A stretch of 38,314 bases of DNA, taken from Vibrio tasmaniensis 1F-187 (lineage in GTDB: Bacteria; Pseudomonadota; Gammaproteobacteria; Enterobacterales; Vibrionaceae). Under the pieces are notes generated by a model. That model saw only the letters and a program-made list of their open reading frames with translations. It made no database searches and was not told where the DNA came from. This document shows positions 1 to 38,314 of this stretch, piece by piece. The position numbers and the translations under genes are program-made. The DNA is taken from positions 1 to 38,314 of the forward strand of contig NZ_AJZM02000323.1 in the NCBI RefSeq assembly GCF_000272405.2, in the 5' to 3' direction. The first letter of the stretch is position 1, and each line of letters starts with the position of its first letter.

Positions 1-759
1 ACTGTCTATTTCATCTAAACTGTCAATTTCATTATCGGAGTTAAATAGTTCTTTTTCATACTGATCAGCAACACTTTTTGCATCTCCAAAGGCTGCCAAT
101 TTCCCGTTGTTTAATAAAAGGCCTTTATCACAAATCCGTTTCATACTTTCAATATCGTGAGTCACAAAAAGTAAGGTAGTACCTTTATCTTGAAATTCCT
201 CGATTCTACGGAAGCATTTGCGTTGGAAAGAAGCGTCTCCAACGGATAGTGCTTCATCAACAATGAGTATGTCTGGTCTAATTGCAGTTGCAACAGCAAA
301 TGCTAATCGAACTTGCATCCCACTTGAATATACCCTAACTGGTTGATCGATATAATCACCAATATCGGCAAAGCTTTCAATTTCAGAGAAGCATGAGTCT
401 ATCTCTTCACTGGTAAGCCCTTGAAGCTGCCCTGCCATATATACATTTTGTCGCCCAGAGAAATCAGGGTGAAAGCCCATACCAAGTTCAAGTAACGCAG
501 CAATGCGCCCCTCAACCATGATATCTCCGTCAGTAGGTTGAGTTGTTCCCGTTATCATTTTTAGTAGTGTACTTTTACCCGCACCATTAATACCAACTAC
601 ACCAACGGCTTCTCCAGGTTCAATAGAAAAATTGATATCACTTAAAATCCATTTCAATTTGTGTTTAGTAAATGGCGATATCCATTCAATAAACCGAGCA
701 AACCTTGAGTTATATAATTTATATGCTTTTCCAACATTGTTAACTGTGATTTTACCCAT
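1..759 (-). CDS. wzt: O-antigen export ABC transporter ATPase Wzt (partial, C-terminus beyond window)
   Basis: ATP-binding subunit that powers export of undecaprenyl-linked O-polysaccharide across the inner membrane together with Wzm. The 253 visible residues show Walker A GINGAGKST (56-64), the ABC signature YSSGMQ (144-149), Walker B ILIVDEA (164-170) and the H-loop histidine (about 201). The sequence is typical of the KpsT/Wzt/TagH subfamily. The reading frame is open through the left edge, so it cannot be seen whether a C-terminal carbohydrate-binding domain follows. The ATG shares one base with the stop of the upstream permease (TAATG), indicating translational coupling. It is the fifth visible gene of the manA-manC-manB-wzm-wzt operon. 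Family assignment is secure; the exact polymer is unknown. Confidence 0.93.
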   Translation of the reverse strand, partial: MGKITVNNVGKAYKLYNSRFARFIEWISPFTKHKLKWILSDINFSIEPGEAVGVVGINGAGKSTLLKMITGTTQPTDGDIMVEGRIAALLELGMGFHPDFSGRQNVYMAGQLQGLTSEEIDSCFSEIESFADIGDYIDQPVRVYSSGMQVRLAFAVATAIRPDILIVDEALSVGDASFQRKCFRRIEEFQDKGTTLLFVTHDIESMKRICDKGLLLNNGKLAAFGDAKSVADQYEKELFNSDNEIDSLDEIDS

Positions 760-1553
760 TACAATTCATCTACCATATCTGAAGAATGTTTACGAAATAA
801 AGTTAGACCTACTAAACAGCAAAATATCGCAAAAATTAATACAGGAAATAAAAGTTGCCAATCTGGCGACTGCTTGTGTACAAATATTTCTTGATAAGAT
901 GATACTAGTCTAGCCATTGGGTTTAGCATTATGGCTGAATGTAATTCATCAGATATTATATCAATAGCATAAACAATAGGCGTAGACCAAAATAAGAACT
1001 GAAGACACACATCAACAAATTGTCCTACATCTCGAAAGAAAACATTCAAAATACCAACAATAATCCCAATCCCAGAAGCTAGTATAATTTGCAGAGTCAA
1101 TACAATTAAGAAATCGAAAATAAGACTGCCTGGGAATTGACCAATTGATAGCAGGAAAATAATAAATAAGGAGAAAATAATAAAAAAGTTAATTGTTGAT
1201 GATATAACAACTATTACAGGCAAGCATATTTTCGGAAAAGACATTTTTTTCAGTAGATTAGCATTATCGATAAAAACGCCTTTACTCCTGCCTATTATTT
1301 CTGCAAACAGCCCCCACGTTAAAACACCAGCACAAAGGTAAATACTATAAGCATATGGGCCAGTTTCGCCAGGAAGCCTAGCTTTCATTACTTGAGAAAA
1401 GACTAATGTATATACAAGTATCATTGCTAAAGGTTGTAATATCAACCAAGCAGCGCCTAACATACTCGTTTGATAGCGAGACTGAAAGTCTCGCTTAACA
1501 CTAGCAACAATAAAGCCTCTGTAATTATAAATTGCTAATAATAACCCTTTCAT
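759..1553 (-). CDS. wzm: O-antigen export ABC transporter permease Wzm
   Basis: Inner-membrane permease of the ABC-2 type that forms the export channel for lipid-linked O-polysaccharide with Wzt. The 264-residue protein has about six hydrophobic segments, an N-terminal amphipathic stretch (RDFQSRYQTSMLGAAW, about 21-36) typical of polysaccharide exporters, and the usual family length of about 260 residues. It overlaps manB upstream and wzt downstream by one base each (TAATG). Its presence means the polymer of this operon is made by the ABC-dependent route rather than Wzx/Wzy. No substrate specificity can be read from the sequence. Confidence 0.93.
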   Translation of the reverse strand: MKGLLLAIYNYRGFIVASVKRDFQSRYQTSMLGAAWLILQPLAMILVYTLVFSQVMKARLPGETGPYAYSIYLCAGVLTWGLFAEIIGRSKGVFIDNANLLKKMSFPKICLPVIVVISSTINFFIIFSLFIIFLLSIGQFPGSLIFDFLIVLTLQIILASGIGIIVGILNVFFRDVGQFVDVCLQFLFWSTPIVYAIDIISDELHSAIMLNPMARLVSSYQEIFVHKQSPDWQLLFPVLIFAIFCCLVGLTLFRKHSSDMVDEL

Positions 1554-2938
1554 TAATGACTGGCCTTTAACAAATCTAGTATTTTTTTAGTTTTTTCTTC
1601 CATTAACTCGATATCTGATCGAGATTCAACATTTAACCTCACAACAGGCTCAGTATTTGAAGAACGTAAATTAAAGCGCCAATCAGCGAACTCTAAACTA
1701 ATTCCATCCGTCTCATCAAAAACTAAGGCATCATACTTGTATGACTCTAAAACCTTAGCAATTGATTCTTGTGGATTATCTAGCTTAGAGTTAATTTCGC
1801 CAGATGAAGGGTATGCGCTGATACGCTCTGAAACCGTTTCTGAAAGCTTCATGCTTTTAACTGACAACAGCTCGGTTACTAGCAACCAAGGAATCATACC
1901 TGAATCGCAATACGCGAAATCACGGAAATAGTGATGCGCACTCATCTCTCCACCGTAAATGGCATCCTCTTTACGCATTCGCTCTTTGATAAAGGCATGA
2001 CCGGTTTTCGACATTACAGGAACACCGCCCGCTTTGGAGACAACGTCAATAGTGTTCCAAGATAAGCGAGGATCATGAATAATTTTCGCGCCTTTCTCTT
2101 TTTGTAAGAACGCTTCTGCGAGTAAACCTACAATATAGTACCCTTCGATAAAGTCGCCATTTTCATCAAATAAGAAACAACGGTCAAAATCACCATCAAA
2201 GGCGATCCCCATATCAGCCTTATGTTCTTTTACGGCATTTGCTGTATCTGCACGGCATTCTGGCAATAATGGGTTTGGGATACCGTTAGGGAAGTTACCG
2301 TTTTCCTCATGGTGAACTTTGATAAGTTCCAGCGGAATATTCAGTGCTTGAAAACGCTCTTCAAGAGCATCAATCACGTGCCCTGCAGCGCCATTACCAG
2401 AGTTGATCACCAGTTTCATCGGTTTGATATTAGCTGGCGTAATATATCCCATCAAATGATCGGTGTACTCTTTCAAAACATTAATTTGCTTGTAGGTTCC
2501 TTTAACAGCAACGTCAATGAAGTCATTGTTTTCCGCTAACGTTTGAATATCTCGTAACCCAGTATCACCACTAATTGGTCTTGCTCCTTCACGAACAAGC
2601 TTCATACCATTGTAATCCATAGGGTTGTGACTAGCTGTAACCTCTACACCACCATCAACACCTAGATGAAAGGTAGCAAAGTAGATTTCTTCCGTACCTG
2701 ATAAGCCAATATCTAGAACGTGAACACCCGCCTCCATCAAACCGTTAGCTAAAGAGAGTTTCAGTTCTTCACTCGTAAGACGAACATCACCTCCAACAAC
2801 AATGGTTTTTTCATCTGCACTTTCACTTTTTAAAAACTGACCGTAAGCTCGGCCGATTCGGTACGCGATGTCATTATCGAGTTCTGAGCCTAGCTGACCG
2901 CGAATATCATAAGCTTTGAAGCATGTTAACTTTGTCAT
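1553..2938 (-). CDS. manB: Phosphomannomutase ManB (CpsG family)
   Basis: Converts mannose-6-phosphate to mannose-1-phosphate, the second step towards GDP-mannose. The 461-residue protein has the alpha-D-phosphohexomutase layout: the phosphoserine loop TASHNP (101-106), the metal-binding DGDFDR motif near residue 245, and the C-terminal sugar-phosphate loop RSSNTEP. Length is normal for the family. It overlaps manC upstream and wzm downstream by one base (TAATG). A phosphoglucomutase activity is possible in this family, but the position beside manC and manA makes the mannose role the best reading. Confidence 0.95.
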
Positions 2939-4338
2939 TATTTACTTTCCTCTAAACGTACTACGTCGTCTTCGTTTAGGTATGAACCTGATTGTATTTC
3001 AATAAGCTCGAGTGGTATTTTACCCGGGTTTTCAACCATATGACTTACGCCAACTGGAATGTAGAGTGACTGATTTTCAGAGATAATTTGTTCTTCGCCA
3101 TTGCTACTTACTTTGGCAGTACCAGAAACAACGACCCAGTGTTCTGCCCGATGATAATGCATCTGGAGTGATTGTTTTTTACCTGGTTGTACGGTAATAC
3201 GATTCACCTTGTATCGGTCACCACCATCAATTGCATCAGACTTACCCCAAGGGCGGTAAACTTCTCTATGCTCTCTGAATTCAGCTCGGTTTTCGGCCTT
3301 CAGATGCTCAACAATTTTCTTCACTTGTTGAACATTGTCTTTGTGAGCGACCAAAACTGCATCTTTGGTCTCCACGACAACGATGTCTTTTACTCCAACA
3401 GAAGCTACCAGTTTATTCGGAGCGTAAATGTAACACCCTTCAGTATCCTCTGTTATCGCATCTCCATGAATCACATTTCCAGAGCTATCTTTCTCTGAAA
3501 CTTCCCATAACGCGGACCATGAACCAACGTCACTCCAGCCTGCATCCATTGGAACGACTACAGCCTTGTCGGTGCGCTCCATTACAGCATAATCAACCGA
3601 ATCATCCGGGCATTTTAAGAATTCACTCTTATCTACACGAATAAAGTCCATATCTTCTGTCGTGCCATTTGTTGCTTTTAAACAGCACTCATGAATTTCT
3701 GGTGAATATTTCTTAAGCTCTTCAAGAAAAATACTTGCTTTGAACATAAAGCATCCGCTATTCCAATAGTACTCTCCACTTGCAACGTATTGTTCAGCAA
3801 CTTCTAGTTGAGGTTTTTCAACAAACTTGTCTACAACATAAGCTGCATCACCTTCTTTAGATCCTCGCTTAATATAGCCATACCCCGTTTCAGGTGCAGT
3901 TGGTACTATACCGAAGGTTGCTAACTTACCAGCATCTGCAACAACCTGAGCTTTACGAATTGAATCTTGAAACGCTTCCGTATCTTGTACTATGTGGTCA
4001 GCGGCTAGAACAAGCATCACAGGATCATCACCATGCGCCATAGCTTGCATTGCAGCCAATGCAATAGCCGGTGCTGTATTTCGCCCTGCCGGTTCCAAGA
4101 TAATACGAGCTTCCTGCCCAAAAGTACGAAGTTGCTCCGCAACCACAAAACGATGGTCCTCATTAGAAATAATGATCGCTTCAGAAGCCGACATACCACT
4201 AATTCGATCTAAGGTGGACTGCAACATCGTTAATGAATTGTGATTATCTAGCGCTAAAAATTGCTTTGGAAACGCTGAACGCGACAGAGGCCATAAACGA
4301 GAGCCAGAACCCCCAGCCATAATGACAGGTATAAACAT
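2938..4338 (-). CDS. manC: Mannose-1-phosphate guanylyltransferase / mannose-6-phosphate isomerase ManC
   Basis: Makes GDP-mannose from mannose-1-phosphate and GTP. The 466-residue protein is the bifunctional type II form: an N-terminal nucleotidyltransferase domain with signature [12 protein letters not shown] (9-20) and FVEKP further on, then a C-terminal cupin isomerase domain with [10 protein letters not shown] near residue 400. The isomerase half overlaps in function with the separate ManA encoded just upstream. A 123-base gap separates it from manA. That gap holds a short hairpin (4374-4381 with 4392-4399) without a U-tract, so read-through from manA is expected. Confidence 0.95.
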
Positions 4339-4461
4339 AATTTTTCTTCTTTAATTTGTAATCAATACTTTGGCCCCTGCTTCGTTGTCAGAGCAAGGGA
4401 TAACAATAAATTGCTTAAAAACAGCGCCAAACTACTTAACAGTTGGTTGTCATACGCTGGA

Positions 4462-5664
4462 TTAACAATGAGCTTTAGCTACATTTCCTTTCGAAGATAT
4501 ACGATATTCATCAACATATGCTGGTATGAAAACTGACTTTCCTTTTTTCAACTTCACAACCTCACCAGAGTCATGAGTTAACGTCAGTTCAGCATCCAAC
4601 GGCAATAAAATCTCGGCACTTTCTGGACAAACAAGCTCATTATTCGGGTTTTCATAAACAGAGAATCTGAAATCAGGAACCGGAACGGGATAAGTGAGAA
4701 CACCATTCTCACTTATCGGCGCTAACTTTAGCGCATCAAACGGCTTTTCCTCAAAAAGAGTACAACTAGCAAGTTCTTGAACATCAATGTGTTTAGGGGT
4801 TAAACCTGCTCTAAGAACATTATCAGAATTAGCCATAACTTCTAATGCCGTCCCTTTTAAATAGGCATGGGGCGTTCTGGCATCTAAATACATCGCCTCT
4901 CCAGGTTCCAAAGTAATGACATTGAGCATTAATGGGGTGAACAAGCCGACATCACCAGGATACTGATCTGACAATGTTAAGATTAGTGAAGACAACTCTT
5001 GGGTTACATTATCCTCAATTTGGGAAACTAATGAGTCGACGGCTTCGACTTTGTTATCCCCTTCCAGTGAGAGGATACCTACAAAAAACTCACGAAGTCC
5101 TTCTGAAGAAGGGTTTGCATTAAAATGTTCAAGCAACTCACTTAACTGTGGAACCCCAACACCTGAAAATAGTGAAATAATCTCAGGGATTGCTCGGAAA
5201 CCATTCATAGCTTGATAAGAAGTTAAAGCATAAACCAGTTCAGGTTTGTGATTCGAATCCCTATAATTCCTGTGATGAGCTGAAAGAGGAACCTGAGCTT
5301 GCTCTTCTTTGTGGAAACCAAGCTCAGCTTCCTCTTTACTCGGATGCACTTGAACAGACAGTGCACTTTCAGCGGCTAGAATTTTAAATAGATACGGTAA
5401 CTCTCCAAATTTCTCACTTATCTGCTTTGATAGAAACTCATCTTTGTGAACATCAATCAATTGAGACAATAATACTTTTAAGTCGCTACTTTGAACCTTT
5501 GAGCACCCATTTGGATGAGCCCCCATCCACATTTCAGCTTGTGGTTCATCGCCAATGTTATCTATATCAAATAACTGATTAAACGAAGACTTACTACCCC
5601 AAGCAAAATTTTGAATGACATTATCCATCTCAAAAAATTTTTTTTCTTTTTCAGCTTCAAACAT
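4462..5664 (-). CDS. manA: Mannose-6-phosphate isomerase, class I (ManA)
   Basis: Zinc-dependent isomerase linking fructose-6-phosphate to mannose-6-phosphate; it opens the GDP-mannose pathway. The 400-residue protein has the type I landmarks: FAWGSKSS near the N-terminus, SVQVHPSKEEAELGFHKEE around residue 100, NHKPELVYAL, and the later LEVMANSDNVLRAGLTPKH signature. The chosen ATG gives about 12 residues more than the E. coli enzyme; an upstream AGGA lies about nine bases away, and the internal ATG at the conserved start lacks a good ribosome site. It is first in the operon and lies 47 bases downstream of an ops element, so RfaH control is likely. Confidence 0.94.
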   Translation of the reverse strand: MFEAEKEKKFFEMDNVIQNFAWGSKSSFNQLFDIDNIGDEPQAEMWMGAHPNGCSKVQSSDLKVLLSQLIDVHKDEFLSKQISEKFGELPYLFKILAAESALSVQVHPSKEEAELGFHKEEQAQVPLSAHHRNYRDSNHKPELVYALTSYQAMNGFRAIPEIISLFSGVGVPQLSELLEHFNANPSSEGLREFFVGILSLEGDNKVEAVDSLVSQIEDNVTQELSSLILTLSDQYPGDVGLFTPLMLNVITLEPGEAMYLDARTPHAYLKGTALEVMANSDNVLRAGLTPKHIDVQELASCTLFEEKPFDALKLAPISENGVLTYPVPVPDFRFSVYENPNNELVCPESAEILLPLDAELTLTHDSGEVVKLKKGKSVFIPAYVDEYRISSKGNVAKAHC

Positions 5665-5970
5665 TTATGTAATTCCTGACACCTTAAATTTTAGCCACCT
5701 CAAAAAATAGGCATGCTACCGCCCTTTGATAATCAGGCGAAATCACACTACGCATATACAGGAATGGCTTAATACTTATGTTATTATCTCCAATGTCTCA
5801 GTAGGAAGCAAAAAAAATTCTATTTCTCCTCTTACCAATCACAGTAATGGCTTTGAGGTCTAAATGGTAAGAACCTAACTATGACTTCGGCTCTATATAC
5901 ACCAAACCCAAAACCTCGCTATACTCCTACCCTATAATTTTTCGCCCAATAACGAATAAGAGTTCAAGAT
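5665..5970. other. Divergent manA / yibN intergenic region
   Basis: 306 bases without a convincing gene. It carries the ops element for the manA operon (5711-5723, minus strand) and, for the plus strand, a TATAAT hexamer at 5933-5938, about 33 bases before the yibN start. No well-spaced -35 box is visible for that hexamer. I could not identify a well-matched promoter for the manA operon, which should lie between about 5725 and 5900. Confidence 0.5.
5711..5723 (-). promoter_or_regulatory. ops element (RfaH-recruiting, JUMPstart core) in the manA leader
   Basis: On the minus strand the leader reads GGCGGTAGCATGC, matching the ops consensus GGCGGTAGNNT. In enterobacteria and vibrios this sequence in the non-template strand pauses RNA polymerase and recruits the NusG paralogue RfaH to long surface-polysaccharide operons. 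It lies 47 bases before the manA start codon and points into the operon. The full 39-base JUMPstart is not obvious upstream; only its ops core is. Confidence 0.85.
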
Positions 5971-6405
5971 ATGCAAGAGTTAGTTCCATTTGTTCAAGAG
6001 AATATGATTTTAGCCATCGTATGGATCGGCTTGGTTGTTGCCATCATTGCGAACGTTATCAAGACATCAAACGCCGCTTACAAAGAGATCACGGCAGCGC
6101 AAACCACACACATGATTAATCGTGAAAACGGTGTTGTGGTTGATATTCGTACTAAGGATGAGTTCAAAAAGGGCCATATTACTGACGCAGTTCACATTTT
6201 GCCGTCAGATATCAAAGCAAATAGCTTTGGTAGCCTTGAAAGCCACAAAGCCGACCCAATCATCGTAGTATGTAAGACAGGTCAAACAGCTCAAGAAAGC
6301 GCTAACCTACTGGTTAAAGCTGGTTTCGAAAACGTAAGCGTGCTGAAAAGCGGCTTAGTGGCTTGGAGCGAAGCTAACCTACCTTTGGTGAAAGGTAAAA
6401 AGTAG
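5971..6405 (+). CDS. yibN: Membrane-anchored rhodanese-like protein (YibN)
   Basis: Single rhodanese domain behind one N-terminal membrane segment (about residues 12-30, LAIVWIGLVVAIIANVI). The active-site loop VCKTGQTAQES (about 107-117) keeps the catalytic cysteine, so sulfur transfer is possible. Length (144 residues) matches E. coli YibN. It precedes secB, as in other gammaproteobacteria, where a glutaredoxin gene (grxC) often sits between them; here only 99 bases separate the two. The physiological substrate is unknown. The domain faces the cytoplasm if the usual topology holds. Confidence 0.9.
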   Translation: MQELVPFVQENMILAIVWIGLVVAIIANVIKTSNAAYKEITAAQTTHMINRENGVVVDIRTKDEFKKGHITDAVHILPSDIKANSFGSLESHKADPIIVVCKTGQTAQESANLLVKAGFENVSVLKSGLVAWSEANLPLVKGKK

Positions 6406-6504
6406 TTAAAGGTAAGCTGACCTAACTAAACGAATATGACTTTAAGGTTTTGTTCAACAGAGATGGCGAACGAAACCTAATTATAAATTTTTAAGGACAA
6501 GAAA

Positions 6505-6972
6505 ATGGCTGAAGCAGCACAACAAGACGCACAACAGAACTTCGCAATCCAACGTATCTTCCTAAAAGACGTATCTTTCGAAGCGCCAAACTCTCCAGAC
6601 ATGTTTCAAAAAGAGTGGAACCCAGATGTAAAACTGGACCTAGACACTCAAAGCCGTGAACTTGGCGAAGGCGTGTACGAAGTAATCCTACGTCTAACGG
6701 TTACGGTTAAAAACGCAGAAGACACTGCATTCCTTTGTGAAGTTCAACAAGGCGGCATCTTCTCTGCAAGCGAAATGGAAGCTGGCCAACTAGCTCATTG
6801 CCTAGGTGCATTCTGCCCGAACATCCTGTTCCCATACGCTCGTGAAACGATTTCTAGCCTAGTGGTTAAAGGTACGTTCCCACAACTGAACCTAGCACCA
6901 GTTAACTTTGATGCTTTGTTCATGAACTACCTACAAAACCAAGCTCAACAAGCTGAAGGCGAACAAGCTTAA
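6505..6972 (+). CDS. secB: Protein-export chaperone SecB
   Basis: Cytosolic tetrameric chaperone that keeps precursor proteins unfolded and delivers them to SecA. The 155-residue length and conserved stretches ([16 protein letters not shown] near the N-terminus, [12 protein letters not shown] in the middle) are diagnostic. The start is supported by AAGGA about seven bases upstream. It is followed by a strong intrinsic terminator, so secB is separated from gpsA at the level of transcription. Confidence 0.97.
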
Positions 6973-7024
6973 GTCTCAAAGTAGAGCTTAACTCTAACGA
7001 TTCAAGCGCTAGTTAGCTTTTAAG

Positions 7025-7057
7025 TGCACATCGCAACTTCTGCGATGTGCATTTTTT
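7025..7057 (+). terminator. Intrinsic terminator after secB
   Basis: A perfect 11-base-pair stem (7025-7035 with 7041-7051) with a five-base loop is followed directly by six T residues. It lies 53 bases after the secB stop. Confidence 0.93.
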
Positions 7058-7150
7058 CTTTACACTGTACTAAAATTGAAAGCTCCTCTGATTTTAGTGG
7101 ATAGCTTTTCCAAGACTCTTCGATTTCCCTCATTATTTTTAGGTGGAAGC

Positions 7151-8197
7151 ATGACAGAAACAACTCACCCGACAATCTCGACAAACGCTTACGGCAAAGA
7201 GATCGCCATGGCAGTAATTGGCGCAGGTTCTTACGGAACATCTCTAGCTATCTCTCTAGCGCGTAACGGTGCAAACGTTGTTCTGTGGGGGCATGATCCT
7301 GTTCACATGGCTCGTCTCGAATCTGAGCGCGCAAATAATGAATTTCTACCAAATATCGACTTCCCAGAAAGTCTGATCATCGAGTCAGACCTTGAGAAGG
7401 CAGTAACAGCAAGTCGTGATCTTCTTGTTGTCGTCCCTAGCCACGTATTTGGTATCGTTTTAAATAGCCTTAAGCCTCACTTAACAGATTGTTCTCGTAT
7501 CTGCTGGGCTACTAAAGGTTTAGAGCCGGAAACTGGTCGCCTGCTAAAAGATGTCGCTCATGATGTGCTTGGTGATGGGTACTCGTTAGCAGTTCTATCA
7601 GGACCTACCTTCGCCAAAGAGCTAGCGATGGGTATGCCAACGGCAATCTCTGTGGCTTCCCCTGATGCAGAATTCCTTGAGCAACTTCAAGAAAAAATTC
7701 ACTGTGGCAAAACGTTCCGTGTGTACGCAAATTCAGATTTTATTGGCATGCAGCTTGGTGGTGCAGTGAAAAATGTCATCGCCATTGGTGCTGGCATGTC
7801 GGATGGTATTGGTTTTGGTGCCAATGCACGTACTGCACTTATCACTCGCGGTCTAGCTGAGATGAGTCGACTAGGCGCAGCTCTTGGTGCGCAACCAGAA
7901 ACCTTCATGGGCATGGCTGGATTGGGTGACCTAGTGCTAACCTGTACTGATAACCAATCACGTAACCGTCGCTTTGGTTTGGCACTTGGCGCAGGTAAAG
8001 ATGTAGATACAGCACAAGAAGAAATTGGCCAAGTAGTGGAAGGTTATCGCAACACCAAAGAAGTTTGGTTACTATCAGAGCGTATGGGCGTTGAAATGCC
8101 CATTGTTGAACAGATTTATCAAGTGTTGTATCAAGGGAAAGATGCACACCTAGCAGCACAAGATCTGCTTGCTAGAGACAAAAAGTCAGAAAGATAG
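7151..8197 (+). CDS. gpsA: Glycerol-3-phosphate dehydrogenase [NAD(P)+] GpsA
   Basis: Reduces dihydroxyacetone phosphate to sn-glycerol-3-phosphate for phospholipid synthesis, in the cytosol. The Rossmann motif [17 protein letters not shown] lies near residue 22. GPTFAKE and the catalytic-lysine segment [13 protein letters not shown] follow, with the C-terminal helical domain after them. The ATG at 7151 is chosen because AGGTGG lies just upstream and the 348-residue product is normal for the family; the frame stays open 25 codons further up, into the region after the secB terminator, but that extension is not conserved in character. It precedes cysE as in E. coli, separated by a repeat element. 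Confidence 0.95.
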
Positions 8198-8200
8198 TAA

Positions 8201-8440
8201 GAGCAGATACGAAATTAGAGTAAGCGAGATACGAAGAGAGTTAAAGGTACGGGTAATCAAGATGCGAATAGCATAAAGTAAATGACCCGAACAAAGTTCT
8301 CCAACTCGCTCGTTCCTCACTCTTGAAGATGACGTTAATATAATGCTCGTCATTGAAGAATGAAGTATCTGGAATCTCATTTACGCTAATTGGCTTTTCT
8401 AAGCTCTTCGTATCTATCATCTCGCTACGCGTATCTGATT
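8201..8440. repeat. Long nested palindromic intergenic element (MITE-like)
   Basis: About 240 bases between gpsA and cysE fold on themselves. Four separate arm pairs are perfectly complementary and nested in order: 8204-8211 with 8430-8437 (8 bp), 8227-8238 with 8404-8415 (12 bp), 8278-8285 with 8377-8384 (8 bp), and 8329-8334 with 8348-8353 (6 bp, 13-base loop). The arms carry the word AGATACGA. Related fragments occur at about 9287-9330 and 10507-10720 in this window. There is no open frame of interest. It resembles a non-autonomous mobile repeat spread through intergenic DNA, or a large RNA hairpin inside the gpsA-cysE transcript. Confidence 0.7.
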
Positions 8441-8459
8441 TAAAAGAATGGATGGAAAA

Positions 8460-9281
8460 ATGAAACACTGTGAACAGCAAAAAGTTTGGCAATGCATAGT
8501 GAAGGAAGCTCGACAGCAGTCAGAGCAAGAACCTATGCTTGCGAGTTTTTATCATGCCACGATCATCAACCATGAAAGTTTAGGCGCAGCCCTTAGCTAC
8601 ATCCTAGCAAACAAGCTAAAGACGGCTTCAATGCCAGCAATGGCAGTACGTGAAGTGGTTGAACAAGCATTTAAGCAGGATCAATCGATTATCGATGCGG
8701 CAGCTTGTGATATTTGCGCGACGGTAAATAGAGATCCTGCGGTCGAGATGTACTCGATGCCTCTACTTTATCTGAAAGGCTACCACGCTCTGCAAGGTTA
8801 CCGAGTAGCGAATTGGCTATGGAAACAAGGGCGTATCGCACTTGCTACTTACCTACAAAACCAAATTTCAGTTGCTTGCCAAGTTGATATTCACCCAGCC
8901 GCGCGTATCGGTAAAGCTATCATGCTCGACCACGCCACTGGTATCGTGATTGGTGAAACTGCTGTCGTCGAAAATGATGTATCGATCCTTCAAGACGTTA
9001 CCCTTGGTGGTACTGGTAAAGAAGGCGGCGACCGTCACCCCAAAATCCGCGAAGGCGTAATGATTGGGGCCGGTGCTAAAATACTCGGCAACATTGAAGT
9101 AGGTGAAGGCGCGAAGATTGGTTCATGCTCTGTTGTACTACAAGCCGTACCACCTCATACAACAGTCGCAGGCGTTCCTGCAAAAATTGTCGGAAAACCG
9201 AAAACAGATAAACCATCTTTAGATATGGACCAAGGCTTCAATGGTCGCTCGCAAAATTTCATTCATGGTGATGGAATATAA
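8460..9281 (+). CDS. cysE: Serine O-acetyltransferase CysE
   Basis: Acetylates L-serine with acetyl-CoA, the committed step of cysteine synthesis. An N-terminal helical domain (PMLASFYHATI, LYLKGYHALQGYR) leads into a left-handed beta-helix with the active-site histidine segments DHATGIVIGETAV and GGDRHPKI. The C-terminus ends in GDGI, the tail that in this family inserts into O-acetylserine sulfhydrylase (CysK) to form the cysteine synthase complex. The ATG at 8460 (273 residues) aligns with the E. coli start; an in-frame ATG at 8448 would add four residues. Confidence 0.95.
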   Translation: MKHCEQQKVWQCIVKEARQQSEQEPMLASFYHATIINHESLGAALSYILANKLKTASMPAMAVREVVEQAFKQDQSIIDAAACDICATVNRDPAVEMYSMPLLYLKGYHALQGYRVANWLWKQGRIALATYLQNQISVACQVDIHPAARIGKAIMLDHATGIVIGETAVVENDVSILQDVTLGGTGKEGGDRHPKIREGVMIGAGAKILGNIEVGEGAKIGSCSVVLQAVPPHTTVAGVPAKIVGKPKTDKPSLDMDQGFNGRSQNFIHGDGI

Positions 9282-9330
9282 GAGCTGACCCTAGGTTCGA
9301 TGAGCCAAGATACGAAAGACTTAAGAGCAG

Positions 9331-10506
9331 ATGCTGAAAACTAATAAGAGCAACATGACGATAATGATGAAACCAGTCCAAGTAATTAGCACTGTTCTTT
9401 TGATATCTGCCAGCCTTTGCGCTGTTCTTTTCTCTGCATCGCCACTTGCCGCATCGAAAGGGGAGCTGAAAGGTGTGTCGAGTGAGATATCTCGTCAACA
9501 AAAAACACTATCCTCACAACAGAAGAAGCTCGACAATTTACAAGCAAACCTCAAGCAACAAGAGCTCTCTATCTCCTTGCTTGAAAAAGCCATTAAAACA
9601 AGTAAGAAACAACTCAATACCGCCAATGCTAATGTTGCTAGCTTAGATAATAAGATTAAAGCGCTTACAACACAGAAAAAAGCCCATACCGACAAGTTAG
9701 AGCAGCTGATTCAGACTTACTACATGACCAGCAGAGCCAAAGCCTCTTCTCACATCTTAAATACTGGCGTTGAAGAAGACCGCATTAGTCACTATTACCA
9801 ACACCTCGCCAAAGCGCGTTCTGCAACAATCAAAACGATCGAACAAACTCAACTTGAATTAGAAGAAAGCCATAAGCAACGCCAACTTGAGCAAGAACAA
9901 ATAGCAGCGCTGTTAAATCAACAGGTAGCAAAGCGCAACAAACTATCGCAGACCCAAACACAGCGTAAAAAGACCGTCGGCAGTATTAAGAAAAACATCT
10001 CTGGCGACAAAAATTACTTAGCCGAACTTCAACGTAATGAAACTCGCCTAAAAGCCGAAATAGCGAAAGCAGAAAAAGCCGCACGAGAGAGACGCAATAC
10101 TGTCCCTATGGATGGCTTAGCCAAACGTAAAGGTAAACTGCCTTGGCCAATCAAAGATAAAGTTCTGCATAACTACGGCTCACGCCAAACTGGTCAAGTA
10201 AATTGGAAAGGCATGGTGATCAAAGCGAAATACGGTCAACAAGTAAAATCCGTATACTCGGGAACGGTCGTATTTGCCGAGTACTTGCGTGGTTATGGTT
10301 TAGTGGTACTGCTTGATCACGGTAAAGGCGACATGACACTGTATGGCTTTAACCAAGCGCTTTTAAAGAAAGAAGGTGACAAGGTTAAAGCGGGTGAGGC
10401 GATAGCTCTCGCCGGTGACACTGGTGGACAAACCCGACCATCGCTGTACTTTGAAATTCGTAGAAACAGCCAAGCTCAAAACCCGAAAAGATGGTTGGTT
10501 CGATAA
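9331..10506 (+). CDS. envC: Murein hydrolase activator EnvC
   Basis: Periplasmic septal protein that activates the amidases AmiA/AmiB during daughter-cell separation. The order is signal peptide (about 14-42, hydrophobic with an ALA-rich end), a long coiled coil rich in Q, K and L (about 45-250), then a C-terminal LytM/M23 fold (about 275-391). The peptidase motifs are degenerate: the expected HxGxD is NWKGMVI and the expected HxH is LYFEIR, which fits the non-enzymatic EnvC role. The start is uncertain: ATG 9331 or ATG 9355, each with an AAGAG a few bases upstream; both keep the signal peptide. The end lies in another degenerate repeat region. Confidence 0.92.
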   Translation: MLKTNKSNMTIMMKPVQVISTVLLISASLCAVLFSASPLAASKGELKGVSSEISRQQKTLSSQQKKLDNLQANLKQQELSISLLEKAIKTSKKQLNTANANVASLDNKIKALTTQKKAHTDKLEQLIQTYYMTSRAKASSHILNTGVEEDRISHYYQHLAKARSATIKTIEQTQLELEESHKQRQLEQEQIAALLNQQVAKRNKLSQTQTQRKKTVGSIKKNISGDKNYLAELQRNETRLKAEIAKAEKAARERRNTVPMDGLAKRKGKLPWPIKDKVLHNYGSRQTGQVNWKGMVIKAKYGQQVKSVYSGTVVFAEYLRGYGLVVLLDHGKGDMTLYGFNQALLKKEGDKVKAGEAIALAGDTGGQTRPSLYFEIRRNSQAQNPKRWLVR

Positions 10507-10720
10507 AGAGCAAATACGGGATGCGAGTAACCGAGAGAAGAAAAGCAAAACCAAGTCGTTGGAACCTCTGAACTCGCATTTATCAGACTGAGTCATTCCA
10601 GAATTGAAGAACTAAATATCTGGAATCTCTACCTCATACTGCCGTGAATCACCTTTCGAAACACGACATAAAAAGATTCACTATCACGCTCGTCCCTCGC
10701 TGTAGGGAATAACGCACTAC
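10507..10720. repeat. Degenerate copy of the AGATACGA-type intergenic repeat
   Basis: The region between envC and the convergent TetR gene holds fragments like those in the gpsA-cysE element. It starts with GAGCAAATACGGGATGCGAG and shares ATCTGGAATCTC with the other copy (10617-10628 here, near 8368-8379 there). An 8-base-pair hairpin (10595-10602 with 10619-10626) is present. It appears decayed, with no full-length nested fold. Confidence 0.45.
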
Positions 10721-10743
10721 TTAAAATATACTTTTTAAGCAGA

Positions 10744-11388
10744 CTACTTAGAGTTCAACGCTCTCACACCATCTTCTAGCAATGTCAGTTGCTCAAAGCC
10801 TTGAGTCGTTGCAATCGGCTTAACCGTAGCGATCATCTGCAACATTCCTTGATGCACAACTTGCTCAGTAATTTGAGCTTTTGGGGACATCGCCGACTGA
10901 TACGCCAACCAACCTGATGCGATCAAGTGAAGAGATGTGACCATCGACTTCATTTCTGCATCTGTTGCCTTTAGCAAATTCAACTCAACAAATACTCTCA
11001 TAATATCCACAAGATTCGTTTGCAGCTTTTCTTGAACGGCCATGTAATCAAGATGCAGTTTTTCATCACGAGACAATATTTCAGGCAGGTTCGCATAGAA
11101 GAATCGGTACTTCCACATCAGCGTGAAGATGGAATCTAAGTAGCTCTTTAGTAGCGTCAGGCTTTCTTGCTGCCCTTGAATCGGAGTAAATCTTTCAAGT
11201 AACTCTGTCGAGTAGAGAGTAAAGATATCACGTACAATTTCTTGTTTGTTGCGGAAGTGGTAGTAGAGGTTTCCGGGGCTGATTTCGATGTGTTCAGCAA
11301 TATGATTGGTCGTAATACTACGCTCGCCGTGCTCATTAAAAAGCTCTAGAGCTGCGTAAACAATCTTGTCACGTGTTTTCATTAGCAT
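10744..11388 (-). CDS. TetR/AcrR-family transcriptional regulator
   Basis: 214-residue DNA-binding regulator. The N-terminal helix-turn-helix is clear (TRDKIVYAALELFNEHG, then SPGNLYYHF with the usual tyrosine pair), and the C-terminal ligand domain is unassigned. The ATG at 11388 has AGGGA about six bases upstream; ATG 11382 is a poorer alternative. The gene lies downstream of and on the same strand as the rml/aminotransferase operon but has its own promoter and a perfect 9-base-pair inverted repeat upstream, so autorepression is likely. It converges with envC. Ligand and other targets cannot be inferred; the neighbourhood suggests, but does not show, a link to surface sugars. Confidence 0.85.
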   Translation of the reverse strand: MLMKTRDKIVYAALELFNEHGERSITTNHIAEHIEISPGNLYYHFRNKQEIVRDIFTLYSTELLERFTPIQGQQESLTLLKSYLDSIFTLMWKYRFFYANLPEILSRDEKLHLDYMAVQEKLQTNLVDIMRVFVELNLLKATDAEMKSMVTSLHLIASGWLAYQSAMSPKAQITEQVVHQGMLQMIATVKPIATTQGFEQLTLLEDGVRALNSK

Positions 11389-11402
11389 TAGTATCCCTAT
11401 CC

Positions 11403-11432
11403 GTTTAGTGGTTCAGTATATCGCCACTAAAC
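11403..11432 (-). promoter_or_regulatory. Predicted TetR operator overlapping the -10 box
   Basis: Perfect inverted repeat GTTTAGTGG (11403-11411) and CCACTAAAC (11424-11432) with a 12-base spacer. On the minus strand the spacer contains TATACT (11415-11420 in window coordinates), a good -10 hexamer reading into the TetR gene; a -35 box is weak. Binding here would block the regulator's own promoter. A second short inverted repeat (11440-11445 with 11457-11462) lies just upstream. Confidence 0.75.
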
Positions 11433-11489
11433 AGATAGATCGACCTGTTCACATCTGGTCGAATTAGCTATAGCTACATGGCAGACAGT

Positions 11490-12614
11490 TTATTTACTGT
11501 ACTTTTTCACCATGTTTACTACATTTACTACATCATGCCTTGTTATGCCCATATGCATTGGCAATGAAATGATTTCATTACTGGCTATCAAAGCTTTTGG
11601 GCAACGACCAGATTTTTCATACATTTTGTACTCTGAATTATCTGTATAATGCACACCTGGATAGATATCATTTTCATTTAGCTTGATTAGTAACTCATCT
11701 CGATTTGAAACTCGTATTTGAAGTAAATGTGTCGATGATTCACACCCTTGAGCAATCGGAACTATTTTTACATTATCACATTCAGATAACTCTTCACGAT
11801 ACCACTTAGCTAACTGTCTGCGATAAGAATTATCATTATCCAAGTATTTAAGTGCAACTAAAGCCATACCGGCCATAATTGAGTTGCCATGATATTTAAA
11901 GCCTAAATCTTCAACATCATATTTCCACTTATAAGCACCTTGTGCGGCTGTACGCGCGTAAGTATCTTTATTAATACCCAACCAAGTTAGTTTACGTGCT
12001 AACGCATCATATTCTGGGTTCTGAAAACAAATCATTCCAGAGTCAGCTGTAGGCATATTTTTTACAGCTTGATAACTAAACACGGTGACATCAGCATTAT
12101 AACCTACGTGCTTTCCCTCAAACCTTGACCCGGCCATGTGCGCCGCATCTAATACTAGAGCCAACCCACGCTCTTTACACAGCTTTGCCACCGCTTCAAG
12201 TTGACCAGTATTTCCACCGAGCCCCACAAAAACAACAGCTTTAGTCTTATCTGTTATCTTTTCTTCAATACTCTGAGGGTCTAAGCATAAGTACTCATCA
12301 ACATCAGCAAAAATAGGCTCTAGACCAGCGTACTTAATAGCGTGGTTAGTAGAGACAAATGTTAAAGATGCAGATATAACTTCATCGCCATCACTCCAAT
12401 TATGCGCACGCTTCAAGACTTCAAATGCGAGGTGAAGGCCCGCTGTTGCTGAACTCAAAAAGTGAGCATGAGGTAGGCTAGTATACTTTTTCCATTCATC
12501 CTCAATTTCGACAGTTTTAAAGCCCATTCCTGTCCAGCCTTTTTCTAGGCACTCTCTTACATGCTCTAGACACTCATCAACACGAAACTTTGGAACAAAT
12601 AATTGCGTTGTCAT
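11490..12614 (-). CDS. DegT/DnrJ/EryC1/StrS-family sugar aminotransferase
   Basis: PLP-dependent transaminase that places an amino group on a keto sugar nucleotide. The 374-residue protein has the family layout: substrate region GWTGMGFKT (about 27-35), LSSATAGLHLAFEVL, the PLP aspartate in LVLDAAHMAG, and the Schiff-base lysine in FSYQAVKNMPTADSG. It is the last gene of the rmlB-rmlA-rmlC operon, 18 bases after rmlC, so its substrate is probably a dTDP-4-keto-6-deoxy sugar. The position aminated (C3 or C4) cannot be told from the sequence. The product would be an amino sugar for O-antigen. Confidence 0.88.
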   Translation of the reverse strand: MTTQLFVPKFRVDECLEHVRECLEKGWTGMGFKTVEIEDEWKKYTSLPHAHFLSSATAGLHLAFEVLKRAHNWSDGDEVISASLTFVSTNHAIKYAGLEPIFADVDEYLCLDPQSIEEKITDKTKAVVFVGLGGNTGQLEAVAKLCKERGLALVLDAAHMAGSRFEGKHVGYNADVTVFSYQAVKNMPTADSGMICFQNPEYDALARKLTWLGINKDTYARTAAQGAYKWKYDVEDLGFKYHGNSIMAGMALVALKYLDNDNSYRRQLAKWYREELSECDNVKIVPIAQGCESSTHLLQIRVSNRDELLIKLNENDIYPGVHYTDNSEYKMYEKSGRCPKALIASNEIISLPMHMGITRHDVVNVVNMVKKYSK

Positions 12615-12632
12615 CTTATAAAGCCTTATTTT

Positions 12633-13178
12633 TTAGAAATGCTCAGCATCTTTAAGTAGCAGCCCATTCTTGTCTTTATCTGAAACGATCAAACTTTCTT
12701 CATCTAATTGCCAATCGATCTTTAATTCTGGATCATTCCAGGCAATAGAACGTTCACTTTGTGGGAAGTAATAATCGGTTGTTTTATACAAAAACTCGAC
12801 TTCATCTGTCAACGTCAGAAAACCATGAGCAAAACCCTCAGGGATCCATAATTGCTTCTTATTCTCCTGACTCAGTTCAAACGATTGCCACTGTTTATAG
12901 GTTGGAGAGTCAGCCCGTAGATCGACCACGACATCTAAAACTTTTCCACGGACAACTCGAACAAGTTTGCCTTGCGGGTGCTGTATTTGATAATGCAGGC
13001 CTCGAAGCACAGCCTTACCTGATTTAGAGTGGTTATCTTGAACAAATTGAACGCTTCGGCCAATTAATTTTTCAAAGTTTGAATGATTGAAGCTTTCCAT
13101 AAAAAAGCCTCTCTCATCTTCAAAAACTTTAGGCTCAATTATCAAAATGTCTTTTAATTTAGTCTTAGTTGCTTTCAC
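12633..13178 (-). CDS. rmlC: dTDP-4-dehydrorhamnose 3,5-epimerase (RmlC)
   Basis: Cupin-fold epimerase acting on dTDP-4-keto-6-deoxyglucose. The 181-residue protein starts with the family pattern ([18 protein letters not shown]), and carries [18 protein letters not shown] with the catalytic histidine and [12 protein letters not shown] with the conserved aspartate-arginine pair. It overlaps rmlA by 14 bases. Its sequence fits RmlC rather than the 3,4-ketoisomerases (FdtA/QdtA), so the downstream aminotransferase may work on an epimerised L-configured intermediate, or RmlD may be encoded elsewhere. Confidence 0.93.
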
Positions 13179-14040
13179 TGTTTACAAGCCTCTCTAGATA
13201 TTGTCCATATTCATTCTTTAGCATAGGCTTTGCTAAGTTTGATATATCCTGGCTACTTAACCACCCATTACGCCAAGCTATTTCTTCTAAACAAGCAACC
13301 TTTAGCCCTTGTACATTTTCGATGGTTTGCACAAAAGATGAAGCCTCATGAAGGCTTTCGTGAGTACCTGTATCTAGCCACGCAAAACCACGACCTAATA
13401 GCTCTACATTCAGTGAGCCATCGTTTAGGTACATTTCATTGATAGTGGTAATTTCTAACTCACCTCGATGAGATGGCTTTACTTTTTTTGCCATTTCTAC
13501 AACTCGATTATCGTAGAAATACAAACCAGTTACCGCATAGCTAGATTTTGGCACATCAGGCTTTTCTTCGATCGAAACAGCTCTCATTTTTTCGTCAAAT
13601 TCGACCACACCAAAACGCTCAGGATCTTTGACTTGATAACCAAAAACAGTTGCTCCAGACTCTTTTGAAGCTGCATTTTGTAGAGTTCTAGAAAAAGCCT
13701 GACCATAGAAGATGTTATCCCCTAACACCAAACAAACACTGTCATCACCAATAAACTCTTCACCTATGATAAAGGCTTGCGCTAAACCATCTGGGCTTGG
13801 TTGAATTGCATACTCAAGGTTGATGCCAAAATCTGAGCCATCACCAAGTAGGCGTTGGAAACCAGCGTTATCTTCAGGTGTCGTAATAATTAAAATATCT
13901 TTGATACCAGCTAGCATTAACGTCGAGATTGGGTAAAAAACCATCGGCTTATCGTAGATGGGCAAAAGCTGTTTTGATACGCCGCGAGTGAGTGGATACA
14001 ACCGCGTGCCTGAGCCTCCAGCAAGAACAATCCCTTTCAT
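13165..14040 (-). CDS. rmlA: Glucose-1-phosphate thymidylyltransferase (RmlA)
   Basis: Makes dTDP-glucose from glucose-1-phosphate and dTTP. 291 residues, normal for the family. The N-terminal signature [20 protein letters not shown], the metal-binding VLGDNIFYG and the sugar-binding EEKPDVPKS segment are intact. It overlaps rmlB upstream by one base and rmlC downstream by 14 bases, so all three are translationally linked. Confidence 0.96.
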
Positions 14041-15134
14041 TACTTATCAACCTTACCATTTACAACTAAATCTGAAGAAACACCTAAGCGTTCACCAGCG
14101 TAAGAGCCATCTAATACTCGTGACCACCATTGTTTATTATCTAAGTACCACTCGACAGTTTTACGAATACCTGATTCGAAAGTTTCTTCTGGCTTCCAAC
14201 CCAATTCTCGTTCAATCTTTGACGCATCGATGGCGTAGCGTACATCATGCCCAGGCCTATCAGTGACATAAGTTATTAAGTCAAGGTAGTTACCCACACC
14301 GTCTGGCTTATTGGGCACCAACTCTTCAAGTAATGTACAGATCGTTTTTACTACATCAATGTTTGCTTTTTCATTGTGACCACCAATGTTATAGGTTTCA
14401 CCTACCTCACCTTCAGTGACCACCTTGTACAACGCTCGAGCGTGGTCTTCGACAAATAACCAATCACGGATTTGCATACCGTTGCCATACACTGGCAGAG
14501 GTTTTCCATCGAGTGCATTCAAGATCATCAATGGGATTAATTTTTCAGGGAAGTGGTAAGGGCCGTAGTTATTTGAGCAATTAGTTACGACGGTTGGTAA
14601 ACCATAGGTGCGTAGCCAAGCTCGGACGAGATGATCAGAAGAAGCTTTCGAAGCTGAGTATGGGCTTGATGGCTCATACGACGTCGTCTCGGTAAACAAG
14701 TCATCCGTACCTTCTAAGTCGCCATAGACTTCGTCAGTAGAGATATGGTGGAAACGAAAATCCGCTTTATCACTTTCAGAGAGTTCATTCCAATAGGCTC
14801 TAGTCGCTTCAAGTAATGTATATGTACCAACAATATTAGTTTCGATAAATGCAGCAGGGCCGTCAATCGAACGGTCAACATGAGATTCAGCCGCCAAGTG
14901 CATCACCGCATCGGGTTTATGCTGTTCAAATATACGGTCTAGTTCAGTACGATTACAAATGTCGACCGCTTCAAATGCATAGCGCTCATGGTCTTCAAGC
15001 TCAACAAGAGACTCTAAGTTACCTGCATAAGTTAATTTATCGACATTAATAACACTATCAGATGTATCGTTAATAATGTGACGAATGACCGCAGAACCGA
15101 TAAAACCAGCACCGCCTGTGACTAATATCTTCAT
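14040..15134 (-). CDS. rmlB: dTDP-glucose 4,6-dehydratase (RmlB)
   Basis: Converts dTDP-glucose to dTDP-4-keto-6-deoxyglucose. Short-chain dehydrogenase fold with the NAD site [14 protein letters not shown] at residues 7-20, [15 protein letters not shown], the active-site STDEVYGDL and the catalytic YSASKAS near residue 168. 364 residues, normal. It is the first gene of the rmlB-A-C-aminotransferase operon. Its leader is long and contains an ops-like sequence. Confidence 0.96.
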
Positions 15135-15477
15135 AAAAACCCTAAAATATAAAGTGACAAAACTCTTTTCATTGTGTAACTCAGTCGCTCGCTATTCAAG
15201 TAGAGTTTGAGCTATTAGCACCAACTCTAAGTTTCATTAACTCAAATAGCTCCGAGTCAATTACTACCGCAATAAATCTCATGCGATGACCTTCGCACAA
15301 ACTCGTAAAGTAGAGAACTATCATACTAGCCTCCATAAACTCGAGTTTGAGATAAGTAATAATGACTAGATTAACACAATCATATCACACTAGAATTAAA
15401 GAATTATTCCGCTAGCTCGCTTCGTTTGTTCCTTGCTATACTCGTGTGAGTTTGTATTCAAAAAAGTAGGAAGAAAT
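15135..15477. promoter_or_regulatory. Divergent rmlB / gmhD control region
   Basis: 343 bases without a gene. For gmhD (plus) an extended -10 TGCTATACT lies at 15434-15442 with no clear -35. For rmlB (minus) an extended -10 TGATATGAT lies at 15387-15379, which would give a leader of about 240 bases. Inside that leader a small hairpin (15282-15286 with 15293-15297) is followed by TGCGGTAGTAA (15271-15261), a partial match to ops. A 12-base palindrome AAACTCGAGTTT lies at 15337-15348. An 8-bp inverted pair GAGCTATT/AATAGCTC also occurs in this leader. Confidence 0.5.
15261..15271 (-). promoter_or_regulatory. ops-like sequence in the rmlB leader (weak)
   Basis: Minus-strand TGCGGTAGTAA matches seven of eight bases of the ops core GGCGGTAG but fails the downstream T. 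It follows a short stem-loop, as the ops core does in JUMPstart sequences, and lies about 127 bases before rmlB. RfaH action here is only a possibility. Confidence 0.35.
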
Positions 15478-16419
15478 ATGATTATCGTAACTGGTGGTGC
15501 AGGCATGATTGGCAGCAATATTGTTAAGGCGCTCAATGAAGCAGGCCACAACGATATTCTAGTTGTCGACAACTTAAAAGATGGCAAAAAATTTAAGAAC
15601 CTGGTTGATCTAGATATCACCGATTACATGGATCGTGATGACTTTCTAACTCAAGTTATGGCTGGTGATGATTTCGGTCATATTGAGGCTATTTTCCATG
15701 AAGGTGCATGTTCTGCGACCACAGAGTGGGATGGCAAATACATGATGCTAAACAACTACGAATACTCGAAAGAGTTACTGCATTACTGTATCGAGCGCGA
15801 GATCCCCTTCTTGTATGCTTCTTCTGCTGCCACTTATGGTGAAACCGATACCTTTATCGAAGAGCCGCAGTACGAAGGCGCGCTAAACGTATACGGCTAT
15901 TCAAAACAGCAATTTGATAACTATGTGCGTCGCCTAACTGCAGATGCAGCCGCGCACAACGAAACGCTTTCTCAAATCACTGGTTTTAGATACTTCAATG
16001 TCTACGGTCCACGTGAACAGCACAAAGGCAGCATGGCCTCTGTCGCATTCCACCTAAACAATCAAATGAACGCAGGTGAAAACCCGAAATTATTCGCAGG
16101 AAGCGAAACCTTCAAGCGTGATTTTGTGTATGTTGGTGATGTTGCGGCCGTAAACCTGTGGTTCTTAAAAAATGGCGTATCAGGTATCTTCAACCTAGGT
16201 ACAGGTAATGCCGAATCATTTGAAGAAGTCGCAAAAGCGGTGATTAAACATCACGGTAAGGGACAGATTGAAACCATCCCATTCCCTGAGCATTTGAAAG
16301 GCGCTTACCAAGAGTTTACTCAAGCTGATTTAACTAAGTTGCGTAATACTGGTTGCGATGTTCAATTTAAATCGGTTGCTGAAGGCGTCAGCGAGTACAT
16401 GCAGTCAGTTAATCGCTAG
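15478..16419 (+). CDS. gmhD: ADP-L-glycero-D-manno-heptose 6-epimerase (GmhD/HldD/RfaD)
   Basis: Last step of ADP-heptose synthesis for the LPS inner core. 313 residues from the ATG at 15478, which has AGGAAG five bases upstream and begins [14 protein letters not shown], the NADP-binding signature at the very N-terminus as in E. coli. The catalytic YGYSKQQFD segment follows the SSAATYGE stretch. In many vibrios gmhD marks one border of the O/capsule antigen locus; here the rml operon is divergent from it. A hairpin separates it from lpxM. Confidence 0.96.
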
Positions 16420-16435
16420 ATTACACTCTCCCGAA

Positions 16436-16465
16436 AACAAGCTAACTGTATACTGTTAGCTTGTT
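16436..16465 (+). terminator. Hairpin between gmhD and lpxM (possible weak terminator)
   Basis: Perfect 11-base-pair stem (16436-16446 with 16455-16465) and an eight-base loop, 17 bases after the gmhD stop. The following sequence is not a T-run, so it may instead be a stabilising or attenuating structure. Confidence 0.45.
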
Positions 16466-16494
16466 CAATCTATATCGCCAGTTAAAGGTTTACA

Positions 16495-17448
16495 GTGACA
16501 ACTCAACGCGACGACTACGATCCTAAAGCATACAACCCTAAATTCATCAGTGCGTTTTTATCACCAAAACACTGGGGAACTTGGCTCGGGCTATGCCTAT
16601 GCCTGCCCATTTCTTTGCTGCCAAACTCGATTCGAGTAGCCATCGCAAAATTCGTGGCGACAAAAATGGCGAAGAAGCAACGTGGCTCAGTACAAAAGGC
16701 ACGTATAAACCTCGCGCTTTGTTTTCCAGAAAAGTCTGTTCAAGAGCGTGAAACTATTCTAACCAATTGCCTAACAACTGCTGGCGCCTTTTTACTTGGT
16801 TTTCCTGCTATATCATTACGCAGTAAACGTTGGCTTGAAAGGCACTCAGAAATCATTGGATTAGAACACTTACAGCAGCTACAGCAAGACAATCAAAGTG
16901 CTATTTTGCTAGTACCTCACTCTTGGTGCATCGACATTCCGGCGATCCTTTTAGCTTCAAGAGGCTTACCCGTTTCTGCGATGGCCAATAGCCAGAAAAA
17001 TCCTCTGACCGACTGGTTAATGCACAAGCAAAGAGTTCAGTATGGCGGACGAGTTTATGATCGCAGTGGCGGCATTAAGCCTTTTATCAAATCAGTCAAA
17101 GATGGCTACTTAGGATATTACTTGCCAGATCAAGACCATGGCCCAGAACAAAGTGTATTCTCAGACTTCTTTGCGACTGAAAAAGCAACCTTGCCTGGAC
17201 TTGGAAAACTAGCAAAAGTAAGCCGAGCGAAGATCGTTCCAACCTTTGCCAGCTATAATATTGAGACGGGTAAATACGAAATTGAAATCAAAGCACCCAT
17301 TGAGTTATCCGGCGATGAACATCAAGACGCTAGGGCAATGAATGAAGTCGTTGAAGGTTTTGTTAATCCGAAACCTGAGCAGTACATGTGGATTTTAAAG
17401 TTGTTAAAAACACGTAGGAACAGACAAGACCCATATGTGGGTTATTAA
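16495..17448 (+). CDS. lpxM: Lipid A secondary acyltransferase LpxM (MsbB) family
   Basis: Adds a secondary acyl chain to Kdo-lipid A at the inner membrane. 317 residues; an N-terminal hydrophobic segment (about 31-48), then the catalytic HX4D motif in VPHSWCIDIPA, and the LpxM-type stretches GGIKPFIKSVKDGYLGYYLPD... and QYMWILKLLKTRR. These resemble E. coli LpxM more than LpxL. The start is GTG with AAAGG six bases upstream. A second, LpxL-like paralogue lies at 33870. Which acyl chain it transfers is not readable. Confidence 0.9.
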   Translation: MTTQRDDYDPKAYNPKFISAFLSPKHWGTWLGLCLCLPISLLPNSIRVAIAKFVATKMAKKQRGSVQKARINLALCFPEKSVQERETILTNCLTTAGAFLLGFPAISLRSKRWLERHSEIIGLEHLQQLQQDNQSAILLVPHSWCIDIPAILLASRGLPVSAMANSQKNPLTDWLMHKQRVQYGGRVYDRSGGIKPFIKSVKDGYLGYYLPDQDHGPEQSVFSDFFATEKATLPGLGKLAKVSRAKIVPTFASYNIETGKYEIEIKAPIELSGDEHQDARAMNEVVEGFVNPKPEQYMWILKLLKTRRNRQDPYVGY

Positions 17449-17478
17449 CCTACATATAGGTATAAACCCACACGTAGG
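17429..17478. terminator. Clustered inverted repeats at the lpxM 3' end
   Basis: The last codons of lpxM carry a 14-base palindrome ACCCATATGTGGGT (17429-17442). An alternative outer stem GTGGGTT/AACCCAC (17437-17443 with 17465-17471) encloses a smaller hairpin ACCTA-CATA-TAGGT (17448-17461). The word CACGTAGG occurs at 17411 and again at 17471. No T-run follows. As it separates convergent genes it may act as a transcription barrier. Confidence 0.4.
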
Positions 17479-17509
17479 CATATAGACTCGATTGATTAAT
17501 TAGAAAACT

Positions 17510-18184
17510 CTAGCTAATCAATCGTTTGAAATCTTTTATGTTAATGAAGGCCCCTTGATGCTCTTTGATCTTTTCAAGTGGCCACTCCCACCACTGTTCC
17601 ATTAAAAGAGCTTCCCTTTCGTCTTCAGTAAAGCGCTTCTTAATTTCCTTCGCTGGAACACCACCCACAATACTGAATGCTTCTACATCTTTGGTCACAA
17701 TAGAACCTGTTGCAATCACTGCACCATGCCCGATAGTCACTCCTGGGAATATTTTCACGTCTTCACCAATCCAAACATCGGATCCAACAACAACTTGGTA
17801 ATGCTCCTCAACATACTTAGTATGCGAGTAAATAGTACCTTTGTTAAAATCCAATCCTTGTTTCTGCATCAATCGATGATCTGCTCGATGAAAGCAAGGG
17901 TGAGTCGACACATAATCATTAACCGGGTGGTTATTTAGGACAATTTTCACATTATTAGCAATCGAGCAAAAACGACCTATTTTGACATTGTTCATATTAC
18001 AATGAGTATCAATATAAGTACCGAAGCCAATATATGAAGCATTCACATCACAATCGCTTGCTACAGAGTTACAGCCTTCAAATTGAGTGTCTGTAAAGTT
18101 TGATTTTCGAGAAAGGAAGTTCTTCTGTTTTTTTTGATCACGAATGAATATTAGCTTCTTAATCTTGCGTATGATTTTTTTCAT
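17510..18184 (-). CDS. Hexapeptide-repeat O-acetyltransferase (CatB/WcaF-like)
   Basis: Left-handed beta-helix acetyltransferase, about 224 residues from the ATG at 18184. Hexapeptide turns (IGRFCSIANNVKIV, IGEDVKIFPGVTIGHGAVI, IVGGVPAKEI) and the catalytic histidine region LNNHPV place it with the xenobiotic/polysaccharide O-acetyltransferases. It is the last gene of a minus-strand run after coaD and two glycosyltransferases, so an LPS-core sugar is the likely acceptor. An ATG at 18202 overlaps the end of the upstream gene by 11 bases and is an equally possible start; ribosome sites are weak at both. Confidence 0.82.
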   Translation of the reverse strand: MKKIIRKIKKLIFIRDQKKQKNFLSRKSNFTDTQFEGCNSVASDCDVNASYIGFGTYIDTHCNMNNVKIGRFCSIANNVKIVLNNHPVNDYVSTHPCFHRADHRLMQKQGLDFNKGTIYSHTKYVEEHYQVVVGSDVWIGEDVKIFPGVTIGHGAVIATGSIVTKDVEAFSIVGGVPAKEIKKRFTEDEREALLMEQWWEWPLEKIKEHQGAFINIKDFKRLIS

Positions 18185-18191
18185 AATGAGT

Positions 18192-19079
18192 CTATTCGCC
18201 ATTACCAGATAGGAGTTTGTGATAAAAACCATCAACAGTGTAATCTTCAAGCTTAATCAAAACTGATTCGTCAAACTCGCTAGAAATAAAGTATTCCATA
18301 CTACCAGTAAGTTCATTTAGAGAGTCAAATATAAGAAAGTTATCTTTTGAGTATAAAGGGTGATTATAAAGACTCGTATTATTCGTGATTACTTTTTTTC
18401 GAGCATACAATGCTTCTTTAACCCTCATAGTATCAGACGTCTGTCCATCAAGAACCATTTCCAATACACATTTGGTATTGAGCATCACGGTTAGGTATTC
18501 AACATAGGAATAAGACGGTTTCTTGTCAAAAACAATAAAATTGCACTTAAAACCATCTAATGCACCTTTTATTTTCTGAACCTTTTCTTTCCTTCCTTTA
18601 TCCACGCCGACAAAAGAAACATCGAAATCAGATGTTCTTTCTATCTCATCGATGATTTTTAGTTGAGGCATAGGTAGGTAAATATGCTTAAAGTCATACT
18701 TTGCTGCATCACCTTCATCAAAAGTATATGTTTCAAAACCTTTTAGGTGATGGTTCAGGCTTCCATCTGTGACATTTCTAAAAACAATCACCTTCCTCCC
18801 ATCAATCTTTGATATCGACTTTATATCTCTCAGAGAATCGGTGGTGAATATGACATCGAAGCCATTTAGTGCCTTTATTTTTCGTCTTATGATCGCTCCA
18901 TAAGCCTCATGATAATGTTTTTTACTATAGAAAAATAAAAAGGAAACTAATTTAACTAGCCACTTACTTAGGAATATATGATGCTTTTCATAATCAGACG
19001 ATAGGACGTCAATTTCTAGTTTTTCATACTGTTGCTTATAGCCTACAAAAACCAGTTTCGGTTTCAATTTATCGTTCAT
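18192..19079 (-). CDS. Unassigned glycosyltransferase-like protein of the LPS core cluster
   Basis: I do not recognise a specific family. The 295-residue product begins KPKLVFVGYKQQYEK. A C-terminal segment TMRVKEALYARKKVITNN resembles the nucleotide-sugar-binding half of GT-B enzymes. The middle (YDFKHIYLPMPQ, then VSFVGVDKGRKEKV) is like CgeB-type or other LPS-locus proteins. The start at 19079 is supported by AAAAGG seven bases upstream. It overlaps the GT4 gene upstream by 11 bases. Low-GC codon use compared with coaD suggests an exchanged core-locus gene. Confidence 0.65.
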   Translation of the reverse strand: MNDKLKPKLVFVGYKQQYEKLEIDVLSSDYEKHHIFLSKWLVKLVSFLFFYSKKHYHEAYGAIIRRKIKALNGFDVIFTTDSLRDIKSISKIDGRKVIVFRNVTDGSLNHHLKGFETYTFDEGDAAKYDFKHIYLPMPQLKIIDEIERTSDFDVSFVGVDKGRKEKVQKIKGALDGFKCNFIVFDKKPSYSYVEYLTVMLNTKCVLEMVLDGQTSDTMRVKEALYARKKVITNNTSLYNHPLYSKDNFLIFDSLNELTGSMEYFISSEFDESVLIKLEDYTVDGFYHKLLSGNGE

Positions 19080-20037
19080 AAGGCAACCTTTTAAAAGACT
19101 CGACAATACTTCCTAATGCACTATTGGCTTTACTACCTTCAACTACCTTCTCGTAATAACTAACATACGCTGCAGCCATGACATCGGCATTGAATTGATC
19201 TCTCGCGTATTCATTGCAACGAGCTGAATCATAGGTGTCAGAATTTAAGATCCCTTCTACGAGCTCTTGTTCACAGCTCGATAAAAGACCTACCTCACCA
19301 GAAACTAATTCCGGCAGTGAGCCATAGGGTGTACCAAACACTGGACAACCAAAATACAAACTCTCTGTAATCGCTAAGCCAAACGGTTCATGCCAAGTCA
19401 CGGGGAATATCAGACCTTTTGACTGAGTCATGATCTGAGATTTCGTTTTATCGTCCACCATCCCTAAAAAACGAACATGACGATCTAACGTTAACCTGAA
19501 ACCCATTTTTAGGTTCAATCGATGGCCGCCCAACACATCAAGCTGCTGGCCAGCTTTCTTGGTAATATCAATGGCACCTTGAACATTTTTAACTCGCCAC
19601 GCCGCTTTCCCAAGAAAATGGAAACGTTCTCGTTTCAAGTTAAAGTTAGGCTTTTGGTAGTTGTCCCAATTCAAGCCATTGTAAACATAAGCTTGTGCAC
19701 CATGATTTTTTGCATGCTGAGATGAAACAAAGACGGTATTAGGGTCAATAGGGCCGTCTGAATTACCATGCTGCGTTAAAATGTAGGGATAAGAGATAGG
19801 CTCTAGATCAGAGTGGAAATGCACAACATCAATATCATTTGGAAGCTGACTTTGCAGTGGTACATTCGGTTGATACTCTATGACTCTCGCCCAATCACAC
19901 TTTGTGCCTTTGCCAGCGAGCAGAGTCACTCGGTGCCCGGCAAGATGCAAAGCATAAACCAAGTCCCAAATGACTCGTTCCGTTCCACCGTAATTCACCA
20001 CAGGTAACGTGGCTCTTGTATACATTAAAATATTCAT
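19069..20037 (-). CDS. Glycosyltransferase family 4
   Basis: GT-B glycosyltransferase of about 322 residues. The N-terminal acceptor domain opens with NILMYTRATLPVVNYGGTERV, carrying the GGxE motif of GT4, and the donor site shows PFGLAITESLYFGCPVFGTP, the E-x7-E region. It overlaps the next gene by 11 bases and abuts coaD upstream (coaD stop at 20044). A GTG at 20043 is in frame two codons earlier; the ATG is preferred. Sugar donor unknown; the context implies a step in LPS core assembly. Confidence 0.87.
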   Translation of the reverse strand: MNILMYTRATLPVVNYGGTERVIWDLVYALHLAGHRVTLLAGKGTKCDWARVIEYQPNVPLQSQLPNDIDVVHFHSDLEPISYPYILTQHGNSDGPIDPNTVFVSSQHAKNHGAQAYVYNGLNWDNYQKPNFNLKRERFHFLGKAAWRVKNVQGAIDITKKAGQQLDVLGGHRLNLKMGFRLTLDRHVRFLGMVDDKTKSQIMTQSKGLIFPVTWHEPFGLAITESLYFGCPVFGTPYGSLPELVSGEVGLLSSCEQELVEGILNSDTYDSARCNEYARDQFNADVMAAAYVSYYEKVVEGSKANSALGSIVESFKRLPYER

Positions 20038-20043
20038 AATCAC

Positions 20044-20532
20044 TTAATTTTTAAAAGCTTTTACTTTAGCGACAACTGCTTGATGAACACACTCTGGAAC
20101 AAATTGCTCTATGTCTCCACCATGAATAGCGACTTCACGAACCAATGTTGATGATAAAAAAGCAAACTCTTCTGAAGGTGTCAAAAACAGGCTCTCTAGT
20201 TCTGGTTTTAACCGACGATACATTGTCGTCAAACCAAATTCATACTCAAAGTCCATTGTCGTTCTTAAGCCACGCACCAAAATTGAGGCATTTTGCTCGG
20301 TCGCGAAATCAACCAGCAAACCGCTAAAACCTTCAACGGAAACATTAGGTAATTCATGGCAAGTTTCTCGCAATAAGGCCACACGCTCATCTAAGCTAAA
20401 TAAGGTGGCTTTACTTGGGCTCTCTGCGACACCAATGACAAGCTTTTCAAACATACATGCGGCACGTTTAATTAAGTCATAGTGACCGTTAGTCACTGGA
20501 TCAAAAGTACCTGGGTATATTGCTATTTTCAT
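20044..20532 (-). CDS. coaD: Phosphopantetheine adenylyltransferase (CoaD)
   Basis: Penultimate step of coenzyme A synthesis: transfers AMP to 4'-phosphopantetheine. 162 residues, normal. The nucleotidyltransferase motif TNGHYDLI (TxGH type) follows YPGTFDPV at the N-terminus, and the C-terminal [11 protein letters not shown] matches the ISSTxxR signature. As in E. coli, coaD is embedded among LPS-core genes. It follows the GT9 gene by nine bases. Confidence 0.97.
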
Positions 20533-20541
20533 GACATTCCT

Positions 20542-21606
20542 TTATTCACTGGATGTTTTCTTGTTTTTCAATCGGCCTAATACACGCTCTAGCTGCTCAA
20601 TCACCGATTCTGTAGAAATAAGGGCCATAAGATCTTTTCCTTTTACTCGGGTTCCCCATGGAAGATCGCTAACCGCTTTGCCGTGTTGCTCTTCAGCAAT
20701 CTGTTCATAAACAGAAACCACATTGTCTAAACTATGGTAAGGCCCAGTGCGCATTGGGTTACTGTGCGCATACAAACCAATCACGGGGACACCTTGAGTC
20801 GTCGCGATGTGTGCTGGCCCTGAATCAGGAGCGATCACTACACTGGATTTATCAATCACTGCGGTAAGCTGCTTTAACGAGGTTGAGCCGACTAAGTTAA
20901 TACAAGGTGATGTCATGTGTTGAGATATATTGTCGACTAAATTGCGCTCTCTATCCGTTGGAGCACCACAAAAAACCACTTTAAAGCCTAACTGATAAGC
21001 GTGATCGGCGACAGCGGCATAGCGCTCAACTAACCAGTTTCTCTCATCTTTACTCGCGGCAGGGCTAATAACAATATACGGCTCATGCGCAAGCTCCATC
21101 GATAGTCTTTGATCTTCATCAGACAAAGCAAGCTCCCATGTCGGCACCTGTTTGGGACATCCCAAAAAATAAGCAAATTCAGAGAAATTATCTAACACAT
21201 GAGATGCGTCCGTTTTTGGCAGCTTGCGATTGGTAAAGAGCCACTGCCCCTCTTTGGCACGTGTCCAACTAAAGCCAAGTTTTACTTTTGCCTTTATCCC
21301 TATCGTTAACAGGCTGGCTCTTAGTGCAACTTGCATATGCAGTAAATAATCAAACCGAGTTGAACGCAGGGCTCTCCATACTTCTTTCATTCCTTTTAGG
21401 CCGCGTTTTTTATCAAACACGACAACTTGAATTCCAGGTATATCACCAAGTAATTGAGCTTCGATTTTTCCCATCACCCACGTGATCTGACATTCTGGAT
21501 AGGTAGCTTGAATAAGTTGCACTACAGAAAGAGCATGACAAACGTCACCAATGGCAGATAAACGCAGAATACAAATAGATTTGGGAGCAGAAAGAACGTT
21601 ATTCAT
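20542..21606 (-). CDS. Heptosyltransferase, GT9 (OpsX/WaaC-like)
   Basis: Transfers L-glycero-D-manno-heptose to the LPS inner core. 354 residues with the GT9 landmarks ICILRLSAIGDVCHALSVV at the N-terminus and IAPDSGPAHIATTQGVPVIGLY in the donor domain. The overall pattern resembles Haemophilus OpsX, the heptosyltransferase I acting on phosphorylated Kdo, which agrees with the Kdo kinase gene nearby and the lack of another WaaC candidate. It overlaps the next GT9 gene upstream by eight bases. Confidence 0.85.
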   Translation of the reverse strand: MNNVLSAPKSICILRLSAIGDVCHALSVVQLIQATYPECQITWVMGKIEAQLLGDIPGIQVVVFDKKRGLKGMKEVWRALRSTRFDYLLHMQVALRASLLTIGIKAKVKLGFSWTRAKEGQWLFTNRKLPKTDASHVLDNFSEFAYFLGCPKQVPTWELALSDEDQRLSMELAHEPYIVISPAASKDERNWLVERYAAVADHAYQLGFKVVFCGAPTDRERNLVDNISQHMTSPCINLVGSTSLKQLTAVIDKSSVVIAPDSGPAHIATTQGVPVIGLYAHSNPMRTGPYHSLDNVVSVYEQIAEEQHGKAVSDLPWGTRVKGKDLMALISTESVIEQLERVLGRLKNKKTSSE

Positions 21607-22699
21607 TGATCGGTTCCAATGGCATCATTTCTAGGACAGCAGAAACAACGTTATCTGGCTTGATATCTTGAAGGCATGGCGAATAGACATCATCGCTAAT
21701 TTGACATCTGTTTTTATAACAAGGGACGCAGTTACGTTCAGATTGCACAAGTCTAATATTGGCGACTCTTTGGGAGCTAACACCATTGCTGTATAAATTG
21801 TTCGTTACATCAATTGGCTCTTCATAAGGCCAAGGTGACCACATGCTTGCTGGCGCCACGCTAATAATAGATACAATTGGGATAGAGTAACCTGATGCGA
21901 GGTGACCAGGGCCACTATCAGGTCCAACAAAACCATCACTGTGTTTTATTAATACAGAGGTTTGAGCTAATGATAATTCCCCCAAAACACTGACCAGTTG
22001 ATTCGATTCAGGAACTTGGCTAATGATTTGTTCAACAATGGTCTCGTCTCGTTCTAATTTAGCGCCAGATAAGACAATATTATAACCTGCAGATATCAGA
22101 CGATTGATGACTTCAACCCAATACGAGACTGGCCACTGCTTAATTTCGTTGGAGGATGGCGCATGCACAACAATGTAGTTTGATGGCAATCTCTTTTGAA
22201 CCACTGAAGGTAATAACTCTTCGGGAGAGACTAGCCGTGCAATACAATTAACATCTATGGTATCCAGCATACGAGCAACGCGACTCATTTTATGCTCAAA
22301 GCGATGCTGTTCTTTAATGTAATGAGTATAAATTAACTTTTTAACCCAGGCGCCAGAAAGCGATTCATCAATTGCACCAAGTCTTTTCTTACCAAAGATA
22401 AAACTATAGATAGCTGTTCTATCATTAAGCATTTCATTGACGACTAAATCATATCGACCATGCGTTTTTAAAATCCGGTAATAGTCCTTAACGGATGCTC
22501 TTGGCGGAATTTCAACTAAAGAGTCAACGTCTGGATTGGTACCAAAAACCATCTCCCCTCTAGCATTAACTAAAACATCTATTGTTGCGGTCGGAAACGC
22601 TTTTCTCAGACTATGGGTAAAAGCAGAGATCAACAAACTATCACCAATGCAATGAGTGGCAACAACTAATATTTTTTGGTAACTACATGAATCGTTCAT
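21599..22699 (-). CDS. Heptosyltransferase-like GT9 protein (WaaF/WaaQ family)
   Basis: 366-residue GT9 enzyme with ILVVATHCIGDSLLISAF at the N-terminus, the donor-site FVGPDSGPGHLASGYSIPIV and the C-terminal cysteine cluster CVPCYKNRC typical of WaaF-type enzymes. A separate, better WaaF match is encoded at 26462, so this one may add a third heptose or another core sugar. It is first in the minus-strand GT9-GT9-coaD-GT4 run and divergent from kdkA with a 71-base gap. Confidence 0.83.
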   Translation of the reverse strand: MNDSCSYQKILVVATHCIGDSLLISAFTHSLRKAFPTATIDVLVNARGEMVFGTNPDVDSLVEIPPRASVKDYYRILKTHGRYDLVVNEMLNDRTAIYSFIFGKKRLGAIDESLSGAWVKKLIYTHYIKEQHRFEHKMSRVARMLDTIDVNCIARLVSPEELLPSVVQKRLPSNYIVVHAPSSNEIKQWPVSYWVEVINRLISAGYNIVLSGAKLERDETIVEQIISQVPESNQLVSVLGELSLAQTSVLIKHSDGFVGPDSGPGHLASGYSIPIVSIISVAPASMWSPWPYEEPIDVTNNLYSNGVSSQRVANIRLVQSERNCVPCYKNRCQISDDVYSPCLQDIKPDNVVSAVLEMMPLEPINE

Positions 22700-22715
22700 T
22701 AATCTGTTCGGCGTT

Positions 22716-22724
22716 TGATATACT
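22716..22724 (+). promoter_or_regulatory. Extended -10 promoter of kdkA
   Basis: TGATATACT, an extended -10 box, 46 bases before the kdkA start in the 71-base divergent gap. It is nearly the same as the TGCTATACT before gmhD. Confidence 0.5.
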
Positions 22725-22770
22725 GTTCTACCAAGTATGCCATAAACTCCCCAATACGAGACAGTGATTC

Positions 22771-23493
22771 ATGTTTACAACAAAGCAAATCCATAAAACA
22801 ACGTACTGGTATAATCCTAAATTACTCACCGAAGACGTTGAATTGGCTTTTTCTGTGGATTATTGGAAGGCGAATCAAGCAATACTGGGGCACGCTCAAG
22901 GTAGAGGAACAACATGGTTTGTTAAGGGAGAAAAAAGCAATTTCGCTCTTCGACATTATCATCGCGGCGGCTTGTTTGGAAAGCTAGTTAGAGACAGCTA
23001 TTTATTTACTGGATTAGAGAACTCACGAGCATACCAAGAGCTAATGTTACTTGAGCTTCTAGCCACACATAAAGTTAATGTCCCGACACCCGTTGCTGCG
23101 AAAGTTTCGCAAGAAGGGCTCGTTTACAAAGCCGATATTTTAATTGAAAAGATTTCCGACGCAGAAGACTTAGTAAAGATACTATCAAACAAAAAACTAT
23201 CCGATTCCCATTTCAACGATATTGGTCATCAAATTCGAAAAATGCACGATGCCGGGGTCAATCATACCGACCTAAATATCCATAACATTCTCGTAGATAA
23301 AGCAGGTAAGGTTTGGATTATCGATTTTGATAAATGCTTAACGCAGACAGGCAGCAACTGGAAAGTGAGTAATCTAAAGCGACTCGAGCGCTCATTCGAA
23401 AAAGAAGTTCGGTTAGGAAAGATTGATGCTCAGCACTTTGATTTTTCACAAATTGAACAAGGGTACAAAATGAGTACCCTTGAGAGCCTATGA
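22771..23493 (+). CDS. kdkA: 3-deoxy-D-manno-octulosonic acid (Kdo) kinase KdkA
   Basis: ATP-dependent kinase that phosphorylates the single Kdo of Vibrio and Haemophilus type LPS, substituting for a second Kdo. 240 residues with a minimal protein-kinase-like fold: RGTTWFVKG (about 45-53), catalytic HTDLNIHN (165-172) and metal-binding IIDFDK (183-188). It is the only plus-strand gene in the core block, read from its own promoter. Its 3' end converges with a minus-strand gene one base away, and a hairpin is embedded in the last codons. Confidence 0.93.
   Translation: MFTTKQIHKTTYWYNPKLLTEDVELAFSVDYWKANQAILGHAQGRGTTWFVKGEKSNFALRHYHRGGLFGKLVRDSYLFTGLENSRAYQELMLLELLATHKVNVPTPVAAKVSQEGLVYKADILIEKISDAEDLVKILSNKKLSDSHFNDIGHQIRKMHDAGVNHTDLNIHNILVDKAGKVWIIDFDKCLTQTGSNWKVSNLKRLERSFEKEVRLGKIDAQHFDFSQIEQGYKMSTLESL
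23458..23482. terminator. Hairpin inside the kdkA 3' end (possible bidirectional terminator)
   Basis: Perfect 9-base-pair stem CAAGGGTAC/GTACCCTTG (23458-23466 with 23474-23482) with a seven-base loop lies within the last codons of kdkA. The convergent gene ends at 23495, so there is no free intergenic space. A T-rich stretch follows only after about ten bases. Confidence 0.45.
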
Positions 23494-23494
23494 T

Positions 23495-24388
23495 TTATTC
23501 TTCTTTCAAACCAAATAACTTACGAAGTTTCTTTTTCTTTTTATAGATATGCCCTCGAATCACTTCAGCAAGAGGGCGCTTGACGGACACTTCTTTAGCT
23601 AAGCGTATTTGCTCTTCAAATGGTTTAACTCCATGTTCTTCAAAGAACTGTTCCAACACCGTTCTCGCCCAGTCTTTTCGTCCACTCGTTGAATAATGAT
23701 TGAGCCAAGCTTTCGCTGGTTCAATATTCACCTGTGTAGAGAGCGCTTCAGATAACGCAAACTGTTCTAGAGTGTGTGCCTCACACCCTTCTTGACGCAA
23801 CGCTTGAATCAACACATCGGCATAATCAAAAGCTGATGTGTGTTTCCCGGTGATACCGATGACTGCCGATGCCCACATAACTGAGTCTGGATTGGTGCGG
23901 TAGATACTGCCATCCATAAGCTTTATATCTCTATCTCTGATATGTGCGTATTCATTAGTGCTTGGCAAAGTATTGATGTTCACTTCTGAGCAAAACAGTA
24001 ACGCGTTTTTATCCGATATAGAGTCGAAATAGACATTTGTTGGCACGTTAAAGTACGTATCTGTATCTAAAAAAAGCAGTTTATCTTCAGGACTCAACTC
24101 TAAATTATCACAAAGATATTTTAAGCCGCGGTTCTTGATTCTAAAGTGATAAGTATTGTCTAGACTCCATTCAGCCTTTTGAGCTGGCGATATCGGAAAC
24201 ACTTTAATTGGCATATTAGCGAAGTGCTCAGGCTCTTCTGCTAGAACAGAAATTTCAGGCCTAGTTCCATTTGCCTCAACCCAATTGGCTAAAAAAGACA
24301 AAATGCAAAATCTTGCGCCTTGATAGTAAGTTCTATCATTGCCATAAATGACAAATGTTAAGTGTTTTCTAGCCAATTCTGATTTCAT
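23495..24388 (-). CDS. GT-A-type glycosyltransferase (GT8-like) of the LPS core
   Basis: 297 residues with a GT-A fold signature: an N-terminal strand HLTFVIYGNDRTYYQGARF and the metal-binding DxD in KLLFLDTDTYF (about 103-113). The C-terminus is very basic (KKKKKLRKLFG), suited to membrane attachment. No specific family is certain; GT8 is the nearest in character. It follows the GT25 gene by three bases and shares the waaA operon. A role in core extension is inferred from context. Confidence 0.72.
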   Translation of the reverse strand: MKSELARKHLTFVIYGNDRTYYQGARFCILSFLANWVEANGTRPEISVLAEEPEHFANMPIKVFPISPAQKAEWSLDNTYHFRIKNRGLKYLCDNLELSPEDKLLFLDTDTYFNVPTNVYFDSISDKNALLFCSEVNINTLPSTNEYAHIRDRDIKLMDGSIYRTNPDSVMWASAVIGITGKHTSAFDYADVLIQALRQEGCEAHTLEQFALSEALSTQVNIEPAKAWLNHYSTSGRKDWARTVLEQFFEEHGVKPFEEQIRLAKEVSVKRPLAEVIRGHIYKKKKKLRKLFGLKEE

Positions 24389-24391
24389 AAT

Positions 24392-25132
24392 TTAGTACTT
24401 CGTAATATTTTTAAAAAGTGCTTTGTGCTTGCTGCTGACATGGCTTCGAACATGAGTTCGGTATCCCTCTTTAAACCAACTTCTAACCGTCGCATAAAGT
24501 CCTGAGGTTCTACCACTCAACTCACTATCAAATGCACCGGTTTTACTGCCCTGACGAACCAAAGGTGGATGTGTCCAAAAAATATTGTACTCTAATGTCG
24601 TTCGCTCATTACCAATATAACCATCAATAGGTGCGTCAGTTATATTGCTTTCCATATGCTCTACCATTGCACGAGCAAAACTAAGGTCATAAAGCAAACC
24701 ACCAGTAAGCTTGTTCGTTTTACACAAGTACAGATGTTGATTTGGAACTCTTACTGATGCAGGTACTAAGCTCGATGCCTCTTCAATATTTACAAGATAC
24801 TTTTCTTCACCACGAAGTTCATTTTGGAAAGCTTCTAGTTGCTCAATAAAATCGCTATTTAAAAAAGCATCATCTTCTAACACTAATACTTGTGGAATTT
24901 GTTCTTCTACGACTTTTTTCATCACTAAGTAGTGCTTATAAAAGCAAGACTTCTCAGGGAGCCTCAGTGAGTCGTCAAAAAAACCATTTCTAACGTCATC
25001 AGATAGATCATCGATATCACCAGCTAACATATATTCGTAATCAGTGATGCCCACTTCTGGCAGGTGCTTATCTATATGTTTTCTACGTTCTTCGTAGCCT
25101 TTGCTTACATGAATAACAAAAGTTTTGATCAT
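24392..25132 (-). CDS. Glycosyltransferase family 25 (LOS/LPS core)
   Basis: 246-residue member of the LPS-core GT25 family, enzymes often acting as beta-1,4-galactosyltransferases. The N-terminus TFVIHVSKGYEERRKHI and the metal-site VLVLEDDAFLNSDF (about residue 86) are diagnostic. The donor sugar is not readable. It lies 23 bases after waaA in the same operon. Confidence 0.87.
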   Translation of the reverse strand: MIKTFVIHVSKGYEERRKHIDKHLPEVGITDYEYMLAGDIDDLSDDVRNGFFDDSLRLPEKSCFYKHYLVMKKVVEEQIPQVLVLEDDAFLNSDFIEQLEAFQNELRGEEKYLVNIEEASSLVPASVRVPNQHLYLCKTNKLTGGLLYDLSFARAMVEHMESNITDAPIDGYIGNERTTLEYNIFWTHPPLVRQGSKTGAFDSELSGRTSGLYATVRSWFKEGYRTHVRSHVSSKHKALFKNITKY

Positions 25133-25155
25133 GGTGATGTCTCAATATTGGTTGA

Positions 25156-26448
25156 CTAATTATTGGTGGCTGAATGATGTATCAATTGGAGTGTTTGTTG
25201 TAACGCACCTTGATTCTGTTGAACTATACCATAGCCTATTCGCCCTTTTTCAATTAACTCTTTAGGCTTGGATAATGCACTGATCATTTGTAAAGCAAGC
25301 TCATTCTCATCGGCTACAACAGACAGTGCGCTCGAGTCGATCAATTGATTCGCCAGGTCTGCAAAATTGAAATAGCTCGGCCCTGTTAAGCAGTATTTTT
25401 GAAGCAGCGCAGGTTCGATGAAGTTATGCCCTCCTACTTTCTTTCCAAGTAGGCTTCCTCCCATAAAAACAAGATCGCTCGCAGAAAGCATAACCATAAG
25501 CTCTCCCATCGTATCCCCCAAGTAAACGTCGACATCGAGCGGTAACTCGTCAACAACTTCGGTTCGACGAACCAAAACTAAGCCTTGGTTTTTGGCCAAT
25601 TCAGCAACTGAATCAAACCGTTCAGGGTGACGAGGTACTATCACTAAGAGTAATTTTGGCAGTTCTCTTTTGGCTTGTTGATAAGCTCTAAATATTTGTT
25701 CATCTTCGCCCGCATGAGTGCTCGCGGCGACAACAATCTGCCTACCCTGCCCCAAAAGATCTTTAAGATGCTCGCCTTGTGCGATTACATTATTATCAAT
25801 CGACACATCGTACTTAATTGACCCTGTGACAATGACTTTTTCGCTCGGCGCACCTAGTAACTCAAATCGAGATTTATCATCAGAGTGTACCGTCAATATT
25901 AAACTTAACTTAGAAATTGTCGGATAAATTAACGAACTCATTTTTTGATAATTACTGGCTGATTTTTCGGATAATCGTCCATTGACTAATATCATCGGAA
26001 TATCATTTTTAGCAACGGTGTTAATGGTGTTTGGCCATAATTCCATTTCAATAATGAGCATGTTATCTGGCTGAATGCGGTTGATAAAACGTTGAACACA
26101 CCAACTAAAATCAATAGGCATATAACGGTGGCTAATCGAACCGCTCATCTTTTCTACCTGTTCAGCGCCTGTACTCGTTGTTGTAGTGATCAGTATTCTT
26201 TTATCTGGGTTTTGTATCGCCAGTTGTTCAACTAACTTTTTACTCGCCAGCACTTCCCCTACTGAAACGGCATGAATCCAAATCACACCCGATTGTCTAT
26301 TCTTAATAGGCGGTGTAAATCCGAAATGCTCTTTCCAGCGATGACCAAAAGGCGGTTTGTTTGCTTTGGAGCGATATAAGCCCCAAAGCAGAATAGGGCT
26401 AACAAGGAAAAGTAGCGCGGTATAGGCCCAACGAACGACGATGCTCAT
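25156..26448 (-). CDS. waaA: 3-deoxy-D-manno-octulosonic acid transferase (WaaA/KdtA)
   Basis: Transfers Kdo from CMP-Kdo to lipid IVA at the cytoplasmic face of the inner membrane (GT30). 430 residues: an N-terminal membrane anchor (about 7-25), the catalytic HAVSVGE (Glu65), and the GT-B donor half with VFMGGSLLGKKVGGHNFIEP. With a Kdo kinase in the same locus, a monofunctional enzyme adding one Kdo is expected; this is inference. It follows waaF by 13 bases. Confidence 0.95.
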   Translation of the reverse strand: MSIVVRWAYTALLFLVSPILLWGLYRSKANKPPFGHRWKEHFGFTPPIKNRQSGVIWIHAVSVGEVLASKKLVEQLAIQNPDKRILITTTTSTGAEQVEKMSGSISHRYMPIDFSWCVQRFINRIQPDNMLIIEMELWPNTINTVAKNDIPMILVNGRLSEKSASNYQKMSSLIYPTISKLSLILTVHSDDKSRFELLGAPSEKVIVTGSIKYDVSIDNNVIAQGEHLKDLLGQGRQIVVAASTHAGEDEQIFRAYQQAKRELPKLLLVIVPRHPERFDSVAELAKNQGLVLVRRTEVVDELPLDVDVYLGDTMGELMVMLSASDLVFMGGSLLGKKVGGHNFIEPALLQKYCLTGPSYFNFADLANQLIDSSALSVVADENELALQMISALSKPKELIEKGRIGYGIVQQNQGALQQTLQLIHHSATNN

Positions 26449-26461
26449 ATAACGACCTTAT

Positions 26462-27517
26462 TTATATTTTGCCTTGGGAAATAACATCAAACTGCTCAAT
26501 AGCACTAATGACTCTACTCGGCATTAACTCAGTGAGGCACTTTAGGTGATGCTTGGGACAAGTTCGTTCAAAGCAAGGTCGGCACTCAATATCGGTATTG
26601 ATGATCGCCAGTTTGTTCGTTAGCGGAGGCGTATATTTAGGTGAACTAGAGCCATAAACAGCCACGACATTACAGCCCACCGCGGCGGCCACATGCATCA
26701 ACCCAGAATCATTGCTAACGACAGTACGACAAGCCCCGATCAAGTCTACAGCCTGAATTAAGCTCGTATCTCCAGCTAAATTGAAGCAATCCTGCTGCAT
26801 ATTAACAGGGACTTGTTCGATTATCTTTTGGGTTACTTCACGATCTTTAGCCGAGCCAAACAACCACACTTGGTAACCTTGCTTTATCATCGCTGTCGCT
26901 GCTGTTGCAAAGTGATTATCAGGCCAACGTTTCGCAGGGCCAAACTCAGCACCAGGACATAAACCAAGGACAGGCCTTTGATTGTTTAAACCAAATTGCT
27001 CCATAGCCTCTTGTTGGCTGGAGTTAACAACTTGCAAACTTGGGAAAGGTAATGATGGTAATTCACCTAAACAACCACTACCCGTCATTTCAGCTTTAGG
27101 GTGCGCTAACGCTACATATCGCTCTAACATGTATTGAAACGCTTTTTTATTGGTTCTAACGTCATTTAGCAAACCAAAACGCATTTCACCTTTCCAACCA
27201 ACTCGTTCAGGAACGCGAGCAAACAGGGGAATTAAAGCTGATTTCGCGGAGTTAGGTAATACGTACGCTTTATCGTACTGTACTTCCCTCAACGATTTAC
27301 CGATCTTATAACGAGATTTCAGATCAAATTGCCCATGCCCTAGTGGCATTTCAAGAGCTTGATTGACTTGTGGCATTCTTTCCAAAATAGGCTTACACCA
27401 CGCTGGCGCTAAAACATCAATTTTTGCGTCAGGATACTGTCTTTGCAACTCAATATATAAGCCTTGAGACATTACCATGTCTCCAACCCATGACGGGCCA
27501 ATAATCAGAATTTTCAT
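26462..27517 (-). CDS. waaF: ADP-heptose:LPS heptosyltransferase II (WaaF/RfaF)
   Basis: Adds the second heptose of the inner core. 351 residues with the WaaF start ILIIGPSWVGDMVMSQGLY, GLCPGAEFGPAKRWP in the middle, the donor site VVSNDSGLMHVAAAVGC, and the C-terminal cysteine cluster CRPCFERTCPKHHLKC. It overlaps the GT90 gene by four bases (ATGA). Confidence 0.95.
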   Translation of the reverse strand: MKILIIGPSWVGDMVMSQGLYIELQRQYPDAKIDVLAPAWCKPILERMPQVNQALEMPLGHGQFDLKSRYKIGKSLREVQYDKAYVLPNSAKSALIPLFARVPERVGWKGEMRFGLLNDVRTNKKAFQYMLERYVALAHPKAEMTGSGCLGELPSLPFPSLQVVNSSQQEAMEQFGLNNQRPVLGLCPGAEFGPAKRWPDNHFATAATAMIKQGYQVWLFGSAKDREVTQKIIEQVPVNMQQDCFNLAGDTSLIQAVDLIGACRTVVSNDSGLMHVAAAVGCNVVAVYGSSSPKYTPPLTNKLAIINTDIECRPCFERTCPKHHLKCLTELMPSRVISAIEQFDVISQGKI

Positions 27518-28464
27518 TTGTCTTGCTCGTTAATAGCGTGTTCGTTAATAGCTTGGCCAGATAGTCTAAAATATTCTTGAAGTGTTTTAATGCAAACCAA
27601 TTTTTCTAGTTGTTCATCTTGGAAAGGAGCAAGGTATTCATGCGCATTTTTGATCATCTGTTCAGACTCTTTAGGGTTGTCTAAATAGTATTTGATTTTT
27701 TGCTCAAAATCCGACCAGTCATCCTTCACCTCTACATAATGTATGCCTGGCTGCAGAGTGCCTTCCATAAACCACGTTTCAAATTTCATTTTTGGAGTAA
27801 CGACAAGTGAGTTTGAAGACATTGCCCATTTCAAGTTTGATGCAACATCGTTCCCTTCAAGGCAAATAATGAATTTGTATTGAAGCTGCTCTTCTACTGT
27901 CATAAATGGCTGTTGCCACTCTGGGTGTTGCTCTGAAGTATTCGATTGACCTGCATTCATCAGTGGATGACCATACAGAGTTTCCATAAAACGAATTCTA
28001 TGTGGTTGAGTCACAGCACCACGAAACACGGCCATATTTTTTTTATCAGAAAAACTTAAGCTATCATCCACGAATCGGAAATGACGACGCTTATCTAATT
28101 TAAATAGTACAGAGTTACTATTGTTCCCATCAATCGGACGAGCTTTAAATAAAGTTGGAACTGGCTCTATATGCGTTTCATCACCAAAGTAGTAACTGAA
28201 GCGAAAGTACTTTGGAAAATAATGAAGAAACTCTTTAAGATCAAAGAAATAAGATGTATAGCCTTTTCGAGCATAATTCTTAATTTCACAACTTAGACTA
28301 GCTTTATCAAAGTCGCCGAGCCCTTTTACGTAATAATTTACTCTGCTTTTTATATAGTCAGTTTGACCGGAATATGATTTTTCCAGCTTTTCAAACTGTG
28401 TTGAAAAATACAAACGAGGTGCGATAGAGAGCAAGGCATGTTTTAGATAATAAAATATCTTCAT
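27514..28464 (-). CDS. Glycosyltransferase family 90 (LpsA-like, CAP10 domain)
   Basis: 316-residue enzyme of the bacterial LPS GT90 group, which includes Pasteurellaceae LpsA. MAVFRGAVTQPHRIRFM near the centre and FIICLEGNDVASNLKWAMSSN further on are the CAP10 signatures. The sugar transferred is probably glucose or xylose in this family, not determinable here. The C-terminus carries a 15-base tandem duplication (27527-27556) giving AINEHAINE, which extends the tail. It starts within ATGA of a small upstream frame and overlaps waaF by four bases. Confidence 0.87.
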   Translation of the reverse strand: MKIFYYLKHALLSIAPRLYFSTQFEKLEKSYSGQTDYIKSRVNYYVKGLGDFDKASLSCEIKNYARKGYTSYFFDLKEFLHYFPKYFRFSYYFGDETHIEPVPTLFKARPIDGNNSNSVLFKLDKRRHFRFVDDSLSFSDKKNMAVFRGAVTQPHRIRFMETLYGHPLMNAGQSNTSEQHPEWQQPFMTVEEQLQYKFIICLEGNDVASNLKWAMSSNSLVVTPKMKFETWFMEGTLQPGIHYVEVKDDWSDFEQKIKYYLDNPKESEQMIKNAHEYLAPFQDEQLEKLVCIKTLQEYFRLSGQAINEHAINEQDK

Positions 28465-28670
28465 AGTTTCTCTTTATATTTTATTTTTGCGTAATGTAAC
28501 GAAGGCAAAGTCAGCAGCCATAGGTAAGGAATTATCAACAAAGCTCTAGAGGTAGACTCTGCCTTTAGAAATGAAGACGACAAATTCCACAATAATGCCC
28601 GTAATTTTATCAGATAAAGTGCCCTAGACACAGCTTCAAGTGATATCAACTTCTGTATTGAGAAGGACAC
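28461..28670 (-). CDS. Possible small membrane protein or gene remnant between mutM and the GT90 gene
   Basis: A GTG-started frame of 69 codons fills the 208-base gap almost exactly: it begins three bases after the mutM stop and its TGA overlaps the ATG of the GT90 gene (ATGA). It contains one hydrophobic segment (about residues 43-60, ALLIIPYLWLLTLPSL). No ribosome site is evident and I recognise no family. It may be a real coupled small ORF, a truncated remnant of a membrane protein, or chance. Confidence 0.25.
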   Translation of the reverse strand: MSFSIQKLISLEAVSRALYLIKLRALLWNLSSSFLKAESTSRALLIIPYLWLLTLPSLHYAKIKYKEKL

Positions 28671-28672
28671 AT

Positions 28673-29482
28673 CTATACCTGACAGCTAGAGCAATAAAAC
28701 GTGTTTCTTTGCCCTATTTTAAGTTCCTGAATCAGCTCTTCACAGTTAGGACACTGTTCACCAGCCTTACCATAAACCTGCAGCTCTTGAGCAAAATATC
28801 CCGGTTTTCCATCCGCTTGGGCAAAGTCTTTTAGCGTTGTTCCACCCTGTCTGATAGCCGTCGCGAGTACTTGCTTGATCTCTTTGGTTAACAAGAGCCA
28901 CTCTTGTTTTGTAACCTTACTTGCAGAGCGCAAAGGATTAATACGTGAAGAAAACAGAGCTTCATTGGCGTAGATATTACCCACACCGACCACGACTTTG
29001 TTGTCCATAATGAACTGTTTGACGGCAACCTTACGCTTTTCTGCTTTCTCAGCAATGTAATCTGCGTTGAAGTCGTCAGTTAGTGGCTCAGGACCAGAAC
29101 CAAGTAATACAGTATGTATCTCATCAGGCGCCGACCATAACCATGCACCAAAGCGACGCGGATCGTTATAACGCAAGATCTTGCCATTGGTTAACTTAAG
29201 ATCCACGTGATCGTGTTTTGCTGGCGGGAAATCGGCATCCAACACGCGCAGTGAACCTGACATGCCAAGATGCACAATCGCAGTGCCTGTATCTGTCTCA
29301 ATCAATAAATACTTTGCACGACGCGAGATAGAGCGAATCACCTGCCCTTCTAATCGCTTAAGTTCTTGAGGGATATCCCAACGCAGTTTGGGGGTACGAA
29401 AGGTAAGCGTTTTAATCGTCTCACCGACTAAATGAGGCGAGATCCCCATGCGGCTTACTTCAACTTCGGGTAATTCAGGCAT
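28673..29482 (-). CDS. mutM: Formamidopyrimidine-DNA glycosylase (MutM/Fpg)
   Basis: Bifunctional glycosylase/AP lyase that removes 8-oxoguanine. 269 residues starting [12 protein letters not shown] after Met, with the catalytic Pro2 and Glu3. The helix-two-turn-helix region [14 protein letters not shown] and the C-terminal zinc finger (CPNC ... CSSC) are complete. mutM beside the LPS-core/coaD region is common in gammaproteobacteria. It lies three bases after the upstream unknown gene. Confidence 0.96.
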
Positions 29483-29484
29483 AG

Positions 29485-30069
29485 TTAGTCGTCCGATAGA
29501 GATGGTTCGTCTGATATAGATAGCTTGTCTGATTTGAATGACTGGTATGATTTAAAGGACTGGTCTGAGCCAAAGCTTGGAAACAAGTAGCTTTCTTCAA
29601 TAGACACCGCTAACCACTGATCATTCCAGTTTTTTAGCAACCAGAACTGAGGCAGCTGATAATAAGTAATACGTTGTGGTTCTTCTTGATCTTGATACCA
29701 CACCTCAATGGTGTGCGGGGTATTCAATTGTGGTGAGAGATCGGTATAGGTTTGAGAGTCAACTTCGGTGCCCACAAGTTCCTGCCATCTCTGTGACAAC
29801 TCTTGTGCACTGGTAGTTTGAGGAAGCACTGTGTCTTTAAATTGATAAGCCCAATGATCGTCTTCGAGTACAACTGACCAATTAGCAAAATGCAAAGCTT
29901 GAAGCTCAGCTGCTGGATTTAAAAGAGAAGGATAAGAACCGCTGACCTTAACTTCAGGTTCAGGCTCGATAAGGTACGTTTTGATCAAAGTTGGAAGATT
30001 TAACACCCCAATAAAAGCGATCACACTGAACATGAGTATGTTGTTCCATCGACGTCCACGATATCTCAT
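29485..30069 (-). CDS. Membrane-anchored protein of unknown function
   Basis: 194 residues: a short basic N-terminus ([10 protein letters not shown]), one membrane segment (about 11-31, [19 protein letters not shown]), then an extracytoplasmic domain rich in W, Q and Y. I do not recognise a family; conserved unknowns of this kind are found beside mutM in vibrios as far as I recall. The last 30 residues are low-complexity and repetitive ([15 protein letters not shown]), probably a disordered tail. It is probably transcribed with mutM. Confidence 0.75.
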
Positions 30070-30202
30070 CTGATTCTGCTCATCTAACCTATTGAGTAAT
30101 CAGTATATCGTGAAAGTGGCAATACTTTCTATATTGTACGGTTTTCTACCTATCAGACGCTATATCAAACAAGAATAATTGAGTTACTCAAATTTTAGAT
30201 AT

Positions 30203-30231
30203 AAAAAAACCCAGCTATAAGCTGGGTTTTT
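30203..30231. terminator. Intrinsic terminator after rpmG
   Basis: Six-base-pair GC-rich stem CCCAGC/GCTGGG (30210-30226) with a five-base loop, flanked by seven A residues on one side and five T residues on the other. It can serve both strands; on the minus strand it ends the rpmB-rpmG transcript about 42 bases after rpmG. Confidence 0.9.
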
Positions 30232-30272
30232 AATTTATTCTTCTATAAAAGAAGAGACAAAGGGGCTATCAA

Positions 30273-30440
30273 TTACTTGATTTTAGCTTCTTTGTACATA
30301 ACGTGCTGGCGAACTACTGGATCAAACTTTTTGATCTCAAATTTGCCTGGCATGTTACGCTTGTTCTTGTCAGTTGTGTAGAAGTGACCAGTTCCAGCAG
30401 AAGATACTAGACGGATTTTCTCACGAATGCCTTTAGCCAT
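30273..30440 (-). CDS. rpmG: 50S ribosomal protein L33
   Basis: 55 residues beginning [20 protein letters not shown] and ending [14 protein letters not shown], the complete bacterial L33. It has no cysteines, so it is the zinc-independent (C-) form. It follows rpmB by 13 bases, the usual rpmB-rpmG operon. Confidence 0.97.
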
Positions 30441-30453
30441 TGCTTAATTCCTC

Positions 30454-30690
30454 TTAAACGTTTTCGCCACGTGCACGGATATCAACAAGAACAGCATCGA
30501 TGCCTTTCTTATCAATAATACGCATGCCTTTAGCAGTTAGACGTAGTTTAACAAAACGTTTTTCGCTCTCTACCCAGAAACGGTGAGTTTGTAGGTTCGG
30601 CAGAAAACGACGCTTGGTAGCATTGCGTGCGTGTGAACGGTTGTTACCCGTTACTGGACGCTTACCAGTTACTTGACATACTCGGGACAT
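30454..30690 (-). CDS. rpmB: 50S ribosomal protein L28
   Basis: 78 residues, full length: [17 protein letters not shown] at the N-terminus and the basic [15 protein letters not shown] core are diagnostic. First gene of rpmB-rpmG; a strong promoter lies about 123 bases upstream. Confidence 0.97.
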
Positions 30691-30812
30691 GAATGTCTCT
30701 CCAAATCGTTTCAGCTCGATATCAACCTTGGTGGCCGAACCTCTCTATCAATTCTGAAAATAGAGGTAAAAACCATAATGGAAAATCCATTCAAGGCTAT
30801 CAAAGGTCGCGT

Positions 30813-30841
30813 ATTATACTAACTTGACATGCATTGCTCAA
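30813..30841 (-). promoter_or_regulatory. Sigma-70 promoter of rpmB-rpmG
   Basis: On the minus strand TTGAGC, a 17-base spacer, then a perfect TATAAT. Spacing and boxes are near consensus, as expected for ribosomal-protein genes. Confidence 0.8.
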
Positions 30842-30982
30842 GACCCGAACAGATCCTTTTTAAGGATTTCGTGATCTTTTTTTGAACAGGGCAGCTATTT
30901 GAGTAATCAGAGCTGATTTAAGGTTCTAAAATGTGGGCGGAATGATAGCAGATTTAACGCAACTAACAACCTAAAATGTGAT

Positions 30983-31657
30983 TCAAATCCATCCGCGCTC
31001 TGCAAAAGAGATAACTTCGCCATCTCCAACGACAAAATGGTCGAGAATTCGGATGTCCACTAGTGCCAATGCGTCGGTTAATCTGCGTGTAATTCGCCTA
31101 TCTGCTTGGCTTGGCTCTGCGACACCGGAAGGATGGTTGTGCGCTAGGATTAAAGCGGCAGCATTATGATGAAGTGCCCGTTTAACCACTTCTCTCGGGT
31201 AAACAGATGCTGCATCGATGGTTCCTTCAAACATCACTTCATCCTTTATTACTCTGTTTTGGTTATCTAGGAACAATATGTAGAAGGCTTCTCGCTGGCG
31301 ATCACGCAATATACTCGAAAGATACAACTTGGTGTGACTTGGGCTAGTTAGTGCATCCCCTCGAGATAAAGTCTCGGCCAAATAACGTTGCGTCATCTCC
31401 AAAACAGCCTGCAACTGGACATATTTCGCCTGCCCCATCCCTTTATGGGCACAAAACTCAGCCTCCGTTGCAGAAAAAAGATGGCGAAGCGAACCAAAAT
31501 CTTTGATCAACTTGTCTGATAGCTCTAAAACATTCATTCCTTGTGTGCCCGTTCGAAGAAATATAGCTAACAACTCCGCATCACTTAAGGAGTCGGGGCC
31601 TCTACTCAGTAACTTTTCTCTTGGCATCGACTCAACAGGCATTTTACTTATAGGCAT
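30983..31657 (-). CDS. radC: RadC family protein (JAMM domain)
   Basis: 224 residues: an N-terminal helix-hairpin-helix part ([20 protein letters not shown]) and a C-terminal JAMM metalloprotease-like domain with [16 protein letters not shown]. The metal ligands are intact. Despite its name a repair role is not established for this family. It is divergent from coaBC with a 223-base gap, the usual arrangement. Confidence 0.93.
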
Positions 31658-31772
31658 ATAAAGGCTATCTAGGGTGATAAATACGATCCATCAGCCTAAT
31701 CCGTTTGTCTACGGAGAGCTTCCACAGCGTTATAAAGAAGACTAATGCCTAGCAAAACCGTGTAATTGATAA

Positions 31773-31804
31773 GTTTGATAACATCAACTTGATGAGTGTC
31801 AAAC
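31773..31804. promoter_or_regulatory. Nested palindrome in the radC-coaBC gap
   Basis: An inner palindrome CATCAA-C-TTGATG (31782-31794) lies inside an outer inverted repeat GTTTGA/TCAAAC (31773-31778 with 31799-31804). It sits about 80 bases before coaBC. It could be a regulator site or a hairpin; no known binding consensus is recognised. Confidence 0.35.
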
Positions 31805-31880
31805 CTGTTCCAATTCTGCTTCTAGGCACTAATCCTTTGTTCTGATATCGTTAGTCCCAGAGAAATTAAGGAACAGAATC

Positions 31881-33122
31881 ATGCAAACATTGGTTAATCA
31901 ACTGGATAACGCTGACCAACAAGGCCTAGCTGGAAAAAAAATCCTACTTGGCATTAGTGGTGGTATCGCAGCTTATAAATGTGCCGAACTGACTCGACGC
32001 TTAATCGAACGTGGTGCGCAGGTACAAGTCGTCATGACTAATGCGGCTAAGGAGTTCATTACTCCTCTCACCATGCAAGCTGTCTCTGGAAGGCCAGTGT
32101 CTGATAGTTTGCTTGATCCTGCTGCTGAAGCTTCCATGGGACACATCGAACTGGCGAAATGGGCTGACCTAGTCTTATTAGCACCCGCAACCGCAGACCT
32201 TATTGCGCGCATGACCGCAGGCATGGGTAACGACCTACTGACCACTTTGGTTTTAGCAACCGATGCGCCAGTTGCGGTATCCCCAGCAATGAACCAACAA
32301 ATGTACAGCCACCCTGCAACTCAAGAGAACATCGCAACGCTAAAACGTCGTGGATGTGAAATCTGGGGTCCGGCAGCTGGTGAACAGGCCTGTGGCGATG
32401 TTGGTATGGGGCGTATGTTAGAGCCAATGCAACTGGTCCATCGTTGTGAAGACTTCTTCCAACCTAAACCTCTGACTGGCCGTTCGGTGTTAATTACTGC
32501 GGGTCCAACTCGCGAAGCGATCGACCCAGTTCGTTACATTACCAATCATAGCTCGGGCAAGATGGGTTATGCACTGGCTGAAGCGGCCGCGAAACAAGGT
32601 GCTACGGTAACTCTAATTAGTGGCCCTGTATCACTCGCGACACCAAATCAGGTTAATCGCATTGATGTAGACAGCGCACAACAGATGTTTGATGCCGTGA
32701 ATGCCAATGCTGCTCAGCATGATATTTTCATCAGCTGCGCTGCGGTTGCTGATTACCGCCCAGAGACCATTGCAGACCAGAAGCTTAAAAAAGTCGATGG
32801 TAAAGATGACATGACCATTCAAATGGTTAAGAACCCAGACATTGTGGCTTCCGTTGCCTCAATGATCGAAGATCGTCCATTTACTGTCGGCTTCGCAGCA
32901 GAAACTCAAGATGTCGAGAAGTATGCGCGCGGAAAATTGGAAAGAAAGAACCTCGACATGATTTGCGCCAACGACGTTTCTGTCGAAGGCCAAGGCTTCA
33001 ATACCAGTAGTAATGAGTTGCACCTTTATTGGAAAGGTGGCGATAAATCTCTACCTCTAGATAGCAAAAACTCTCTTGGTTTCCAGATCCTTAATCAGAT
33101 CCAACAGCTTATTGACGTATAA
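31881..33122 (+). CDS. coaBC: Bifunctional phosphopantothenoylcysteine decarboxylase / phosphopantothenate-cysteine ligase (CoaBC)
   Basis: Two steps of CoA synthesis in one polypeptide. The N-terminal flavin-dependent CoaC half has [34 protein letters not shown] and the CGDVGMGRM lid cysteine. The C-terminal CoaB half begins [18 protein letters not shown] and has [11 protein letters not shown]. 413 residues, normal. The start follows AAGGAACAG. coaD, the next CoA step, is 10 kb away in the window. Confidence 0.96.
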
Positions 33123-33162
33123 ACGCACAAATTTTACCCTGACAATACGCTGACACCTCTCG

Positions 33163-33201
33163 ATTCTGTTGACCTAGGTCTTACAAAACTAGGAACAGAA
33201 T
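33163..33201 (+). promoter_or_regulatory. Hairpin in the coaBC-slmA gap
   Basis: Stem ATTCTGTT/AACAGAAT (33163-33170 with 33194-33201) continues, after a two-base bulge, as CCTAG/CTAGG (33173-33177 with 33189-33193). No T-run follows, so it is not a classic terminator. The GGAACAGAAT word also occurs just before the coaBC start. Confidence 0.4.
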
Positions 33202-33261
33202 TGAATGGTGTTTATAATCCTTCTTCACTCAATCCTCATCTTTAGGAAAGGAAGTAAATAG

Positions 33262-33852
33262 ATGGCCGGTACTCGAAAATCAAACCGTCGTGAAGAAATC
33301 CTGCAAGCTCTAGCACAAATGTTGGAATCGACCGAAGGCGCTTCTCGTATCACAACGGTAAAGTTGGCCAAGCAAGTTGGTGTTTCTGAAGCTGCGTTAT
33401 ACCGCCACTTCCCAAGCAAAGCTCGCATGTTTGAAGGCTTGATCGAGTTCATTGAAGAAGCGTTGATGTCTCGAACCAACCGTATTCTAGATGAAGAGAA
33501 AGACACACTAGAGCGCATACGCCTAGTGCTACAACTTATCTTGGTTTTCTCAGAACGTAACCCAGGCCTGACTCGAATTTTATCGGGTCATGCTCTAATG
33601 TTTGAAAATGAACGCCTACGCGATCGCATCAATCAGCTTTTCGAACGTATTGAGACACAACTTCGTCAAATTCTACGAGAAAGAAAGCTTCGTGAAGGGA
33701 AGTCATTCCCGGTTGATGAAAAAATCTTAGCGGCTCAATTGTTAGGTCAGGTTGAAGGAAGTTTAAATCGATTTGTTCGCTCGGACTTCAAATATCAACC
33801 GACAGAAAACTTTGATGCTTATTGGGCTCTACTCAGCGCTCAGATTAAGTAA
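33262..33852 (+). CDS. slmA: Nucleoid occlusion factor SlmA
   Basis: TetR-fold DNA-binding protein that inhibits FtsZ assembly over the chromosome. 196 residues: the [23 protein letters not shown] (about 34-53) and the C-terminal domain ending in [13 protein letters not shown] match SlmA closely. RBS GGAAAGGAAG is strong. The 139-base gap to coaBC holds no dut gene, which in E. coli lies between coaBC and slmA. Confidence 0.94.
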
Positions 33853-33869
33853 ACTCAATATCTTAAGTG

Positions 33870-34856
33870 ATGGTTATGACGACGAAAAACTCTCCTGCAA
33901 GTAGCACGGTACAACACGTTATTAATAAGCCACCTTTTACCCTAGCACTACTGCACCCTAAATATTGGGGAGTTTGGTTTGGCTTTGGGTTACTGGCTTT
34001 TATAGTCAACATTCTACCTTACCGAGTATTACTACTATTAGGCCGTTCGTTAGGTGCTCTTGGTGCCCGCTATGGAAAAAAACGCGTAGCGGTAGCGACA
34101 CGTAACTTGGAATTAGCCTTCCCCGATAAGCCAGCAGATGAAGTCGCGGCAATGGTCAGCGAGAATTTTAAAAATACTGGTATGGCATTGGTTGAAACCG
34201 GTATTACGTGGTTTTGGCCAACATGGCGCTTCAAGCGCATCCTAGTTGATAAAGATACCGAAGTTCTTCGTAGTCATCAGGCTAACGGTAAAGGCGTTCT
34301 ACTATGTTGTGTTCATGCCTTGAATCTAGAGATCACAGCCCGAGCAATGCCGATCTTGGGTATTCCTGGCCTAGGTGTTTATCGCCCGCATAACAACCCA
34401 GCTTATGAGTTCATTCAATACCGCGGTCGAACTCAAAACGGCAACCGTCTAGTTCACCGTAAAGACGTAAAACGTATGATCCGAAGACTGCGACAAGGTG
34501 AGACCCTTTTCTACCTCCCTGATCATGACTACGGTCGCAATAAATCTGTATTCGTACCTTTCTTTGCAGTAGAGGATGCAAGCACCACCACTGGAACCAG
34601 CATTTTGGCTTACACCAGTCGATGCGCGGTCGTTATTGGGTCTGGCTTTAGAAATGCCGACGGTAAATATGAAATCATGGCCGACGAATCAATCGAAGAT
34701 AACTATCCGCAGAAAGATGAAAAAGCGGCAGCAGCGTATATGAACCGCTATCTTGAGAAGATTATCTTAAGAGCCCCAGAGCAATGGATGTGGCTACACA
34801 AGCGCTTCAAAACCATGGAAGATCCAGAAGCGGAAAAAGGCATTCGTTACAAGTAA
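33870..34856 (+). CDS. lpxL: Lipid A secondary acyltransferase, LpxL (HtrB) family
   Basis: Transfers a secondary acyl chain to Kdo-lipid IVA. About 328 residues, with LLHPKYWGVWFGFGLLAF (N-terminal membrane segment), the catalytic HX4E in CVHALNLEITAR, GVYRPHNNPAYEFIQ, FYLPDHDYGRNKSVFVPFF and QWMWLHKRFKT, all close to LpxL rather than LpxM. Three starts are possible (GTG 33867, ATG 33870, ATG 33876). It follows slmA by a few bases, as in V. cholerae, where further acyltransferase genes can follow; here only one is present before pyrE. Confidence 0.9.
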   Translation: MVMTTKNSPASSTVQHVINKPPFTLALLHPKYWGVWFGFGLLAFIVNILPYRVLLLLGRSLGALGARYGKKRVAVATRNLELAFPDKPADEVAAMVSENFKNTGMALVETGITWFWPTWRFKRILVDKDTEVLRSHQANGKGVLLCCVHALNLEITARAMPILGIPGLGVYRPHNNPAYEFIQYRGRTQNGNRLVHRKDVKRMIRRLRQGETLFYLPDHDYGRNKSVFVPFFAVEDASTTTGTSILAYTSRCAVVIGSGFRNADGKYEIMADESIEDNYPQKDEKAAAAYMNRYLEKIILRAPEQWMWLHKRFKTMEDPEAEKGIRYK

Positions 34857-34890
34857 ACGAGCCTTGTTCTGTCCAATAAGATTTAAGTAA

Positions 34891-34928
34891 AAAAATGCCC
34901 GAAAGAGTTTCATCTCTCGGGCATTTTT
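34891..34928. terminator. Bidirectional terminator between lpxL and pyrE
   Basis: A stem AAAAATGCCCGA...GAG/CTCTCGGGCATTTTT with a two-base bulge and a TTTCAT loop. A-rich on the left and T-rich on the right, so it can end both convergent transcripts. Confidence 0.9.
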
Positions 34929-34990
34929 CTTTTTTTAAACTCTAAACAGAGGGAACTAAACCATTAGGTTCAACTTCTTCAGTTTACGAA

Positions 34991-35632
34991 TTAGATTCCG
35001 TATTGAGCTCGGTACGCTTTTACTGACTCAAGATGTGCTGCGTCTGTGCCTTTCTCTTCAAGAAAAGTCACTAAATCAGTCAGGCTAACGATTGAGATAA
35101 TCGCACAACCGAAGTCACGCTCTACTTCTTGAATCGCAGACAACTCACCTTTGCCCTTCTCTTGACGGTCGATAGCAACAAGCACACCCGCTAAATCAGC
35201 GCCGTTTGCTTGGATGATTTCCATCGACTCACGAATCGCAGTACCAGCAGTGATCACGTCATCAACTAACATGATGCGACCTTCAAGTTCGCTACCCACT
35301 AGGTTGCCACCTTCACCGTGGTTTTTCGCTTCTTTACGGTTGAAGCAGTAAGGCGTGTCCACATCATGGTGATCCGCTAGTGCAACCGCTGTTGTTGTTG
35401 CGATTGGGATGCCTTTGTACGCAGGGCCAAATAGTACATCGAACTCAATACCTGAATCTGCTAATGCTGCTGCGTAGAAGCGACCTAAGCGTGCTAGATC
35501 ACGACCTGTATTAAACAATCCAGCATTAAAGAAGTAAGGGCTCTTACGGCCAGACTTTAAAGTAAACTCACCAAACTTAAGTACTTCTTTCTCTAGTGCA
35601 AATTCAATAAATTCACGTTGATATGCTTTCAT
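34991..35632 (-). CDS. pyrE: Orotate phosphoribosyltransferase (PyrE)
   Basis: Joins orotate to PRPP to make OMP in pyrimidine synthesis. 213 residues, normal. The PRPP-binding [16 protein letters not shown] motif and the [17 protein letters not shown]-terminal stretch are intact. It lies 104 bases downstream of rph, with an attenuator-like terminator in the gap, the same layout as the UTP-sensitive rph-pyrE system of E. coli. Confidence 0.97.
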
Positions 35633-35701
35633 GTTTTTCCTCTACGTTTATTCAATAAAACTTAACTTACGCTCTGCACTACCCTTTCGAGTTTTACAGA
35701 C

Positions 35702-35731
35702 AAAAAAATAGCCCCCAAATTGGGAGCTATT
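35702..35731 (-). terminator. Predicted pyrE attenuator / rph terminator
   Basis: On the minus strand AATAGCTCCCAA pairs with TTGGGGGCTATT (one U-G wobble), followed directly by a run of seven U residues. It starts five bases after the rph stop codon and about 70 bases before pyrE. In E. coli an equivalent hairpin regulates pyrE by coupling rph translation to UTP-dependent transcription. Confidence 0.85.
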
Positions 35732-35736
35732 AAAAA

Positions 35737-36453
35737 CTATTCTGCTAACGCCGACTTCTGCGCTTCGACGATATCGGTAATGCCCTTATTTGCCAGGGCT
35801 AAAAGCTGCATCAGCTCTTCGTGGCTGAACGGTTCGCCTTCTGCGGTGCCTTGAATCTCAATCATCTTACCGTCTTCCGTCATTACAACGTTCATATCGG
35901 TATCGGCTGCTGAGTCTTCAACGTACTCAAGGTCACACAGTGCTTGTGCACCAACGATGCCCACTGAAACTGCCGCTACGTGGCCTTTCATTGGGTTCTT
36001 CTTCAGTTTGCCGCTTGCTAGTAGGCTGTTGATAGCATCAGCCATTGCAACGCTTGCACCTGAGATAGAAGCAGTACGAGTACCGCCGTCTGCTTGGATA
36101 ACATCACAATCGACAGTGATCATGATTTCACCCATTACTTTCAGGTCAACAACAGCACGTAGGCTACGAGCGATCAGACGTTGGATTTCCATCGTACGAC
36201 CACCTTGCTTACCGCTCGCCGCTTCACGACGGTTACGAGTGTGCGTTGCACGTGGCAGCATGCCGTATTCAGCCGTTACCCAACCCTTTCCTTGGCCTTT
36301 CAACCAACGCGGTACGTTTTCTTCTACCGTCGCATTACATAGAACTTTAGTGTTGCCGAACTCAACTAATACAGAACCTTCAGCATAAGCAGTGTAGTTA
36401 CGAGTAATTTTAATTGGACGAATTTGATCTACAGCGCGGTCATTTGGACGCAT
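35737..36453 (-). CDS. rph: Ribonuclease PH (Rph)
   Basis: Phosphorolytic 3'-5' exoribonuclease that trims tRNA precursors. 238 residues, full length and unlike the frameshifted E. coli K-12 gene. [35 protein letters not shown] and [18 protein letters not shown] are diagnostic. It is upstream of pyrE and divergent from yicC. Confidence 0.97.
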
Positions 36454-36735
36454 TGGTATCTACCTTATTAACAGTCTGAAGTGATTTACTATCGAAAGAG
36501 TGCATCACCTAAGAAAGGGGTGAGACAGTTTTGATTGGGGCAAGATTATATAGCAGTTTATCTTTCAAATCTATTTACCATTCAAAGTGGCCTACTACTT
36601 AAGGCGACTTACGACTCAAAGATACTTACCGTGAAGGCTATTTATAACGGAAAATCGACAAGCTTCGGGAGCACACCATATCGTGATACTATGCGTGCGC
36701 GTTATTTTCAGAATGATAAAAGACAGGAAAATTCG

Positions 36736-37602
36736 ATGATTTATAGTATGACCGCGTACGCGCGCAAAGAAGTAAAAGGCGATTGGGGTACAGCAGTATG
36801 GGAAATCCGTAGTGTAAACCAACGCTACCTAGAAACTTACTTCCGTATGCCTGAACAGTTCCGTGGTTTAGAGCCAATCCTACGCGAGCGTTTCCGTAAG
36901 CGTCTAGCTCGCGGCAAGGTTGAATGTAACCTACGTTTTGAAGCAAACCCAGCAGCGAAAGGCGAGCTAAGCATTAACGAAGGTTTGGCTCAGCAAGTAA
37001 TCAATGCTGCTAACCAAGTAATGACGATGACAGGTGAAGACAGCCGTTTGAACCCATTCCAAATCATGAACTGGCCTGGCGTAATGGAAACGCCAGAGCA
37101 AGACATGGATGCCATCAACAAAGATCTACTTGAAGCATTCAACGATGCAATCGCAGAGTTCATTGACGCTCGTGCTCGTGAAGGCGAAAACATGAAAGCG
37201 CTCATCGTTCAGCGTTTAGATGCAATCACTGAAGAAGTCGTTAAAGTTCGTGCACGCATGCCTGAGATCCTAGAATGGCAACGTGAGCGTCTTCTTACCA
37301 AATTTGAAGATGCGAAGATTGAACTTGAAGGTTCTCGCGTTGAGCAAGAGCTTATCCTACTGGCTCAGAAGTCAGACGTAGCAGAAGAACTAGACCGCCT
37401 AGACTCTCACGTGAAAGAAGCGAATGTAGTATTGAAGAAAGGTGGCGCCTGTGGCCGTAAACTTGACTTCATGATGCAAGAGTTCAACCGTGAATCAAAC
37501 ACGCTAGCATCTAAGTCTATCAGCACAGACATCACAGCATCGGGCGTTGAGCTTAAAGTTCTTATCGAACAGATGCGTGAGCAGATCCAGAATATAGAAT
37601 AG
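36736..37602 (+). CDS. yicC: YicC family endoribonuclease
   Basis: 288 residues from the ATG at 36736, which follows AGGAAA and gives the conserved MIYSMTAYARKEV start; the frame is open 67 codons further up, across the promoter region, which I reject as coding. EIRSVNQRYLETYFR near the N-terminus and the C-terminal EFNRESNTLASKS... are the YicC and DUF1732 signatures. E. coli YicC is an endoribonuclease acting on RyhB. The 3' end is a known insertion site for genomic islands, and an integrase gene follows here. Confidence 0.94.
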   Translation: MIYSMTAYARKEVKGDWGTAVWEIRSVNQRYLETYFRMPEQFRGLEPILRERFRKRLARGKVECNLRFEANPAAKGELSINEGLAQQVINAANQVMTMTGEDSRLNPFQIMNWPGVMETPEQDMDAINKDLLEAFNDAIAEFIDARAREGENMKALIVQRLDAITEEVVKVRARMPEILEWQRERLLTKFEDAKIELEGSRVEQELILLAQKSDVAEELDRLDSHVKEANVVLKKGGACGRKLDFMMQEFNRESNTLASKSISTDITASGVELKVLIEQMREQIQNIE

Positions 37603-37632
37603 AATCCAACCAAATCCTCACCAATCTACAAG

Positions 37633-37657
37633 GCCCTTATTTAAAAGGGCTTTTTTT
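37633..37657 (+). terminator. Intrinsic terminator after yicC
   Basis: GCCCTT/AAGGGC stem (37633-37638 with 37645-37650) with a six-base loop and seven T residues. Confidence 0.9.
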
Positions 37658-37684
37658 ATTTCTTTGTATGTTCACGTCCATAGA

Positions 37685-37797
37685 GATCTACTAAAAGCCA
37701 AGAATAAATGGGGAGTATTATGGGTGGCACTTTGCAATTCACTCCCCAAAATAGTATAAAAACCGAAAGTACTCCCCATATTTTGTAATAGTAGATC
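37685..37797. repeat. Inverted and direct repeats upstream of the integrase gene
   Basis: ACTCCCCA occurs three times: 37709-37716 (minus), 37741-37748 and 37771-37778 (plus). The first and third copies extend to a perfect 10-base inverted repeat, ATGGGGAGTA (37708-37717) and TACTCCCCAT (37770-37779). An outer 8-base pair GATCTACT/AGTAGATC (37685-37692 with 37790-37797) brackets them. Likely roles are integrase arm sites, excisionase sites, or repressor sites of the island. Confidence 0.6.
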
Positions 37798-37838
37798 AAG
37801 ACAATTGCATTTATCCCCATAAATTCAAGGAGATCGAG

Positions 37839-38314
37839 ATGAGTAATCTCAACGTCAAGCGAGTCAAGAAATTAATAAAAGACAAAGAAATAGGTCGTCA
37901 TGCTGGTGGGGGTGGTTTCTATCTTATGGTCCCCAAAGTTGGTCAAGCATATTGGATGTTAAGATACACCTTTTTTAAGAAAAGAAAGGAAGTGACTATT
38001 GCTAAGGTAGATGAACTTTCTCTTGCTGACGCAAGATTAAAAGCCGCAGAGCTACGAAAACAAATTAATGAAGGAATCAATCCAATTGCTGAAAGAAAAC
38101 GAAGCAAGCAGGCCGATATACATATAGTTGATGATCTTTTTATAGACTGGTACAAAGATTTAGAAAAGAGGTTAAAATATCCAAGTATTCCTAAACGTAT
38201 CTATCTAAAAGAGATCGCGCCTCAAATAGGGCAGTACACGTTGAAACGAGTTACTCCTTTGGATATTCGCAACATCATCCAAATAGTCGCAGACAGTGGC
38301 CGTCCAACCACAGC
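37839..38314 (+). CDS. int: Tyrosine recombinase integrase, P4 type (partial, C-terminus beyond window)
   Basis: 158 codons are visible and the frame runs off the right edge, so the catalytic domain (R-H-R-Y residues) is not seen. The N-terminal arm-binding domain is clear: IGRHAGGGGFYLMVPK, a W-x-L-R-Y core (YWMLRYTFFKKRKEVTI) and LADARLKAAELRKQINEGINP, as in DUF4102 integrases of islands and P4-like elements. The core-binding domain starts around residue 90 (IHIVDDLFIDWYKDL). Start ATG 37839 follows AAGGAGATCGAG, a strong ribosome site. The gene lies 237 bases after yicC and reads away from it. It is probably the first gene of an island inserted at the 3' end of yicC. Confidence 0.9.
   Translation, partial: MSNLNVKRVKKLIKDKEIGRHAGGGGFYLMVPKVGQAYWMLRYTFFKKRKEVTIAKVDELSLADARLKAAELRKQINEGINPIAERKRSKQADIHIVDDLFIDWYKDLEKRLKYPSIPKRIYLKEIAPQIGQYTLKRVTPLDIRNIIQIVADSGRPTT

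Follow-up and report, generated by a model that had tools for sequence, protein, structure and literature searches.

The question raised by this locus is what begins behind yicC at the right-hand edge of the sequence, that is, whether the integrase gene that runs off the contig there marks one end of an integrative island and, if so, of what kind. The yicC gene is a known insertion place of several island families. The whole stretch of DNA analyzed here, referred to as the window, is the complete contig C322 (G000:C322) of 38314 bp, and the assembly to which it belongs comprises 5.3 Mb in 435 contigs. We consider it likely that an integrative island of the AlpA/RadC/YagK type is inserted at the yicC 3' end and that its left end, with attL and int, lies at the end of this contig.

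In the window, yicC, the insertion target, occupies positions 36736-37602 (+) and matches TIGR00255 over the entire profile (1-291 of 291; E-value 5.6e-115). Its last six codons together with the stop constitute the 21-bp attL core, CAGATCCAGAATATAGAATAG (37582-37602, +), the partner of which is located on another contig of the same genome, C82. Beyond attL, within the island, yicC is followed by a terminator-like hairpin (37630-37653, +) that is weak evidence alone (one found versus a mean of 0.8 after shuffling), and 236 bases separate the yicC stop from the start codon of int. The latter (37839-38314, +) is the 5' part of a gene for a yicC-specific P4-type tyrosine integrase, cut at the contig end, whose product matches the PF13356 arm-binding domain (6.4e-20) and, just under the cut-off, the SAM-like domain PF14659. 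The open reading frame (37839-38312) contains no stop codon and is still open where the window ends, and the P4-type integrase foreseen shortly after yicC was found as described. Its missing 3' part is absent from the assembly, in which a 247-residue C-terminal query retrieved a single distant integrase (C176, 32%). Apart from the island, window positions 31037-31296 are 67% similar to the island radC region described below and probably represent the chromosomal radC.

When the assembly was searched with the last 17 bases of the core (up to two mismatches), only two places were found, the window and position 2616 of C82. Contig C82 (3090 bp) carries the end of a gene for a Rep-like protein, hipB, hipA, the attR core CAGATCCAGAACATTGAATAA (2613-2633), then CAGTTCGTCAGTAACACACTG and a cold-shock gene. 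The flank beyond the attR core is nearly the same as the sequence directly following yicC in island-free relatives (e.g., L074 and L077), and the alignments of C82 to nine such relatives (L074-L077, L079-L081, L083, and L084) start at 2613, the first base of the core; it is from these two observations that C82 is known to hold attR and the native flank. The far att repeat proposed as a check in the original prediction is thus present, with the native right flank after it, and, as int stands beside attL, it is confirmed that an integrative island has its left edge here, at the end of yicC. Contig C128, carrying gmk, was rejected as the right flank, since gmk is not adjacent to the insertion and the flank is the cold-shock gene on C82. 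The attL and attR cores are identical at 18 of 21 bases. The former ends with ATAGAATAG, an ending shared by seven of ten other lineage members, whereas the attR version matches the form present in the empty relatives L080 and L084, which suggests that the yicC 3' end in the window was probably derived from the island. In G167 (L165), the closest relative by yicC (97%), a different island of about 8.4 kb occupies the same site, and the first 25 bases of its right flank are as in C82.

A composite arm-type motif, GGGGAGT-N4-TGGGTRG, scored with up to two mismatches, was found near both ends. The only match in the window (37710-37727, +; no mismatches) lies 128 bp right of the attL core, with 0.15 matches expected in the whole window at this threshold, and two inverted GGGGAGT half-sites were found by motif search at 37741-37747 and 37771-37777 (both -). 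In all 12 distinct islands of this integrase type (the one studied here, those of V. lentus, G235, G195, M. spartinae, G187, G024, G034, G081, G205, and G218, and, more distantly related, G017) the motif lies to the right of the attL core at a distance of 127-129 bp, and in all eight for which attR was found it lies to the left of the attR core at 91-93 bp. On C82 this distance is 91 bp, and shuffled C82 gave 0.017 matches on average. Stray matches comprised one in C185, another contig of the same genome, and one in G235, outside the island. Fifteen other yicC islands were also examined, and none of the 14 with the left end read (that of G247 lies outside the stretch) has the motif, nine of these 14 showing a second core. 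The presence of the motif at its usual distance on C82 ties this contig to the integrase type independently of synteny. The composite repeat is probably the arm site of the integrase and would be bound by its arm domain.

Used as a DNA query, the complete G024 island (17.2 kb from core to core) retrieved C322, C98, and C82 (83%, 80/75/70%, and 70/75%, respectively), with order and orientation kept, and, more weakly, C185; the same three contigs are likewise collinear with the island of G235. They remain separate in the assembly: int itself is interrupted by a gap, and others lie to the left of C98 and between this contig and C82. Because its gene order and identity match those of related islands, C98 is very probably the body of the yicC island, lying between C322 and C82. 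The backbone on C98, a contig of 16.5 kb, comprises genes for RadC (PF04002, 2.3e-44) and two DUF2787 proteins, a regulator-like gene without a Pfam match and a small gene that looks, by eye, lipoprotein-like, followed on the opposite strand by RNase H, AlpA (PF05930, 3e-25), and YagK/YfjJ (PF11726, 5.1e-34). C185 (L118) is a second related island body in this genome, encoding RadC, two DUF2787 proteins, RNase H, AlpA, and a YagK protein keeping the HUH pattern, and C98 could therefore sit elsewhere. As the body of the yicC island C185 was rejected and C98 preferred, since on C185 AlpA and RNase H stand beside RadC, as in G274, and the matches to the lineage are shorter. By eye, C185 also contains type I restriction genes and a gene resembling LRAT; a similar set of co-occurring Vibrio genes has been listed as linked to phage infectivity (PMC12409351). 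Copies of YagK were found in the assembly only on C98 and C185, so that those expected between C98 and C82 are either in the gap or absent.

A common plan is shared by the islands whose integrases are 96-100% identical to the V. proteolyticus enzyme, i.e., int, slot 1, radC, two DUF2787 genes, the regulator, slot 2, RNase H, AlpA, YagK copies, Rep, and attR. Both ends were read in G024, G034, G235, G195, G205, and G187 (16.0 to 28.7 kb); G081 follows the plan but lacks the right end, and G034 has no Rep match. In G034 (L062:12164) and G205 (L151) the attR core is followed by the apparent left end of another island, which suggests tandem insertion, and in G034 a second integrase-like stretch comes after that left end. 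The Rep-like protein of C82 is 58-64% identical to the proteins beside attR in G024 and G235, while in G195, G205, and G187 the protein at this position is only 25-26% similar; the C82 fragment itself gave weak winged-helix matches under the cut-offs. For the HipA protein of C82 (HipA_C, 9.7e-51), the other lineage islands gave no good match and G071 none at all, and two loci at 47% were retrieved from viral contigs. Judging from these comparisons, hipBA is an addition beside attR in this genome, outside the shared plan. The element is of an ordinary kind, and its lineage was not found described in the literature searched: in titles, beginnings of abstracts, and passages of open-access papers there was no description of a yicC island with the RadC-DUF2787-AlpA-YagK backbone.

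The integrase piece is 91% identical to the V. lentus integrase, its closest named relative, and 80-82% identical to yicC-site integrases of other Vibrio species and Marinomonas spartinae. The V. lentus gene (L050/L148, G181) contains an in-frame TAG, and its 3' part is followed by genes resembling, by eye, a sulphation/exopolysaccharide cluster. Relatives at E ≤ 1e-60 occur in 38 of the 227 genomes of the genus. No near relatives were found on plasmids or phages, as each of the 91 plasmid and 42 phage records matched by the piece is below 60% identity. An integrase gene 60-80% similar in part was found in five of 5426 E. coli genomes, and in the two of these that were opened (GABEEC10 and E14) an int-like gene stands behind yicC. 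Between the M. spartinae yicC island and V. proteolyticus the integrases are 97.5% identical, from which it follows that such islands cross genera. An integrase tree of 39 rows, with broken or short rows omitted (e.g., G169, G190, G228, G049, G156, G271, and G193), placed the window integrase with the RadC-backbone islands (100/99), the rows of the window and V. lentus being fragments with 39% and 44% of columns filled and the window having been classed with the backbone islands in advance because of C98. In this tree G071 is the sister branch (98/88), and G247 falls in another part together with two MobI-linked yicC integrases.

According to the mechanism that we propose, the P4-type integrase would recombine the 21-bp core, so that the yicC end is replaced by island bases and the gene stays intact, and its arm sites would be the composite repeats conserved close to either end. 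The backbone would consist of RadC, two DUF2787 proteins, the regulator-like gene, RNase H, AlpA, YagK/YfjJ, and the winged-helix Rep-like protein. AlpA is proposed as the excisionase from two precedents: it was necessary and sufficient for activation and excision of a Vibrio PICMI (PMC10803314), and an AlpA-family Xis excises GI21, a yicC-type island (PMC8978831). YagK/YfjJ, perhaps of the HUH type, and Rep would serve the excised form, which HipBA may stabilise, and transfer from cell to cell would need a helper.

The family PF11726 (YagK_YfjJ) is presumably what is labelled Gp2-like in I55-type islands, which are compared below. Five aligned islands (G024, G235, G195, G205, and G187) have three YagK copies in a row. 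The copy adjoining Rep keeps an HYH pattern and the tyrosine of SYLAK in all five, the middle copy has HHH in four, with arginine replacing the tyrosine in all five, and the first copy has lost both HUH and tyrosine in every case. The sole sequenced copy of C98 is without these residues, whereas that of C185 keeps both. One catalytic-type copy matched PF23343 (REP_ORF2-G2P) weakly, under the cut-off. Searches by sequence found no solved structure for YagK, and a model built from 13 sequences reached a mean pLDDT of 84 in the best of five, with 63-69 in the others. Compared with the PDB, the model gave one match at E ≤ 0.001, to the HUH nuclease domain of parvovirus NS1 (TM 0.28/0.33); among the 50 PDB matches listed there were 12 NS1/AAV Rep nucleases and 27 amidohydrolase-type enzymes, while of the 50 viral matches listed the five with names were all microvirus replication proteins and the other 45 were nameless. 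YagK is thus perhaps an HUH protein, for which the weak likenesses of the model provide a lead rather than proof.

The gene set resembles that of phage-carried islands more than that of SXT-mobilised ones. As far as the source was covered, the Pseudomonas islands I23, I44, and I55 likewise have a tyrosine integrase at one end and AlpA near the other, encode RadC, HTH, and inovirus Gp2-like proteins with no transfer genes seen, and carry variable cargo, including defence genes, beside int; transfer by a jumbo phage has been described for them (PMC12595487). Here int is in the window and AlpA lies on C98 towards the other end, provided that C98 is linked as proposed. The Pseudomonas islands differ in their target (tmRNA instead of yicC), and the covered parts of that report name neither DUF2787 nor RNase H (PMC12595487). 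YqaJ of the I55-like class was found in none of the 22 C98 proteins.

As regards transfer alone, it is possible, though we would not expect it, that the island moves by conjugation, with a helper other than SXT/R391 and an oriT of an unrecognised type. This would agree with the crossing of genera seen between M. spartinae and V. proteolyticus and with the mobilisation of other yicC islands by IncC plasmids or SXT ICEs (PMC8409611, PMC7449626, PMC4344509). MobI (PF19456), however, present in 22 of the 227 genomes of the genus, was not found in this one, and among the islands 27 MobI loci compared by BLAST matched only G247, G071, and G281.

For the structure of the locus, it is rather improbable that two tandem islands stand behind yicC, the first contributing int and the second the C82 end with Rep, hipBA, and attR. 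The arrangements in G034 and G205 suggest that tandem insertion occurs in the lineage, but C82 has the arm motif of this very lineage at the usual distance, its Rep-like protein has its counterparts beside attR in G024 and G235, and the 17-bp end of yicC occurs at no third place in the assembly.

A single island of the AlpA/RadC/YagK type, preferred here, could have been confused with the SXT/R391-mobilizable genomic island (MGI) that the original prediction favoured, with which it shares the target gene and the position of int. The query for an SXT-type oriT was a region from five mobI loci that agree at about 96% and that we take to be SXT/R391 ICEs, as mobI stands (by eye) beside a UmuC/RumB-like gene. 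The whole assembly gave no match (the best alignment, of 19 bp, had E 0.8), and neither did C98, C82, or any of seven islands of the clade, six of them with both ends and G081 without the right one. Among the searched loci, BLAST found the oriT region only in G247 (70% over 301 bp) and G071 (80% over 101 bp); a profile including these two found the same two, and, both being in the profile, only the BLAST matches are independent. Since the published likeness of an MGI oriT is 63% over 282 bp (PMC5704250), a more distant mimic could be missed. By their integrases, G247 belongs to another clade and G071 is sister to that of the window. The sister island (L067), whose integrase has an in-frame TAG, lacks the arm motif of the lineage. 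DUF927 (MGI cds8) was found by Pfam in none of the 22 C98 proteins. With oriT, MobI, and DUF927 absent and an integrase clade associated with another backbone, the MGI label had to be rejected for the sequenced parts. That an oriT mimic is hidden within the unsequenced gaps, making the island an MGI after all, is very unlikely, even though the sister branch G071 carries one. A decayed remnant, in which the integrase is left over without a working island, as the interrupted V. lentus integrase and G218 (int with no backbone within 20 kb) might suggest, is likewise very unlikely, given that this genome has the right junction, hipBA, an open backbone set, and an int piece without a stop.

The AlpA/RadC/YagK-type island can also be set against other known systems. 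MGIVflInd1 and other SXT/R391 MGIs share the 3' end of yicC and int beside attL, but no oriT mimic or DUF927 gene was found here and the backbone is different (PMC4344509, PMC5704250). GI21, GISpuPO1, GISspANA3, and GIPspSM9913 have a yicC-type target, att sites of 9-21 bp, an AlpA-family excisionase, and hipA-hipB beside attR, like the island studied here, whereas in GI21 AlpA is near int, a type I restriction system is in the middle, and the gene table has no RadC, DUF2787, or YagK gene (PMC8978831). The MobI-coding islands, e.g., MGIVmi1, share the yicC target and restriction/defence cargo, while the genome studied is without MobI and the two MobI-linked yicC integrases belong to another clade (PMC7449626). 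SGI1-like yicC elements, e.g., IEEcoMOD1, share the yicC 3' end and a similar size and are defined by mpsA, traG, traN, and sgaC (PMC8409611); no Tra-family match was found among the 22 C98 proteins. Finally, the Vibrionaceae PICMI satellites have an integrase with AlpA and, in some, defence cargo, but they target fis instead of yicC, have a prototype of 6.1 kb, and require a primase (PMC10803314).

As to the cargo, C98 has, left of radC, genes for a PhzF-like protein, a weak RidA-like match, and a LysR regulator, and in the second slot Sel1, DUF1835/DUF3658, TPR, GST, LysE, and SgrR-like genes, so the sequenced cargo of this island looks metabolic. PADLOC, applied to eight of the 22 C98 genes, hipB, and hipA, recognised no defence system and gave only weak matches to candidate families, for HipB, HipA, and a TPR protein. 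In the relatives, PADLOC matches in slot 1 were obtained for all seven islands examined (two of the four slot genes of G235 were used and G034 was not included), namely Ssp (G081), Nsn (G187), a type IIG system (G205), a Ppl-like protein (G195), beta and cll (G235), and methyltransferases (G024 and M. spartinae). The expectation of defence cargo consequently holds for the relatives, which carry such genes beside int, but not for the sequenced part of this island, where none was recognised. In slot 2, G195, G034, G187, and G081 carry S-type pyocin proteins, G235 a PAAR-type toxin, G205 SIR2 and an SMC-like ATPase, and G024 one protein that gave no match. The S-type pyocins, near RNase H, differ in their C-terminal domains (L150:8742-11529, L105:3303-5804, L062:3522-5912, and L153:7095-9422), and at one of these four loci a colicin-type immunity gene adjoins. 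There seems to be a tendency towards defence by int and offence by AlpA, to which exceptions exist and of which the sequenced part of this island shows neither.

It is tempting, although we would sooner doubt than believe it as a whole, to see here an undescribed, yicC-specific, satellite-like lineage of Vibrio and Marinomonas, with an anti-phage slot between int and radC, a bacteriocin/PAAR-toxin slot between the regulators and RNase H-AlpA, replication by one catalytic and two degenerate HUH copies, and carriage by a helper phage. The MGI label is easily given from the yicC site alone, and yet the site and the position of int do not reveal the mode of movement: one integrase lineage has the RadC/AlpA/YagK backbone, and its sister has an SXT oriT mimic. 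The fixed geometry of the arm sites makes it simple to assign a yicC island from the sequence at a contig edge, and the two-slot order, if general, would be a place to seek new defence systems and bacteriocins.
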